A stretch of 64,000 bases of DNA from NCBI GenBank assembly GCA_024398055.1, contig CP073749.1:496001-560000 (forward strand), in the 5' to 3' direction. Source of the DNA: a bacterium SCSIO 12741. GTDB taxonomy: Bacteria; Bacteroidota; Bacteroidia; Flavobacteriales_G; Salibacteraceae. The position numbers and the translations under genes were made by a program. How positions within the stretch are numbered: position 1 is the first letter of the stretch; each line of letters begins with the position of its first letter. This document shows, piece after piece, positions 1 to 64,000 of the stretch. A model generated the notes under the pieces. That model made no database searches, was not told the DNA's origin, and was given only the letters and a program-made list of their open reading frames with translations.

Positions 1-612
1 CTCAAGAATTACCTGGCTTGTCTGGAGTACCCGGTAGTTATCGGAGGAATCTTCTACCAAGACCAAGCACCGGCTGACGAACGACTTATTCTCCGTTGGA
101 AATATGGAATTCACCGGGAGCAAAAATCAGCTGCAGAACGGATGAAAATTCGCTACAGTCATTTCGTCGCCTCCAATTTGTTGATTGAAAAGAAGGTGTT
201 TTTGAACACCCAGCCGAAAGGCAAAATCTTCGGATATGGACACGAAGACACGGCCATTGGAATCCGCCTAAAAGAATTGCACATTCCCCTTCACCACATT
301 GACAATGCCGTAGAACACGCCGGCCTGGATACTTCGGAAGATTTCCTGATCAAGTCCTTGTCCGGAGTGGAAAACCTTACCCGTCTTTTCCGAGCAGGAC
401 TTGCGGGTCGTGAATTGCGGATTTTAAATTACTACCTCAACCTCAAGAAATGGGGCCTGGCCGGAATCAGTCGTTCCATTCTCGGACTTTTCCTTTCAAC
501 CATGGAAAAGAACCTCACCGGAATGAACCCCAATCTGATTTATTTCGATCTCTGGAAAATGTATCACCTAATCCGATTGGATCAGAAGTTTTCTCGAACC
601 ACCGATTCGTAA
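1..612 (+). CDS. Glycosyltransferase family 2, 3' part only
   Basis: The reading frame is open from the first base of the window, so the N-terminal catalytic half lies outside. About 203 residues remain. The visible part has the GYGHEDT motif followed by a basic helix, like the C-terminal acceptor/acid motif (Glyco_transf_7C type) of GT2 enzymes, which transfer a sugar from a nucleotide-sugar donor. The protein probably builds a surface polysaccharide or glycolipid. The gene converges with and overlaps the 3' end of the GT4 gene on the other strand by 31 bp, so no intergenic terminator fits between them. An ATG at 142 is internal, since good homologous sequence continues upstream of it. Family assignment is from motif recognition; substrate unknown. 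Confidence 0.75.
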   Translation, partial: LKNYLACLEYPVVIGGIFYQDQAPADERLILRWKYGIHREQKSAAERMKIRYSHFVASNLLIEKKVFLNTQPKGKIFGYGHEDTAIGIRLKELHIPLHHIDNAVEHAGLDTSEDFLIKSLSGVENLTRLFRAGLAGRELRILNYYLNLKKWGLAGISRSILGLFLSTMEKNLTGMNPNLIYFDLWKMYHLIRLDQKFSRTTDS

Positions 613-1679
613 ACGCCCAGCAATCTCTTTTCTTCTTGTTGCCAGTTGTAATGCTTCCTGGCTTCAAGCGTGTTTTCGTGTAGCCGGTCGTAGCGTTTTT
701 TGTCCTTCAATAAATGATTGATCGCGCTGGCCAGGGTAAAGGGCTGTAAATCATCCACCAAGGTAGCAACCTCAAACTCCTCGTTAAACATTTTGTAATC
801 CGGGTAGTTCATCGCGATTTGAGGAACACCAGAATGCATGTAGTCGTAAAAACGGTTGGCCATGGAGTATTTGTTGCTTAATCCTTTGGCATCAAACAGG
901 GTAAGTCCTAAAGTTGCGCCCAGCGTGTAGTGCACCAGTTCATCCGGCTCCACATACCCTTTAAAACTGACTTTGTCTTCTAAATGCTCCTCTTCTACCC
1001 GATGCATCAATTTCTCGTAAATATCGCCTTTCCCACAAACGATCAATTGACAATCGATTTTGTGCATGGCTTCAATCATGGGTTCGAGTCCACGGCCGTA
1101 ATTGACCGCACCCTGGTACAAAATGTAGGGTTCGTCCTTGGGCACAGTTTTCAATTCCCGGAGTACCGTAGCATTGCGCACAATCTCAAATTCTACCCCA
1201 TATTCTTTGCGGAAAAGTTCAGCATATCCTTTCGATACCGTATACGCATATTTAACCTGAGGTACAATCCACCGTTCTACGGATTTCCAAGCTTTTCGAA
1301 TAGACGGACGATTGACCACCTCCTCCATTTCCGAGAAATATTCATGGGCATCATAAACCAAAGGCTTACCTCGCAAACGAGCAGTCATAAAAGCCGGCAC
1401 CAAAGTATCCAAATCGATTCCACAGATAATATCCATGCGGATAATCATCAGGTACAACAACAACCTCAGGTTGTATTCGATGTAAAAGAGCTTTCCCTTT
1501 TCGAAAAAACAACTCAACCGAACCTGTTTAAAAGGCTGTTTCCTCAGTTTAGGTGATGATTTCTTCACCCGACCAATGAGGGTAACCTCGTATCCGGCCT
1601 CATGCAAAGAGGTGCAGATTCGACGCATCCGCTGGTCATAAACCAAATCGGTGGTAACGGTTAGGGCAATTTTTTTCAA
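582..1679 (-). CDS. Glycosyltransferase family 4 (GT-B fold)
   Basis: A 365-residue protein of the usual GT4 length. The N-terminal Rossmann half holds an LVYDAHEYFSE stretch near residue 105. The C-terminal half has YQGAVNYGRGLEPMIEAM and a KGYVEPDEL segment typical of nucleotide-sugar-binding GT4 domains. It should move a sugar from an NDP-sugar to a lipid- or glycan-linked acceptor at the inner face of the membrane. The start is a TTG at 1679-1677, which overlaps the TGA stop of the upstream formyltransferase (TTGA), so the two are translationally coupled. No signal peptide or membrane helix is seen. Exact sugar and linkage cannot be read from sequence. Confidence 0.85.
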   Translation of the reverse strand: MKKIALTVTTDLVYDQRMRRICTSLHEAGYEVTLIGRVKKSSPKLRKQPFKQVRLSCFFEKGKLFYIEYNLRLLLYLMIIRMDIICGIDLDTLVPAFMTARLRGKPLVYDAHEYFSEMEEVVNRPSIRKAWKSVERWIVPQVKYAYTVSKGYAELFRKEYGVEFEIVRNATVLRELKTVPKDEPYILYQGAVNYGRGLEPMIEAMHKIDCQLIVCGKGDIYEKLMHRVEEEHLEDKVSFKGYVEPDELVHYTLGATLGLTLFDAKGLSNKYSMANRFYDYMHSGVPQIAMNYPDYKMFNEEFEVATLVDDLQPFTLASAINHLLKDKKRYDRLHENTLEARKHYNWQQEEKRLLGVYESVVRENF

Positions 1680-2437
1680 TCGAGCGAATTATACCAAGCC
1701 ATGTCGGCATTACTAATTTGGTCTCCATTTTTTACCTGGGGTGGATCAAAAGGTGGAAACCACGTGGCCCGAAAGTACCTCTTTTGTTTTTCCAGGGGCC
1801 AATTGGCATTAATTTCCTTGAGATCGGCCATTTCCTTTCTCAAGTGGAAGCCCCGGTTTCTATTGGGGTCCAGTTTTTCTTGAGGCACTTCGGTTACTTC
1901 TCCTTTCAAAATAGAGGCAATGCTTTGCTCAAATAACCGGATTGATGCCTCCACCGTTTGGTTGTAAAGGTCTTTTACGAAACAATTTTCGGGAATGGGG
2001 AACCGAGATTCAAACAGCAAAGGCCCTCCATCTATTTTCGGTGTAAGGCGATGAATGGAAGTTCCAAATTCCTCGGCACCGTCAATCAAGGCAAAGGAAA
2101 ACTGATTGCATCCCCGGTACTCCGGTAAGGGAGCCATGTGCAGATTTATGGCCAACTGACGTGCCAGTTCGATATGGCGAGGTAAAAGAATCTCGTGGTA
2201 TTGAACAGAAATCAGGGTATCGAAAGGCTCCAATTCAAACAGGCCTTCCATATCGTAGTAAACAGGAATGGATTGAGCCTTAGCCACGGACTCCAGGGAA
2301 TCTTCCGGAGCACTGAGTTTAGAACGGTTTTCGAAAACCGCAATTACCTCAGCATTCAATTCTTCGGCACGTTCCAAGAGAATTTTCAGGCATATATGCC
2401 CAATTCTCTTTCCTCCCATAAATACAACCTTGTTCAA
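1676..2437 (-). CDS. Formyltransferase-family protein (sugar N-formyltransferase-like)
   Basis: A 253-residue single-domain protein of the formyltransferase family that uses 10-formyltetrahydrofolate. The catalytic triad Asn-x-His ... Asp is visible in INLHMAPLPEYRG (about residue 95) and in TPKIDGGPLL (about residue 130). It lacks the C-terminal tRNA-binding domain of methionyl-tRNA formyltransferase (about 310 residues). Coupled directly to a GT4, it more likely formylates an amino sugar or a similar amine in a surface glycan; that role is inference. Forty-six bases separate its start from the stop of the giant adhesin gene, so read-through from that gene is possible. Confidence 0.75.
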   Translation of the reverse strand: MNKVVFMGGKRIGHICLKILLERAEELNAEVIAVFENRSKLSAPEDSLESVAKAQSIPVYYDMEGLFELEPFDTLISVQYHEILLPRHIELARQLAINLHMAPLPEYRGCNQFSFALIDGAEEFGTSIHRLTPKIDGGPLLFESRFPIPENCFVKDLYNQTVEASIRLFEQSIASILKGEVTEVPQEKLDPNRNRGFHLRKEMADLKEINANWPLEKQKRYFRATWFPPFDPPQVKNGDQISNADMAWYNSLD

Positions 2438-2483
2438 AGCTTTGCAGTTTGCCGCAAAGGTAAAAGGCTAATTGAAAAACCTC

Positions 2484-5400
2484 TTATTCTTGAACCACCA
2501 GTTTTTGCATGTACAGGGTTCCATCTTCTAAACGAATTCTCAAAACGTAGGTTCCACCGGATCCATCCATCAATTCGATGTCGTAAAGGTTACGCCCGGC
2601 ATGTGCGTAGGTATCTTCTTTGAGAATCTCTTGTCCCACACTATTGACCACGCTCAGGGTGATATTCATACCAGCATCAAGTTCCACAGCAACCTGAAAT
2701 TTACCGTTATTCGGATTCGGGAACAAAGACAAGTCGTCCGAGCAATTGTCAATTCTGATCAGAGCGGAATTCTCTTGGTAGCAACCATGCTCGTCCACTA
2801 CCTTTAAGTCGATAGAATGATTGCCCAGTTCAAATGCTGAAGCCAGCTTTTCGAAGGTTGCCCCCAGGGTATCGTTGTTCCAGATGTAGTAAGCATGACT
2901 GGTATCCGCCACTATCAGGCGAACGGTATCTGAACTACACCAATCGATATTCCCCTCTATGGTGGCATCTGGGAAGGGAAGCAAATCCACCCGACGCAAG
3001 GCACTGTTGGTACATCCTAGGGTATCCGTTATTTCATAAGCCACGTCAAAACTTGAGGCCAATTCGCCACTTACCAAAGTAGTTCTCTTAATTCCATCCA
3101 CATAAAAGCTTCCTCCTGCTGGATGACCATAAGGAGCCAGTTTCAATTCTGGATCACCCTGGCATTTTAGCGGCAGGGAATCAATGCTCGCTTGAGGTAA
3201 TTGGTGCAATTCAAATTGAGCCGCTAAAGTATCGCTGCCGCATCTGCTGGAAACACTGTAGAAAATAGTCTGGGTACCTGCAGGTCGTCCGGCGGGAACA
3301 AATACCGTGTCCTGAATAACTCCCTGACCATGATAAACACCTCCTGTCGGCAATCCCGAAGTGAGGATTACTGGCGCCGAACCGAAACACAAATCTTGGG
3401 GAGTGAAAGACTGAACCCTTTCTACGGTATCCACATGTACTTGTTGGCCTGTCGTATCGGTACATCCATTGCCGTCCACAAAGGCATATTTCAGGTTATA
3501 ATCACCGAAACCAAGGGAAGGATCAAATTGAGTTCCTCCTGCAACACCAGTTCCCATATAATTTCCTCCTGTTGGCATTCCCTCAATCAAAGTATAGCGA
3601 CCTCCATTTTCACAGAGATCAGGAATGGGTCCAAAAGTGACATTCGGTAAAGTATCCACGTTCCAGGTGGTATAAACCGTATCGGTACAACCACTGGTAT
3701 CCGTGTAGCGATAACCTAGGGTAGTGGAACCAGAGCCCACAAGAGTTGCGCTAAAAATCGAATCTTTCACAACCCCAGCTCCCAGGTAACTTCCTCCGGC
3801 AGGAGAGCCTGTTTTGATAACGAAATCAGGGGTATTTTCACAAAGAATAGAAACGGTTCCTAAACTTATGGAAGGCAACGATTTGACCTCAATGGAATCC
3901 ATCAAACTATCCGAACATCCAAAAGAATTGGTGAACAGATAGGATACCGGGTATTTGCCCGGAGCAGCCGGCCCATAAAATACTGAACCGGTAACCTGAG
4001 GACCGGAATAATTTCCTCCTGCAGGAAGTCCGCCGGTTAAAATCAGGGTATCACGGCTACACAAAGCTGCCCAACCCGGAAGTTGAATGACGGGAACTGA
4101 ATCTATCCGAATCGTTTCATCCAGCGTATCCTTACAACCAAAGGAATTGGTATAAGTACAAGAAACGGTGTTTACTCCTGGTGTTAATCCCGATGGATTA
4201 AATTGGTTTCCGGTTACTCCATTACCCAAATAACTCACTCCAATTGGAGATGCGCTTAAGGTTATTGGACTCGCATTTTGACAAATGGAATCAGCCAGAG
4301 CAAAAGTCATCGCCGTTAACGAGTCGATGCGAATGGAATCGGTTAAAGAATTAGAGCAACCGTTGCTTAGGGTATAGCTGTAGGTAATGTATTGTTTTCC
4401 GACGCCCGCTACCTGAGGGTCAAATTGATTACCCGAAACACCTGAACCGCTGAATGTTCCTCCGGCCGGAGTTGCTGAAAGTGTTAACGGACTTCCATTT
4501 ACACAAAGAGAATCAACCAACTGGAAGTTGACACTTGGAGAAACATCCACTTTAATCGTTTGTGAGGCTGAATCCGTACAGGAATTTCCATCGGTAAAGA
4601 CGTACCAAATTGTGAAGGTTCCGATTCCTGTTATTTGAGGATCAAACTGACTATTCAGAATTACGCCATTGCCTTTGTAGGTTCCTCCAGGAGGTGTGGC
4701 AGTATTAATGTTTACCGCCGGACTGGAACTACAAATATCAGCAAGCGCTGGGTAATTAATAACCGGTACCGTATCCACTTTCAAATTAGAGGAAGCCGAA
4801 TCTGTACAGGAATTAGCATCCGTATAGACGTAAGTAATGGTATGGGTACCGGCCTTAGCTACATTGGGGTCAAATTGGCCAGCACTTACTCCCGTTCCTT
4901 TATAGGTTCCTCCAACTGGAGTTGCTCCGGTCAAGGTAAGTATAGTTCCATTCTCACATCGATTAGCAAATGTGGGAATGGTAACTGTAGGCTGACCATG
5001 AACAGTAATCGTTTGGGTTGTACTGGAGCTGCAATTGTTTCTATCGGTATAGCTATAGGTGATGGTATGTGTACCCGCACCTGCTGTGGTCGGATTAAAT
5101 TGTCCTCCACTTACTCCTGTTCCGGAATAAGTTCCACCCGCTGGACTTCCGCCGCTCAAGGCAAAGGCGGCGTCACCAGCACATACTGCTGCAAATGGAT
5201 TTAAGGTAACGGTGGGTTGTGGGTTTACTGTAATCGTTTGCGTAGCGCTATTGGTACAGCTATTTCCATCGGTATAGGTGTAGGTGATCGTATGCGTTCC
5301 TACTCCTGCTGTGGCCGGATTAAATTGTCCTCCGCTTACTCCTGTTCCAGAATAGGTTCCACCCGCTGGACTTCCGCCGCTTAAGGCAAAGGCTGGTGTT

Positions 5401-8400
5401 CCTACACAGGTAGAACTTAAGGCTGAGAAGGTCACGGTTGGCAATGGATTTACCGTTACTGTTGTGCTTGCACTGTCGGTACAGTTGTTCGCATTGGTGT
5501 AGACATAGGTGATCGTATGAGTTCCAGCTCCGGCCGTGGCAGGATTAAACTGTCCTCCACTTACTCCCGTTCCTTTGTAGGTTCCGCCGGCTGGACTTCC
5601 GCCACTCAGAACAAAAGCTGCTGCATCAATACATACCGCATTGATGTTGGCCAGAGTCACATTCGGTTGAGCATGAACAGTGATGGATTGGGTAGCACTT
5701 GAGCTACAGTTATTGCCATCGGTATAGATGTAGGTGATGGTATGTGTACCCGCACCTGCCGTGGTCGGATTAAACTGTCCTCCGCTTACCCCGGCTCCGG
5801 AATAAGTTCCTCCAGCTGGACTTCCGCCGCTCAAGGCAAAGGCGGCGTCACCAGCACATACTGCTGCAAATGGATTTAAGGTAACGGTAGGCTGTGGGTT
5901 TACTGTAATCGTTTGCGTAGTGCTATTGGTACAGCTATTTCCATCGGTATAGGTGTAGGTGATCGTATGCGTTCCTACTCCTGCTGTGGCCGGATTAAAT
6001 TGTCCTCCACTTACTCCGGTTCCAGAATAGGTTCCTCCAGCTGGGCTTCCCCCGCTTAAGGCAAAGGCTGCTGTTCCGACACAAGTTGGTGTTAAGGCTG
6101 AGAAGGTCACGGTTGGCAATGGATTTACCGTAACGGTTGTGCTTGCACTGTCGGTACAGTTATTCGCATTGGTGTAGACATAAGTAATCGTATGAGTTCC
6201 GGCTCCTGCCGTAGCAGGGTTAAACTGTCCTCCACTTACTCCCGTTCCTTTATAGGTTCCGCCGGCTGGGCTTCCGCCACTCAGCGCAAAAGCTGCTGCA
6301 TCAATACATACCGCATTGATATTGGCCAGAGTCACATTCGGTTGAGCGTGAACAGTGATCGATTGGGTCGCACTGGAGCTACAGTTATTGCCATCGGTAT
6401 AGTTGTAGGTGATGGTATGTGTACCCGCACCGGCTGTAGTCGGATTAAATTGTCCTCCACTTACTCCTGTTCCGGAATAAGTTCCACCGGCGGGACTTCC
6501 GCCACTCAAGGCAAAAGCGGCATCACCTGCACAAACTGCTGCGAATGGATTTAAGGTAACGGTAGGCTGTGGGTTTACTGTAATCGTTTGCGTAGCGCTA
6601 TTGGCACAACTGTTTCCATCGGTAAAGGTGTAGGTGATCGTATGCGTTCCTACTCCTGCTGTGGCGGGATTAAACTGTCCTCCGCTTACTCCGGTTCCAG
6701 AATAGGTTCCACCCGCTGGGCTTCCCCCGCTTAGCGCAAAGGCTGCTGTTCCCACACAGGTCGGACTCAGCGCTGAGAAAGTAACCGTTGGCAATGGATT
6801 TACCGTTACCGTTGTGCTTGCACTGTCGGTACAGTTGTTGGCATTGGTGTAGACATAAGTAATCGTATGAGTTCCAGCTCCGGCCGTGGCAGGATTAAAC
6901 TGTCCTCCACTTACTCCCGTTCCTTTGTAGGTTCCGCCGGCTGGACTTCCGCCACTCAGCGCAAAAGCTGCTGCATCAATACAAACCGCATTGATGTTGG
7001 CCAGAGTCACATTCGGTTGAGCGTGAACAGTGATCGATTGGGTCGCACTTGAGCTACAGTTATTGCCATCGGTGTAGTTGTAGGTGATGGTATGTGTACC
7101 CGCACCGGCTGTAGTCGGATTAAATTGTCCTCCGCTTACCCCGGCTCCGGAATAAGTTCCACCGGCTGGACTTCCGCCACTCAATGCAAAAGCGGCATCA
7201 CCAGCACATACTGCTGCGAATGGATTTAAGGTAACGGTGGGTTGTGGATTTACTGTAATCGTTTGCGTGGCACTGTTGGCACAGCTATTTCCATCGGTAT
7301 AGGTGTAGGTGATCGTATGCGTTCCTACTCCTGCTGTGGCTGGGTTAAATTGTCCTCCACTTACTCCGGTTCCAGAATAGGTTCCACCCACTGGACTCCC
7401 CCCGCTTAAAGCAAAGGCTGCTGTTCCCACACAAGTAGGAGTTAAGGCTGAGAAGGTCACGGTTGGCAATGGATTTACTGTAACGGTTGTGCTTGCACTG
7501 TCGGTACAGTTGTTCGCATTGGTGTAGACATAAGTAATCGTATGAGTTCCGGCTCCTGCCGTAGCAGGGTTAAACTGTCCTCCACTTACTCCCGTTCCTT
7601 TGTAGGTTCCGCCGACTGGGCTTCCGCCACTCAGAGCAAAAGCGGCTGCATCAATACATACCGCATTGATATTGGCCAGAGTCACATTCGGTTGAGCGTG
7701 AACAGTGATCGATTGGGTCGCACTGGAGCTACAGTTATTGCCATCGGTGTAGTTGTAGGTGATGGTATGTGTACCCGCACCTGCCGTGGTTGGATTAAAC
7801 TGTCCTCCGCTTACTCCTGTTCCGGAATAAGTTCCTCCAGCTGGACTTCCTCCGCTCAAAGCAAAAGCGGCATCACCTGCACAAACTGCTGCGAATGGAT
7901 TTAAGGTAACTGTGGGTTGTGGATTTACTGTAATCGTTTGAGTGGCACTGTTGGTACAGCTATTTCCATCGGTATAGGTGTAGGTGATCGTATGCGTTCC
8001 TACTCCTGCTGTGGCGGGATTAAACTGTCCTCCGCTTACTCCGGTTCCCGAATAGGTTCCACCTGCTGGACTTCCGCCGCTTAAGGCAAAGGCTGCTGTT
8101 CCCACACAAGTAGGACTCAAGGCTGAGAAGGTAACCGTTGGCAATGGATTTACCGTTACTGTCGTGCTTGCACTGTCGGTACAGTTGTTCGCATTGGTGT
8201 AGACATAGGTGATCGTATGAGTTCCAGCTCCAGCCGTGGCAGGATTAAACTGTCCTCCACTTACTCCCGTTCCTTTATAGGTTCCGCCAGCTGGACTGCC
8301 ACCGCTTAAAGCAAAAGCCGCAGCATCGATACATACCGCATTGATGTTGGCCAAGGTCACAGTTGGACTAGGAAGAACTTCTATGGTTTGTGAAGCTGTA

Positions 8401-8512
8401 TCACTACATCCGGCTCCATCCGAGTATGTATAATAGACTATATGCGTTCCAACTCCGGCAGATATAGGGCTAAACTTCCCGGAGGAGACATGGCTTCCAA
8501 AATAAGTACCCC
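2484..8512 (-). CDS. Giant T9SS-secreted Ig-repeat protein, C-terminal part (after frameshift)
   Basis: This is the larger downstream part of one broken gene that starts at 11131. The frame is entered at the C run 8509-8512, not at the out-of-frame ATG at 8558. It encodes about 2,000 residues: the second half of Ig-like module 5; fifteen near-identical 75-residue modules; about ten diverged modules of the same fold (SPAGGTYxGxGV and TGxGTHTITY cores, each with a Cys pair about 50 residues apart); and an 80-residue T9SS type A sorting domain starting at LFPNPNNG. The product would be exported by Sec, then by T9SS, and anchored at or released from the cell surface. Large Ig-repeat proteins of this kind usually act in adhesion or gliding; the actual role here is inferred. 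Confidence 0.85.
4989..8363 (-). repeat. Higher-order tandem repeat, 5 x 675 bp (15 x 225 bp)
   Basis: Within the giant adhesin the same three 75-residue modules recur in strict order A-B-C five times. A contains LANINAVCIDAAAF, B contains TFSALxPTCVGTAAF, and C contains LNPFAAVCAGDAAF. The array begins at the Thr codon 8361-8363 and ends at 4989, exactly 15 x 225 bp. Copies one period apart resemble each other much more than neighbouring modules do, so the last amplifications copied whole A-B-C triplets. Differences between copies are mainly synonymous, with a few replacements (for example SPVGG for SPAGG). Such an array is prone to copy-number change and to mis-assembly. Confidence 0.95.
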
Positions 8513-11131
8513 AGCCGGCAATCCACCAGAAAGAGTAACATCGGCACTTCCGGCACATACATCCGCCAGAGCGGCAAAGGTGACAACGGGCTTTGCGTTT
8601 ACTTTAACGGTTTGACTCGCCGTATCGGTTCCACAAGTATTGGTAAACAAGTATTGAACGGCATGCGTTCCTACACCCAGGGCATTGGGGTCAAAGGTGT
8701 TGGTCGCCGTTCCATTGATACGATAAGAACCACCCGCTGGACTGCCTCCGCTGAGTGCAAAGGCGGCATCATAAATACACTTATCTGCTAGGTTGGCCAG
8801 GGTGGCTTTGGGAACTGAATCCACATCAACGGTGGTAGTGGCTGTATCATTACAACCATTGGAACTAACGATGTAAGAAATATTATGGGTTCCTGCTCCT
8901 GCAGTACCAGGATAAAACAATACAAAATTGACCCCTGTTCCGATAAAGTATCCTCCAGCCGGCGTTCCATAGGTGGACAGAACCATAAAATTGGTCGACT
9001 CGCACTGATCGGGAATGGCACTCACCGTAGCATTAGGAGCCGCTTTAACAGTAATGGTAGTGCTCGCCGTATCCGGACACCCTAATGACGTGTAGATGTA
9101 CAAAATGGTATGAGTTCCTACACCTGCTACTGAAGGGTCAAACTTGTTGCTACTTACTCCTGGTCCTTGGTATACACCCCCTAATGGAGCCCCACCAAAC
9201 AGGCTAAAAGCAGGTGCATTTTCACACACATCGGAGAAGGGGAACAGCACGGCTGATTGTCCACCAACACTAATATTCTTGTTCGCTGAATCCGAACAGC
9301 CGTTGGAATCGGTGTAAATGTAGTTGAGATTAAAGGACCCAAGCCCAGCGGTTGATGGGCTAAACACGGTGTCTTTCTTGATTCCAATTCCCTTGTAAAT
9401 ACCTCCAGATGGAGAGCCCTGAGTCAAAGTAAAATCAGCATCACCAATACAGGTATTGGGAAAATTGGAAAGGGTTACGTTAGGAATAGGGTTAACCGTA
9501 ACCTTAATGGTTTGGGAGGTATCATAACAACCATCGTCCCACACCACCAGGCTGTAATTACCGGAAATATGGGCTTTGTAAACAGTGTCGGTAGCAGCCA
9601 CGATTGGGATGCCGTTATACATCCATTGGTAATCTAATGAGGCCTTGTTGTTTGAGGTCAATCGGACGGAATCTCCGTTACACACTTCGGTTCCAAGAGG
9701 AGCTTTGATAATCGCCGTATCCGCATCGATACAGTCGGACACCTTCACGATAAAAGCATCCCTTTGTTTGTTGCTGATGGCTACCTTATCACCAAATGCG
9801 GCAATACCATTAAACTCTCCGCATGCATAAATATTTTTGTTGGAATCCAGGCTAATTGCGTTTCCCTGATCAAAGGAACTCCCTCCGGCCTGCTGGGCCC
9901 AAATAAACTTCCCAGCAGAATCTACCAGGGAGAAGTAAATTCCATAATACCCTATCGAACTTAGGGTGGTAGAGCCAAAATCTGCACTATTAAAAAATCG
10001 CCCAGTGATTCCGCAATTGGTTCGGTTGTCTACATCCATGCTGTAGGCATAGTCATAACTCACACCACCGGCACTGGACACCCATTGCGCGGCACCTGAG
10101 GTATCATAGCGAACGACAAAAATATCGTAACCTCCTTTGGAGGTCACGCTCTTGGTTCCAAAAGTGGCCGTATTCTGAAAGGAGCCACTCATGTATACCA
10201 GGTTATGTTTGTCTACTGCAATTCCGGCTCCGTCATCAAAACCAGTACCGCCTTCATCTTTGACCCATATTACCTTACCGTTTCCGTCCATTTTGGCGAT
10301 GAATGCGCTGTAGTAATTGGCAGGCACAGAAAGGCTCGATCCAGCAAAGTTCATACTTTGATAAAACCGTCCGGTCATGTATAAGTTTTGAGCCTTGTCG
10401 ATCGTAATGTCATTCACGTTGGTGTAACCCGGACCGGTTACCGCTTTGGCCCATTTGAAGTTTCCGTTTTTATCGAGTTTGGTAATAAAACTTTCGTATT
10501 GATTGAAGGTCGTCGCATTTAGGGTGGTTGTATCAAACTTCGCTGTGCCACGAAAACCGCCGGTTACGTAGATATTGTCAGCAGTATCTATGGTCACTCT
10601 TGGGTAAGCCGCCCACCAATAGGAATAGGCATAAACCCAAACGTTTCCTACTTCGGCGGTTTTAACCCATAAAATCTTTCCGGTAGTATCCAATTTGGCT
10701 ACAAACAAACGTCCGTTTGATGCGGTAGCAGAAGGGAGATTGAAGGTGTCAATTTTGGCGTTACTACTCTTGTAGTAGCCCACCATAACCAGTTCATCTG
10801 AATTTTTGTTCAAGGCCAATCCTGTTCCTACATCTGCGTTGGATCCGCCACCACTCAAAACCCATTTTTGGTTACCCCGAACGTCGTGCTTAACCAAAAA
10901 TATTTCGGCCACATTTCCGGTAATGGTATCCTTACCCCATGTCGGTTTGTAATTAGGTCCTGCGGTAACGGCTCCGGTAACGTAGTTGTTTCCTACTTGA
11001 TCGGCTACCACTTCGAATGAGACGTCTTGGGCATCTCCTCCACCGTTCTTTACCCAATCGACTTGTTGGGCAAAAACAGGTGTAATAAATAGTGATAGTA
11101 TTAGAGTTATTGCTGGTAAAAGTTTGATCAT
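8509..11131 (-). CDS. Giant T9SS-secreted Ig-repeat protein, N-terminal part (before frameshift)
   Basis: Start chosen at the ATG 11131-11129, because it opens a clean Sec signal peptide (MIKLLPAITLILSLFITPVFA) with GGAGGG just upstream. A longer frame to 11209 only adds 26 non-hydrophobic residues. Residues about 23-470 are SBBP-type propeller repeats (GNxYVTGxF, KWAK, AGGSxFD). They are followed by a divergent Ig-like domain with QWMYNG, then by Ig-like modules 1-5. The frame runs out at 8438 after module 5 loses register at the C run 8509-8512; restoring one base joins it to the next part. The repaired gene, 2484-11131, has 8,649 nt, or 2,882 codons plus stop. An extracellular surface protein; ligand unknown. 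Confidence 0.85.
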
Positions 11132-11223
11132 ACGCCCTCCATTAAAAGGTTCATAGATAGTTAGTTGCAAATGGCTTTGCGACGCCCCTATTCTAGAGGT
11201 AAGACTCACAAATTAAGAAATAG

Positions 11224-11250
11224 TTTGCTAATATCTTTGATTTATATTTG
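11224..11250 (+). promoter_or_regulatory. Candidate Bacteroidota promoter elements upstream of galE
   Basis: A TTTG (11224-11227) is followed by two perfect TAnnTTTG -7 elements, TATCTTTG at 11232-11239 and TATATTTG at 11243-11250. The spacing from the TTTG is short (15 nt to the second box), so the -33 assignment is weak. The -7 matches lie 20-38 nt before the galE ATG. Confidence 0.35.
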
Positions 11251-11269
11251 TAGGAGTTAACCCGATTGG

Positions 11270-12292
11270 ATGAAAATTGTCGTCACCGGAGGCCTTGGTT
11301 ACATAGGCTCCCACACCATTGCAGAGATTCAGCAAACCACCGATTGGGAGGTTTTATCCATAGACAACCACCTTAATTCTCTTCCCGATTTTGCGCAACG
11401 GATTGAAGACGTGACGGGTAAACCCGTGATAAATCATCCTATTGACCTGAGAGATTTTGAGGCTCTTCGAAGCTTTTTCAAAACTGAAAAAGACATTGAT
11501 GGAATCATTCATTTCGCGGCCCTCAAAGCGGTGGGAGAATCGGTAGAAAAACCTTTGCTTTATTACGACAATAATCTCAATGGACTGATTCATATTCTCA
11601 AATGTTGCGAAGAATTTGATATTCCGTCTTTTATATTTTCTTCATCCTGTTCTATTTATGGGTCGGTAACCACGTTGCCGGTCAATGAAGAAACACCTTT
11701 TTCTCCGACAGAATCTCCCTACGCTTACACCAAACTTGTAGGTGAACAGATACTTCGGGATTTCGCCAAAAAACGCTCTACCCAAACCATATCTTTACGG
11801 TATTTCAATCCGGTTGGAGCTCACCCAAGTGGAAAGATTGGAGAATATCCCATCCAAAAACCATCTAATCTGTTTCCAGTAATTACACAACGTGCCAGTG
11901 GCTGGATCGACGAAATGTTTGTTCATGGTCTGGACTATCCAACACGAGACGGATCTTGCATCAGAGACTACATCCATGTTTGTGATATAGCCAGAGCACA
12001 CATTCAGGCATTGGAAAAATTAGCCAAAGACCCGAACAAAGAGTTCATAGATTTTTATAACCTTGGCTCGGGTGAAGGCGTAAGCGTACTTGAAGCCATT
12101 TCAGCTTTTGAACGCAATGCTGGAATGAAGCTGGATTACAAAATTGGGCCTCGCCGTTCGGGCGATACTATTGCTATTTATAGCGATAGTTCCAAAGCCC
12201 ACCAAGAGTTGGGATGGGAAGCCCAACATTCGATAGATGAAATGATGACCAGTGCATGGGCCTGGCAACAACAACTTAATAAGGAAAAATAA
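11270..12292 (+). CDS. galE: UDP-glucose 4-epimerase
   Basis: A 340-residue extended short-chain dehydrogenase. The NAD-binding GGLGYIGSHT motif is at residues 7-16, FSSSCSIYG lies near residue 125, and the catalytic Tyr-x-x-x-Lys is in SPYAYTK near residue 150. These are the classic GalE features, and the length matches the family (about 340). It interconverts UDP-glucose and UDP-galactose using tightly bound NAD in the cytoplasm and supplies galactose donors for surface glycans. The next gene, another sugar-nucleotide SDR, starts only 4 nt downstream, so the two form an operon. The C-terminal RRSGDTIAIYSDSSKA segment is also typical of GalE. Confidence 0.93.
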   Translation: MKIVVTGGLGYIGSHTIAEIQQTTDWEVLSIDNHLNSLPDFAQRIEDVTGKPVINHPIDLRDFEALRSFFKTEKDIDGIIHFAALKAVGESVEKPLLYYDNNLNGLIHILKCCEEFDIPSFIFSSSCSIYGSVTTLPVNEETPFSPTESPYAYTKLVGEQILRDFAKKRSTQTISLRYFNPVGAHPSGKIGEYPIQKPSNLFPVITQRASGWIDEMFVHGLDYPTRDGSCIRDYIHVCDIARAHIQALEKLAKDPNKEFIDFYNLGSGEGVSVLEAISAFERNAGMKLDYKIGPRRSGDTIAIYSDSSKAHQELGWEAQHSIDEMMTSAWAWQQQLNKEK

Positions 12293-12296
12293 TTCG

Positions 12297-13214
12297 ATGG
12301 CAAAAATCTTGATCACCGGAGGTGCCGGTTTTATCCCTGGATCATTGGGAGCAAAGCTGGCTGAAAACCCAAACAACTTTGTGGTTTTGGTGGACAATTT
12401 TCTAACTGGAAAAAAGAGGAACATTCCGAAGGCGGAAAACGTGCGGTTTATCAAATGTGATGTAAATGATTTCGAGGATATAGCTCCGGTCATGACTTCA
12501 CACAGTTTTGATTACGTTTTTCACTACGCTGCTGTGGTGGGTGTAAAAAGAACCCTGGCCAACCCAGCCATGGTATTGAACGATTTGGAAGGAATCAAAA
12601 ACATTCTAACCCTGTCTAAAAACACCGGGGTAAAACGGGTCTTCTACTCCTCTTCTTCAGAAGTATATGGAGAACCTGTAGAACTTCCTCAACACGAGGA
12701 AACCACACCTCTAAACAGTCGATTGCCTTATGCCATTGTAAAGAATGCGGGAGAAGCTTTTTGCAAGGCTTACAAGCAGGAGTACGATTTGGATTATACC
12801 ATTTTTCGCTTCTTCAATACCTACGGCCCATTACAGAGTACAGATTTTGTAATGTCCAAATTTCTCTCGGCTGCTCAGAAAAACGATCCTATCACTATTT
12901 ATGGTAACGGATCACAAACCCGAACTTTCTGCTACATTGAAGACAACATCCAGGCAACATTAGCTTGTATGGAAGGTGACCATTATGTGAATGATGTGGT
13001 TAATATGGGTAATGATCATCAGGTAACCATCCTTGAGTTGGCTCAATTGATCATCGAGAAATCGGGTTCGAAGTCAGAGCTCAAGCACTTACCCCCTCTT
13101 CCTGAAGGTGATATGGCTCGAAGACAGCCAGATATCACCAAAATGAAAAAGCTTCTAAACCGCCCTCTTATCACACTGGACAAGGGTATTGAGAAGTTGC
13201 TCAAGGTAAGGTAG
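12297..13214 (+). CDS. NAD-dependent sugar-nucleotide epimerase/dehydratase
   Basis: About 305 residues, extended SDR family. The dinucleotide motif is GGAGFIPGSLG near residue 8, SSSSEVYGE lies near residue 115, and the catalytic YAIVK is near 142. It resembles UDP-glucuronate decarboxylase and UDP-glucose 4-epimerase relatives, and acts on an NDP-hexose in the cytoplasm; the exact reaction is not certain. The start at 12297 is chosen because it begins directly before the Rossmann motif and lies 4 nt after the galE stop. An earlier ATG at 12252 lies inside galE. It ends 14 bp before the convergent rlmH gene. Confidence 0.82.
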   Translation: MAKILITGGAGFIPGSLGAKLAENPNNFVVLVDNFLTGKKRNIPKAENVRFIKCDVNDFEDIAPVMTSHSFDYVFHYAAVVGVKRTLANPAMVLNDLEGIKNILTLSKNTGVKRVFYSSSSEVYGEPVELPQHEETTPLNSRLPYAIVKNAGEAFCKAYKQEYDLDYTIFRFFNTYGPLQSTDFVMSKFLSAAQKNDPITIYGNGSQTRTFCYIEDNIQATLACMEGDHYVNDVVNMGNDHQVTILELAQLIIEKSGSKSELKHLPPLPEGDMARRQPDITKMKKLLNRPLITLDKGIEKLLKVR

Positions 13215-13228
13215 AGCTCGTCGCTTTC

Positions 13229-13702
13229 TTAAGAATGGTGGTAGGGCATCCCTTTGAGGATGGTAAATCCACGATAGATTTGTTCGATAAAGAACAAGCG
13301 AATCATCTGGTGGGAAAAAGTCATTTGGGATAAGGCGAGCTTGTCTTGAGATCGCTGATACACATCCTCTGAAAATCCATAGGCTCCGCCAATTACAAAT
13401 ACCAGGGATTTGTGGGTTCCTTGCATCCATTTGTCCATTTGGCGAGCCCATTTTTCAGAACTGTATTCCTTTCCCTTCTCATCCAATAGGACTACAAAAT
13501 CCGAGGGTCCTATTTCGGAGAGGATAAGCTTTCCTTCCTGGTCTTTGGTTTCTTTTTCAGACAAGGATTTTCCCTTTCTAAGTGCTGGAATTTCAACCCA
13601 TTCCATTCGGGTAAATCGGGATAGCCTTTTTTGGTACTCCTGCATCCCGGTTAAGAGGTACTTCTCCTGGGTTTTTCCTACTGAAATTACTCTGATCTTC
13701 AT
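13229..13702 (-). CDS. rlmH: 23S rRNA (pseudouridine1915-N3)-methyltransferase
   Basis: A 157-residue SPOUT-family methyltransferase, matching the normal RlmH length of about 155. It methylates N3 of the pseudouridine at position 1915 of 23S rRNA in assembled ribosomes, using S-adenosylmethionine. Visible hallmarks are FVIGGAYGFSEDV near residue 105 and the C-terminal knot SHQMIRLFFIEQIYRGF ending in GMPYHH. The start at 13702 (MKIRVISVGKTQEKY) is the family start; the frame extending to 13807 is not homologous. It is divergent from nadC with a 61-bp spacer. Confidence 0.95.
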   Translation of the reverse strand: MKIRVISVGKTQEKYLLTGMQEYQKRLSRFTRMEWVEIPALRKGKSLSEKETKDQEGKLILSEIGPSDFVVLLDEKGKEYSSEKWARQMDKWMQGTHKSLVFVIGGAYGFSEDVYQRSQDKLALSQMTFSHQMIRLFFIEQIYRGFTILKGMPYHHS

Positions 13703-13763
13703 GAGCGATTGTCCAAATGTAAAACAATACATTTGCCCTGGCTGCCTATTAGAAATGATTATC

Positions 13764-14597
13764 ATGACACTTACTGAACACATAAATCTGGCCCTCAGAG
13801 AAGACATTCGAGAAGAGGATCATTCCAGTGCCTCTTGTATACCTCAAGATGCTCAATCTGCTGCGGTGCTAATCGCTAAACAGGAAGGGATTCTCGCCGG
13901 CGTGGAAGTGGCCCGCGAAGTTTTTAAACAGGTAGATTCCGAGCTAAAATTCGAGGCATTGATGGAGGACGGAGATACCCTAAATTTAAAAGACCGGGTA
14001 TTTACGGTAAAGGGTTCAGCCCGATCCATTCTTAAAGGAGAAAGACTGGCCTTGAATTACCTACAAAGGATGAGCGGAATTGCCACGCATACCCATTCCT
14101 ATGTGGAATTGGTAAAGGGTACCAAAGCCAAAATTTTGGATACGCGTAAAACCACTCCTGGAATGCGTTTGTTTGAAAAAGCAGCGGTTAAAATTGGAGG
14201 TGGTGAAAACCACCGGATGGGTTTATACGATATGGTTATGCTCAAGGACAATCACATCGACTTTGCTGGTGGAATTGATGAAGCTATGGATGCCACCGAG
14301 TCTTACCTCAATGCAAAGGGACTAAACCTGAAAGTAGAGGTAGAAGCTCGGGATTTGGAGGAGGTAGCTGCCATCTTAAAAAACGGAAAGGCGGATCGGG
14401 TGATGTTCGATAACTTCAATTACGAAGACACCAGAAAAGGAGTTGAATTGGTGGCTGGCAGAATGGAAATCGAATCTTCTGGTGGCATCAATCTAAATAC
14501 CGTAAAAGGATATGCTGAATGTGGCGTTGACTTTATTTCGGTTGGCGCACTAACCCATCAAATAAAAGCCCTCGATTTAAGTTTGATCGCCGATTAA
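13764..14597 (+). CDS. nadC: Nicotinate-nucleotide pyrophosphorylase (carboxylating), quinolinate phosphoribosyltransferase
   Basis: 277 residues. It converts quinolinate and PRPP to nicotinate mononucleotide, CO2 and pyrophosphate in de novo NAD synthesis. Family motifs are clear: ILDTRKTTPGMR at about 124-135, GGGENHRMGL at about 145-153 and LKDNH at about 160-164, which supply the quinolinate- and phosphate-binding Arg, His and Lys residues. The start is ATG 13764 (MTLTEHINLALRED); an in-frame ATG at 13755 is an alternative. A much longer frame from 13410 overlaps rlmH and is not real. The next gene, yihY, begins 3 nt after the stop, so co-transcription is likely. Confidence 0.95.
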   Translation: MTLTEHINLALREDIREEDHSSASCIPQDAQSAAVLIAKQEGILAGVEVAREVFKQVDSELKFEALMEDGDTLNLKDRVFTVKGSARSILKGERLALNYLQRMSGIATHTHSYVELVKGTKAKILDTRKTTPGMRLFEKAAVKIGGGENHRMGLYDMVMLKDNHIDFAGGIDEAMDATESYLNAKGLNLKVEVEARDLEEVAAILKNGKADRVMFDNFNYEDTRKGVELVAGRMEIESSGGINLNTVKGYAECGVDFISVGALTHQIKALDLSLIAD

Positions 14598-14600
14598 ATT

Positions 14601-15536
14601 ATGACCATAAAAAGGGTAAAACAAAAAGCCAAGTATTTCCTGCTTAGGTTGATGGCGTACAGCAAACGCTTCTCCTTTCCAGGCTTCGACAGGGTTCCTT
14701 TGTTCTATGTCCTTCGCTTCTTTTTCAAAAGTATGATTGACGGCGATTTGATCAATCGGGCTGGGAGTATGGCCTTTAGCTTCTTCCTGGCCTTGTTTCC
14801 CGCGATCATCTTCATTTTTTCACTCATTCCCTACATTCCAGCTCCGGATTTTAAGGCCAACCTCTTGGCTCAAATTCAGATGGTGATGCCGGGAACAGCT
14901 TACTTTCTGGTGCAGAATACGATCGAAGAGCTGGTCAACATTTCCCGTTTCGATTTGCTATCCTTTGGTTTTATTGCGAGTATCTTTTTTGCATCCAACG
15001 GGGTAAATACCACCATCGACAATTTCAACAACTCTATTCATGTAATCACCCCACGGAGTTGGTTAAGTCAACGCTTAATCGCACTCTTTCTGGTACTCGT
15101 TTTAGGAACGCTTATCCTGATCAGTATGGCCGGAATTCTGTTTGGCCAGGAGTTTATTCGACTGATGGTGGATTGGGGAGTAACGGGTTCTTTAGGCGCC
15201 TTTTTACTCAATGTGACCAATTGGGTCATTACCCTGGCCTTCATCTATTTTTCGGTATCCTTCTTTTTCTTTTTTGCTCCTAATAAGAAGAGTCGCTGGA
15301 AATTTTTCTCGGCAGGATCAAGCTTAACCACGATACTGGTGATTCTGGTTTCCCTGGCCTTCGGCTCCTACGTGAATCGGTTTGGGACCTACAATAAGAT
15401 TTACGGATCCATCGGAGCCGTTATGGTCACCATGCTGTGGATCTATTTCAATTGTATAGCCCTTTTGGTGGGATATGAGCTCAATGTTTCCATTCGCCGA
15501 GCTCGTCATCAAGAAGAAGGGGAAGAAGCCAAATAA
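14601..15536 (+). CDS. YihY/virulence factor BrkB family inner-membrane protein
   Basis: 311 residues with about six hydrophobic segments and the family landmark DGDLINRAGSMAFSFFLALFPA near residues 48-70. A C-terminal membrane pair carries GSIGAVMVTMLWIYFNC. Proteins of this family (formerly called RNase BN, wrongly) are integral membrane proteins of uncertain function; transport or envelope roles have been suggested. It follows nadC by 3 nt and is probably co-transcribed with it. The tail is short, acidic and cytoplasmic (HQEEGEEAK). It converges with yfhO, leaving a 14-bp gap. Confidence 0.85.
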   Translation: MTIKRVKQKAKYFLLRLMAYSKRFSFPGFDRVPLFYVLRFFFKSMIDGDLINRAGSMAFSFFLALFPAIIFIFSLIPYIPAPDFKANLLAQIQMVMPGTAYFLVQNTIEELVNISRFDLLSFGFIASIFFASNGVNTTIDNFNNSIHVITPRSWLSQRLIALFLVLVLGTLILISMAGILFGQEFIRLMVDWGVTGSLGAFLLNVTNWVITLAFIYFSVSFFFFFAPNKKSRWKFFSAGSSLTTILVILVSLAFGSYVNRFGTYNKIYGSIGAVMVTMLWIYFNCIALLVGYELNVSIRRARHQEEGEEAK

Positions 15537-15550
15537 GAACTTAGTTCCTC

Positions 15551-18190
15551 TTATGCGTTTTCTTCTTCTGGCTTTTTGGAATTCATAAAACCCTTGGCCA
15601 ATAATCCAATAAAGAGCAGGTATACAATTCCTGAGGATGCATATCCCACTGCATTGGTTACAGCATAGCTCTTAGGCTCAAATCGGAATTCAATCTCATG
15701 CTCTCCAGCAGGAATCTCAGCCGCACGAAGCAAGTAGTTCACTCGAATGTGGGGTTGCGGAGCTCCATCGATGTACATGTTCCACCCTTGACCGTAATAG
15801 ATTTCAGAGAATACCGCTAACCCGCCAGACGGACTGTTGGATTGATACCTCATCTGATTGGAACGGAAGGAAAGCATGTCAATCTTACCCTGGCTGCTGG
15901 CAAAATCCTGAGAAGTCAATTTTCCGGCAAACTTCTGATCAACCACAGCTGTGTTTCGTGGATCAATTTGCCCCAGTTTCTGAATCTCTTCATCCGGGTT
16001 TTCTGCGGTCACCACGCTTTGAACGAACCAGGCATTCCCATAGCCATAAGGGTTTGGAATAACAGCTGCTTCTGGATTGTATTTCACATACTTCATGTTC
16101 AGCATGTTCAACACCTTTAAGCGCTCCAATACCTGCATAATATCCTGACCACCTCCACGCAAGGAAGTGATGATCTGATTTCCTTCTGATCTTAGGTAAA
16201 AGTCAATCAAGTCCTGGTAGCGCCCCATCTTCACCGGAGAATAACCGCCAATGGATTTGTGGAAGAAAGAAGTTCTTGAATCTTCGAATGAGCCTCCTAA
16301 ATTGAACACCCGGAAATTGGTATTCTGCTCCAATACACGGAACTGCTCGTTAGCTACTGCATACTTCTCAAAAGCACGAGTATCCTTATCCAAATTCTTG
16401 CGAGCATCTTCTCCGGCCATTTGAATCTGAGCCGCCAATTGGTTATTGTCACGAGATTCGGCATTCATCACTGAAAGGTCTGCTGCATCCGGCAATTCGG
16501 CGTACATGTAGTCTCGTTTCTTTTCCCAGTTTTCGTACTTACCTCTACTCTTTTCGTTGTTGAAGTATTCCTTGTCTACCGTCCACAAGTCCACCGTACA
16601 CAGCAAACCGACTGCAATGGCGAGCGGTATCGTTTGTTTTCGGCGAACGAGAACGAAAGTTAATCCAGCTCCAATCAAGACAATGATCAAGGTTCGAGTA
16701 GCTGAAGAAGACACCATATCGGTACGGAAATCTTCAATCTCCTCTTGCATCTTGGCCACTTGGGCATCACTGGCCTTTCCTTGCGCTACCAGCCCATCGT
16801 ATTGGCTGATTTCGGCCTGACTAAACAGGTCTACCAAAGTAGAAGGTGTAGACGTAAAAATGAGAAGAACTACAGTCACACCACCAACCACGCTTACTAA
16901 AGCATCGCGGGTCTTTTTGGTGGTCAGCAATTCTGGATTTTTCAATAAACGATCCAATCCCAGGAAGCCAATTAAGGGCACCAAAAGGTTAACTCCCATG
17001 AGCGCAATGGTAGGAGCTCTAAACTTGGAGTACATCGGAAGAATGTTGATCAAAAGCTCGGTAAAGGCCAGGAAGTTCTTCCCCCAGGCGATCATGATGA
17101 AGAGCAGAACACTTATGGCCGCAGCCCATTTCAGTTCGCCTTCTACAAGAATTAATCCCAGGAAAAAGAGAAGGCATACAAAAGCCCCTAAATAGGTAGG
17201 CCCTGATGTAAATGGCTGATCACCGAAATAGGAGTAAATAGGAAATCCAGGTCTCACTTCTACGCTTTTGGATCCACCACCTTTGGCATTTGGAACCAGC
17301 AAAGACCAGGTTTCATCAATACCTAAACTCCACATGGTAATGTAGTCTACATCCAATCCACCCTCGGTCCTGTTTTCATTAACCTGACCATTGGGGAGTA
17401 AAGTCAATTCGCTTCCACCGCGCATGGTGGCTTTGGAATACTCATACGAGCAATAAAGAACGGCTGCATTGGTAAGGACTCCAAAAACTGCAGCAACCAC
17501 CAACAATCCCATTTTTCGGGCAAAATCGGGGAGGACCTTCTCTTTGAGCGCCTTCACGCCGTAAGCAATAACCAATACAATGATAAACAGGGTAAAATAG
17601 TAGGTCACCTGAATGTGTCCAGCGAAGATTTCTAAGGACGCAAAAAGCGTACAGACGAGTAGCCCCCAGAGCCACCTCTTCCCTTCCAGTATCATGAGGA
17701 TTCCCGCCAGCAAGGCCGGCAGATAGCCAATGGCCCGAAGTTTTGTGTTGTGCCCCGCTTCGATCAATATGACAAAATGCGTGGTTAGCCCAAAGGCAAG
17801 TGCCCCGGCTATGGCCAGATAGGGGTTGACCCTGAGCGATACCAGCAGAAAGTAAAAGGCCAGAAAACAAAGGAACAAGGAGCCTATAGGTCGATATAAA
17901 AATCCGGTAAAAACACTGTCTAAAAAGCGCAGTAAATTGGACGGATAGGATACCGAAGTTTGAAAGGTAGGCATACCACTGAACAAGGAATTGGTCCACA
18001 AGGGTTCATCCTCGTAGGTTTCGCGGTGATCTTTGATCTCTTTCACCATACCTTTAAACTTGGAGATATCACTTTGCTTTAACTGATATCCTTGAAAGGC
18101 CGGGGTGAAATAAGCGAAAATAACCCCATAAAAAACCACTATTGCGAGCACATGAGGCAATAGCTTTTTATAGTCCAGGGAGAATGCCAT
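15551..18190 (-). CDS. YfhO family membrane protein (GT-C-like)
   Basis: 879 residues with about a dozen transmembrane helices in the first two thirds and a soluble C-terminal domain before a final helix near residue 855. The opening (FTPAFQGYQLKQSDI) and SLFSGMPTFQTSV are characteristic of the YfhO family in Bacteroidota. Some Gram-positive YfhO-type proteins glycosylate lipoteichoic acids; here a role in transferring lipid-linked sugars to envelope glycans is inference. It lies 68 bp downstream of the DUF4834 gene and probably belongs to the carB operon. Ends with a charged KKPEEENA tail. Confidence 0.85.
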   Translation of the reverse strand: MAFSLDYKKLLPHVLAIVVFYGVIFAYFTPAFQGYQLKQSDISKFKGMVKEIKDHRETYEDEPLWTNSLFSGMPTFQTSVSYPSNLLRFLDSVFTGFLYRPIGSLFLCFLAFYFLLVSLRVNPYLAIAGALAFGLTTHFVILIEAGHNTKLRAIGYLPALLAGILMILEGKRWLWGLLVCTLFASLEIFAGHIQVTYYFTLFIIVLVIAYGVKALKEKVLPDFARKMGLLVVAAVFGVLTNAAVLYCSYEYSKATMRGGSELTLLPNGQVNENRTEGGLDVDYITMWSLGIDETWSLLVPNAKGGGSKSVEVRPGFPIYSYFGDQPFTSGPTYLGAFVCLLFFLGLILVEGELKWAAAISVLLFIMIAWGKNFLAFTELLINILPMYSKFRAPTIALMGVNLLVPLIGFLGLDRLLKNPELLTTKKTRDALVSVVGGVTVVLLIFTSTPSTLVDLFSQAEISQYDGLVAQGKASDAQVAKMQEEIEDFRTDMVSSSATRTLIIVLIGAGLTFVLVRRKQTIPLAIAVGLLCTVDLWTVDKEYFNNEKSRGKYENWEKKRDYMYAELPDAADLSVMNAESRDNNQLAAQIQMAGEDARKNLDKDTRAFEKYAVANEQFRVLEQNTNFRVFNLGGSFEDSRTSFFHKSIGGYSPVKMGRYQDLIDFYLRSEGNQIITSLRGGGQDIMQVLERLKVLNMLNMKYVKYNPEAAVIPNPYGYGNAWFVQSVVTAENPDEEIQKLGQIDPRNTAVVDQKFAGKLTSQDFASSQGKIDMLSFRSNQMRYQSNSPSGGLAVFSEIYYGQGWNMYIDGAPQPHIRVNYLLRAAEIPAGEHEIEFRFEPKSYAVTNAVGYASSGIVYLLFIGLLAKGFMNSKKPEEENA

Positions 18191-18258
18191 AGGTACTTGA
18201 TTTAAGGTTTACAAACGTAGTAAAATAAAGATAAGATCCTCCGGTAATCCGGCCTCTT

Positions 18259-18552
18259 CTACTCTACTTCTTCAAAGTCGATGTACTCACCACCTGGAAA
18301 GTCATCTCCCGACTTTTTCTTCTTATCTGCCGGACGCTTGACGTACACCTCATCACGGGTATTGTTCACCCGCTCACCCCTGTTGGATGGCGAAGGCCCA
18401 TTTTGGGCCTGTTCGCGCATCTTTTTCTCTACCCGTTTGGCCACCATTCGCAAAACGATTGGCGTCAAATAGCGAAACAAAAACCTGAATCCGTAAAAGG
18501 TCAGAAGCAGGATTAATATGGTCGTTATCGCATTTGTTACGGCCAGTAGCAT
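18259..18552 (-). CDS. DUF4834 family small membrane protein
   Basis: 97 residues. One N-terminal transmembrane helix (LLAVTNAITTILILLLTFYGF) is followed by a basic amphipathic stretch and an acidic C-terminus ending DFPGGEYIDFEEVE. The pattern matches the DUF4834 family of Bacteroidota; no function is established. Its ATG overlaps the carB stop by one base (TAATG), implying translational coupling with carB. The conserved tail looks like a docking peptide, but that is only a guess. Confidence 0.75.
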   Translation of the reverse strand: MLLAVTNAITTILILLLTFYGFRFLFRYLTPIVLRMVAKRVEKKMREQAQNGPSPSNRGERVNNTRDEVYVKRPADKKKKSGDDFPGGEYIDFEEVE

Positions 18553-21374
18553 TACTTACTCAAGTACAGGTTCCGTTCGGAATAAATTTTTCGGAAATAA
18601 GGATCTTTTAGGTTATCCACGAAGTAGATTGCCTCTCCGGTTGACTTCATCTCTGGCCCTAACTCTTTGTTTACGTTCGGGAATTTGTTGAAGCTAAATA
18701 CTGGAATCTTAATGGCGTATCCTTTCTTGTGCGGATTGAAATCAAAATCGGTTACCTTTTTCTCACCCAGCATCACCTTGGTCGCGTAGTTCACGTAAGG
18801 TTCCTGATAAGCTTTGGCGATAAATGGAACGGTTCTCGAAGCTCTTGGATTTGCTTCAATTACATATACCTTATCGTCTTTGATGGCAAACTGAATATTG
18901 ATCAGTCCAACGGTATTCAATTCTACCGCCAACTTATTCATGTGGTCTTCGATCTGCTGCATCACAAAGTCTCCTAAGTTGTAAGGAGGCAGCACCGCGT
19001 AACTATCACCGGAATGGATACCCGCTGGCTCAATGTGTTGCATAATTCCCAGGATGTGAACATTTTCACCATCGCAAATGGCATCTGCTTCGGCTTCAAT
19101 GGCTCCATCGAGAAAGTGATCCAGAAGAATTTGGTTTTCAGGCATATCGCGAAGGATATCTACCACGTGATGTTCCAGTTCTTCCCGGTTGATCACAATT
19201 TTCATTTTCTGACCACCCAATACATAACTTGGACGAACCAAAAGTGGGAAACCTAACTCATCGGAAAGTTCCAAGGCTTGCTCAGCAGAATCCACTACTC
19301 CAAACTTAGGGTAAGGGATGTTGCATTTTTTGAGCAACGTGGAAAAACGACCGCGGTCTTCTGCCAAATCCAGAGATTCGAAGGAAGTACCTAAAATCTT
19401 AATGCCATATCGTTGAAGCTTCTCAGCCAATTTAAGCGCCGTTTGGCCACCTAACTGAACGATTACGCCTATTGGGTTCTCGTGGCGGATAATGTCGAAA
19501 ATATGCTCCCAGAACACAGGCTCGAAGTAAAGCTTGTCGGCCGTATCAAAATCGGTGGATACGGTTTCTGGGTTACAATTGATCATGATGGTTTCATAAC
19601 CACACTCTTTCGCAGCTAAAACCCCATGCACACAGCAATAGTCAAATTCAATTCCTTGTCCAATACGGTTTGGTCCAGAACCCAGAACTACTACTTTAGG
19701 CTTATCTGAGGTATTGTCTGACTCATTCTCTCCATCAAAAGACGAGTAGTAATAAGGCGTTTGCGCAGGGAATTCGGCGGCACAGGTATCTACCAGTTTG
19801 TAAACCCGCTTAATGTCCATTTCGTGGCGCTTCTCGTATACCTTACTTTCCAAACAACGTAACAAGTGTGCAATTTGACGATCGGCGTAACCTTTTTGCT
19901 TGGCTTCAAAAAGCAATTCACGTGGAATGGAATCCAAGGTATGCTTCTCAATAGCTGCTTCAATCGAGATCAACTCTTCGATTTGCTTCAAGAACCAAAA
20001 GTCAATCTTGGTTTTCTCATGAATAGTTGCAAAAGGAATTCCGAGTTTAATCGCGTCGTAAATATGGAAAAGGCGATTCCAACTTGGTCTCGCCAATGAT
20101 TTCAAAATTTCATCTTGGTTGGTTAACTCTTTACCGTCAGCACCCAATCCGTTTCGACGAATTTCGAGAGACTGACAGGCTTTTTGAAGAGCTTCCTGGA
20201 AGGAACGTCCAATACCCATTACCTCACCTACAGACTTCATCTGAAGACCCAATTCGCGATCAGATCCCTTGAATTTGTCAAAGTTCCAACGAGGGATTTT
20301 TACGATTACGTAATCCAAAGTAGGCTCGAAGAAGGCGGATGTGGTTTTGGTGATTTGGTTATCCAATTCATCCAAGGTATATCCGATAGCCAACTTAGCG
20401 GCAATCTTCGCAATCGGGTATCCGGTAGCTTTAGAAGCCAATGCCGAAGAACGAGAAACCCGAGGGTTAATCTCAATGGTGATAATGTCTTCCTTCTCAT
20501 CCGGACTTACTGCAAACTGTACGTTACATCCACCGGCAAAGTCACCGATTGAGCGCATCATCTTGATGGCCATGTCACGCATTTTCTGGTACGTTCTATC
20601 TGAAAGGGTCATCGCCGGAGCCACAGTGATACTGTCTCCGGTGTGAATACCCATTGGATCAAAGTTTTCAATGGAACAGATAATGATCACATTGTCGTTG
20701 GAATCACGGAGCAATTCAAGCTCAAATTCCTTCCACCCCAAAAGGGCTTTATCAATCATTACCTCATGGATCGGAGAACTGTGCAGTCCCCGGTTGAGAA
20801 GTTTCTCAAAATCTTCTTGCTCATGTACAAAAGAAGCTCCCGATCCACCTAATGTGTAGGACGGACGAATACAAAGTGGGAAACCAAATTCCTGAGCAAT
20901 TTCCTTACCTTCCAGGAAGGATTTTGCCGTACTCTGAGGAGCCATTGGCACGCCGATGTCATCCATCAACTCACGGAAACGTTGTCTATTTTCCGTAATT
21001 TCAATGGCATCGATGTTCACCCCGATGATGCGAACACCATATTCTTCCCAGATTCCAACATTGTCACACTCGATACAGAGGTTAAGTGCCGTTTGCCCAC
21101 CCATGGTAGGTAGCACCACATCAATGTCATCATGTTCCTGAAGAATCTTTTCAATACTCTCCAGCTCCAATGGGAGTAGATAAATGTTATCCGCGATTAC
21201 CCGGTCTGTCATAATCGTTGCCGGGTTGGAATTGATCAAGGTAACCTCGATTCCTTCCTCCTTTAAAGACCTTGCGGCCTGAGATCCCGAATAATCAAAT
21301 TCGCAGGCCTGACCAATAACGATGGGGCCGCTTCCAATAATCAAAGCGTGCTTAATGCTTGTATCCTTTGGCAT
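18552..21374 (-). CDS. carB: Carbamoyl-phosphate synthase large subunit (short form)
   Basis: 940 residues. It makes carbamoyl phosphate from bicarbonate, ATP and ammonia delivered by CarA, for pyrimidine and arginine synthesis. The first ATP-grasp half opens with SGPIVIGQACEFDYSGSQA (about 13-31). The second opens with GSGPNRIGQGIEFDYCC near residue 560. Each half has the expected NPRxSRS/NPRASRT metal-site motif. The chain ends shortly after GPEMKSTGEAI, whereas E. coli CarB (1,073 residues) continues with a 135-residue MGS-like allosteric domain, so UMP/ornithine regulation of the enteric type should be absent. carA is not in the window. Confidence 0.97.
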   Translation of the reverse strand: MPKDTSIKHALIIGSGPIVIGQACEFDYSGSQAARSLKEEGIEVTLINSNPATIMTDRVIADNIYLLPLELESIEKILQEHDDIDVVLPTMGGQTALNLCIECDNVGIWEEYGVRIIGVNIDAIEITENRQRFRELMDDIGVPMAPQSTAKSFLEGKEIAQEFGFPLCIRPSYTLGGSGASFVHEQEDFEKLLNRGLHSSPIHEVMIDKALLGWKEFELELLRDSNDNVIIICSIENFDPMGIHTGDSITVAPAMTLSDRTYQKMRDMAIKMMRSIGDFAGGCNVQFAVSPDEKEDIITIEINPRVSRSSALASKATGYPIAKIAAKLAIGYTLDELDNQITKTTSAFFEPTLDYVIVKIPRWNFDKFKGSDRELGLQMKSVGEVMGIGRSFQEALQKACQSLEIRRNGLGADGKELTNQDEILKSLARPSWNRLFHIYDAIKLGIPFATIHEKTKIDFWFLKQIEELISIEAAIEKHTLDSIPRELLFEAKQKGYADRQIAHLLRCLESKVYEKRHEMDIKRVYKLVDTCAAEFPAQTPYYYSSFDGENESDNTSDKPKVVVLGSGPNRIGQGIEFDYCCVHGVLAAKECGYETIMINCNPETVSTDFDTADKLYFEPVFWEHIFDIIRHENPIGVIVQLGGQTALKLAEKLQRYGIKILGTSFESLDLAEDRGRFSTLLKKCNIPYPKFGVVDSAEQALELSDELGFPLLVRPSYVLGGQKMKIVINREELEHHVVDILRDMPENQILLDHFLDGAIEAEADAICDGENVHILGIMQHIEPAGIHSGDSYAVLPPYNLGDFVMQQIEDHMNKLAVELNTVGLINIQFAIKDDKVYVIEANPRASRTVPFIAKAYQEPYVNYATKVMLGEKKVTDFDFNPHKKGYAIKIPVFSFNKFPNVNKELGPEMKSTGEAIYFVDNLKDPYFRKIYSERNLYLSK

Positions 21375-21566
21375 AATAAGTGGGGTGAATTAGAGATTTT
21401 TCTTGACATCCGGGAGTTGTCCCTAAGTTTCCGGATGCAAGTCCTGAATTTTGCAATATGAACTGTGATGCAGTGATAAAAATTCAGACTTTTGAACGCA
21501 ACTATCGGGCTGCGAATTTAAGGCAATTAGTTGGCCCGGAATATGCCTGGAAAGAATAAGTTTTCC

Positions 21567-22454
21567 ATGAATATGAACAATTCAAAAATAATCCGGTTCG
21601 GAAACTGGAAAATTGAGTACTGTACCTTCGGGGAGGGCCCTGAAGTTTTGTTGTCTTTCCATGGTTTTGGAAAGCACTTTCGCGATTTTGAAGCTATGGT
21701 TCCAACCTTGGGACAGCGATTTCGGTTTGTATCGGTTCATCTACTCTTTCACGGGGAAAGCATTCCGGATGAAGTTCCCAATCGTCCCATTGCTTTTGAA
21801 CGCAGCGACTTAATGGAACTGCTTCATGTGCTAAAAAAGGATGAAGGTTTCGATCGCTTTTCGTTGCTGGGCTACAGCCTTGGAGGAAAACTTGTACTCA
21901 CCTTGGCCGAGATGGTACCGGAGCAAATTGATCACGTTTTTCTCATTGCTCCCGACGGAGTAGGAATAAACCCCTGGTACTATTTTTCGAGCCGGACAGC
22001 TCTTGGTCAACGTCTTCATCATTGGTCTATTCAAAACCATACCGTCATTGACGGGCTATATCAAATAGTGATGGGTTTTAAAATCGTACCGAAAAACCTG
22101 ACGCAGTTTGCCTACGACATGCTGAAAGACCACGATCACAGCACCCTTATTTACAATACCTGGCTCACCTACCGTCGATTGATTCCCGATCAGGATAAAT
22201 TGGTCAATGATTTGGCCAAGCATGAGGTAAACATTCAATTTTTTGTTGGTATCCGCGATCAGCTGATTCCTCTAAAACCCTTGCAACGACTTTGCGCCCG
22301 ATTGCATGGGGAACATCCCATCACCGAATTTGAGGGTGGCCATCAAATCTCCTTTGTAAAGGTGGCCAAGTTGATTGATGAACGAATGGAGCCAGTAGGC
22401 TTCGAAAAAGGCAGTTTCGCTATACCCAAAACCTCGAGTAGCGATTCCAAGTAA
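21567..22454 (+). CDS. Alpha/beta hydrolase fold protein
   Basis: About 295 residues. The oxyanion region is LLSFHGFGKHF near residue 32. The nucleophile elbow is GYSLGG (Ser near 105), and a late His in EGGHQISF near 265 completes the likely triad; an Asp in the GIRDQLIP segment is the expected acid. It is therefore probably an esterase or related hydrolase in the cytoplasm, with unknown substrate. No signal peptide is seen. ATG starts at 21543, 21567 and 21573 are all possible and a TTG extends the frame to 21531; I chose 21567 because homology-like sequence begins just after it. Divergent from carB. Confidence 0.75.
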   Translation: MNMNNSKIIRFGNWKIEYCTFGEGPEVLLSFHGFGKHFRDFEAMVPTLGQRFRFVSVHLLFHGESIPDEVPNRPIAFERSDLMELLHVLKKDEGFDRFSLLGYSLGGKLVLTLAEMVPEQIDHVFLIAPDGVGINPWYYFSSRTALGQRLHHWSIQNHTVIDGLYQIVMGFKIVPKNLTQFAYDMLKDHDHSTLIYNTWLTYRRLIPDQDKLVNDLAKHEVNIQFFVGIRDQLIPLKPLQRLCARLHGEHPITEFEGGHQISFVKVAKLIDERMEPVGFEKGSFAIPKTSSSDSK

Positions 22455-22759
22455 CTGGTGTAGAATGAATCACCTCTAAGCCTGGAAATGAACCTTTGAT
22501 TTGAATTTTGTGAAAAACACCCAACCTCTAAAAAAGCTGAACGGTTAATTCTTAAAACAGCTTAGCATCCAATTTTGGACAAACCGTTCCATCTATGACG
22601 CAAACTAAATTCGAGCTCTTCGAATACTGGAATTTTCTGGCCTCCTGTCCCTCTCACCCGTTACCACTGGCCAAATTCCAATGGAATAATTTACCGAATA
22701 CTAGTATGCAGGCTGAAACTTGTGACAATCAAGCATCACCCGACCCGCACCAGCGAGGT
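22455..22759. other. Intergenic region without a recognisable gene
   Basis: About 305 bp between the hydrolase stop and the convergent HTH gene. I read both strands for short genes, hairpins followed by T runs and promoter boxes. The only longer frame (ATG at 22595, 65 codons, plus strand) runs into the HTH gene and has no recognisable features. Nothing can be supported here. Confidence 0.6.
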
Positions 22760-23044
22760 TCAGCCCAAAGTTTTTCTACTTATCGGTTCTAAGGGCTGTT
22801 CCTCCTGCAGGTGCGAATTTTCAAAAAACATTCGAATTTTACCAGCCTCTGAATAACGATAAGATTTTTTACATCGGGAATAGGTAATGGGAACTCCCAT
22901 GGATTTGACTTCTTCTATGAGTTCGTAGAGCCTTCTGAGAGATACCTCCATTTTTCGAGCGAATTCTTCTGGTGACCCAGTTGCTTCCCGCCGAATTAAG
23001 CTGTCCATTTTTCTCAAACGGACAACCGCTTTGATCATACTCAT
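22760..23044 (-). CDS. Small helix-turn-helix protein
   Basis: 94 residues. The first 60 form a winged-helix-like HTH of the HTH_11/DeoR type: LRKMDSLIRREATGSPEEFARKMEVSLRRLYELIEEVKSMG holds the recognition helix, and ITYSRCKKSYRYSE follows as the wing. Orphan proteins of this size and design are common in Bacteroidota. The tail after residue 70 is acidic and not conserved in my reading. It sits 163 bp downstream of the MFS gene on the same strand. The regulated target is not known; I looked nearby for small double-glycine leader peptides, which sometimes accompany such regulators, and found none. Confidence 0.7.
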   Translation of the reverse strand: MSMIKAVVRLRKMDSLIRREATGSPEEFARKMEVSLRRLYELIEEVKSMGVPITYSRCKKSYRYSEAGKIRMFFENSHLQEEQPLEPISRKTLG

Positions 23045-23207
23045 GACAGTCTAAGGTTTACGTAATTGAAACCCTAAGATACGATGTCAGAAAGCCAATA
23101 AAAAGATAAACTGAGCTTTCTTTCCCAACTGCCAGAATCAGTTTCCCGAATGAATTTAACCCTATCTATTGATGCGGAAATAGCGCACTGGTGCGGATTC
23201 CAGCAAT

Positions 23208-24509
23208 CTATCCGTTCGGATTTACCCGCTTTTCTTTGGGTACACGGAACAACAAGATCAACCCGATAACAAAGGAGATGATAATTCCAAAAATGGAGTC
23301 ACGAATGTTGTCGGTGTAGGTTTCAATGGATGCAAAAACCAAGGTTCCGATCATGATTCCCAACTTCTCCAACATGTCATAAAAACTGAAATAGGAGGCG
23401 TGGTCTTCCGTCTCCGGCAGCATCTTGGAATAGGTGGATCGGGAGAGGGATTGAATTCCCCCCATTACAAATCCAACTCCAACCGCAGTGAGGTAAAACT
23501 GCCAGGGCAAATGAATAAAATAAGCCCAGGTACAAACTACAATCCAGAAGAAAACCGCCACTTTAAGTACGGAAATATTTCCCCAAATGGCCGAACCTTT
23601 ACTAAAGGCGAAAGCTCCTGGAATGGCAATAAACTGAATGATCAGAACGGATATGATAAGACCGGTTTTACCATCATCTTCCCATTGCACTTCCTTAGCC
23701 GCAAAGATCACAGCCATGAGCATCACCGTTTGCACTCCCATGCTGTAGAAGAAGTAGGCGGTGAGGTAACGCTTAATCACCTTTAGCGTTTTAAGCTCTT
23801 GCCATACTTTTTGTAATTCGTGGAATCCTTTGTATAAAATTCCTTTACCCGCTTTGTTGTGGTGATAGGCAAATTTGGGAAGGCGAAAGAAGGTGTATTG
23901 CGCAAATCCAATCCACCAAATCATAACGATCGGAAAACTCCAATTGGGTGGACCTGGTATGAACTTTCCAAGGTAAATCGCCAAAATAATAATCAGTAGA
24001 ATAGAGCTTCCGAAATAGCCGAGGGAATATCCCCTTGCACTAATACTATCATGATCTTCAGGTTCGGCAATCTCTGGTAAGAAAGCGTTGTAATAGACTA
24101 AGCTCCCCCAAAAGCCAATGCTTGCAAGAAACAGAGAAAGCATCCCCAATTCCAATAACCCTGCATCGAAGAAGTTACCAAAGAAGTACATACTTCCTAC
24201 GGCACCTGCCCCTAAATAACAGAAGACCTTCAAAAAGAATTTTTTGTTTCCCCAATAATCAGCAACCCCTGAAAGAAGTGGAGACAGAATGGCTACCACT
24301 AAGAATGATGCTGAAACTACGTACGCATAAAGCGCTGAATTGTGAAGGTCTAAACCAAAAAAAGAAACCATGTCGGTTTCCTCTGAACTGGTAATCGCTT
24401 CATAAAACGGGGGGAAAATGGCCGTGGTAACCACAAGCGGGTAAACGGAGTTGGCCCAATCGTAAAAGGTCCAGGCACGGATAATCTTTTTATTTCCTTT
24501 TTCGAGCAT
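23208..24509 (-). CDS. MFS transporter, UMF1/Atg22-like family
   Basis: 433 residues with about 12 transmembrane helices. It opens with RAWTFYDWANSVYPLVVTT, the signature of the UMF1 (vacuole-effluxer Atg22-like) MFS family; GGIQSLSRSTYSKMLPE near residue 360 is another family motif. It is an inner-membrane secondary transporter whose substrate is unknown (Atg22 exports amino acids in yeast, which does not prove the same here). The start overlaps the end of the upstream OmpA-domain gene by 20 bp, so it is probably read on the same transcript. Confidence 0.85.
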   Translation of the reverse strand: MLEKGNKKIIRAWTFYDWANSVYPLVVTTAIFPPFYEAITSSEETDMVSFFGLDLHNSALYAYVVSASFLVVAILSPLLSGVADYWGNKKFFLKVFCYLGAGAVGSMYFFGNFFDAGLLELGMLSLFLASIGFWGSLVYYNAFLPEIAEPEDHDSISARGYSLGYFGSSILLIIILAIYLGKFIPGPPNWSFPIVMIWWIGFAQYTFFRLPKFAYHHNKAGKGILYKGFHELQKVWQELKTLKVIKRYLTAYFFYSMGVQTVMLMAVIFAAKEVQWEDDGKTGLIISVLIIQFIAIPGAFAFSKGSAIWGNISVLKVAVFFWIVVCTWAYFIHLPWQFYLTAVGVGFVMGGIQSLSRSTYSKMLPETEDHASYFSFYDMLEKLGIMIGTLVFASIETYTDNIRDSIFGIIISFVIGLILLFRVPKEKRVNPNG

Positions 24510-25524
24510 AACGAAGGGTTATTGTAACTCGGCGATTGAGTCGATTCGATGCGGGTTTATCATCCAGAATGAGGGTTTGATTTTCTCCCTGAGGATTCAA
24601 TTGCATTTGTTCCCTTTGAATCCCTTTCTGACTGAAATATTGACTAACCTCCTCTAAGCGCCTTTCAGACAAATATAGATTATACCCGGGTGTACCCACC
24701 GTATCGGTATGACCATTTAAATAAATCGTAACCCATTCTTGCCCTTCTGCTATGGACCAAAACTCATCAAGCGACTTTTCAGCATGCTCCGTCAACCTCC
24801 ATTGATCAAAGTCAAACCATACGGTATCACGTACTTGGAGCGTATCGATGGGGGCTATTTCAGGTTCTTCATGAGTTATTTTGACCAGGCTCTTTTGACG
24901 AACGGACTGACAAGTTTCCCCTGTGCCCAAAGCATAGAGAAATACATCGTCCACATAATAATAGGAATTCCATCCCGGCTCAAAGGAGGCTGCAAATTCG
25001 TTAAGATGAATGAGGTGTTGTTCGGGTGGATAAAAGTTTCCCATGGTCAGGTATCGCTCTCCACCCTGAGCAACGAATTGCTGTTCTACGAGATTCCATC
25101 CCAATTCAGGTACCATGGGCATCCCTTCGGGACTGGTAATCTGAGCATGTCTCACAATGGGCACCCACTCCCCTTTTTTTTGATCTTCCTGGCTAAGCAA
25201 CATTCCCACCCGATCGATGTACATGAATGATTCCTCAGCACGCAGGTAAAATCCCCCGCAATACAACTGATTAGCCCTCAAAGGGGTGTCTAACTCCACA
25301 ACCAGATATTCAATGGCCTTGTCGTAGTCTCCAAACAGGATGAGCCCGGCATACCCTTGCCCTGAATGAGCCGGTCCTTGCTCATAGCGGCAATCCAGCC
25401 TAAAATACTCAGGGGTTCCGGTATTGCCCGAATACCAGCCATCGGCTTTGGTCAGCTCGCCATAGCGGCTTGGGCATTGCCCATAAAGCTCAAAACCCGG
25501 ATTAGGAACCAGGTTTTGAGTCAT
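24490..25524 (-). CDS. OmpA-domain envelope protein, paralogue 2 (true start probably upstream)
   Basis: 344 residues from the first ATG (25524). An N-terminal jelly-roll-like domain starts NLVPNPGFELYGQCP. The C-terminal OmpA/Pal peptidoglycan-binding domain (about 240-344) carries LNGHTDTVGTPGYNLYLSERR and NRLNRRVTI. The ATG frame has no signal peptide, but upstream in-frame codons to 25590 read ...HQGVALLGALLLHTYLMTQ, a good signal peptide. The only plausible initiator there is CTG at 25581-25579. I therefore expect secretion and a non-ATG start. It is a paralogue of the gene just upstream, whose stop lies inside this proposed leader. The mature protein likely binds peptidoglycan and faces the periplasm or outer membrane. 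Confidence 0.8.
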   Translation of the reverse strand: MTQNLVPNPGFELYGQCPSRYGELTKADGWYSGNTGTPEYFRLDCRYEQGPAHSGQGYAGLILFGDYDKAIEYLVVELDTPLRANQLYCGGFYLRAEESFMYIDRVGMLLSQEDQKKGEWVPIVRHAQITSPEGMPMVPELGWNLVEQQFVAQGGERYLTMGNFYPPEQHLIHLNEFAASFEPGWNSYYYVDDVFLYALGTGETCQSVRQKSLVKITHEEPEIAPIDTLQVRDTVWFDFDQWRLTEHAEKSLDEFWSIAEGQEWVTIYLNGHTDTVGTPGYNLYLSERRLEEVSQYFSQKGIQREQMQLNPQGENQTLILDDKPASNRLNRRVTITLRYARKRK

Positions 25525-25585
25525 TAAATAAGTATGTAGAAGAAGCGCCCCGAGAAGAGCAACTCCTTGATGTGGTCTCAGCGGA

Positions 25586-26731
25586 TTACTTTATTTCAAA
25601 TTGAACCCTTCTGTTTTCTGCATTCGCACGTGCATCTTCGCCTTCAACTTTAGGCTCAGTGTATCCGCGGCCTTCCACAGTGATACGACCACCGTCGACA
25701 CCTTGTTCTGCCAGGTAAGCCTTAACAGCGGTTGCACGTTTGCTGGCTACCATTTCATCTTCATTAGCAGCCGTGTGGCCTACCACGTTGATTTTTACAG
25801 CAGCGTCTTCTTTCATCAAAGTCGCAATCGAATTCAATTTTTCTTTGTCCTCATCATTCAAAGCATCTGATTTCAAATCAAAATGAACAATGGCGTGCTC
25901 AATTCTTTCAGCAGCCGATCCTTCCATTCCTTCAGATACGTTGTGGGTATATTTTACATCCAATACAGGACCGCTTGGCTTAACCGTACAGTCACATGGA
26001 CCTTCTAAGTGTCCCAAGGCAATTACGGATACGGCATCTACATAGTAGTAAGCATCGCGTGTTTGAGGCGTTTTAAACTCTCTTGGACGTCTCATTTTCT
26101 TAGACTTCACAGCCGATTGAGGAGCAAAGTTTCCGATAGTTACGTAGCGCTCAGTTCCGTCAGCTTCATATTCGCGGCAAAGCTCTACCCAGTCATACTG
26201 ATCGTCAACAATGTTATTTCCTTCCAAGCCAACATAAGTCAACTGGGGTGTTTGATCGTAGGCTTCCAAGTCTTTTTGACGCAATGCCTTTCCAGAAAGG
26301 AGCATACCTACGTTGTCAACAGCATACTTAGACAGGTCGCTCAAAGAAATGTGCATTTTGATGCAGTATTTCTTTCCAGCTACCAATTTCTTGGCCATTT
26401 TGGTTTGAATGTAAGTTCTTGGCTTAGCTTCTCTTTCACTGTAAGCCAAAATTCCTACCATATTCTTTCCTTCCACGGTTTCAGCACGTCCTCTGATGTT
26501 CATCGGAACTTGTACTTCTTCTTTTTTCGCATCCGTGCAGAAAACATCTGCTGGCTCCATGCCTTCAGGTGAGTACCATTCTAATACAGCCTCAATTTGA
26601 CCTGGGCCTTTAATCTTCTTTTCAATTTCTTCGAAATTCGGGTTTGGAACCTTGTTTACCTGGGCCTGAACAGCAGTAACCAACAGCACAGCGCTTAAGG
26701 CAAAGGTTATTTTAAGTGCATTCCTCTTCAT
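25586..26731 (-). CDS. OmpA-domain envelope protein, paralogue 1
   Basis: 381 residues. The signal peptide is MKRNALKITFALSAVLLVTAVQA, cut before QVNKVPNPNFEE. A galactose-binding/jelly-roll-like domain covers about 25-250, with AYYYVDAVSVIALG near its end. An OmpA/Pal domain covers about 270-381, with VVGHTAANEDEMVASKRA and NRRVQFEIK. It should be tethered to peptidoglycan by the OmpA domain, while the N-terminal domain may bind a glycan or protein; the ligand is not known. It begins 5 nt after hemE ends and is followed by its paralogue, so the run hemE-ompA-ompA-MFS looks like one operon. Confidence 0.88.
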   Translation of the reverse strand: MKRNALKITFALSAVLLVTAVQAQVNKVPNPNFEEIEKKIKGPGQIEAVLEWYSPEGMEPADVFCTDAKKEEVQVPMNIRGRAETVEGKNMVGILAYSEREAKPRTYIQTKMAKKLVAGKKYCIKMHISLSDLSKYAVDNVGMLLSGKALRQKDLEAYDQTPQLTYVGLEGNNIVDDQYDWVELCREYEADGTERYVTIGNFAPQSAVKSKKMRRPREFKTPQTRDAYYYVDAVSVIALGHLEGPCDCTVKPSGPVLDVKYTHNVSEGMEGSAAERIEHAIVHFDLKSDALNDEDKEKLNSIATLMKEDAAVKINVVGHTAANEDEMVASKRATAVKAYLAEQGVDGGRITVEGRGYTEPKVEGEDARANAENRRVQFEIK

Positions 26732-26736
26732 GTCAA

Positions 26737-27777
26737 CTATTTTTGGGTTCTACTTGAATTTTCCTTAATGGTTTGGATAAATAGCTTCACTTTTTCGGGT
26801 GAAGTATCGGGGTAGACTCCGTGGCCTAAATTAGCAATATGTCGTTTACCACCAAAATCGGACAACATCTTTTTGGTTCCCTCAACCAACTGATCATCCG
26901 ATGCATACAACAAACAAGGATCCAAATTTCCTTGTAAGGTTTTATCTTCTCCTACCAATCTCCTTGCCACTTTTGGTTCCATGTGCCAATCAAGGCCGAT
27001 GGTTTGGCAGTCTAACTCACCTAATTCTTCAAGCGCAAACCAAGCGCCCTTGGCGAATACAGTGATGGGAACTTCGTTGATCGCATCACAAATTTGAGCC
27101 AGGTATCGAATTCCAAATTCGCGGTACTGATTAAGAGGTAAAATACCAGCCCAGCTATCAAATAGCTGAATGATATCTGCACCCGCAGCAATCTGCGATT
27201 TGAGGTAATCGATGGTAGAATCTGTAATTTTTTGAAGTAATTGATGAGCTAAATCCGGGCGGGAGTAGAGCATTTTACGAGCTTGAGAAAAGGTTTTGGT
27301 TCCTTTTCCTTCCACCATATAAGTTAAAATGGTCCAAGGAGCTCCTGCAAATCCAATCAAAGGAACTCTACCATCCAATCGCTCTTTAGTAATTTTGATG
27401 GCATCGGTTACATAACTTAAGTCTGCCGGATCGGCCACTTTAAGTTTTTCAATATCCGATTGGTCTTGCACCACCTGATCAAACCAAGGTCCAATACCTG
27501 GTTTCATTTGGTACGGCAACCCCATAGCATCGGGAATCACTAAAATGTCGGAAAAGATAATGGCGGCGTCAACGTCGAGGATATCGACTGGTTGAATGGT
27601 TACTTCCGCAGCCAAATCAGGAGTTTCTACTAATTCCTTGAACCCTGAAAGGCTCGCTCTCACTGCTCGGTACTCAGGCAATATCCTGCCTGCTTGCCTC
27701 ATTAGCCATACCGGAGTTCTATCTACCTCTTCTCCCCGGGCAGCCCGGAGAATTAAATCGTTCTTGTACGCCGTCAT
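26737..27777 (-). CDS. hemE: Uroporphyrinogen decarboxylase
   Basis: 346 residues, the normal length. It removes four carboxyl groups from uroporphyrinogen III to give coproporphyrinogen III in haem synthesis, in the cytoplasm without a cofactor. The substrate-binding [12 protein letters not shown] is at about 21-32. Family motifs [15 protein letters not shown] near 98 and [16 protein letters not shown] near 143 follow, as does LQGNLDP near 282. First gene of the minus-strand run that continues with two OmpA-domain genes. Confidence 0.97.
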
Positions 27778-27796
27778 AAGGGCTACAAAAGAACAA

Positions 27797-27836
27797 TAAA
27801 AAAGGTTTCACTCCTACATTTTGAGAAGTGAAACCT
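27797..27836 (-). terminator. Rho-independent terminator of the small lipoprotein gene
   Basis: A perfect 10-bp stem is formed by 27803-27812 (AGGTTTCACT) and 27827-27836, with a 14-nt loop. On the minus strand the stem is followed by a run of T (TTTTTTATTG), as expected for intrinsic termination of the gene at 27867-27989, about 30 bp upstream. It also separates that gene from hemE. Confidence 0.75.
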
Positions 27837-27866
27837 CCAACTATCTTGTGTTTCGTCAACCGGACT

Positions 27867-27989
27867 CTAAGCCTGCTGGGTAGTAGGGGCCGTTTTGCTG
27901 TACGCAGGACAACGTTCGTGGCTCTTACAAGAGGAAGAAATTACCGCTAAAACAAAGACAATTCCGAGTATCCAAACTATTTTTTTCAT
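27867..27989 (-). CDS. 40-residue lipoprotein
   Basis: A short gene encoding 40 residues. MKKIVWILGIVFVLAVISSSC is a lipoprotein signal peptide whose lipobox (ISSSC) ends at Cys21. The mature part would be only 20 residues, CKSHERCPAYSKTAPTTQQA. Small lipoproteins with a CKSHERCPAY core occur in other Bacteroidota as far as I recall; no function is known to me. Support that it is real: a perfect Bacteroidota promoter (28008-28039) upstream and an intrinsic terminator downstream. A lipid-anchored peptide in the inner or outer membrane. The second Cys could form a disulphide or bind metal with His, which is speculation. Confidence 0.8.
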   Translation of the reverse strand: MKKIVWILGIVFVLAVISSSCKSHERCPAYSKTAPTTQQA

Positions 27990-28007
27990 CGCTGTAAATT
28001 TGCTCTA

Positions 28008-28039
28008 CAAAAGTATTTTCAGATTATTGAATGCACAAA
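28008..28039 (-). promoter_or_regulatory. Bacteroidota sigma-A promoter of the small lipoprotein gene
   Basis: On the minus strand, TTTG (28039-28036) is followed after exactly 20 nt by TACTTTTG (28015-28008). This matches the TTTG-N19/20-TAnnTTTG consensus of the primary sigma factor in Bacteroidota. Transcription would begin near 28001, just ahead of the ATG at 27989. Confidence 0.7.
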
Positions 28040-28305
28040 TGCAGATTCAATAAAATTACTAACATTTCATTAATAAATAATTATGTCCGTCAAATAAACC
28101 AAACTTCTGGCAAATTATTTTTATTGATTCACGTTGGTTTTCCATAGTGCATCGTGTAAAACGATACTTAACCTAAATCACATCGGCCAAAGTTGATTGA
28201 CAACGGAGGCTTTAAATTACAAAAATTAAGCCCAATATTCCGCATTTGAAAAATGATTTTGTGGAAAAACCGTTTAATAAGCCTTTTTAACCAGGAGCAA
28301 GAAGA
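28040..28305. other. AT-rich intergenic region
   Basis: With the promoter described separately, the gene-free stretch 27990-28305 spans about 316 bp between two divergent genes. The rest is AT-rich with no recognisable frame, RNA or repeat. A TTTG near 28262 lies upstream of the lipoprotein ATG at 28306, but I cannot find a matching -7 box. Confidence 0.5.
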
Positions 28306-29640
28306 ATGATCACCTTTGCTATAAATCACTTTTCATTGATAAGAAACGCTTTAGCCCTTCTCTTAGTGCTCACTTTTTTGGGCAGTTGTAAAAAAGATCC
28401 AGCTGGTCCTCCGAGTATTAGCTACGAATCCCCTGAAAAAAATCAGGTATTTGATTTCGGTGAGGATATCATCATTCGAGGGGTTGCCCGAGATGAGGAG
28501 CAATTAAAGTCTTTTGAACTCCGTCTTCTTGATGAGCAAGGAGCTACTGCAAGAGTCATTGACCGCGCTGCTCCGTCAGCAAAGGAATACCAGTTTAGCC
28601 ATAGATTAGACTTTGACAACCATTCCCTGGTTGAAGGAAGGTATACTCTTTCGGCTCATTTGGTAGGATCATCGGAGGAAGCGACGTACACCCGGAAAAT
28701 TCAATTGGGTGATCAAGATCCTTATGCAGGCACAGCGATTGTAACCCTAAACAGTGTATTTCAGCAATCGAAACACACAACCTACGTCAATCATTTAAGC
28801 ACCACGGGAGACATGGTGAAGCAATGGAGTTTTGAGGGCGAATACTTAGGATCGGCCACGCTGAATGAATTCTTGTTTGTTTCCGTATTCGATAATCCAT
28901 ACATCCGGGTCAAAAAAATCGATCTTAAGAATAAAAGAATTGAAGAGATTTGGCAAGGTGGGAGTCTCGGTGGAATTCGTTCTCATGCATCCGGAAAGCA
29001 AAAAATATACATCGCATTCAAACAACAGACCATTTTGGGGTTTGACCAAACCGGTCAAGTATTTACGGTAAACATGAATAAAACTCCACTGTTGCTCACG
29101 GAAAATAGCGAAAAGCTATTCGTCTATTCCCGAACCAAATTTGGCATTCAGCCCGAGATGCAAGTTTATCACGCTGGAACCGCAGGAAAACTGACCGGTT
29201 TCATCGGCCAGTCAACCCTCGTGCATGGCATCTGTTCGTTTGAAAATGAGGCTCACAAGGCCTATTACATCTTTAATGAAAACAACAAGGCCACTATTGT
29301 TCGGGTTAATGATGTATTGAACAGTACCTCAATTTTACCCTTCAAGTTTTCTCAACCCATTCTGGAGTTGGAGGAAGAAGCTGCCGTGATTAATAACAGA
29401 GCTCTATTCGCAACTCCGGCGGGAGGCATTCTTGGTTTTTCCTCCTCCGAAGTGATTAGCGAAGTATTCCCGCCAGGAGCTTTTTCCGACGTTAAAGCCA
29501 TTCGATACGATGGCAATCAATACCTCGGAATTGTAGATGGAAGCAGCCTGAAGGTTTATGAAGGTAATGGACTCACTAAGGTCTTTACCCTGGAGATTGG
29601 CGGACAAAATAGCGATGCACAAATCGTCACTATTCCTTAG
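28306..29640 (+). CDS. Propeller-like lipoprotein, paralogue 1
   Basis: 444 residues. The lipobox is in LLVLTFLGSCKK, so the mature lipidated Cys is near residue 28. An Ig-like domain follows (about 40-140; ISYESPEKNQVFDFGEDIIIRG), and then a region of short beta repeats (about 150-440; GFDQTGQVFTVN, ALFATPAGGILGFSS) suggesting a WD/PQQ-like propeller. It is exported and lipid-anchored. I do not recognise a named family or function. The following gene has the same architecture, so the two are tandem duplicates. The SDIxTyrGly-type catalytic signatures I looked for are absent. Confidence 0.75.
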   Translation: MITFAINHFSLIRNALALLLVLTFLGSCKKDPAGPPSISYESPEKNQVFDFGEDIIIRGVARDEEQLKSFELRLLDEQGATARVIDRAAPSAKEYQFSHRLDFDNHSLVEGRYTLSAHLVGSSEEATYTRKIQLGDQDPYAGTAIVTLNSVFQQSKHTTYVNHLSTTGDMVKQWSFEGEYLGSATLNEFLFVSVFDNPYIRVKKIDLKNKRIEEIWQGGSLGGIRSHASGKQKIYIAFKQQTILGFDQTGQVFTVNMNKTPLLLTENSEKLFVYSRTKFGIQPEMQVYHAGTAGKLTGFIGQSTLVHGICSFENEAHKAYYIFNENNKATIVRVNDVLNSTSILPFKFSQPILELEEEAAVINNRALFATPAGGILGFSSSEVISEVFPPGAFSDVKAIRYDGNQYLGIVDGSSLKVYEGNGLTKVFTLEIGGQNSDAQIVTIP

Positions 29641-29712
29641 CTAAAGGTCCTCCTTAACTCCACCGCCCATGGATCAATGTGGCATCCTATTCATTATCTG
29701 CTATTTTTGTGA

Positions 29713-31032
29713 ATGAATAAAGCAATCATGAAATCAGTTATGACGTTTTCTTTTACCAACTTAAGATTTACCTCTCTATTTGTTATTGGCCTTGTACTTC
29801 TATCGGTATCTGGCTGTAAGAAATCGGATCCCATACCGAAAATGGAATGGTCTACCATCTCCTCTTCTGTATTTCCTGGAGATCCAATCATCCTGAACGG
29901 TACAGTATCGGATGAAAGCCAGGTGCTATATGCAGACGGTGTTGTGGAAAACCAAGCGGGTGACACGGTGGTTAAACTGTTCTTTAAATATCCCTTTGAA
30001 TCGGAGTATAAAGTGGACGTTTCTCACTATTTCAATGCTTCGCTCATGCCCAAAGGAAACTATACCATCCGTGTACGGGTTATTGGTAGCAATGGAGAAA
30101 TTACCGAGACCTATCCATTGACTTACAAAGAACATCCGGGTGCCGACAGTAAATTGACGGTATCTGTAAATACGGACAACAACTCAACCTATATCGATGC
30201 TTACGATCTCAATGGAACGGATCTAAACCGATTAACCATTAACGACGACCTACTCTCCTCTGGATTTACACGAAGTAAACTCTTTGTCTGCGCTGACTTT
30301 GGCACACCTACTTTATATATGGTGGATCTAAAAACGCAAAACATTAGCCCCATTTGGAGTAGTAATGCGTCTTTCCACAATCCTCGGATATACAGTGCTG
30401 CCAATCGAGTTTACCTATCGGAGCGAAACGAGTATATCTATGGATTTGATGAGTCGGGAGCCCAGCAGTTTTCAGCCCAGTTAAATGGCGCCAATTCGAT
30501 CCTAAACATGTACCAAATTGAGGATGTGCTTTACATCTATTACAACATGGGCGGTTACAATTGGATTGCTGCTTATCAGGTTTCTTCCAATCAACTCATT
30601 CGCAACACCCGTTTGAATGACTACTGCCACTATATGTTTGGGGCTGGAAATGAAAATAACTTGTACTTCTTCTATTTTAACGACTACTTTAAGTTCTCCT
30701 CCCAAACGGGAAATTATGAGTACATCTCAAGAATAAGCAATGAGAGTTATGAGCAGTCTTACGCCTACCAGTATGATAACCGATGCTTTATTGGTATGCA
30801 GTCAGGTCAGGTATATGCATTTTCAGAAGGCGGTGGATTGGTACCTTATTACGCTGAAAACAATTCCTTTTCCTATTCTTATGGGATAAAGGTTAATGCC
30901 AAATCAGGATTCTCTACCATCGTTTATGCGGATAGAGTGGTCACCATGAACATTGCTACCAAGTCAGTATACCTAACCCGTAACAATCCTTCAAACGCAA
31001 CGATTAGAGTCTATCCAATCGAATTGGATTAG
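29713..31032 (+). CDS. Propeller-like lipoprotein, paralogue 2
   Basis: 439 residues with the lipobox LLSVSGCKK, giving a lipidated Cys near residue 36. Architecture follows the preceding gene: an Ig-like N-terminal domain (VFPGDPIILNGTVSDESQVL), then propeller-like repeats (IYGFDESGAQQFSAQL, GQVYAFSEGGGLVPYY). It is unusually rich in Tyr and Asn in the second half. Start is ATG 29713; ATG 29728 gives a more typical signal peptide, and a -7-like TATTTTTG at 29702-29709 would favour the later one. Function unknown; probably the same job as paralogue 1 with different specificity. Confidence 0.75.
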   Translation: MNKAIMKSVMTFSFTNLRFTSLFVIGLVLLSVSGCKKSDPIPKMEWSTISSSVFPGDPIILNGTVSDESQVLYADGVVENQAGDTVVKLFFKYPFESEYKVDVSHYFNASLMPKGNYTIRVRVIGSNGEITETYPLTYKEHPGADSKLTVSVNTDNNSTYIDAYDLNGTDLNRLTINDDLLSSGFTRSKLFVCADFGTPTLYMVDLKTQNISPIWSSNASFHNPRIYSAANRVYLSERNEYIYGFDESGAQQFSAQLNGANSILNMYQIEDVLYIYYNMGGYNWIAAYQVSSNQLIRNTRLNDYCHYMFGAGNENNLYFFYFNDYFKFSSQTGNYEYISRISNESYEQSYAYQYDNRCFIGMQSGQVYAFSEGGGLVPYYAENNSFSYSYGIKVNAKSGFSTIVYADRVVTMNIATKSVYLTRNNPSNATIRVYPIELD

Positions 31033-31043
31033 AGTTTGATTTC

Positions 31044-31059
31044 GGAAGGGAAACCTTCC
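31044..31059. terminator. GAAA-loop hairpin between convergent genes
   Basis: GGAAGG-GAAA-CCTTCC, a perfect 6-bp stem with a GNRA loop, lies 12 bp after the lipoprotein stop and 38 bp beyond the accA stop. No T run follows on either strand, so a terminator role is only possible; it could equally be an RNA-stability element. Confidence 0.35.
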
Positions 31060-31097
31060 ACCAGGAAATACTTGGAAAAGAGTTTGGAACTTCTGAA

Positions 31098-32054
31098 TTA
31101 CTCAGAAACTACACCCATGGAGCAGAACTTCTCAATTCGCTGATTGATTCGCTCATCTACGTCCATGCTGTTCAATTCTTTTAACTGCTTAAGAATCTCT
31201 TTTTTCACGTTCACAAACATTTCTTCGCGATTAGAATGTGCACCACCTACAGGTTCATTGATAATTCCATCAATCAGGTGATTGCCATGCATCATCTTGG
31301 CAGTTAATTTCAAAGCATTGGCCGCTTTTTCCTTGTGCTCCCAGCTCCTCCATAAGATGGAAGAACAAGATTCAGGCGAAATAACCGAATACCAGGTATT
31401 CTCGAGCATAAGTACACGATCACCTACGCCGATACCCAAAGCTCCACCAGAGGCACCTTCACCAATAATGATGCAGATCACAGGAACTTTAAGCTGGGCC
31501 ATTTCAAAAAGATTTCGGGCAATAGCTTCACCCTGCCCTCTTTCCTCAGCTTCCAAACCAGGAAAAGCTCCCGGAGTGTCAATTAAGGTAACGACAGGTT
31601 TATTAAACTTTTCGGCCAATTTCATCAACCGAAGAGCCTTGCGGTATCCTTCAGGGTTTGGCATTCCAAAGTTGCGGTATTGGCGCATCTTGGTATTCTC
31701 TCCCTTTTGCTGACCAATAAACATGACAGTTTGCCCATCCAAGCTTCCGAAGCCACCAATCATTGCCTTGTCATCCTTCACATTGCGATCTCCGTGAAGC
31801 TCAACGAAATCTTCCCCAGTCATAGCCTTGATATAACTCAACGCATACGGACGCTCAGGGTGACGAGAAGTTTGAACCTTTTCCCAAGGAGTCAGGTTTT
31901 CGTAAATCTCTTTTCTCGTCTCTACGATTTTGTTCTCAATGTCTTTCAAGGTTTCGGTTACATCAACCTTTCCCTTGGCTTTGATTTGGTTTGCTTTTTC
32001 CAGCTGCTCGTACAGATCAGCTATCGGTTCTTCGAAATCCAGAAATGTGGGCAT
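31098..32054 (-). CDS. accA: Acetyl-CoA carboxylase, carboxyltransferase subunit alpha
   Basis: About 318 residues, the family length. With AccD it transfers the carboxyl group from biotin (on AccB) to acetyl-CoA, giving malonyl-CoA for fatty-acid synthesis. The N-terminal coiled region ([19 protein letters not shown]) is followed by the crotonase-fold core: [18 protein letters not shown] near 110, [18 protein letters not shown] near 160, and [15 protein letters not shown] near 205. The start [11 protein letters not shown] at 32054 fits relatives better than the in-frame ATG at 32063. Bacteroidota usually keep accA apart from accBC, as here. Confidence 0.95.
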
Positions 32055-32231
32055 ATCAATCAAAATTAGCCGACAAAATTAATGAAAACGAAAAACAGGG
32101 GTCACACCTCTTTAAATAATGTTGATCTGCCTTTTAACCAGAGCGATAACCTGGGTTTCATCGAATCTATTCCTAAATACCAAAGTGAATCGAAGACTGA
32201 ATTGGCTATGTTTGCGACGAATTTCAAGACC

Positions 32232-33050
32232 ATGGTCACCTTTCCCGGATGTAAAATTAATATTGGTCTTTTCGTCACTGAAAAGAGGCCTGATGGATTT
32301 CACAATCTCGAGAGCATCTTCGCCCCTATCCCCTGGCACGATGCCTTGGAAATTGAGACGGTTGAAAGCGAAGAGCAAATGGGCGTTCAGGTTTATGGAA
32401 TGCCCTGGGCTGAAGACTACCGACAAAATCTGGTTTGGAAGGCTTATGAAATTCTAAAGCGGGAGTTCCCTCTACCACCGGTTCATTTTCAGCTCTTGAA
32501 GCAACTACCAACTGGTGGCGGATTGGGAGGCGGATCTTCCAACGGAACAGCATCTTTGGTATTGCTAAACAAGTACTTTAACCTTGGCTTGACTGAGGAA
32601 GCGTTAGAAGATCGGGCCGCGGAATTGGGAAGTGACTGTCCTTTCTTTGTTAAAAATCAGCTCTGTCGGGTTTCTGGCCGTGGTGAAATTTTGCGTCCTT
32701 ATTCCCTGGATTTAAATTCTTGCTTTTGCGTGATTATTCACCCTGGAATTCATGTTTCCACCGCCCAAGCTTTTGGCGGAATTAAACCAACCCAACCGGA
32801 TTTTAATCTGGATGAGTTAAATCAACTCCCCAAAGAGCAATGGAAAGATCGGGTTAAGAACGATTTCGAACATACCATTTTCCCCTTATTTCCTGAAATC
32901 GAGCGGATCAAACAATCGCTATATGAGGCGGGTGCCTGGTACGCGTCCATGACGGGTACAGGAAGTTCTGTGTACGCTTTTTTTGACAAGCCTGTTGTTC
33001 TTGAAGGAAAGTTAGCGGAATACAAACATTGGGGTGGAACGCTTGCCTAA
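32232..33050 (+). CDS. ispE: 4-(cytidine 5'-diphospho)-2-C-methyl-D-erythritol kinase
   Basis: 272 residues from ATG 32232 (MVTFPGCKINIGL). This is a GHMP kinase of the MEP pathway to isopentenyl diphosphate, phosphorylating the 2-hydroxyl of CDP-methylerythritol. The substrate Lys lies in GCKINIGL near residue 8. The glycine-rich ATP loop LPTGGGLGGGSSNGTAS is near 90, and the catalytic Asp is in ELGSDCPFFV near 133. A frame reaching 32082 adds 50 non-homologous residues and is not used. The stop is 3 bp from the convergent lptG stop. Confidence 0.93.
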   Translation: MVTFPGCKINIGLFVTEKRPDGFHNLESIFAPIPWHDALEIETVESEEQMGVQVYGMPWAEDYRQNLVWKAYEILKREFPLPPVHFQLLKQLPTGGGLGGGSSNGTASLVLLNKYFNLGLTEEALEDRAAELGSDCPFFVKNQLCRVSGRGEILRPYSLDLNSCFCVIIHPGIHVSTAQAFGGIKPTQPDFNLDELNQLPKEQWKDRVKNDFEHTIFPLFPEIERIKQSLYEAGAWYASMTGTGSSVYAFFDKPVVLEGKLAEYKHWGGTLA

Positions 33051-33053
33051 GTC

Positions 33054-34132
33054 CTATTTGGGCGCTACCCGGAACATGTATACAGCAATGAGACCGTACA
33101 GTACATTGGGGGCCCAACATGCCCAAAAAGGCGAGAACCCTGCATTGGTGGCATAAACGGCGGTAACCTTAATGATAAAAATATAGGTCACCGCTAAGAG
33201 CAGCCCTAAGGCCAGGTGCATCCCAATTCCTCCCGAGTTTTGCGGCTCGAGATTGATACTCCAATTAACACCAATACAAAGGTGGCAAATGGAATGGAGC
33301 TTCGCTGGTACTTTTCAATGAGGTGGAAGGTCACATTTTCAGATCCACTTTCAACCTCTTCTTCTATGTAAGCGCTCAGTTCAGGGGTACTCATCATCTG
33401 AGTAGTGTATTCCAGCCTTTGCTCAAACTCCGAAGGATGCATATTAATAGCTGTATCCATTACCGAACCTCGTCGCATGGTTTCCTCTATCCCATCAAAC
33501 TCCCGAATGGTGTAGTTATGAACCTTCCAATTGGAAGTGGTAGAATCCCATTGGGTGTAGTCGCTTTGAAGTTTAAAGACCAAAACACCTTCCTCCCATT
33601 TCTCGAGGGTAAACTTGTAGCCAATATCGTTTTGGGCGTTGTATTTATCAAAATAAGTGTACTCTCCTGGCCCGATTTGTTTGTGAATATCCTTATCAAA
33701 ATTCTTAAAGGCATGCTTAAAATAGGCCTCTTCAAACATGATTCGCCTTTTGTTGGCGTAGGGAATCAGGTAGTGATTAAAGTACAAGGACATTGAACTG
33801 AGAAAGATGGACGCGATGAGATAAGGCAGCAGCATTCTTTTGAAAGACACCCCACTACTCAGAATAGCGACAATCTCGGTTCGGCTGGCCATTTGAGAGG
33901 TGAAGAAAATCACCGTGATAAAAATGAGCAGCGGGCTAAACAGGTTTCCGTAGAACAGAACAAAATTGAGGTAGTAGTCTGTCAGAATGCCTAGGAATGG
34001 AGCCTTTCGCTCCATGAAGTCATCCATCTTCTCGGAGAAATCAAAGACACAGGCAATGAGCATGATGAGCCCAAGCATGAAGAAAAAAGTTACCAGGAAC
34101 TTTTTGAGAATATACCGGTCAATGATTTTCAA
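33054..34132 (-). pseudogene. lptG: LPS-export permease LptG/LptF (YjgP/YjgQ) with one-base frameshift
   Basis: The unbroken frame from 34132 ends at 33206 after 308 residues with an aberrant tail ELGCTWP. Reading one extra base in the G run at plus positions 33232-33234 restores ...SSRKTRGGIGMHLALGLLL... and continues to 33054. This gives 1,080 nt and 359 residues, the normal length with the final transmembrane helices. The family forms the membrane part of the LptB2FG machine that pulls lipopolysaccharide from the inner membrane. The N-terminal helices, the periplasmic jelly-roll domain (about 110-260) and the C-terminal helices are then all present. It lies 7 bp after tgt. LptF and LptG cannot be told apart with certainty. 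Confidence 0.88.
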
Positions 34133-34139
34133 GCCGAAA

Positions 34140-35270
34140 CTAAATTTTACGGGTTAATTTTTTCACCTGCTCCGTTTTCCAGGATTTGAAATCTCCTGCA
34201 ATAATATGCTTACGAGCTTCTTTAACAAGCCACAGGTAAAAACCTAAATTATGGATGGATGCAATTTGAGCGCCGAGCATTTCACGGGAAGTGACCAGGT
34301 GTCTCAAATAAGCTTTGGAATAAGCCGTGTCCACATAAGTATGTCCCATAGGATCAACAGGAGAATAATCATTCTCCCATTTCTTATTCCGAATATTGAT
34401 AATTCCTTCGGACGTAAAAAGTTGACCGTTTCTCGCATTACGTGTAGGCATAACGCAGTCAAACATATCTACTCCGAGATCGATGCATTCTAAAATATTT
34501 TCTGGTGTCCCCACTCCCATCAGGTAACGGGGTTTGTCGCTGGGAAGTATGTCGCATACCTCTTCGGTCATGGCATACATATCTTCATGCGGTTCACCTA
34601 CCGAAAGACCGCCGATCGCATTTCCGTCGGCTTCGTAGGAAGCAATTACCTCCGCTGATTTTTTCCGTAAATCGGGGTATACACTTCCCTGAACAATGGG
34701 AAACAAAGATTGCTGGTAGCCATAAAGTGGCTCAGTTTCCCGAAAACGGGTAAAACACTGTTCCAACCAGCGGTGGGTAATATCGAGCGACTTCCGGGCA
34801 TACTCATAATCGCAAGGATAAGGAGTACACTCATCAAAGGCCATAATAATATCCGCACCAATGGTTCGTTGAATATCCATCACTCGCTCGGGTGTGAATA
34901 AGTGACGTGAACCATCAATATGGGAGGCAAATTGAACACCGTCTTCCCGAATTTTTCGAGTACCGGATAAGGAATAAACCTGGTATCCTCCGCTATCGGT
35001 AAGGATGGGGCCTTGCCAGTTGATGAACTGATGAAGTCCTCCAGCTCCCTTCAGATTATCCAACCCAGGTCGTAGATACAGGTGATAGGTGTTGCCCAGA
35101 ATGATTTGAGCCTGAATGTCCTGAGACAATTCTCTTTGGTGAACAGCCTTTACAGAACCCGCTGTACCCACCGGCATAAAGATGGGCGTTTCAATGGTTC
35201 CATGGTCCGTTTGTAGCAGTCCGGCCCGAGCCTTTCCCTGCTGATCTTGTGCCAGTAATTCAAATTTCAT
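34140..35270 (-). CDS. tgt: tRNA-guanine (queuine/preQ1) transglycosylase, zinc cysteines missing
   Basis: 376 residues. It exchanges guanine at position 34 of GUN-anticodon tRNAs for preQ1 on the way to queuosine. The active-site Asp lies in ILTDSGGYQVYSL near 92, the nucleophile Asp in DLGVDMFDCVMPTRNARNGQLFT near 265, and GGLSVGEPHEDM near 218. At the usual zinc site, where E. coli has CxCxxC about 25 residues before a His, this protein reads DPMGHTYVDTAYSKAYLRHL: all three Cys are replaced, while the later SIHNL His remains. I believe this is common in the phylum. It is co-transcribed with lptG, 7 bp downstream. Confidence 0.93.
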   Translation of the reverse strand: MKFELLAQDQQGKARAGLLQTDHGTIETPIFMPVGTAGSVKAVHQRELSQDIQAQIILGNTYHLYLRPGLDNLKGAGGLHQFINWQGPILTDSGGYQVYSLSGTRKIREDGVQFASHIDGSRHLFTPERVMDIQRTIGADIIMAFDECTPYPCDYEYARKSLDITHRWLEQCFTRFRETEPLYGYQQSLFPIVQGSVYPDLRKKSAEVIASYEADGNAIGGLSVGEPHEDMYAMTEEVCDILPSDKPRYLMGVGTPENILECIDLGVDMFDCVMPTRNARNGQLFTSEGIINIRNKKWENDYSPVDPMGHTYVDTAYSKAYLRHLVTSREMLGAQIASIHNLGFYLWLVKEARKHIIAGDFKSWKTEQVKKLTRKI

Positions 35271-35369
35271 TTTCTGGTATTAGCGCGCAAAGATACAACC
35301 GCACATTTTGTGGAAAAGTTAATTAATGCGATTATTCCCAGCCGCGAAAAAAAAGAAAATTTGCATACC

Positions 35370-36497
35370 ATGTTTTCGCAAGGAGAGATCATTTTTCTGG
35401 CTGTATTAGGCGGTTTAAGCCTGCTGCACTGGCTGTATTACCTGGTGGTTTCAGGTCAAATCTCTTACTACCGCGAACCCGAAATGAAGGGCAAAATCAA
35501 CTACCCACCTGTATCTGTGGTTATTAGCGCCCGCAACGAAGCCGAAAATTTGATCGAATACCTTCCTGCTATTTTGAATCAGGATTACCCCGAGTTTGAA
35601 GTCGTGGTGGTGAATGACCGATCAGTGGATGAAACTCAGGAAATTCTCAAAGCCCTGGAATTGAGGCATGAAAATTTGCGTTTGAGTTTGGTCAAGCACA
35701 CGGAATTGTATTGGGGAGGGAAAAAATTTGCCCTTACCATGGGAATAAAGGCGGCTAAATACGAGCATCTGGTTCTCACCGATGCCGATTGCGTTCCGGT
35801 TTCTAATCAATGGTTAAAAGCGATGTCTCGTGGATTCCTCCGTCAACGCCGGGTTATTCTGGGCTACGGAGCTTACTCCAAGGGAACGGGATTGCTAAAC
35901 AAACTCATCCGTTCTGAAACCTTTTTAATTGCACAACAATACCTCGGGCTCGCTCGATTGGGACTTCCCTACATGGGTGTGGGCCGAAACATTGCCTACC
36001 GCAGTGAATTGTTTTTTGACAACAAGGGCTTCGCTTCTCACCAGGAAGTAATTTCTGGAGACGACGATTTGTTTATCAATGAAGTAGCCACCCGAAAAAA
36101 CGCCAGCATCGCTTTTGGGAAAGACCATTACACCTTATCCGTTCCCGAAAAACGATTCTCGGACTACCTCCATCAAAAAAGAAGACATCTCACCACCTCC
36201 ATTCGTTATTCTGCAGGCTCACAGGCCGCACTTTTGTTAATTTCTCTCCTTCATTATAGTTTTTACGCTGCAGTAGGCTTATCTTTTATGATTTTACCTT
36301 TTATTTGGCCAGGCCTTATTGCTATTACTGTAAACACAGGAGTAATCATTTTAGTAAGCTACCCAGCATTGCGCAAGACGGATTCCATGGATTTATTATT
36401 TTGGACCCCGTTAACAGAGTGGTTTACTTTATTGTTTTATCCCTTTGCATTTATCTGGAACACCCTTATTAGTGGCAGTCCATGGAAAAACTTCTAA
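35370..36497 (+). CDS. Membrane-anchored glycosyltransferase family 2
   Basis: About 375 residues. An N-terminal hydrophobic helix (IIFLAVLGGLSLLHWLYYLVV) is followed by a GT-A domain: VSVVISARNEAENL near 50, VVVNDRSVDET, a DxD-type TDADCVP near 138, and the late SGDDDLF and QKRRH motifs. Two or three transmembrane helices close the chain. These features fit processive-type GT2 enzymes making or modifying envelope polysaccharide. ATG 35370 is preferred; a TTG at 35310 would add 20 polar residues. The 3' end overlaps the sigma-factor start by 16 bp. Confidence 0.83.
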   Translation: MFSQGEIIFLAVLGGLSLLHWLYYLVVSGQISYYREPEMKGKINYPPVSVVISARNEAENLIEYLPAILNQDYPEFEVVVVNDRSVDETQEILKALELRHENLRLSLVKHTELYWGGKKFALTMGIKAAKYEHLVLTDADCVPVSNQWLKAMSRGFLRQRRVILGYGAYSKGTGLLNKLIRSETFLIAQQYLGLARLGLPYMGVGRNIAYRSELFFDNKGFASHQEVISGDDDLFINEVATRKNASIAFGKDHYTLSVPEKRFSDYLHQKRRHLTTSIRYSAGSQAALLLISLLHYSFYAAVGLSFMILPFIWPGLIAITVNTGVIILVSYPALRKTDSMDLLFWTPLTEWFTLLFYPFAFIWNTLISGSPWKNF

Positions 36498-37096
36498 ACG
36501 AAAACCTATCCGATAAAGCCAAGTACGACTATCAATTGGTGAGGCGTGCTGTAGAAGATGGCGACGAGAAGGCTTATGCTGAGATCATGAGTCGATACCG
36601 TGAGCCCATCTATTACATGTTGCTTAAAATGGTGAACAACGAAATTGATGCGGAAGATCTAACCATCGAAGCATTTGGAAAGGCCTTTAAGCGACTGCAT
36701 CAGTACTCTCCTTCTCATGCTTTTAGTACCTGGCTCTATAAAATTGCAACCAACAACTGCATTGATTTTATCCGTAAAAAACGCGGACAAACCCTGAGCA
36801 TTGATCAAGAATTTGGCTCAGACGAAGGCGGTGGATACAAAGTAGAACTTCCTTCGAGCAACCTTACCCCAGAAGAAAAAACCATCAAAGACCAAAAAAT
36901 TGAATTGATGAGACAGGTAGTGACTTACTTAAAGCCTCGCTACCGAAATCTGATTGAGCTTCGCTACTTCAAGGAGTATTCCTACCAGGAAATCTCCGAA
37001 GAGGTGGACATTCCTCTGGGTACCGTAAAGGCCCAGTTGTTTAGAGCGAAGGAATTGCTTTACGAGATTCTAAAAGATAAAAAGGGAAAGATTTAG
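36482..37096 (+). CDS. RNA polymerase sigma factor, ECF type
   Basis: 204 residues. Region 2 includes YREPIYYMLLKMVNNEIDAEDLTIEAFGKAF (about 37-72) and the Trp-containing TWLYKIATNNCIDFIRKK. Region 4 is the HTH LIELRYFKEYSYQEISEEVDIPLGTVKAQLFRAKELL (about 155-192). Group 4 (ECF-like) sigma factors direct RNA polymerase to specific promoters, often for envelope stress. No anti-sigma gene lies next to it, so control is unclear. It overlaps the GT2 gene by 16 bp and precedes rsmG by 4 bp, so it is embedded in a housekeeping-envelope operon. Confidence 0.88.
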   Translation: MEKLLNENLSDKAKYDYQLVRRAVEDGDEKAYAEIMSRYREPIYYMLLKMVNNEIDAEDLTIEAFGKAFKRLHQYSPSHAFSTWLYKIATNNCIDFIRKKRGQTLSIDQEFGSDEGGGYKVELPSSNLTPEEKTIKDQKIELMRQVVTYLKPRYRNLIELRYFKEYSYQEISEEVDIPLGTVKAQLFRAKELLYEILKDKKGKI

Positions 37097-37100
37097 TCCC

Positions 37101-37724
37101 ATGGATTATGGAATTATCCGGAAGTACTTTCCGGAACTCTCCGACGAAACGTATAGTCGACTGGAACTACTTGGACCACTCTACCGCGAATGGAACGAGA
37201 AGATTAATGTCATTTCCAGAAAAGATATTGACCAGTTGTATGAACGTCATGTGCTCCACTCCTTAGCGATTGCACAATACCATTCTTTCAAACCCGGAGA
37301 ACGCGTTCTCGATGTAGGCACTGGTGGTGGATTTCCAGGAATTCCGCTTTGCATTCTGTTTCCAGAAACCGAATTTACCCTGGTGGATTCTATCGGAAAA
37401 AAAATCAAGGTGGTTAGTGCCGTTAAAGAAGCCCTCGTTTTAGACAATTGCGTTCCGCAGCACGCCAATGTAAAACAGGTAAAGGGTCAATTCCATTATG
37501 TTGTTTCCCGAGCGGTAACCAACTTTGGCGCTTTCTATAATCTGGTAAGAAAAAACCTCATGGAAGCTCCATCACCGAGTGAACCTTATGGTATTATTTA
37601 CCTCAAGGGTGGAGACCTGGACCAAGAACTGGCCGCCTTCCAAAATCGTATTGTTCAGACTGCCATTGGACGCTATTTTGAAGAAGATTTTTTCCAGACC
37701 AAAAGCATTATTCATTATTATTGA
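37101..37724 (+). CDS. rsmG: 16S rRNA (guanine527-N7)-methyltransferase
   Basis: 207 residues, the normal length. A class I SAM-dependent methyltransferase with VLDVGTGGGFPGIPLCI near 70-86 as the SAM motif and WNEKINVISRKD near 31-42 as the family signature. It methylates G527 of 16S rRNA; loss gives low-level streptomycin resistance in other bacteria. It starts 4 bp after the sigma factor gene, and the next gene follows within 20 bp. Confidence 0.95.
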   Translation: MDYGIIRKYFPELSDETYSRLELLGPLYREWNEKINVISRKDIDQLYERHVLHSLAIAQYHSFKPGERVLDVGTGGGFPGIPLCILFPETEFTLVDSIGKKIKVVSAVKEALVLDNCVPQHANVKQVKGQFHYVVSRAVTNFGAFYNLVRKNLMEAPSPSEPYGIIYLKGGDLDQELAAFQNRIVQTAIGRYFEEDFFQTKSIIHYY

Positions 37725-37741
37725 ATAAGCTCGCTTTCATC

Positions 37742-38839
37742 ATGCGTCGTCTTTTAATTGCCATATTCATCCTACTTGCCGGAGGGTTATCAGCCCAAAA
37801 GAGCACTGGCCTCGGATTTCGAATTGCTTTAGAAAACAACGGGCTCGTTATCGGAGGGGCCGACCAGATCATTAATGGCATTAAGCTCAATTTGATCAAT
37901 ACGGACTACAACGAAGTTCGTGGCATCAACGTTTGTGCGCTCCAAATGAGCAATACCCGCTCGGGTAAGGACATTGTTTTTGGGGCCAACATAGGCTTCG
38001 TTGCATTGCGGGGCAATACCTATGGTTTTTCCTTCTATCCCATGGGTGACTTTCAAGATGAAGTTCGTGGGTTTAGTGGAGGAATCATCAATTCTGGAAA
38101 TCTAAGATCAGGAGTATCCGGAGCTCTTTTTGCACTCAAAACATTTGACAAAGGTCTTTACGGGGTATCCGGCTCACTCGTCTATATCAAGTCCAAAAAA
38201 ATTCGTGGGTTTTCTGCGGCTCCTTTCATTATCGGCGACTATAAAAACTACCGCGAATACACGCTCGATTTTCGAGGTACGGGGCTGAGTTTCCTTATGG
38301 CTGCCAGCTACCTGGATGGGGTTTCCATTAGCTTTTGCAACTGGACCCGGATTGCTCATGGTGTGAATATCGGTTTTCTTAATGCCAGCCAGCGTATTTC
38401 TGGTGTTCAATGGGGATTGGCCAATTTTGCACTTCAAGAGATTGGGAAAGACTATTACGTGGATGAAAATGACATGAACTACAAGCTTATTCTAAAGCGT
38501 AGCGTTCTCTTCCAATTTGGTCTTGTAAATGAAACCGATCAGCAGTTTACTACTCAGTTTGGATTGGTTAATGTAACCCATAGCAAGTACTGTGTTCAGG
38601 TAGGATTGATCAACATCAACAAGGCCAATAAGGATGGTTTGAAAGTACTGCCTTTTGTCAATTGGAATTTGACCACCGAGGCCCGAGCCGAAAAGAAGCG
38701 CATCAAGCAAGAATACAAGGAAGAGAAAAAGGAACAACACCGCTTGTATAAAGAGAATAAGGAAAAAGAAAGAGCCCGCAATCGTGCCTTCCGGGAAATG
38801 GAAAAAGAAGCTCGTAAAAAACGAAAATCACTGCGATGA
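37742..38839 (+). CDS. Exported protein with GLxN-type surface repeats and a basic tail
   Basis: About 365 residues. The signal peptide MRRLLIAIFILLAGGLSAQ is cut near residue 19. The body is made of short hydrophobic repeats (GINVCALQM, GANIGFVAL, GFSGGIINSG, FQFGLVNET, TQFGLVNVT, VQVGLININ), the pattern of LA_2272-like surface-repeat proteins thought to fold as beta structures in the outer membrane. The last 50 residues are almost all Lys, Arg and Glu, a charged coil. ATG 37742 is chosen over the TTG at 37721 because the signal peptide begins there. It overlaps the YdcF gene by 4 bp (ATGA). Function unknown. Confidence 0.72.
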   Translation: MRRLLIAIFILLAGGLSAQKSTGLGFRIALENNGLVIGGADQIINGIKLNLINTDYNEVRGINVCALQMSNTRSGKDIVFGANIGFVALRGNTYGFSFYPMGDFQDEVRGFSGGIINSGNLRSGVSGALFALKTFDKGLYGVSGSLVYIKSKKIRGFSAAPFIIGDYKNYREYTLDFRGTGLSFLMAASYLDGVSISFCNWTRIAHGVNIGFLNASQRISGVQWGLANFALQEIGKDYYVDENDMNYKLILKRSVLFQFGLVNETDQQFTTQFGLVNVTHSKYCVQVGLININKANKDGLKVLPFVNWNLTTEARAEKKRIKQEYKEEKKEQHRLYKENKEKERARNRAFREMEKEARKKRKSLR

Positions 38840-39468
38840 AAAAGACTTTGCTTGGCTTGATATTGACGGTTTTCTTTTCTTCCTGTTTGTCCCTGCAAAC
38901 CTCGGAGTACATTATTGCATCCTTTAAGAAAGGGCCATTTGATGCCATCATTGTGCCGGGATGTCCGTTCAATGTTCCTGAATACGAAGGCTTGCTCATC
39001 TCCCGAATTACCTGGTCCAAATACATCTGGGAAATTGGAATGACGGAAAACATTCTTTACTCGGGATCTGCGGTATATACCCCTTGGATTGAATCCCGAA
39101 TTATGCGGGAGGCTGCGATTTGTATGAATGTGGATTCCAACATTATCTACACCGAGGAAGATGCAGAGCATTCAACGGAAAACATCTTCTACAGCGTAAA
39201 GTATGCGGAGAAAATGGGCTGGAAAAATATTGCCTTAGCCACCGATCCCTGGCAAGCAGGTTACCTGGAAAAAGTGATCGAAGAACAGGGATATGAAATC
39301 GCCATTATTCCCATCGACTACTCGAAGCTCAGAACCATCGAATTTTACGATCTTCCTATTGATCCAAGTTCAGCCTATGTGGAGGATTTTGTACCCATTA
39401 CCGACACCTTGACCAAAGAACAGATCAAAGCCAACTCTGCCGGTGCCCGGGTTTTTAAAACCAATTAA
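38836..39468 (+). CDS. YdcF/DUF218-like protein
   Basis: 210 residues. It has an N-terminal hydrophobic segment ending FFSSCLSLQ, a possible lipobox with Cys17. The core has AIIVPGCPFN near 36, YSGSAVYTPWIESRIMREAA near 76, and NIALATDPWQAGYLEKV near 133. This is the DUF218 (ElyC/SanA/YdcF) fold, linked elsewhere to envelope or peptidoglycan processes, with no proven enzyme activity. It is translationally coupled to the upstream surface-repeat gene. Its stop codon overlaps the convergent ABC exporter by 4 bp. Confidence 0.78.
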   Translation: MKKTLLGLILTVFFSSCLSLQTSEYIIASFKKGPFDAIIVPGCPFNVPEYEGLLISRITWSKYIWEIGMTENILYSGSAVYTPWIESRIMREAAICMNVDSNIIYTEEDAEHSTENIFYSVKYAEKMGWKNIALATDPWQAGYLEKVIEEQGYEIAIIPIDYSKLRTIEFYDLPIDPSSAYVEDFVPITDTLTKEQIKANSAGARVFKTN

Positions 39469-41273
39469 TCTTCCTCGTTATTCAAATTGAATTGAAGTTG
39501 ACTTAGGTTGGCGTAAATTCCTTTTTCAAGCTTAATCAACTCCTCGTGGGTTCCGGTTTCCTTGATTTCTCCCCCGTCGATTACGAGAATTTGATTGGCC
39601 TTCTTAATCGTAGACAAGCGGTGGGCTACTACAAATGAAGTTCTACCCTTCATGAGTCTTTCAAGAGCCTCCTGAACCAATCTTTCACTTTCAGAATCGA
39701 GCGATGATGTAGCTTCATCAAGAATGAGAATACTTGGATTTTTTAAGACCGCTCTGGCTATGGCTATCCTCTGACGTTGTCCACCTGAAAGCTGAATTCC
39801 TCGTTCACCCACGATGGTGTCTAAGCCTTCCGGAAACTGTTCGATAAAGTCCAGCGCGTTGGCCTGTTCGGCAGCATGACGGATTTCTTCATCACTCGCC
39901 CCTGGCTTTCCGTAAGCAATGTTTTCCCGAATGCTTCCTCCAAACAACAATACCTCCTGTGGAACGATGGCCATTTGATTTCGTAATCCTGTAAGATTAT
40001 AGGATTGAATGTCCTTTCCGTCAATCTTAATTTGCCCCGAAACCGGATCATAGAATCGCAACAACAGCGATACAATGGTAGACTTACCAGCTCCACTTGG
40101 CCCAACTAAGGCTACTTCTTCACCCGGTTTTACCTCGAAGGAAATCTTCTTGAGTACCGGAATATCGGGACGAGATGGGTACTCAAAAGAAACTTGATCA
40201 AATTGAACCCCTCCTTCCAGTTTAATTTCCTCAGCAGCCTCACCAGAGGTTAATCGTTCTTTGGCTATGTCTTCTGTGCTTTCATCCAAAATCTCCATCA
40301 AATGCTCGGTGGCACCCACTGCACGCAGCAATTGAGCATACAAATCGGCAATACCACCAATAGATGCTCCTACAAAAACAGTGTAAAGAACAAACGACAC
40401 CAATCGCCCAAAGTCAATTTCTCCGTTGTAAGTCAGAATGGATCCGTACCAAATGACCCCTGCAATGGAGCCAAACAACCCAAAAATGATGAAGGAAACA
40501 AAGGCTCCCCGATACTTGGCTGCCTTTATAGCAATGCTAACCACGTTGTTGGTTGACTTGTTGTAGCGTTCAATCTCAAATAACTCGTTGGCAAAGGATT
40601 TTACATTGTTTACCCCTTGAAGTGTTTCTTCCACAATGGTGTTGGACTCAGCCACCTCATCCTGGGCAGCCTTGGACAGCTTTCGAATATAGCGCCCAAA
40701 AAACACAGCCACCAACATAATAACCGGTACAATGCCGAGCATAAACAAGGTAAGCTTTGGAGATATGGTTAGAAGCAAACCAACTCCCGCCACAATAGTC
40801 AGCACTTGACGAAGAAACTCGGCCGTAGTGGTTGTAAAAGTGGACTGAAGCAAGGATATATCAGCTGAAATCCGGCTATTAAGTTCCCCTACCCTTCTGG
40901 TGGCAAAGAAATTCATTGGCAGCCGAATCAAATGCGCGTAGGTAGTCTGCCTGAGTAAAGCCAGGGAACGTTGAGCTACATTTTCAAAAAGAATGATTCT
41001 ACAATAAGAAAAGATGGCATTCATAAAGAATACACCGAGTAAGATCAAACCAATCTTATTGATAGATTCTACTCCACCAGCATTGAGCAAATCCCCCAAT
41101 AGCCAGGGGAAGATCAAGGTGGCACTGCTGGAGAGCAAGAGAAACACCAATCCGGCAATGAGATACCAGATATAAGGAACCACAAAACGGTATAGCCTAA
41201 ACGCCTTCTTAAGCGAGGACTTTGATACTTTAACCTTTTCTTCTTTCTTCTCCTTTCGACCAAACATTGCCAT
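39465..41273 (-). CDS. ABC exporter, MsbA/multidrug type (fused permease-ATPase)
   Basis: 602 residues. Six transmembrane helices fall in about 30-320. The nucleotide-binding domain is at 355-590 with Walker A GPSGAGKST near 393, signature LSGGQRQRIAIARA near 495, Walker B ILILDEATSSLD near 515 and the switch His in VVAHRLSTI near 545. It works as a homodimer that uses ATP to flip or export lipids or hydrophobic compounds. The family contains both MsbA (lipid A flippase) and drug exporters, and sequence alone does not separate them. A lysine-rich cytoplasmic N-terminus (GRKEKKEEKVKVSKS) precedes helix 1. Confidence 0.9.
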   Translation of the reverse strand: MAMFGRKEKKEEKVKVSKSSLKKAFRLYRFVVPYIWYLIAGLVFLLLSSSATLIFPWLLGDLLNAGGVESINKIGLILLGVFFMNAIFSYCRIILFENVAQRSLALLRQTTYAHLIRLPMNFFATRRVGELNSRISADISLLQSTFTTTTAEFLRQVLTIVAGVGLLLTISPKLTLFMLGIVPVIMLVAVFFGRYIRKLSKAAQDEVAESNTIVEETLQGVNNVKSFANELFEIERYNKSTNNVVSIAIKAAKYRGAFVSFIIFGLFGSIAGVIWYGSILTYNGEIDFGRLVSFVLYTVFVGASIGGIADLYAQLLRAVGATEHLMEILDESTEDIAKERLTSGEAAEEIKLEGGVQFDQVSFEYPSRPDIPVLKKISFEVKPGEEVALVGPSGAGKSTIVSLLLRFYDPVSGQIKIDGKDIQSYNLTGLRNQMAIVPQEVLLFGGSIRENIAYGKPGASDEEIRHAAEQANALDFIEQFPEGLDTIVGERGIQLSGGQRQRIAIARAVLKNPSILILDEATSSLDSESERLVQEALERLMKGRTSFVVAHRLSTIKKANQILVIDGGEIKETGTHEELIKLEKGIYANLSQLQFNLNNEED

Positions 41274-41304
41274 AAGGATGCAAAATTAGGCTAGGATCGG
41301 GCAC

Positions 41305-41342
41305 AAAAAAAAGAAGCCCGGATCTCAAAAGAACCAGGCTTC
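41305..41342 (-). terminator. Rho-independent terminator after the 41368-42015 gene
   Basis: Positions 41313-41321 pair with 41334-41342 (GAAGCC...GGCTTC core, 9 bp with one wobble). On the minus strand the stem is followed by an unbroken run of eight T, 26 bp after the stop of the hypothetical gene. Confidence 0.75.
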
Positions 41343-41367
41343 GAATCATTTAACCTTTGTTAGGAGT

Positions 41368-42015
41368 CTATTTGCTTTCCTCTTTATCTTCTTGCAGAAT
41401 ACGCAAAACTTCAGGATTTACAGCTCCTCCTTTATTACTTAAGAAACGGTTGATGTTTTGATCAGACAACTCGTAGTAAAGCGCCTTTACCTCATCCATC
41501 GTCAACCACAAGTTGGGAACTTCGAACGTTTCTGTTTTCTTTTTGTCTGCTTCCAATTTTCCAACATATATACCCAAGGTCTTCTTACCACTTTTGGCAA
41601 ACTTCATGAAAAGCAAGATATCCTGAAACGAGTCTATATAGATATCACCTGAATTAGCAATGAATGCAGCACGGGTACTAAATCGACCAATATTCTGTTT
41701 TGCTGGCAACGACTCGGGAGTAGAAATTACATCGTGCAATTCCATGTAGGCTTCAAGGATTTGCAAAAGTTTTCTCCGGTTGTCATCCTTCATTTCGATA
41801 AACGCACCATTTTTTGTCAAATCCACCTGCATCCACAAGTTCGTCACTCCTGTGGAACGGTCAGGGTAAACCAACACCATATCCTCATGGAGTAATTTAT
41901 TTTCAACTACCTGGCTGGCAGCGTAATGTCCTAAAATCTGTTGACCAAAAACGTTTCCTTGAAAAAGCATAAAAGCTACCAGGAAAACCCATTGAAAGTT
42001 GCAAAGTTTTATCAT
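41368..42015 (-). CDS. Exported protein of unknown function
   Basis: About 215 residues. The signal peptide MIKLCNFQWVFLVAFMLFQGNVFG is cut before QQILGHY. The mature protein is a mixed alpha/beta domain with no motif I recognise; it includes MVLVYPDRSTGVTNLWMQVDL and a polar C-terminal helix (VNPEVLRILQEDKEESK). It is probably periplasmic. Start chosen at 42015; ATG 42024 adds three residues. It has its own terminator and is divergent from the potassium channel gene, with about 90 bp between starts. Confidence 0.65.
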   Translation of the reverse strand: MIKLCNFQWVFLVAFMLFQGNVFGQQILGHYAASQVVENKLLHEDMVLVYPDRSTGVTNLWMQVDLTKNGAFIEMKDDNRRKLLQILEAYMELHDVISTPESLPAKQNIGRFSTRAAFIANSGDIYIDSFQDILLFMKFAKSGKKTLGIYVGKLEADKKKTETFEVPNLWLTMDEVKALYYELSDQNINRFLSNKGGAVNPEVLRILQEDKEESK

Positions 42016-42105
42016 TAGAATCAAGATAGAATTTGATGGATAAAACTAAGCAAAGAATGCAAACCGAAGCCCGCCAATTTGCTATTTTCGCTTGAAGTAG
42101 ATTCG

Positions 42106-42750
42106 ATGATTAAGAAATGGATTAAAAAAGAGAATCGTTTTCTCTTACTTTTTCTGGCCACTTTAGCCTCCTTGGTGCTCCCTACTTTCTTTCGAAAGGA
42201 GCTACTTGCCGACACCTTATTTGTGGTCACCTTTTCCGCTATGGTATTAGCCGGTATTCATGCACTCAAAGGAACTCCTGTTTATCGCCTATCCATATAT
42301 GGTGGTGTTCTAACCATTGCCTTGTCTTGGTTGGCTTCCTTTCAAATGTTCACCAACAGTACGGCTCAGTTTCAACTCTTCACTTTTCTCTTCTACTTTG
42401 CCTTTCTCTTTTATTATGTGCTCAGCCAGGTAATTCGGGAAAAGGAAGTGAACGCCGATGTGATCTATGGTTCGATTACTTGCTTCTTCCTTCTGGGCTA
42501 TGTGGGAGGCATCTATTTTATAACCCTGGAAAACTTCCTTCCAGGCTCCTTTGACTTTCCTTTCAGCGAAAAATCTGAAAACCTGATCTACTTCAGCTTT
42601 GTCACCGTTACCACTTTAGGATATGGAGACATTACCCCCTTAAGTCATGCTGCTCAGCGCTCGAGTGTGGTGTTGGCCATAGCCGGTCAATTTTACATGG
42701 CCGTTGTCGTTGCGACCTTGGTTAGTAAATGGGCAAATGGCAGAAAGTGA
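42106..42750 (+). CDS. Potassium channel-like membrane protein
   Basis: 214 residues with about six hydrophobic helices. The last pair frames a pore loop with the selectivity filter TTLGYGD at about 169-175, the K+ channel signature. This is an ion-channel (Ion_trans_2-like) protein of the inner membrane, without any RCK/TrkA regulatory domain. ATG 42106 is used; a TTG at 42079 is possible but adds nothing recognisable. Four upstream helices give a voltage-channel-like topology, though I see no S4 helix with regularly spaced Arg. Confidence 0.82.
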   Translation: MIKKWIKKENRFLLLFLATLASLVLPTFFRKELLADTLFVVTFSAMVLAGIHALKGTPVYRLSIYGGVLTIALSWLASFQMFTNSTAQFQLFTFLFYFAFLFYYVLSQVIREKEVNADVIYGSITCFFLLGYVGGIYFITLENFLPGSFDFPFSEKSENLIYFSFVTVTTLGYGDITPLSHAAQRSSVVLAIAGQFYMAVVVATLVSKWANGRK

Positions 42751-42830
42751 TTTCCCTTTTTTCTTCCTTATTTTCGCGGCAAATCGATTAGAAAAAGGGC
42801 TGGCAAAAGATTGACAGGAAAAATTGAAAA

Positions 42831-42865
42831 ATTGATCGCCTGTTTGAAAAATGTTTTTATTTTTG
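42831..42865 (+). promoter_or_regulatory. Candidate promoter of rpmH
   Basis: A perfect -7 element TATTTTTG (42858-42865) lies 33 bp before the rpmH ATG. The best -33 match is ATTG (42831-42834), 23 nt upstream, slightly longer than the usual 19-21. Confidence 0.5.
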
Positions 42866-42898
42866 CGCCTCGTTTTTCGGAACAGAAAACTTTAACTC

Positions 42899-43054
42899 AT
42901 GAAGAGAACTTTTCAACCCTCGAATACAAAGAGGAAGAACAAGCACGGATTTAGAGAGCGCATGGCTACTAAGAATGGTCGGAAGGTATTAGCTAGCCGC
43001 AGGGCGAAGGGAAGAAAGAGTTTAACCGTTTCTGACTCAATTCCAAAAAAATAA
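42899..43054 (+). CDS. rpmH: 50S ribosomal protein L34
   Basis: 51 residues, beginning [22 protein letters not shown] and containing the universal [19 protein letters not shown] core. A very basic protein of the large ribosomal subunit. It is a little longer than the E. coli protein (46) because of a SDSIPKK tail, as usual in Bacteroidota. A candidate promoter lies upstream and a strong intrinsic terminator downstream, so it is a monocistronic unit. dnaA and rnpA, its neighbours in many other phyla, are not here. Confidence 0.97.
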
Positions 43055-43082
43055 GATCTTGACTCAATTATAGTCTAATGAA

Positions 43083-43116
43083 AAGGCTGCTTCCCGATGG
43101 GAGCGGCCTTTTTTTA
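43083..43116 (+). terminator. Rho-independent terminator of rpmH
   Basis: Positions 43083-43094 pair with 43099-43110 (12 bp with two wobble pairs, 4-nt loop), followed directly by seven T. It lies 28 bp after the rpmH stop. The first ATG of the next frame (43078) sits inside this hairpin region, which argues against that start. Confidence 0.85.
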
Positions 43117-43158
43117 TTTGGACGTTTTATACTTTCGAACTATAAATTACTGAGACCC

Positions 43159-44373
43159 GTGGCTGAAATTTATGATTTTACGATTGTAGGCGGAGGAATT
43201 GTTGGACTGGCTACTGCTTATAAACTTCAACAAAGCTTTCCGGATAAGAAAATTCTGGTGTTGGAAAAAGAGAGCCGCTTTGCGCCTCACCAAACCGGTA
43301 ACAACTCTGGAGTAATTCACTCCGGAATCTACTACAAACCGGGATCTTACAAAGCTCGAAATTGCGTTCAAGGTCGCCACGAATTGGTCAAGTTTGCCAA
43401 AGACTACAACATTCCACATGACATCTGCGGAAAGCTAATTGTAGCTACCGACAAGAGCGAATTACCATTTATGGAGCACATCTACCAAAATGGAATTCAA
43501 AACCAGGTGGAAGATGTGGAGTACATTACCGCTGAACAGATCAAAGAGATTGAGCCCTATTGCGAAGGCATTAAGGGTGTTCGGGTCGGCTGCACGGGAA
43601 TCATCGATTTTAAAGCAGCTACTAACAAAATGGCTGAATTGGTTGAAGGAATCAACGAGCATTCTAAAACGTTGAACAACCAAGAAGTAATCGACCTGGA
43701 AAAAGAAGGTGAGTTAACCAAGGTCATCACCCGTACGGATCAGTTCCTTTCTCGCAGAATGATATTCTGCGCCGGACTTCAAGCAGACCGCCTGGCCCGG
43801 AAAGATGGTGTGAAACTCAAGGAAAAAGTAGTTGGTTTCCGAGGAGACTACTATGAACTTACCGAAAAGGGGAAAGACAAAGTAAAACACCTAATTTATC
43901 CTGTACCCAATCCTGACTTCCCATTCCTCGGGGTGCATTTTACCCGAATGACTGACGGAGAAATTGAGTGTGGCCCCAACGCGGTATTCACATTCAAAAG
44001 AGAAGGATACGGCAAAACCGATTTTAACCTGAATGATACGATAGACGCCTTGTCTTATTCAGGCACTTGGAAATTGTTCTTCAACAACATGCAATTCGGT
44101 ATTAACGAATACCGTCGTGCCTTTTCAAAAAAGCTCTTCCTAAAAACACTTCAACGACTTATCCCTTCCTTGGAAATGGACGATCTCAAACCAGGTCGAT
44201 CTGGTGTAAGAGCGATGCTATTGAGCATGGATGGAGATACTCGCGACGATTTCCGAATCGAATACAAGGACAATAGCATTCACGTATTAAATGCTCCTTC
44301 TCCTGCCGCTACAGCAAGCCTGGCCATTGGAAGCGAAGTGGTGAAAATGGCCAAGGATCATTTTGATCTTTAA
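43159..44373 (+). CDS. lhgO: L-2-hydroxyglutarate oxidase
   Basis: 404 residues from GTG 43159. FAD-dependent DAO-family oxidoreductase: the dinucleotide motif FTIVGGGIVGLATAY is at about 6-20, followed by NNSGVIHSGIYYKPGS, the LhgO signature, near 45-60. GFRGDYYELT near 230 and a late PGRSGVRAML also fit. It oxidises L-2-hydroxyglutarate to 2-oxoglutarate, clearing a by-product of dehydrogenases, at the inner face of the membrane. The ATG at 43078 is rejected because it lies in the rpmH terminator and would add 27 unrelated residues; GTG puts the FAD motif near the N-terminus as in relatives. Confidence 0.9.
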   Translation: MAEIYDFTIVGGGIVGLATAYKLQQSFPDKKILVLEKESRFAPHQTGNNSGVIHSGIYYKPGSYKARNCVQGRHELVKFAKDYNIPHDICGKLIVATDKSELPFMEHIYQNGIQNQVEDVEYITAEQIKEIEPYCEGIKGVRVGCTGIIDFKAATNKMAELVEGINEHSKTLNNQEVIDLEKEGELTKVITRTDQFLSRRMIFCAGLQADRLARKDGVKLKEKVVGFRGDYYELTEKGKDKVKHLIYPVPNPDFPFLGVHFTRMTDGEIECGPNAVFTFKREGYGKTDFNLNDTIDALSYSGTWKLFFNNMQFGINEYRRAFSKKLFLKTLQRLIPSLEMDDLKPGRSGVRAMLLSMDGDTRDDFRIEYKDNSIHVLNAPSPAATASLAIGSEVVKMAKDHFDL

Positions 44374-44392
44374 AACCGAAAAGAGGAGTTGT

Positions 44393-44432
44393 TCAATTTT
44401 CAGGATCAATTTTCAACTTTCAATTTTCAATC
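44393..44432. repeat. 13-bp intergenic repeats (TCAATTTTCA family), locus 1
   Basis: Three units, TCAATTTTCAGGA (44393-44405), TCAATTTTCAACT (44406-44418) and TCAATTTTCAATC (44420-44432), follow the lhgO stop. The same 13-mer family is seen after the CapD-like gene at 49147. They carry no frame and no hairpin alone. Confidence 0.8.
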
Positions 44433-44467
44433 GTTTGGCGACGAACAGCGCTCTTCAATCTTTAAAG

Positions 44468-44592
44468 TTTAGAGTTTAGCCTTAAGATTGAACCATCAAT
44501 TGAATCTTAAACTCTTAGGGGAAATATTAAATGTTTAATTGCCTGGAATGAAAGCCCCCTATCCATCCTTACGATTTAGAGTTTAGCCTTAA
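44468..44592. repeat. Exact 18-bp direct repeat pair
   Basis: TTTAGAGTTTAGCCTTAA occurs at 44468-44485 and again at 44575-44592, in the 239-bp spacer between lhgO and the next gene. The DNA between includes an imperfect inverted repeat AAGATTGAA...TTGAATCTT. Meaning unknown; the pair may be a decayed repeat element. Confidence 0.8.
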
Positions 44593-44612
44593 CATTTAAA
44601 ATTATTCCCCGC

Positions 44613-45155
44613 CTACTCTGTAAGCTTATACTTGTCTTTGATTTCGCCCCAGTCCCAGATGAAGTTGGACATGATTTCGTCCAGACGCTTTAGGAAAAGT
44701 GGATTGGGAGAGTTCATGTGACGGAAATACTCTTCTTGATGCTTGTTCAAGTCATATTTGAAGAATACCGCTTTTGACATGCCGTAAAGAACATTCTTAG
44801 AAGGCATATTAATCCGGTTCATGTAACTCTGGTAAGAGCTAATGTGTTGCTTGAGCTTCTCCAGATCAACATTTAATACCGTAGCCAATTCTACATGGAT
44901 CTTATCAATAAGACGAATGTCTTGATAGTCGTTGAAGTGTTTAGGAATATAGGCCAGGTTACCCGCAATAACAATCATCAGAAAACGATCAGCGTCTTCT
45001 GGACGAATGTTGGGATGGGTGGCTAATTCCGAATCTTCATTGATCAATGCAGCCACGTCCGGGAAGCCCCGATCAACCAATTGGAGAATACCCGTGACGA
45101 AAAGGTTTGCCAACTTATTTTCGGATATTTTTCTTTTGGTAAGAAATGAAAACAT
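44613..45155 (-). CDS. Conserved cytoplasmic protein of unknown function
   Basis: About 180 residues starting MFSFLTKRKISENKLANLF (45155); a frame to 45179 adds eight residues. The chain is all-helical by composition, with no membrane segment, signal peptide or known motif. Landmarks are FPDVAALINEDSEL near 32 and a C-terminal IMSNFIWDWGEIKDKYKL. The protein looks intact and well formed, and I would expect relatives across Flavobacteriales. Function unknown. Upstream to comB there is a 176-bp AT-rich spacer without visible signals. Confidence 0.6.
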   Translation of the reverse strand: MFSFLTKRKISENKLANLFVTGILQLVDRGFPDVAALINEDSELATHPNIRPEDADRFLMIVIAGNLAYIPKHFNDYQDIRLIDKIHVELATVLNVDLEKLKQHISSYQSYMNRINMPSKNVLYGMSKAVFFKYDLNKHQEEYFRHMNSPNPLFLKRLDEIMSNFIWDWGEIKDKYKLTE

Positions 45156-45331
45156 CGAGACCCTTTCTTTGCGTTTCACACAAATCTATAAAGATTGCCT
45201 CCCGGTTTTTTTTAAGTGATTTTCACACTTGTCAACAAAGTTATTAACCGTTTTTCGATTTTGTTAATATCTCAAACCAAGGTAACCCAACGATAGGTAA
45301 CACGCTAAAAATAAATGAGTTGTAAATTTAA

Positions 45332-46063
45332 TTACGGGAGTAATTCTTCCTTTAAAAGGTCAATTAGGCGACCATTTTGCAAAACAGGTAATACTGGGGC
45401 AACATCCATTTGAAGGCAATATTTTATGTCTTCTTCCAGGTTTAAGCCATTGAGTCTTCTGCGGTGTGAAGAGTCAATTAAATACTTATTCATGTCGCTT
45501 TTTCCCATTTCAAACATCTGACGAGCTACATGAGCTGAATCAGAAAACTCATCGAAGTTTCCAGACTCGGCCAATTTCTCAACCATACATCCGGCAAATA
45601 GGGAGTCCTCCATATTGAACCTTCCTCGCCATCCTGCACAAAGCAATACCACATCGCGATTTTGTTCGCACAACCAGTCCGCCAATACCGAGGCATTTAA
45701 AAAGGAACCGACAACCACTTCGTGAGCCCTTTTAGCCATTGAAATGGCCCGGGTTCCATTCGTTGTGGTAATCACAATGGTTTTATCCTTAACCCAATCA
45801 TTCATGTAGTGAAAGGGTGAATTTCCCAATTGAAATCCTTCTACGACTTCTCCTTTGCGCTCGGCAGCTACAACGTAACCCTTCTTTTTGTAATCCAAAG
45901 CATCTTCGATGCGTCGAACGGGAATCATCTCTTTGACCCCATTTTGGAAAGCGGCACACATCGCAGAGGTGGCACGAAAAATATCAATGACCACTACAAT
46001 GGCCTCTTCATTCTCATAAAAGGGGTAAAGGTCTGGCGAGAAACTTACTTCAACCTGTGGCAT
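45332..46063 (-). CDS. comB: 2-phosphosulfolactate phosphatase (ComB family)
   Basis: 243 residues. The VVIDIFRATSAMCAAFQNGV motif near 24-43 and TIVITTTNGTRAISMAKRA near 95 are family hallmarks, as is LCAGWRGRFNMEDSLFAGC near 142. ComB is a Mg-dependent acid phosphatase that turns 2-phosphosulfolactate into sulfolactate, first described in coenzyme M synthesis in methanogens. This organism has no reason to make coenzyme M, so the product may feed another sulfonate route or the substrate may differ; that is inference. It starts 2 bp after gcvT and so is in the same operon. Confidence 0.85.
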   Translation of the reverse strand: MPQVEVSFSPDLYPFYENEEAIVVVIDIFRATSAMCAAFQNGVKEMIPVRRIEDALDYKKKGYVVAAERKGEVVEGFQLGNSPFHYMNDWVKDKTIVITTTNGTRAISMAKRAHEVVVGSFLNASVLADWLCEQNRDVVLLCAGWRGRFNMEDSLFAGCMVEKLAESGNFDEFSDSAHVARQMFEMGKSDMNKYLIDSSHRRRLNGLNLEEDIKYCLQMDVAPVLPVLQNGRLIDLLKEELLP

Positions 46064-46065
46064 AA

Positions 46066-47150
46066 TTATCCTTTATAAAAAGGCAATTTAACAACCTTAG
46101 CTTTTAGGCTCTTGTTGCGAATTTGGATATAAATCTCAGAATCAGCTTTGTTCAAAGGTACATTTACGTACCCCATTCCGATTCCTTGTTTTAAGGAGGG
46201 TGACATGGTACCCGAAGTTACTACACCGATTTCGTTTCCTTCAGCGTCAGCGATAGCATACCCTTGTCTTGGAATTCCGCGGTCGATCATTTCAAATCCG
46301 CATAAACGACGCGTTAAACAAGCTTCCTTTTGATTTTGAAGAAACTCACGATCAACGAATTCACCTTTATTCAACTTGGTGATCCATCCTAACCCCGCTT
46401 CAAGAGGTGAAGTAGTATCGTCAATATCATTTCCGTAGAGGCAGAAACCCATTTCCAATCTCAAAGTATCTCTGGCTCCCAATCCGATCGGCTTGATACC
46501 CAAATCTTTTCCCGCTTCGAAAACGGCATTCCAAACGGCCTCGGCATCATCGTTTTTAATGTAAACCTCAAATCCTCCGGCACCCGTATATCCGGTAGCA
46601 GAAACCAATACATTTTCTCGTCCGGCAAAAGTTCCGGTTTCGAACGTGTAATAGGTCATTCCGGCCAAATCCATTTCGGTTAAAGACTGAAGAGCTTCTG
46701 CCGCTTTCGGACCTTGAACAGCCAATAACGAGTATTCATCAGAACGGTTATCAATCTTTACCTGGTCTTTGTTGTGCGACTGAATCCAGTCATAATCTTT
46801 ATCCATGTTAGAAGCGTTAACCACCAACAGGTAATCATCCTCTCCCAAACAATAAACCAACAAATCATCTACAATACCCCTTTGCCATTTGGCATGCAGG
46901 AGTACTGAATTTTACCAGGAACCAATTTGCTCACATCATTAGAGGTAACCCGTTGTACCAAATCCATGGCTCCAGGTCCCGACACGAAAAACTCACCCAT
47001 GTGGGATACATCAAAAACACCTACTCCGTTCCTAACGGTCACGTGTTCTTCATTAAGCCCTGCATAAGAAACAGGCATGTTGTATCCAGCAAAAGGTACC
47101 ATTTTGGCACCCAGTTCAATATGTAAGTGCGTGAGAGCTGTGTTTTTCAT
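46066..47150 (-). pseudogene. gcvT: Glycine cleavage system T protein with one-base frameshift
   Basis: The frame from ATG 47150 ([20 protein letters not shown]) ends at 46869, inside the protein, with NGKGVL. A second frame (46863-46066) carries the rest, beginning in [21 protein letters not shown]. Adding one base to the run cccc at 46877-46880 gives [13 protein letters not shown] and a full 361-residue protein, the normal length. The T protein takes the aminomethyl group from the H protein and makes methylenetetrahydrofolate and ammonia. GMPVSYAGL-type N-terminal motif, [10 protein letters not shown] and [12 protein letters not shown] are all present. The gene is therefore functional if the missing base is a sequence error. 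Confidence 0.92.
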
Positions 47151-47247
47151 AGCGCAAATTCGATTAAGAGGCAAAAGTAAAAATTACCGTATCCCACTGC
47201 CTAAAATGACTAAGAATTTGAATTAAACTACCTTTGCAGCAGGTAAA

Positions 47248-49146
47248 ATGAGCTGGTTCCTCGCTAAAGATAGTACTCCCCGTTGGATCGTTTTGACCAT
47301 AGACTTGGGGATATGTTTGTTCGCTACGCTGTTGGCCTACTTGGTGCGCTTCAATTTTTCGATACCAGCGAATGAAATTGAGACCTTTCCCCTTGTTTTC
47401 CCCATTGTTCTTGGTGTTAGAGGATTGTCCTTCTTTTTAGGAAAGACCTATTCGGGTATTATAAGGTATACCAGCACCACGGATACGCAACGCATATTCA
47501 GCACCATTACCTTGGGAAGTTTGGGCTTTATGGCCCTGAACTACATTCGGTTTTTCTTCTTCGATGGAGCCTTCGTGATTCCAATTTCGGTCATCATTAT
47601 TGACTACTTAGCGGTAATCTTCTTAATGGTATTGATGCGGATTTCCGTCAAGCTGATCTACTTCGAAATTATCAGTCAAAAGAAAAACAAGGAAAACCTA
47701 CTTATATATGGAGCCGGTGATTCAGGGATTATTACCAAAAGAACCCTGGAACGCGACACACAAACCAATCACAAGATTCTTGGATTTATTGATGACAATC
47801 CACGAAAGCACGGCAAGCAATTAGAAGGAATTCGGATCTACCCCGGAAGCTACCTCCCTACTCTGTTAGACAAAAAGGAAATTGACAAGATCATTATTTC
47901 CATTCAGCAGTTGGATCGGATGAAGAAAGAGGAAATCACCGAGCTGGGGCTCAACCATCGGGTTGAAGTTCACCGGGTTCCTCCTGTTCGCGATTGGATT
48001 AATGGTGAGTTGAGCTATAACCAGATTCGCGAAATGCGAATTGAAGATTTGCTCGGTCGATCGGAGATAAAGCTGGATGCCAGTGAAATCAAACAGCAGA
48101 TTAGTGGCAAAACACTTTTAATTACCGGAGCGGCAGGAAGTATCGGAGCTGAGATTGTACGCCAGGCTTGCAAGTATTTCCCGGCAAAAATTGTTCTCGT
48201 CGATCAGGCAGAATCTGCTCTATTTGATATTGCCAATGAGATTAGTGAAGTATACGGTGACAACATCCTAAAAATAGAAGTGGCGGATATCCGTCAAATG
48301 GCCCGAATGGATGATATTATGCGCAAGTATCAGCCCGAAGTAGTTTATCACGCTGCTGCCTACAAACATGTTCCTTTAATGGAACAGAATCCGGAGGAAG
48401 CCATTTTGACCAATGTGATGGGGACCCAAAATCTCGCCGATTTGGCCGAGAAATATGGAGTTAAAACCTTCGTTATGATCTCCACGGATAAGGCCGTAAA
48501 CCCGACTAACGTGATGGGTGCTTCCAAGCGTATTGCTGAGATCTACGTGCAATGTGTAGGTGATCATTCCAAGACTCGCTTCATTACTACCCGATTTGGA
48601 AATGTATTGGGATCTAACGGTTCAGTTATACCGGTATTCAGAAAGCAAATTGAAAATGGCGGTCCGATCACGGTTACGCATCCGGAAATCATTCGTTATT
48701 TCATGACCATTCCTGAAGCGTGTCAATTGGTATTGGAAGCAGGAACCATGGGTAACGGTGGCGAGATTTTCATCTTCGACATGGGCGAGCCAGTTAAGAT
48801 TATCGACCTGGCCAAAAAGATGATCAAACTATCGGGCTTGGAACTCGGCCGCGATATCGATATCAAATTTACGGGTCTAAGACCGGGTGAAAAGCTCTAC
48901 GAAGAGCTTCTGGCTGACGAAGAGAACAACAAACCGACTCACCACCCTCAGATTACCATTGGCTCTGTGAGAAAGTATGATCTTGAAAAGGTAGATTACC
49001 AAATCAAGGAACTCATCAAGCTGGCAGGGGCGACCCAAAAGGATCGCTTTAAACTGGTTGGCACCATGAAAAAAATGGTTCCGGAATTCAAAAGCAACAA
49101 CTCAGAGTATAGCGCCTTGGATGCTGAGAAAAGTAATAAAGCCTGA
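47248..49146 (+). CDS. Membrane-bound nucleotide-sugar dehydratase/epimerase (CapD/FlaA1-like)
   Basis: 632 residues. Four N-terminal transmembrane helices (about 10-130) come first, then a CoA-binding-like Rossmann domain (LLIYGAGDSGIITKR near 150), then the SDR catalytic domain with TGAAGSIGAEIVRQA near 292 and HAAAYKHVPLMEQNP near 371. Proteins of this design (CapD, WbpM, PglF) are UDP-GlcNAc 4,6-dehydratases that start the synthesis of deoxy- or diamino-sugars for capsules, O-antigens or glycoproteins. Reaction assigned by family; the active-site residues were not checked individually. Divergent from gcvT with a 97-bp spacer. Confidence 0.88.
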   Translation: MSWFLAKDSTPRWIVLTIDLGICLFATLLAYLVRFNFSIPANEIETFPLVFPIVLGVRGLSFFLGKTYSGIIRYTSTTDTQRIFSTITLGSLGFMALNYIRFFFFDGAFVIPISVIIIDYLAVIFLMVLMRISVKLIYFEIISQKKNKENLLIYGAGDSGIITKRTLERDTQTNHKILGFIDDNPRKHGKQLEGIRIYPGSYLPTLLDKKEIDKIIISIQQLDRMKKEEITELGLNHRVEVHRVPPVRDWINGELSYNQIREMRIEDLLGRSEIKLDASEIKQQISGKTLLITGAAGSIGAEIVRQACKYFPAKIVLVDQAESALFDIANEISEVYGDNILKIEVADIRQMARMDDIMRKYQPEVVYHAAAYKHVPLMEQNPEEAILTNVMGTQNLADLAEKYGVKTFVMISTDKAVNPTNVMGASKRIAEIYVQCVGDHSKTRFITTRFGNVLGSNGSVIPVFRKQIENGGPITVTHPEIIRYFMTIPEACQLVLEAGTMGNGGEIFIFDMGEPVKIIDLAKKMIKLSGLELGRDIDIKFTGLRPGEKLYEELLADEENNKPTHHPQITIGSVRKYDLEKVDYQIKELIKLAGATQKDRFKLVGTMKKMVPEFKSNNSEYSALDAEKSNKA

Positions 49147-49211
49147 TCAATTTTCAGGCTCAATTTTCAGGCTCAATCTTCAAACTCAATCTTCAAACTC
49201 AATCTTCAATC
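49147..49211. repeat. 13-bp intergenic repeats (TCAATTTTCA family), locus 2
   Basis: Directly after the CapD stop come TCAATTTTCAGGC twice, TCAATCTTCAAAC twice and a 12-bp TCAATCTTCAAT, head to tail. Unit sequence and 13-bp spacing match the array at 44393-44432. A small hairpin CCGAT-AGCC-ATCGG follows at 49223-49236. Confidence 0.85.
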
Positions 49212-49328
49212 TTCAAGTTCAATCCGATAGCCATCGGATCAGACTCAATTCCTAGCTAAAGAGCGACCTCTGAAAGGCAGTTTCAGAATTCGGAATTCAG
49301 AATTTTCAAGTTAGCTTACGGTTCTGTA

Positions 49329-49364
49329 GATTGAAAATTGAACATCGAGATTCAAGATTCAATC
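49329..49364. repeat. Imperfect inverted repeat overlapping the miaE stop
   Basis: GATTGAAAATTGAA (49329-49342) and TTCAAGATTCAATC (49351-49364) pair at 12 of 14 positions across an 8-nt loop. The arms are built from the same CAAT/TTCAA words as the nearby 13-bp units, on both strands. It could act as a terminator-like structure for either flanking gene, although there is no T run. Confidence 0.6.
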
Positions 49365-49959
49365 ACCCATGCACCTGTTCGCTCTTTCCGAATTGACTGA
49401 TTACTTCCGCTTCGTAGTCCAGGAATTCGCTCCAGATTTTTTCTACATCTAAGAGGTCCTTACCGTATTTTCTGGCAAATCCTAAGAACATGGTGTAGTG
49501 ATTGGCTTCACTTTTCATCAGGCTAAAATAGAAGGAGGAAAGTTCCTTGTCTTTGATGTTTTCCGATAATACACGGAATCGTTCACAGCTCCGGGCTTCA
49601 ATCATTGCTGCAAAAAGCAGCCGATATACCAAGGCTTGATCTCGGTTCAATCCTTTTGGGATGAACTTGGCCAGGAGATTAACGTAAGGATCTTTCCGTT
49701 CACGGCCCAAAGAAAATCCACGATCTCTCAACCGCTTGTGAACCATTTGAAAATGGGCCATTTCTTCACGAGCCAAATCCGACATAGCCTCTACCAAATC
49801 GTCGAGCTCGGGATAAGTAACTAAAAGAGAGATCGCTGTGGATGCAGCTTTTTGCTCACAAAAGGCGTGATCGGTCAAAATTTCCTGAATATTTCCCTCT
49901 GCAATATTCACCCAGCGTGGGTCTGTTGGCAGTCTTAATTTGAACATGGTCTTCTCCAT
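49363..49959 (-). CDS. miaE: tRNA-(ms2io6A)-hydroxylase
   Basis: 198 residues of the ferritin-like di-iron fold. Metal ligands are suggested by HAFCEQKAAS (Glu near 35), REEMAHFQMVH (Glu 65/66 and His 69), IEARSCERF near 117 and SEANHYTMF near 147. MiaE hydroxylates 2-methylthio-isopentenyl-adenosine at position 37 of tRNA using O2. The length and motif order fit MiaE-like proteins widespread in Bacteroidota. ATG 49959 or 49947 (MFKLRLPTD) may be used. Confidence 0.85.
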   Translation of the reverse strand: MEKTMFKLRLPTDPRWVNIAEGNIQEILTDHAFCEQKAASTAISLLVTYPELDDLVEAMSDLAREEMAHFQMVHKRLRDRGFSLGRERKDPYVNLLAKFIPKGLNRDQALVYRLLFAAMIEARSCERFRVLSENIKDKELSSFYFSLMKSEANHYTMFLGFARKYGKDLLDVEKIWSEFLDYEAEVISQFGKSEQVHG

Positions 49960-50021
49960 AGAACAAAGGTAAAAATAGGTTTCGCCGGAATTTCCGAAAT
50001 TTGTAGAAAATTGCAGGTTAT

Positions 50022-50771
50022 TTGAAGATCATTGCACACCGAGGAGCTTCTGGCTGGGCTCCGGAAAATACGTTAGCCGCCTTCCAAAAAGCATTGGACA
50101 TTGGAGTAGATGCGATCGAGATCGACGTTCGCCCTACCCGCGATCAGCGTATTGTGGTGTTTCATGACAAAAACCTCAACCGCACTACCCCGCTTCGCGG
50201 AAGAGTGAGACGACGCTACCTGGCAGAACTCCAAGGCACTGATGCCAGCGATTGGTTCGGCAGGCCCGATTACTTTGGCGAAACCATTCCAACCTTGGAT
50301 CAAACGCTGGAGTTGCTCAATGGTCAATGCGAACTCTTGATTGAAATAAAAAGTGAAGGCCGATTGATCAAGGCTCCTTTTTTGAGACGGTTGTTTGAAT
50401 TAATTGATCACTACCAGGCTCACGAGTGGGTAATTCTGCAATCATTCGACACTCGTGTATTGAGAAACATTCATCGCCTCCGACCCGATTTGCGTTTGCA
50501 GAAGTTGATTGTTTTAAAAGTTCCTTTGATCGGATTGCAATTTGACAAAACGGTGATGCTGGAAAACATTCTAAAGACACCGTATTACGAAAGCATCAAT
50601 ATGGATCACCGCTTTGTGACTCCCCCGTTGATTCGAAAAATTCACAGGCATCGAAAAAAAATCTGCTGCTGGACGGTAAACAATCCAATAAGAATGAGGC
50701 AGTTGCAGAAAAAAGGAGTCGATGGAATCATTACCAACTACCCCGATCGCCTCAAGCGGGTTATCCGTTAA
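50022..50771 (+). CDS. Glycerophosphodiester phosphodiesterase
   Basis: 249 residues with a TIM-barrel GDPD domain. The catalytic motif is MKIIAHRGASGWAPENTLAAF, with the two His at 6 and about 50 (VFHDKNLNRTT) and the metal-binding Glu-x-Asp in IEIDVRPT near 37; LLIEIKSEG follows near 108. It hydrolyses glycerophosphodiesters such as glycerophosphoethanolamine to glycerol-3-phosphate and an alcohol. There is no signal peptide, so it is cytoplasmic. The start is a TTG at 50022, since the conserved HRG motif begins right after it and no ATG is available. Confidence 0.9.
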   Translation: MKIIAHRGASGWAPENTLAAFQKALDIGVDAIEIDVRPTRDQRIVVFHDKNLNRTTPLRGRVRRRYLAELQGTDASDWFGRPDYFGETIPTLDQTLELLNGQCELLIEIKSEGRLIKAPFLRRLFELIDHYQAHEWVILQSFDTRVLRNIHRLRPDLRLQKLIVLKVPLIGLQFDKTVMLENILKTPYYESINMDHRFVTPPLIRKIHRHRKKICCWTVNNPIRMRQLQKKGVDGIITNYPDRLKRVIR

Positions 50772-50890
50772 CTTCTCTTTTGGAAAGAAGCTTACCGGGT
50801 CAGCATCTTTTCAACTACTTTTGCCCCAGAAATCAGGCCCTTTGACAGCCTGAACAGCTAGAAATTGTATCACCCAAATACCCCAGTAAA

Positions 50891-51535
50891 TTGAAGCAGA
50901 TATTAATCGTATGGAATGTGGTTTTGACCTTGTTGGTCGGTTTCCTTCTTTGGACTATGAATTCAGGTTCATCTCCAGAACCCCAGGAGGCAGAAATCCC
51001 AACAGAAGACACAGTAGCCCAGGTAACCCCTGATACGCTTCCCAAGTTTGAAGGCCCAATAGCCTTTGTAAATAACGATACCTTACTGAATGGATACGAT
51101 TTCTACCAGGACTCCAAACAAGACCTGATTTTGGCCAATCGCCGCTTGGAGGATAAGTACAAAAGAGAAGTTCAGAAATTGGAAAACGAATACCTGGAAC
51201 TTCGCGAAAAAGCACCATTTATGACTCAATCTCAGGGAGAGGCTGCTCAACAAAAATTGATGGCACGCCAAAATGAGCTAATGGAAATGGAACAGGATCT
51301 GGCACTGGAATCTCAAAAACTGGAGATGGAAAAGCTGCAGGAAGTAAAGGATCGCATTGCTGATTACCTGGATCGCTACAAGGAAGAAATGGGTTATGAA
51401 ATCGTTTTTGGTAGAAGTAACCTGGGTGGTATCCACTACGCTAACAGTCGCATGGACATTACCCAAAAGGTGATGGTCGGCCTAAACGAAGAATACGCCA
51501 AGGAAAAAAATCCAGTTCAAGGAGATAAGAAGTAA
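50891..51535 (+). CDS. OmpH/Skp-like periplasmic chaperone
   Basis: 214 residues. An N-terminal membrane anchor (LIVWNVVLTLLVGFLLWTM) is followed by a Pro/Glu-rich linker and the Skp-like part: IAFVNNDTLLNGYDF near 57, then a long coiled coil (about 80-165, rich in Glu, Lys, Leu and Gln), then YEIVFGRSNLGGIHYANSRMDITQKVMVGLN. Skp-type proteins hold outer-membrane proteins soluble in the periplasm; this one seems anchored rather than free. The start is TTG 50891; no ATG fits. The stop overlaps the DUF4924 start by one base. Confidence 0.85.
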   Translation: MKQILIVWNVVLTLLVGFLLWTMNSGSSPEPQEAEIPTEDTVAQVTPDTLPKFEGPIAFVNNDTLLNGYDFYQDSKQDLILANRRLEDKYKREVQKLENEYLELREKAPFMTQSQGEAAQQKLMARQNELMEMEQDLALESQKLEMEKLQEVKDRIADYLDRYKEEMGYEIVFGRSNLGGIHYANSRMDITQKVMVGLNEEYAKEKNPVQGDKK

Positions 51536-52095
51536 TGATTATAGCCGAGCAAAAAAAGAAGGATAACATTATTGAATACGTTCTTTACATGTGGAATGTA
51601 GAGGACTTGTTACGTTCCTTCAATTTGGATCTGGGCATGGTAGAGGACAAGGTTATTGCCCAATACGATGTGGATGAAAAGAAAAAAGAAGAAATCCGCG
51701 ATTGGTATGTTCAACTTATCAAAGACATGCGGGAAAATGACATCCTTGAATCCGGGCACCTTCCAGATTTAAATGAGTTGATCACGGAACTCAATTTTCT
51801 GCACCAAAGTCTGCTTCACTTGTACAACGACACGATTTACCAACGATTGGAAAAGGAAGCTCACGAGAATTTGCTTACGCTCATTGAAAAATCAGGTAAG
51901 AAAAACATCTCTCCGATTGAAGCTGGACTCAATGGACTTTACGGTACACTTCTACTAAAAATGAAGCAAAAGCAGATTAGCGAAGAAACGGCAAAGAGCA
52001 TCAAGACCATTTCCGATCTATTCGCCTACCTGGCTGTGAAGTACCGTGAAATGAAGGCTGGCAAGCTGGTGATGTCTCCTCACAAGAACAATTGA
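51535..52095 (+). CDS. DUF4924 family protein
   Basis: 186 residues, all helical, without signal or membrane segments. It begins MIIAEQKKKDNIIEYVLYMWNVEDLLRSFN, characteristic of the DUF4924 family of Bacteroidota; TELNFLHQSLLHLYND near 83 is a second conserved block. No function is known. The start overlaps the ompH stop by one base (TAATG), so it is translationally coupled with it. Confidence 0.8.
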   Translation: MIIAEQKKKDNIIEYVLYMWNVEDLLRSFNLDLGMVEDKVIAQYDVDEKKKEEIRDWYVQLIKDMRENDILESGHLPDLNELITELNFLHQSLLHLYNDTIYQRLEKEAHENLLTLIEKSGKKNISPIEAGLNGLYGTLLLKMKQKQISEETAKSIKTISDLFAYLAVKYREMKAGKLVMSPHKNN

Positions 52096-52220
52096 GCCGT
52101 AAACTCAATCTAACGACATACTACTGCACCTCAACCTGTATTCTGGCATTCCTAATAACACATGGTGCACCTGTCAGATTTTAGTTTGTGTTGTACCTTC
52201 GACCAAACAATACCAAAACC

Positions 52221-53279
52221 ATGTTCAGAAAATCCCTACTCTTTTGCCTGCTAATCGGCTATAGTTCATTCCTCAGTTCTCAGAATACCGCCTATGTGGT
52301 TTCCCCCAGCGGAGATATTAAGCAAACTACCAATGGCGGGGCAACCTGGTCCATTATGGGTGACGCCCAACAGACCACCCAAGACATGTCCTTTCCAACC
52401 GAATTAACGGGATATGTAGCGTCTCCAAGTGGAGATATCAAACAAACCACCGATGGTGGTGCCACTTGGTCTATCGTTGGAGATGCTCAGCAAACCACAG
52501 AAAAAATTTCATTCCCAACTGCATCAACAGGTTATGTTGTATCTCCCAGCGGAGATATTAAACGAACCTCCAATGGTGGAGTTACCTGGTCCATCGTGGG
52601 AGATGCCCAACAGACTATACGAGATATTTCTTTTCCGACGGAAACAACCGGATATGTTGTATCCCCAAGTGGAGACATCAAACAAACCACGGATGGTGGT
52701 GTCACTTGGTCCATTATGGGTGACGCTCAACAAACCACCAGATCGCTGTCTTTTCCAACTGAATTAGTTGGCTATGTAGTATCTCCAAGTGGAGATATCA
52801 AGAAAACGTCAAACGGCGGTGTAACCTGGTCGATTGTGGGAGATGCCCAACAAACGACTGAAGACATGTCCTTCGCCAGCGAATTAGTTGGATATGTTAC
52901 GGCTCCCAGTGGAAATATCAAACAAACTGTAGATGGAGGCATCACCTGGTCAATTGTAGGCAGTGCCAGCCAGACTACCGATGCCATTTCTGCCGCTCGG
53001 GAAACGCCAAATTCAACCGAAAATCTGAATAGTAACCGATTTGAAGAAACGATCAAGATTCATCCTGTCCCAACCCATGGACAGCTGCAGGTAGATGCCG
53101 AAGGGACGACTTTAAACTCAGTCATTATCCAGTCCGTGCAAGGCAAGGTTGTATTTTCATCATCCGATTTCTCAGGTTCTCGGGCAACGCTTGACATCAG
53201 CTTTTTATCTGCAGGAGTTTACTATGTGGAGGTTAGGACAGAAAACGGACCTTTCGTGCAGAAAATCATCAAAGAATGA
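52221..53279 (+). CDS. Secreted repeat protein with T9SS sorting domain
   Basis: About 352 residues. The signal peptide is MFRKSLLFCLLIGYSSFLSSQ. Six 40-residue repeats (about 25-264) with the core YVVSPSGDIKQTTNGGATWSI contain an Asp-box-like TxNGGxTWS motif, as in BNR/YCF48 propellers. After a linker rich in Glu, Asn and Arg comes a T9SS type A sorting domain (KIHPVPTHGQLQV to the end). Six near-identical blades suggest a small beta-propeller or a solenoid built by recent duplication. Start ATG 52221 is chosen for its signal peptide. Substrate or ligand unknown; expected at the cell surface. Confidence 0.8.
   Translation: MFRKSLLFCLLIGYSSFLSSQNTAYVVSPSGDIKQTTNGGATWSIMGDAQQTTQDMSFPTELTGYVASPSGDIKQTTDGGATWSIVGDAQQTTEKISFPTASTGYVVSPSGDIKRTSNGGVTWSIVGDAQQTIRDISFPTETTGYVVSPSGDIKQTTDGGVTWSIMGDAQQTTRSLSFPTELVGYVVSPSGDIKKTSNGGVTWSIVGDAQQTTEDMSFASELVGYVTAPSGNIKQTVDGGITWSIVGSASQTTDAISAARETPNSTENLNSNRFEETIKIHPVPTHGQLQVDAEGTTLNSVIIQSVQGKVVFSSSDFSGSRATLDISFLSAGVYYVEVRTENGPFVQKIIKE
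52293..53012 (+). repeat. Six in-frame 120-bp tandem repeats
   Basis: Units start at 52293, 52413, 52533, 52653, 52773 and 52893, each encoding about 40 residues from Tyr-Val. The first five are nearly identical at protein level and the sixth is more diverged. The phase is exact, so no indel has occurred since duplication. Confidence 0.93.
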
Positions 53280-53333
53280 TCAAGTAGCTCGTTCTCGGGT
53301 ACCAACGGATTACCCAACTTCTTTCCTAAGGTC

Positions 53334-53615
53334 TTAAAGTACGAATAGGAGCAAATACATCAATCCGATAACCAAAGCGGCAAATCCCAAAAAGATCTTG
53401 AGTTTTTTGAGGCGATACTGTCTCTCCTTTTCTGCTACTTCAAGTCTAAATTGTTCAAATTCCTCTGGAGTCATCTTCTTTCCTCCAATCGCCTCTTTGG
53501 TCTTATAGGTGCGTAGGGAATCCGTTTTCTTCTTTAAAGACCCGCTGTTTTTTCCCATATTCCGGTTGGACTTATAGGAATTGATCATGCCCTGGATGGC
53601 TCCGAAACCTGCCAT
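53334..53615 (-). CDS. Small protein with C-terminal membrane helix
   Basis: 93 residues. A basic, Lys- and Ser-rich N-terminal half (IQGMINSYKSNRNMGKNSGSLKKK) and a charged helix (MTPEEFEQFRLEVAEKERQYRLKKLK) precede one transmembrane helix (IFLGFAALVIGLMYLLLFVL). This is a tail-anchored topology with the soluble part in the cytoplasm. I do not know a function; the design looks conserved rather than random. Isolated on the minus strand between two T9SS cargo genes. Confidence 0.65.
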   Translation of the reverse strand: MAGFGAIQGMINSYKSNRNMGKNSGSLKKKTDSLRTYKTKEAIGGKKMTPEEFEQFRLEVAEKERQYRLKKLKIFLGFAALVIGLMYLLLFVL

Positions 53616-53811
53616 ATGACTTACTTATTGGTTATCTGATACTAAGATAAGGGTTTCTCAGTTGAGCAGAAATGGATAAAAACCGCCATTTTCACCCCAC
53701 CATTAACGACTGATATTCAATACAATACCAATCAAACCATCCTCCAAAAGGTCACCTCAAAATTCCTCCAAGTTCAAGCGATAAAATCCTAATTATCTGA
53801 CTGACGGAACA

Positions 53812-53839
53812 TTGCGGTTAAACTTTTTTCCTATTTTAG
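53812..53839 (+). promoter_or_regulatory. Weak promoter candidate for the next T9SS cargo gene
   Basis: TTG at 53812-53814 and TATTTTAG at 53832-53839 are spaced 17 nt and lie 50 bp before the ATG at 53889. The -7 box has one mismatch to TAnnTTTG and the spacing is short. Confidence 0.3.
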
Positions 53840-53888
53840 CGTAAACATTTAACCCCAAATTAGATGTTATCACCTTAAACTCTACAAT

Positions 53889-55322
53889 ATGATTTTTTGC
53901 ACGTTTAGGCATGCAAAAAAGCTTTTTTCAACCTTGCTAGCTTTTTTCCTGTTTACATTAACACTTAGTTCCCAAAGCTGGACACCTTTATCACAAACTT
54001 TAATACCTGGATCAATTGGAATGGGGAAGTTCTTTGTCGATCCTGAGACGAATAGTCTCTACCACACCGGTGAGTATTCCTTATCCGGAAGCAGCCTTCG
54101 GGTTGGATTGGTTCGTTGGACTAACGGACAATTCCAAGTACTCGATAGCTCAAGAACCTATTTGAATCGGAGTAACTATTCTACTTCGATGCTTCGCTAT
54201 CAAAATGAACTCTATGTATGTGGGTCGTTTTCCTACATGGGTGACACCAACAGCGTTCAAAAGTCCTTCTGTAAGTTAGGCGATACAGGATTTAAAGAGA
54301 CCTCGCAAGCCTTAAAGAGGAATTACAACATTCAAACGATGACCGAATACGACGGACAACTTCTTCTAGCCGGTCGATTCGACAGCTTGGACCATCTATC
54401 CTGTAGAAGTATTGCTGCTTGGAATGGTCAGGAGTTTTCTGATTTCCCCGTGCTCGAAGCCAGTGAAAATGGGCTGACTGAGATTACCAGTCTGATTGAG
54501 TACAAAGGCCTTTTGTATGCAGGAGGTTTTTTCGGAGATTCTCCCACCAATCGAGATTTGCAGGTCTTTGATGGCACTTCCTGGAAAAGTATTGATGGCT
54601 GGTCCGTTGGTACATCTTCAGGCTGGGTAAACGACATGGTCGTGTACAAAGATGAGCTTTACATCGCCGGTGGATTTAGCAAATCTGACGGAAAAGGAAT
54701 AGCTAACCGCGTTGTAAAATACGACGGCCAATATTTTTATGAGCTCGGTAATGGACTCGACAACACCGTTTATGACTTGGAGGTTCACAATGGCTCCTTG
54801 TTTATGTTTGGCGGATTCGAATCTGCTAACGGGATGTCTGCTTCCAAAATAGCGGTTTGGAAAGACGATCATTTCTACACCTTCAGTTCAGATTCCATTG
54901 ATCAATGGATCTCCGATGCTGTGTTTTATGAGGATTCACTCTTAATTACCGGTTCGTTTCAGCAAATTGGTTCCTCCGGTCCAGGTCAATCAGTGGCCTA
55001 CCAAGCCAAATGGGCTGGAAAATTTCAGCCTCTGCAAAGTCAGGCAACGGAAGTAAATCGAGTTGGGAATTACACTACCCAAGTTGAGCCACAGCTGGAA
55101 TCCCAAAAGCCTTTGCGGGCTTACCCGAATCCATTTACCGGTGAAGTTACTTTGGAAAGCCAAACTCCTGGATGGTATTCTCTATTTGATCATCAGGGAC
55201 GATTGGTATGGTCGGGAGCCTTAGACTCTCCAACCGAGACCATCGATCTGCACCACCTGGATCCTGGCAGTTATCAAATGGTTGATGAAACCGGACATGC
55301 AGTGAGTTTGATTAAGAATTAG
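53889..55322 (+). CDS. Secreted kelch-like propeller with T9SS sorting domain
   Basis: 477 residues. The signal peptide (LFSTLLAFFLFTLTLSSQ) ends near residue 29. About seven repeats follow of the form xELYVCGSFxxxGDT, LLLAGRFDSLDH, LYAGGFFGDSP, LYIAGGFSKSDG and LFMFGGFESANG, a kelch-like beta-propeller. A T9SS type A sorting domain starts at LRAYPNPFTGEVTL near 408. It is expected to be outside the cell. No catalytic residues are evident, so a binding or structural role is more likely than enzymatic. Second of three consecutive T9SS cargo genes. Confidence 0.82.
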   Translation: MIFCTFRHAKKLFSTLLAFFLFTLTLSSQSWTPLSQTLIPGSIGMGKFFVDPETNSLYHTGEYSLSGSSLRVGLVRWTNGQFQVLDSSRTYLNRSNYSTSMLRYQNELYVCGSFSYMGDTNSVQKSFCKLGDTGFKETSQALKRNYNIQTMTEYDGQLLLAGRFDSLDHLSCRSIAAWNGQEFSDFPVLEASENGLTEITSLIEYKGLLYAGGFFGDSPTNRDLQVFDGTSWKSIDGWSVGTSSGWVNDMVVYKDELYIAGGFSKSDGKGIANRVVKYDGQYFYELGNGLDNTVYDLEVHNGSLFMFGGFESANGMSASKIAVWKDDHFYTFSSDSIDQWISDAVFYEDSLLITGSFQQIGSSGPGQSVAYQAKWAGKFQPLQSQATEVNRVGNYTTQVEPQLESQKPLRAYPNPFTGEVTLESQTPGWYSLFDHQGRLVWSGALDSPTETIDLHHLDPGSYQMVDETGHAVSLIKN

Positions 55323-55488
55323 GGCTGTCCGCCTCCTTTCTTTTCTCATCCTTTTCTTTCCCCTTTGGTGTAAGTCAATTCGGACACGCCCCTACTGAAT
55401 ATTGTCGTTGATCGACGAAGTTGACCTCGTAAACTTAACTGGGGGCAAATCCTGCCCTTAGTTCCTTATACCCTTAAACTAAATTGTT

Positions 55489-58128
55489 ATGCACCTTAAA
55501 TTTTCTGTTCCTCTTATGCTTGCCTTTTTGGTAGGCCCGCACCTCTATGGTCAAAATCATGTAATTCCCGATGGACGTGGCGAAAGTGCGTCATCCCAAC
55601 TTTTCTTCACGGAAAACAAAGGGCAATTGGTCGATCTGAATTATGACCCAAGGCCCGAAGTCAAATTTTACCACGAATCCTCCACCATCGAATTGTTTCT
55701 ACTTGAAAATAGTCGGGTTGTTTTTGGGTTTAACTACCTTTCTTCTTATCCTGGCATTCCCGATTCAATTAGCCGGCTGGACATGACACACATGGTCGAT
55801 GAAGAAATTTTAACCCCTTCTACCTCAAGCCCCATCGCAGTTGAACAACTCTTGAGAGAAGACAATTATTTTCTTGCTCATTGTCAACCCGGAATTCAGG
55901 GAGTGAAAAGCTACCAGCGGGTGGTCTATCCTAACGTTTACCCGCACATTGATCACCATGTATACAGCAATGCAGCTGGATTTAAATTTTACTGGGTGAT
56001 TCAACCCGGCGGGGATCCGAACGAAATACGCATTCAATTCGACGGGCAGGATCAGTTGCTTGTGGACTCGGTAGAAGTAGAAATTTTCCAAGATCAAATT
56101 CAAATAGCCTTGGAGCAAGCCATTGCCTATGAAATTGATGCGAACAATCAAGTCACTCCAACCTCCTGGCAACCCTATTACCGGCATTATCCAGACAGCA
56201 CCTTGGGATTTTACACCGACAGCTACGATACCACCAAAACCTTAGTCATCCAAGTGGCACCACCTGCTCCTCCCCTTCCAAGTTCTCCCATGGGTTCAAT
56301 TCGCAACCTGGAATGGAGTACCTATATCGGTGAAAAGAAACAGGATGGTGTTAATGACCTTTTTCACGATAAGCGTGGGTACACCTATTTAATTGGAACC
56401 ACTCAGAGTAGCAAGTTTCCCTTGGTTGCAAACAAAACGGCTCATGTCGGAGAAACGGATGCCTTTATCGTGGAATTCACCGATCAGGGGCGTAACTACA
56501 AAGGCACGTTTTACGGAGGAAAAAAAGACGACGCCTTTACCTGTGGTGAGGCACTGCCCAATGGAGACATTCTCATAGCGGGTAATACCATGAGTCATGT
56601 AGTAAATGGCAAGACGAACCCCGATAAAACTCCACAGGATCAAACAAGTTCGGGAATTGTAACCAAATGGGACAATGATCTAAGTCAAATACTCTTTGAG
56701 GATTTCTACGGCGGTTCGGCTCAATTAGAAATAGCTGATCTCAGTTATCAAGGGAATCAAGAATTCGTGATCGTTGGAAATACCTATACCCCAGTTGGTA
56801 CCAATTCAAGGTTAACCTTTGTAAATCGCGGAGGTAACAGTTTTCACCAGCGACTATCCTTTGTTCAGGAAGGATTTATAAGCAGGCTAAGTACCATTCA
56901 GGGTGCAGTTATCCATAATACCCAATACGGAGGTGGATCCAAGGATGCCGTTACGGCTGTACAATCCGATGGTCTGGGAAACTACTACATAGCAGGCTAT
57001 ACCGAAACTCGAAAAACAGAAACCGTAAGTTGCTCTCCTTCCAACGACACCCATTATCCCCCAATTGAATTATGCCAGTCCTTGGGCGATTCCATTTTTC
57101 GGGATACCAATACCGGACCGGGCTCCGATCTTTTTGTATGTATGTTTAACTCCTTGGACGAACTGAAATGGGCGACCTTAATAGGTTCAGAAAAAAGCGA
57201 ACTTGAAAATGCACATTTGGCAATTGACCCCGATCAACCTTCTATGGTCTACCTCGGTGGAATGACAGAGGGGCCTTCCAGTTTTCCGATCCCTAACCAA
57301 GCTCCGGGATTTCAATGGACTCCGAACACTTCAGGTGTTATGCAAGGTTTTGTTATTCGAATCAACGATCGAAAGAGCATTGATTGGGGCACCCTCATTG
57401 GTTGTGACTCCTCATTATCCCTGGTAACCGACATCAAAATGGCCGACAACCTGGGAATTTTAGTCACCGGAGGTACCCTGTGCAACGATCCGCAGTCTCC
57501 TCAGAATTATGGATCACCTCCCACCGCCAATCAATTCCCAATGGCCGACAATGGCGGGCAACTTTGGCTACAAAGAGATTCTGGGCAGGTAGCCTCCAAG
57601 GGTAGCTGGGAGTCGTTCATTCAGGTTTACAACGCAAGCCACCAGCTGCAATGGAGCACCTTTTACGGAGGAAACGATGCCGATCAATACCAGCGGATTT
57701 CCTACGAACCAATCAACCAAAAAATCTACACTTCAGGGTCCAGTAATATTGATAAGACCGCCATACCACTATTGCGACTTCAAAACACCAATAGCTTTTT
57801 CGACACCCTATCTCCGCATTTAGGCAACCTCACCACTTACATCGCTCGGTTTGACGGAATGATCAATGCGATGCGCGTTTCGGAAAATTTAATAGAAGAT
57901 CAATCCTTGAAAATATGGCCCAATCCCACACGAGATATTTTAAATGTTGAGCTACAAGAGGACTCTGAAGTATTCATCCTTAATCTTCAGGGACAAATTG
58001 TGGAGCATCAATCCTTTGCAACTGGAGGTGATCAAACCCTTTCGTTGAAAAAATTAGTTCCGGGCAGCTATTGTTTACTTCTTCGAAATAAAGACTTCAC
58101 CAAGACAGCTAAAGTGATCGTCCAATAA
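55489..58128 (+). CDS. Secreted SBBP propeller protein with T9SS sorting domain
   Basis: 879 residues. The signal peptide MHLKFSVPLMLAFLVGPHLYG is followed by an N-terminal domain with FFTENKGQLVDLN (the ENKGQ motif found before SBBP repeats in many secreted Bacteroidota proteins) at about 37-260. A propeller-like region follows with LEWSTYIGEKKQDG, STFYGGNDADQY and similar repeats (about 280-790). A T9SS type A sorting domain starts at LKIWPNPTRDILNV near 805. Similar in build to the N-terminal half of the giant adhesin at 8.5-11.1 kb. Function unknown; surface or extracellular. Confidence 0.85.
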   Translation: MHLKFSVPLMLAFLVGPHLYGQNHVIPDGRGESASSQLFFTENKGQLVDLNYDPRPEVKFYHESSTIELFLLENSRVVFGFNYLSSYPGIPDSISRLDMTHMVDEEILTPSTSSPIAVEQLLREDNYFLAHCQPGIQGVKSYQRVVYPNVYPHIDHHVYSNAAGFKFYWVIQPGGDPNEIRIQFDGQDQLLVDSVEVEIFQDQIQIALEQAIAYEIDANNQVTPTSWQPYYRHYPDSTLGFYTDSYDTTKTLVIQVAPPAPPLPSSPMGSIRNLEWSTYIGEKKQDGVNDLFHDKRGYTYLIGTTQSSKFPLVANKTAHVGETDAFIVEFTDQGRNYKGTFYGGKKDDAFTCGEALPNGDILIAGNTMSHVVNGKTNPDKTPQDQTSSGIVTKWDNDLSQILFEDFYGGSAQLEIADLSYQGNQEFVIVGNTYTPVGTNSRLTFVNRGGNSFHQRLSFVQEGFISRLSTIQGAVIHNTQYGGGSKDAVTAVQSDGLGNYYIAGYTETRKTETVSCSPSNDTHYPPIELCQSLGDSIFRDTNTGPGSDLFVCMFNSLDELKWATLIGSEKSELENAHLAIDPDQPSMVYLGGMTEGPSSFPIPNQAPGFQWTPNTSGVMQGFVIRINDRKSIDWGTLIGCDSSLSLVTDIKMADNLGILVTGGTLCNDPQSPQNYGSPPTANQFPMADNGGQLWLQRDSGQVASKGSWESFIQVYNASHQLQWSTFYGGNDADQYQRISYEPINQKIYTSGSSNIDKTAIPLLRLQNTNSFFDTLSPHLGNLTTYIARFDGMINAMRVSENLIEDQSLKIWPNPTRDILNVELQEDSEVFILNLQGQIVEHQSFATGGDQTLSLKKLVPGSYCLLLRNKDFTKTAKVIVQ

Positions 58129-58257
58129 CCCAACCGGTGACAGGAAATACATTAGAGGCAAGAATTCAGACTAAATGAACAAAAGAGTGTAAGGCACTCC
58201 ATGAAAAGGACATATCCATAGAATAGGTGATTCATAGTATATCCATTCTATAGTTTT

Positions 58258-58284
58258 GAGGGGCATTGCCCCTCTCTTTTTTAT
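58258..58284 (+). terminator. Rho-independent terminator, plus strand
   Basis: GAGGGGC (58258-58264) pairs perfectly with GCCCCTC (58268-58274) across a 3-nt loop, followed by TCTTTTTTAT. It lies 130 bp after the SBBP gene stop and probably ends that transcript. Confidence 0.75.
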
Positions 58285-58310
58285 GGTAAACCGCAGAAAA
58301 TAAAGGGCAT

Positions 58311-58363
58311 AAAAAAAGCGAGTGGAATAAGCAAAAACCTCGTTCTCGCTTCTCACACTCGCT
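58311..58363 (-). terminator. Candidate terminator of the tRNA-His transcript
   Basis: On the minus strand AGCGAGTG (58363-58356) and CACTCGCT (58324-58317) form an 8-bp stem over a 31-nt loop, followed by seven T (58317-58311). It lies just beyond the 3' end of the tRNA gene. A long loop lowers confidence. Confidence 0.6.
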
Positions 58364-58374
58364 TCTCAAATAAG

Positions 58375-58449
58375 GGTGGCTAACCGGAATCGAACCGGCG
58401 ACCTCTAGAACCACAATCTAGCGCTCTAACCGACTGAGCTATAGCCACC
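58375..58449 (-). tRNA. tRNA-His (GTG)
   Basis: On the minus strand the acceptor stem is GTGGCTA/TAGCCAC, with an extra G at -1 (58449) facing discriminator C73 (58375), the identity marker of tRNA-His. D-loop AGCTCAGTCGGTTAGAGC, anticodon loop TTGTGGT with anticodon GTG, and T-loop GGTTCGATTCC all fold normally. CCA is not encoded and must be added later. Confidence 0.97.
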
Positions 58450-58582
58450 ATTTTAAAGAACATCCTTCAGACGAGGTTAACACCTCAAGAAGGGGCGGCA
58501 AATTTAATTAAAAATCAAATTAACGCAAGCCGTTTTTTCATTTCTCTGTTTTCCGTCAAATTTTCCGGCTTTACTTACGTTT

Positions 58583-59725
58583 GTGTTGGATTCAATTCAC
58601 TTGAACGACAGACGCCACATACTCGTATTTTCAAGCTGGTACCCAACCTGGAGAGACCCTCAGTTAGGTATTTTCATCAAAAAACAATTTCAGGCTTTAA
58701 CTCAGTTCCACCGAATAACTGTGGTTTATGCCCAGCGGGGCAAATCCGATTCAATGGTTATTGAAGAAGACGGGGATTTTCGGGAAATTCTATACACCTA
58801 CAAATCACCACCGGTACTTAGTTTTTTGGGATGGCGAAGAGCCTATCAGAAATTGTTTGCTGAAATAGATAAGGAAACATTCGATCTGGTTCACCTCAAC
58901 GTAGTTTTTCCCGCTGGCTGGGTGGCTGGTCTTTACGCCCGAAAAAAGAACCTTCCCTTGGTTTGTAGTGAACATTGGTCGGGATATGGATTTGATGATC
59001 AGTATTCCGGACGAATTCGCAAACGAATCACCAAGCAGATTTTCAGGCAATGCCAAATGATGCTGGTGGTATCGCCCTGGTTGGCTGGTGCTTTGAAGAA
59101 AAGAGGATACGATGGACCTGTAAAACAAGTGCCCAACATTATTCCCTTCTTGCATTTAGAACCCAGCGATCATCCGGAAGATCTGGTGATTTACAATATT
59201 GCCGATCACATCGATCGAGATAAAAATATTAGCGGGTTGCTCAAAGGATTCGCTCGATTGCTCGAGCATTTTCCAGCTGCAAGACTGGTTCAGATAGGTG
59301 GAGGACCCGATACGGAAGAACTTAAAAACTTGGCTCAAGAACTGAAAATTGAGAAGTCGGTGGACTTCAAAGGACTCTTGCCCAATGAAGAAGTACTTGA
59401 GTCTATTCATCAGGCTTCTTTTGGCATCATTAACTCCAGAGCAGAGACTTTTTCAGTGGTTACCTTTGAATTTCTTGCTGCTGGCAAGCCGGTGGTCCTT
59501 ACCCGTTGTGGTGGACCCGAGCATTATTTTAACGAGAACCTTGGCCTTCTCATTGATCCTGAAAACGATGATCAACTCGATCAGGCCTTGAAACAGATGA
59601 GTAATCAATTCAGCCAATATTCTCCGGAAGAATTAAGTCGCTTTGTACGGCGACAGTTTTCTGCTGAAGAGGTGGCCCAAAAAATAAATTCCGCATACCA
59701 GGAAGTATGGCAGCAAACAAATTGA
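58583..59725 (+). CDS. Glycosyltransferase family 4
   Basis: About 380 residues, GT-B fold. The N-terminal half starts ILVFSSWYPTWRDPQLGIFI near 13. In the C-terminal donor-binding half, GGGPDTEELKNLA lies near 238 and the GT4 E-x7-E motif in INSRAETFSVVTFEFLAAGKP near 277-297. It transfers a sugar to a lipid-linked intermediate in the cytoplasm. No ATG is available; GTG 58583 or TTG 58586 are the likely starts. It overlaps the flippase start by 19 bp, so it is coupled to it. Acceptor unknown. Confidence 0.88.
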   Translation: MLDSIHLNDRRHILVFSSWYPTWRDPQLGIFIKKQFQALTQFHRITVVYAQRGKSDSMVIEEDGDFREILYTYKSPPVLSFLGWRRAYQKLFAEIDKETFDLVHLNVVFPAGWVAGLYARKKNLPLVCSEHWSGYGFDDQYSGRIRKRITKQIFRQCQMMLVVSPWLAGALKKRGYDGPVKQVPNIIPFLHLEPSDHPEDLVIYNIADHIDRDKNISGLLKGFARLLEHFPAARLVQIGGGPDTEELKNLAQELKIEKSVDFKGLLPNEEVLESIHQASFGIINSRAETFSVVTFEFLAAGKPVVLTRCGGPEHYFNENLGLLIDPENDDQLDQALKQMSNQFSQYSPEELSRFVRRQFSAEEVAQKINSAYQEVWQQTN

Positions 59726-60990
59726 TAGGGCTCGTATTTGGTACCGCTGCCAGCCGATTTGTAATTACACTTATTGGTTTGGGAACACTTTCACTAAATA
59801 CCCATTTTCTGGGAGCAGACACCTTTGGGCAACTAAGTATACTTCTTGTATTGGTGGCTGTGTATACCGGAGTTAGTGAATTGGCCGGCGGAGCTGCCCT
59901 GGTCTATCTACTTCCGCGGTACTCTCTATCCGAATTGGCCCTACCCTGCTATCTGTGGACGCTTTTAATTCTGTTACCCGGATTTACCATTCAATACATT
60001 CTATTTCCTCTTCCCTCAGATTTGATGCTGCTGTTTGGATTGGCCGTAACGGTTCAGTGCCTGAATCATACTCATCTCCATCTTTTGGTAGGTGCTGAGA
60101 AAATTGGAAGTTACAACCTCATTACTCTGACTCAAGTGAGCTTCCTGGCCGGCTTTTTAGCCTTATTTTACTATTGGTTGGATCAAGCAAGCCTAAGCAC
60201 CTTTTTCATGGGGTATTTGTTTTCTCAAATCATCCTTTTGGCTTATTCCTCCTTAATGTTGTATCGAAGAGAGCGCTTCTCCTGGCCCAAGCAGTCGTTT
60301 TACGGAATCGTTCAGGAGGTGTTTAAGTATGGCGTAGTGGTTCAAATGGCTAATTTGTTTCAATTGGGAGCTTACCGTGCCAACTACTTCATTTTGGAAC
60401 GAATTTTCAGCCCCGCCGTCCTGGGCGTTTTTTCCATCGGAAATCAACTTTCTGAAAAAGCATTGATCCCGGCTAACAGCATGGCCATGGTTCAATATTC
60501 CAAAATCTCAAATGCCCATGATTCCGAATTTGCCCGAAAGGTCAGCATTCGATTTTTTCAATGGAGTGGCCTGGTCACCTTACTACCTATTTTAATCCTG
60601 CTGCTCATTCCTTCCGAATGGATTATTTGGATTTTCGGTCCTGATTTTGGCGAGGCGCAGTCTCTGTTTAAATATTTGGCCCCGGGAATTTTGGCCTTAG
60701 GGCTATCCACCATCATTAGTCACTATTTCGCTGGACTTGGAAAACATTACTTCAATACCTGGGTAAGTTTTGCCGGTATGGCCCTCAACATTTTGGGCAG
60801 TTTCTTAATCATCCCCCATTATGGTATGCACGGCGCCGCTCTGGTTGTTTCCGGCGTATACCTCGTTCAATTGATCATTCAATTGGTTTTATTTGTTCAA
60901 CATTCAGGAGCATCCATCTTGGCCTTTATTCCCAATGAAGAGGAGTTAAAAGAAGGTTGGTTGGCGCTTCGCGAAATCATGAAACGCTGA
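59707..60990 (+). CDS. Polysaccharide flippase (Wzx/MATE-like, oligosaccharide flippase family)
   Basis: 427 residues with about 12-14 transmembrane helices. It starts MAANKLIGLVFGTAASRFVITLIGLGTLSLNTHFLGAD, the usual start of lipid-linked oligosaccharide flippases. The second half has GVFSIGNQLSEKALIPANSMAMVQYSKIS near 240, also typical. It would flip undecaprenyl-linked glycan repeats across the inner membrane. It sits between a GT4 and an asparagine synthetase-like gene, both overlapping it (19 bp and 1 bp), as in glycan assembly clusters. A polymerase (Wzy) is not in the window. Confidence 0.88.
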   Translation: MAANKLIGLVFGTAASRFVITLIGLGTLSLNTHFLGADTFGQLSILLVLVAVYTGVSELAGGAALVYLLPRYSLSELALPCYLWTLLILLPGFTIQYILFPLPSDLMLLFGLAVTVQCLNHTHLHLLVGAEKIGSYNLITLTQVSFLAGFLALFYYWLDQASLSTFFMGYLFSQIILLAYSSLMLYRRERFSWPKQSFYGIVQEVFKYGVVVQMANLFQLGAYRANYFILERIFSPAVLGVFSIGNQLSEKALIPANSMAMVQYSKISNAHDSEFARKVSIRFFQWSGLVTLLPILILLLIPSEWIIWIFGPDFGEAQSLFKYLAPGILALGLSTIISHYFAGLGKHYFNTWVSFAGMALNILGSFLIIPHYGMHGAALVVSGVYLVQLIIQLVLFVQHSGASILAFIPNEEELKEGWLALREIMKR

Positions 60991-62948
60991 TGTGTGGAAT
61001 AAGTGGCCTGGTAGTTAGAAATCCGTCCAAAGCGGATAACTGGCTAGAATCGATCCGATTTATGCAGGCCCGCATTCGGCATCGCGGACCAGATGATGAA
61101 GGTCTTGTAGCCATTGAAGCCAATGGCAATGCCACTCCTCTTTTTGATCTGGATACCATTTTACCTTCCCAACATCAGGAATGGAGCTATTCTCCCAAGC
61201 ACTCTTGCGAAGACTTTGGTGGACAGCCGCAAGTGGTCTTTGGTCACCGTCGCCTTTCCATTCTCGATTTATCGGCCAGAGGACATCAACCTTTGAGCGA
61301 CCAAAATGAGAATTGGATTACCTACAACGGAGAACTATACAATTACATAGAGCTCCGAAAAGAGTTGGCGAATCTTGGCCACGAGTTTCAAACCGAAACC
61401 GACACCGAGGTTCTTTTGGCGGCCTACCGCGAATGGGGAACGCACTGCTTAGACCGTTTTAATGGAATGTGGTCTTTTGTGATTTACGATGCCAAAAAGA
61501 AATGTTTGTTTGGAGCTCGAGACAGAACTGGGGTTAAGCCCTTATACTATCAGTTGGATGAGACGTCATTCAGATTCTGCTCTGAAATGAAGGCCTTAGC
61601 CAATCCCCAAAAGAATTCTGCCAATCTTTCCACATTGTATTCGATATTGGTCTACAACCAGTTCTCCTGGCAAGACCAAACGCCCTTTGCGGGAATTAAA
61701 GAACTTCCACCCGCCCATCAATTTGTTTACCAGCTCCAGAATAACGACCTGGAAATCCGCCGTTACTTTAAGGCCGACCTCAATACCGAGAAATGGAGTA
61801 TGCCAACTCGAAAGGATTGGGATGAACAGGTAGATCGTTTAGAAGAGTTACTGGAGCGAGCCGTGGCTCAGCATCTGCGTTCAGACGTTCCAGTAGGCAG
61901 CTGCTTAAGTGGTGGATTGGATTCGTCTACCCTCGTTGCTCTATCGGCTAAACAACCTGGTTTCCCCGCTTTTTCGGCACTCTTTCCTGGGTCACCTGTC
62001 AACGAAGAAAAATACATTCGGGAGTTTTCCGAACGGTATGAGCTGCAGTGGCATCCCGTATTCCCAGACTCATCCGGATTGATTCAAGACCTCGAGGATT
62101 TGGTTTATGCTCAGGACTTGCCCTTGCTATCCAGCAGCACCTTTGCTCAATACCGGGTGATGAAAAAGGCTCAGGAACAAAATGTAAAAGTACTATTGAA
62201 CGGACAGGGTGCCGACGAACTGTTAGGTGGTTACGATCGGTACTTTGAAACAGCCAGTTGGAATTTTGCCCAACGTCTGGACTTTAAGAATGCCAAAGCT
62301 TTCAGCAAATCCGGCTTCAATTTAGCTACCTTGAAATCGAGGTTAAAACCTGGAATTACCAACTTAAAACTCGATGGGGTTAGAAGCGCTCTCTTGGAAA
62401 AAACCTTGCCCGAACCCGAATTACTGTCCACGGAATTTGCTCCTTTTGCCCAGCCTTCAGGCGATCCAGCCTATTCGACCGTCAACGAACACTTGTATGC
62501 AGATTATTACCAAGGATTTCTCAGTACGCTATTGAGAGCTGAGGATCGCAACAGTATGAGATTTAGCATCGAGTCCCGGGTTCCCTTTGCTGATGACCTG
62601 GAATTAGCTCGATGGGCTTTCGCTTTGCCCTCCGGGTTTAAGTTGAGGCCGGGTGAGAACAAACCCTTGCTTAGAAGTCTGTTGCAAAAAAAGAAGTGCC
62701 TCCCTATTTCCTTCTTGCAGAGGAAGGATAAATTGGGTTTTGCCACTCCACATAATCAATGGCTCAAGGAAGAAAAAACAGCACTCCTGGAATACCTCGA
62801 CTACATTCCCGATTCTTGGGTAAATAAGCAGAATTTGAGGCGATATTGGTCTCAAGCAGTGGATAATCCAGGTCCAGAAATGGAGAATTACCGCTTATTT
62901 AAGTGGATTACCCTGGGAATTTGGTGTAATCGTTTTGGTATCTCCTAA
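60990..62948 (+). CDS. asnB: Asparagine synthase, glutamine-hydrolysing (AsnB type)
   Basis: 652 residues. The start at 60990 is fixed by Cys2, the nucleophile of the class II glutaminase domain (MCGISGLV), as the N-terminal Met must be cut off. The glutaminase domain covers about 2-240, with RHRGPDDEG near 32 and YNGELYNYIELR near 112. The synthetase domain follows with the ATP-binding SGGLDSS near 307. It forms Asn from Asp, ATP and glutamine; AsnB-like proteins in glycan clusters may instead amidate uronic-acid sugars. Given its overlap with the flippase stop (TGATG), the latter is plausible but unproven. Confidence 0.9.
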   Translation: MCGISGLVVRNPSKADNWLESIRFMQARIRHRGPDDEGLVAIEANGNATPLFDLDTILPSQHQEWSYSPKHSCEDFGGQPQVVFGHRRLSILDLSARGHQPLSDQNENWITYNGELYNYIELRKELANLGHEFQTETDTEVLLAAYREWGTHCLDRFNGMWSFVIYDAKKKCLFGARDRTGVKPLYYQLDETSFRFCSEMKALANPQKNSANLSTLYSILVYNQFSWQDQTPFAGIKELPPAHQFVYQLQNNDLEIRRYFKADLNTEKWSMPTRKDWDEQVDRLEELLERAVAQHLRSDVPVGSCLSGGLDSSTLVALSAKQPGFPAFSALFPGSPVNEEKYIREFSERYELQWHPVFPDSSGLIQDLEDLVYAQDLPLLSSSTFAQYRVMKKAQEQNVKVLLNGQGADELLGGYDRYFETASWNFAQRLDFKNAKAFSKSGFNLATLKSRLKPGITNLKLDGVRSALLEKTLPEPELLSTEFAPFAQPSGDPAYSTVNEHLYADYYQGFLSTLLRAEDRNSMRFSIESRVPFADDLELARWAFALPSGFKLRPGENKPLLRSLLQKKKCLPISFLQRKDKLGFATPHNQWLKEEKTALLEYLDYIPDSWVNKQNLRRYWSQAVDNPGPEMENYRLFKWITLGIWCNRFGIS

Positions 62949-63095
62949 TTCTGCTTGCTCGCCAAAAAACAAACCAAACACTTCAATAACAGCTAATTAC
63001 ACAAAATATCAATTCATTTTTTTTTCGATTCGGCCCACTTTTCGGAAAAAATTTCCCCTATTTGGGTAATCTGGTCTACCAACCGCTACAATTAT

Positions 63096-63126
63096 TTTGC
63101 GTTAAAGGGTTGAATAATTATTTTTG
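63096..63126 (+). promoter_or_regulatory. Bacteroidota sigma-A promoter of the Asp-box protein gene
   Basis: TTTG (63096-63099) and TATTTTTG (63119-63126) are spaced by exactly 19 nt, an exact match to the TTTG-N19-TAnnTTTG consensus. Transcription should begin near 63133, leaving a 5' leader of about 40 nt before the ATG at 63174. Confidence 0.75.
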
Positions 63127-63173
63127 AAGGCTTTTAACAATTCATAAACATTTCGTTAACTAAAACACAGGCT

Positions 63174-64000
63174 ATGAATAGAAAATTATCTCTGTTTATT
63201 ATGATGGCTGCGGGAGCACTTACAGCCACTGCCCAACAAAACGGGAAGGTGGATGTAAATACGTCCCACCCTGCATCCATTGATGAGGTAGTTAGACTGG
63301 ACCGTAATGGTTCCAAACCTACAGGATCCTCATCAGGAGTGATTCATTTGAACACAGGTGTCCGTGCCACTGCCAGTAATGGTACAAAACTCGGAACCTC
63401 TATTTACGACTTACAATCAAACGCCAGTATCGACAACCGGGTGAAGCGCCACTCAGACGGTACAATGACGGCAGCATATACCTTCTCTACTCAGGCTGAT
63501 CCTTATGCAGATCGTGGTACAGGTTACCTTTACTATGATGGTTCTACCTGGACTGTACAAAATCCTACTTCAAGAGAAGAAGGCGAGCGTATCGGTTGGC
63601 CATCAGTAGGCTATACCAAAAGCGGACGTGAGGTTATTCTTTCTCACTCTACTGACAATGACGAAATTCACTTAATTCACCGTAATGGTAAAGGTTCTGG
63701 AACCTGGACTGCTGTAAAGGATCCTACCGGAGCTAAAACCGATAACATCGGAACTGGTTACCTTCTATGGCCACGTATGGTTGTGGGTGGAAACAATGGA
63801 AACACCTTGCACATGATTGCTCTTACTGAGCCATCAACACTTCAAGGTTCTACTGGTTCTCTTCCTTACCAAGGATTGGATGGAGCATTGGTTTACAACC
63901 GCTCTACTGACGGTGGAAATACCTGGGACAGAAAGCACATTGTACTTCCTGGAATGGATTCTACAGTTTATGCAAACGTAAACGCTGACTCTTACTCTAT
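63174..64000 (+). CDS. Secreted Asp-box (sialidase-like propeller) protein, 5' part
   Basis: The frame is open to the end of the window, giving 275 residues so far. The signal peptide is MNRKLSLFIMMAAGALTATAQ. The body has repeats with a sialidase-type Asp-box, STDGGNTWDR near 245, and related TYYDGSTWTVQN-like and GSGTWTAVKDP segments, so a beta-propeller is likely. The codons show strong preference (many GGT, ACT, TCT), unlike neighbours, which together with a perfect promoter suggests high expression. A T9SS sorting domain would be expected downstream, beyond the window. Substrate unknown; a sialidase activity is not implied by the Asp-box alone. Confidence 0.82.
   Translation, partial: MNRKLSLFIMMAAGALTATAQQNGKVDVNTSHPASIDEVVRLDRNGSKPTGSSSGVIHLNTGVRATASNGTKLGTSIYDLQSNASIDNRVKRHSDGTMTAAYTFSTQADPYADRGTGYLYYDGSTWTVQNPTSREEGERIGWPSVGYTKSGREVILSHSTDNDEIHLIHRNGKGSGTWTAVKDPTGAKTDNIGTGYLLWPRMVVGGNNGNTLHMIALTEPSTLQGSTGSLPYQGLDGALVYNRSTDGGNTWDRKHIVLPGMDSTVYANVNADSYS

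Follow-up and report, generated by a model that had tools for sequence, protein, structure and literature searches.

Why does a single bacterial gene carry a long run of equally sized modules that repeat in threes, and what has kept these modules so alike at the protein level? The question arises from an array at 4989-8363 (minus strand) of the window, by which we mean the whole 64,000-nucleotide stretch of DNA analysed here.

Arrangement of the array

The array consists of fifteen 225-bp modules without any remainder (3375 bp = 15.0 x 225), all of them in frame. They belong to three classes, A, B and C, which follow each other in strict order and form five A-B-C triplets (Table 1). The module count of 15 is taken from a one-contig assembly. 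As an independent call, Tandem Repeats Finder gives a period of 225 with 14.7 copies at 5005-8318, and the similarity drops sharply just beyond the array ends at 4989 and 8363. The original prediction had described exactly this length, order and position, and the length, the module classes and the identities at different lags all prove it right.

We have calculated the mean nucleotide identity for each module lag. It is 0.696, 0.692, 0.697 and 0.688 at lags 1, 2, 4 and 5, respectively, and 0.918, 0.924, 0.906 and 0.907 at lags 3, 6, 9 and 12. In terms of sequence offset, the maxima lie at 675 and 1350 bp (0.92), against 0.69-0.70 at 225 and 450 bp, and the observed lag-3 similarity is higher than in all 20,000 permutations of the module order. 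That is, modules one period apart are far more alike than neighbours (92% versus 70%), as had been claimed, and the array is a higher-order repeat in the sense that copies one unit apart (0.918) exceed adjacent monomers (0.696) in identity. The lag-3 peak supports the proposed growth by triplet amplification. For copies one to four triplets apart the identity is flat, so the order of the duplications is unreadable from it.

Same-type module pairs are 87-97% identical in DNA and different-type pairs 65-75%, and these two ranges do not overlap. Equal divergence among A, B and C irrespective of distance, which had been named as the pattern speaking against this arrangement, is therefore absent. 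At the protein level, identity is 92-100% within a module type, while it is 67-76% between types. The description of fifteen near-identical modules accordingly holds within each type but not between types.

Table 1 Features of the array, its host gene and the neighbouring genes in the window.
Feature	Position	Strand	Basis or remark
Whole gene, about 2,880 residues	2484..11131	-	two overlapping ORFs, 8438-11209 and 2484-8558, from frameshift
Signal peptide MIKLLPAITLILSLFITPVFA	11069..11131	-	read by eye from the translation
Beta-propeller of SBBP repeats	9740..10600	-	PF06739 40.3 bits, cut-off 20.5
Ig-like modules N1-N4	8588..9478	-	collinear with orthologs
Ig-like module N5	about 8364-8585	-	contains frameshift
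Short G run, reading frame shifts	8509..8512	-	inside Ig-like module N5
Array, fifteen 225-bp modules in five A-B-C triplets	4989..8363	-	lag identity, module classes, permutation
Triplet 1	7689..8363	-	A1 8139-8363, B1 7914-8138, C1 7689-7913
Triplet 2	7014..7688	-	
Triplet 3	6339..7013	-	
Triplet 4	5664..6338	-	
Triplet 5	4989..5663	-	C module most divergent, 92-93% protein identity to other C modules
Nine divergent Ig-like modules D1-D9	2970..4985	-	several collinear with orthologs
Type IX secretion C-terminal sorting domain (type A)	2493..2726	-	TIGR04183 28.6 bits, cut-off 23; PF18962 29.1, cut-off 27
Two downstream genes, 582-1679 and 1676-2437	582..2437	-	adjacency kept in orthologs
NAD-dependent sugar epimerase-like gene, upstream	11270..12292	+	adjacency kept in orthologs; function predicted by sequence resemblance

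Selection on the copies and possible exchange among them

In the alignment of the five triplets, 109 of 675 positions are variable, and 89 of these 109 are third codon positions, which agrees with the claim that the copies differ mainly there. Between triplets, dN is 0.006-0.027 and dS 0.24-0.47, giving dN/dS values of 0.015-0.083. The array protein is under strong purifying selection. Moreover, such dS and dN/dS values mean that the copies have not been homogenised recently: they are old and have drifted widely at silent sites. Overall, purifying selection on an old array better explains the uniform protein than recent amplification or wholesale conversion does. The original prediction had left the choice between selection and gene conversion, and what stands of it is mainly selection, with conversion confined to short patches at most.

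On the other hand, the four-gamete test reveals incompatibility at many pairs of variable sites. The linkage of variable sites (r2) falls with distance from 0.78 to 0.53, 0.39 and then about 0.25, which is the background, and this decay is complete within about 30 bp (permutation p about 0.001). Site saturation as the sole cause of the incompatible sites is ruled out by the decay of linkage with distance. The pattern suggests short mosaic tracts, from some conversion in which short patches were exchanged between triplets or from polishing error, and part of it may be the product of short-read polishing of a long-read assembly. Exchange between module types is a different matter. At the 42 of 75 residues that are identical across all fifteen modules, codon identity is 83% within types versus 56% between types, so between-type exchange is not homogenising the core.

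It could be argued that the modules owe their likeness mainly to gene conversion and unequal crossing-over that are still going on, that is, to a satellite-like concerted evolution with little selection on the protein. The rapid loss of linkage and the four-gamete failures would fit such a process, as would the fact that triplets 2 and 4, both of them inner, are the most alike pair (0.939). However, conversion alone would homogenise silent and replacement sites together, while here a high dS stands beside a very low dN. Likeness is also not lost with the distance between copies, and only 2 of the 10 triplet pairs share an identical run of a length beyond expectation (p<0.05). We therefore regard concerted evolution as an unlikely explanation. 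Another proposal is that the synonymous diversity between triplets is itself selected, as it would prevent the array from collapsing by recombination. This would account for a high dS with a constant protein, and for longest identical runs between triplets of 52-98 bp at most, yet age together with purifying selection gives the same pattern with no extra force, and we consider this proposal highly improbable. Purifying selection on an old array is thus the reading that we carry into the following analyses.

Module fold, host gene and the variable middle zone

For the fold of the modules, four of them (A1-B1-C1-A2) were modelled with AlphaFold (AF2) from an alignment with 52 relatives. The model has a mean pLDDT of 97.7 and a pTM of 0.77, without low-confidence linkers. 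In it, each module folds as a small beta-sandwich and carries two conserved cysteines, at module positions 11 and 61, which are invariant or nearly so. Judged by the model confidence, the secondary structure and these cysteines, the chain would form a straight stalk with disulfides. In a Foldseek search, the best matches are pieces of GhpA from Aureispira, the neck included (9flp, E 1.9e-11; 9g8b; 9fls, TM 0.60/0.55; 9flw), followed by extending adhesins, contactin-type Ig chains and cadherins. The modelled chain thus belongs with GhpA-fold Ig-like chains at an E of 1.9e-11 and a TM of up to 0.60, and the Ig-like fold that had been proposed is supported by the model and the matches together.

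At the level of sequence, the module profile finds All3314 (PDB 7b5h) among solved structures with an E of 4.1e-22, and the profile search up to E = 10 lists four chains, with GhpA absent from them. The full-length array ORF has no match to solved structures, presumably owing to repeat bias correction. We have compared the modules with the bacterial Ig-like families Big_3_5, Big_9, HYR and Bact_surface_Ig-like of Pfam. No single A, B or C module reaches a gathering score (best 18.0-19.5 bits; cut-off 35.5 for Big_3_5 and 23.6 for Big_9), whereas the summed score of a triplet passes the cut-off for some Pfam Ig-like families. The 75-residue two-cysteine GGTYSGTGV module occurs in 60 of 60 related genomes searched, with tens of matches in many of them, and it looks like an uncurated domain family.

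The array makes up about 39% of one gene, which the assembly splits into two overlapping ORFs. Its product starts at 11131 with a signal-peptide-like stretch (read by eye), followed by the propeller, N1-N5, the fifteen-module array, D1-D9, a last Ig-like stretch and the sorting domain, with about 30 Ig-like modules in all. The propeller region matches CylK propeller structures (2.7e-23) and the LipL53-family profile (1.1e-29, below the cut-off of that profile), and the propeller is the probable tip of the protein. The type IX machinery is present in the genome (SprA, 2489 bits), which holds a large repertoire of sorting tails, at least 150 over the cut-off (332 candidates at first look).

The window also contains a second type IX substrate, at 52188-53279 (plus strand), with five to six 40-residue repeats (YVVSPSGDIKQTTNGGVTWSIVGDAQQTT...) and a sorting tail. 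Its repeats have similarities of 0.72, 0.75, 0.74 and 0.79 at distances of 1, 2, 3 and 4 repeats, respectively, so that a higher-order period is weak at best. An intergenic 13/20-bp tandem repeat, TCAATCTTCAAAC, lies at 49147-49224.

The reading frame of the host gene is interrupted by a one-base frameshift in the G run of N5, which might point to a pseudogene in decay, or to a switch gene that the frameshift has turned off. Against this, both frames are otherwise open over about 2,880 codons, the dN/dS within the array is <0.1, and the orthologs are intact, which makes such a decay or switch quite unlikely. Long-read assemblies commonly contain errors of this kind, with one slip in a run of G. 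Since the orthologs are open through that point, we attribute the frameshift either to an error of sequencing or to a change specific to this lineage.

We have searched for relatives with the N-terminal part of the protein, and have found clear ones in the same family in five genomes (G008, G017, G002 with two, G005 and G025). The orthologs are single ORFs of 2937, 2241 and 2216 codons. In most of them N1-N4 correspond one-to-one, several D modules come next in order, and the middle zone differs. G005 has a single set of A-like, B-like and C-like modules (normalised scores 0.69, 0.77 and 0.76), in G017 one contig ends with C-A-B and another begins with C-A-B-C, and G008 has triplets of its own, 0.86-0.94 alike. 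G005 and G008 retain both the downstream gene pair and the upstream epimerase-like gene; in G017, these neighbour genes flank the two contig ends. With collinear flanks, conserved neighbour genes and a differing middle, the locus is orthologous across these genera and its middle zone has been expanded separately, triplet-wise in at least three lineages (the window, G017 and G008). The A-B-C order is older than at least some of these genera.

The contigs of two relatives break inside the repeat zone (L030 and L042 in G017, L035 and L198 in G002), as is expected for short-read assemblies. Because these drafts end within the zone, the stalk lengths there are underestimated.

Based on the above analyses, we put the chance at roughly three in four that the array serves as an expandable stalk in the middle of a large type IX-secreted surface protein. 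Since the orthologs keep the flanking modules and carry other middle zones, the middle appears as a triplet-expandable stalk, and the confident sandwiches without flexible linkers in the model, as well as the terminal position of the propeller, agree with this. The sorting tail would lead to export and would anchor the C-terminal end at the cell surface, and the chain of beta-sandwiches, with two conserved cysteines per module, would keep the propeller at a distance from the cell. An ancestral A-B-C block may have been amplified as a unit via unequal recombination in the middle of the chain, in which case triplet amplification would alter the reach in three-module steps. Afterwards, purifying selection would leave little room for change in each module type, and hence in any of the three junction kinds. 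One caution is that, given the frameshift in the assembly, the full-length protein might not be made.

The original prediction had spoken of copy number setting the reach of an adhesin. A role as a surface stalk is favoured by the type IX tail, the signal-peptide-like start and the middle zones of the orthologs; the label of adhesin is predicted only, with no binding domain among the identified parts. Strain-to-strain variation of the copy number is a plausible prediction. Between genera, the middle zone does differ.

It might also be supposed that the protein is part of a multimeric predation appendage like the grappling hooks of GhpA, rather than a single-chain stalk, considering that grappling hooks consist of a type IX substrate and that GhpA pieces are the top structural matches. 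But a chain of Ig-like sandwiches is a common fold to share, the module profile misses GhpA, and the window protein bears a propeller head. Such an appendage is therefore very unlikely, and the single-chain stalk is the reading that we keep.

The period of three and known systems

We have examined other arrays of at least eight modules by permutation of the module order, and have found a significant period 3 in 12 of about 50 dereplicated array groups, a recurrence that is less expected. Period 2 is seen in 3-4 of these groups, and periods 4 and 5 in one each, while the nearest neighbour is the best lag in 5. With the threshold of p < 0.01, chance should yield about half a false positive for each lag. 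The triplets in five array loci (L096, L082, L088, L114 and L052) are built of array-specific modules, so they look independent of A-B-C, and several of the triplets clearly have no relation to one another. L052 (Flavobacterium aquariorum) is a very regular array with period 3, about 88-92% identical. Two others, L059 (17 modules, 90%) and L081, seem to have grown by duplication of one module at a time.

These numbers could be taken to mean that three is the favoured amplification unit of this Ig-like module across Bacteroidota, with trimer blocks having arisen separately many times for structural reasons. We hold this general claim to be doubtful. Most array loci came from a three-module query, the threshold for grouping the arrays was loose, and the few arrays found without that query have no period 3; the preference for three is therefore treated as a lead. 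Single-module searches in 198 and 396 genomes of the phylum did not recover enough long arrays to assess period 3 without bias. A possible cause would be a turn of about 120 degrees per module, such that every third module faces the same way. Alternatively, unlike neighbours would limit misfolding, and identical modules three apart would still permit length-changing recombination, although the neighbours here are still 67-76% identical. Should an unbiased survey confirm the preference, the unit in which the gene is amplified would be linked to protein geometry or folding.

Whatever its cause, the growth by three-domain blocks in the central part of this giant surface protein, between two ends that stay collinear in the related genera, offers a clear example from bacteria, and silent sites provide a measure of how old the copies are. 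In addition, as the draft assemblies of relatives (G017 and G002) break inside such arrays, stalk lengths taken from drafts are unreliable.

For higher-order repeats in bacterial surface proteins, we have found nothing on point in the literature. Multi-domain duplication and length-variable stalks are each already known, and they are combined here in a type IX substrate. Duplication of several domains in the middle of the repeat region is a common growth mode of domain repeats, such as the units of seven in nebulin, zinc fingers and FnIII (PMC1553488), and titin has super-repeats (PMC10665226). Similar to them, a multi-domain block was duplicated mid-repeat in our array, with similarity peaking at the block length; in contrast to them, the array is bacterial, lies in a type IX substrate and has an exact 675-bp block, with coding uninterrupted apart from the frameshift. 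The higher-order repeats of alpha satellites likewise have divergent monomers inside a tandemly repeated unit, whereas the array is coding and under strong purifying selection, and its unit copies differ by 6-10%, mostly synonymously.

Among proteins of solved structure, All3314 comes closest to the modules by sequence profile, but it is a different kind of protein, its copies in the alignment being diverse and without a triplet array. GhpA (grappling hook protein A) is, like the window protein, a Bacteroidota type IX substrate of Ig-like sandwiches and provides the best structural matches, but it has no match to the sequence profile of the modules. Periscope Proteins, the length-variable bacterial stalks such as Sgo_0707, SasG and Rib (PMC8201768, PMC9704523), may be comparable in that a surface-directed protein would carry its head on a tandem array of folded domains of over 50 residues (here 75), with DNA similarity able to support recombination. 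The avoidance of misfolding between like neighbours is a rule discussed for large multidomain proteins (PMC8201768). Unlike in Periscope Proteins, near-identity in our array is confined to modules three apart, and the DNA identity of neighbours is 65-75%; the protein, moreover, is predicted to be exported by the type IX system.
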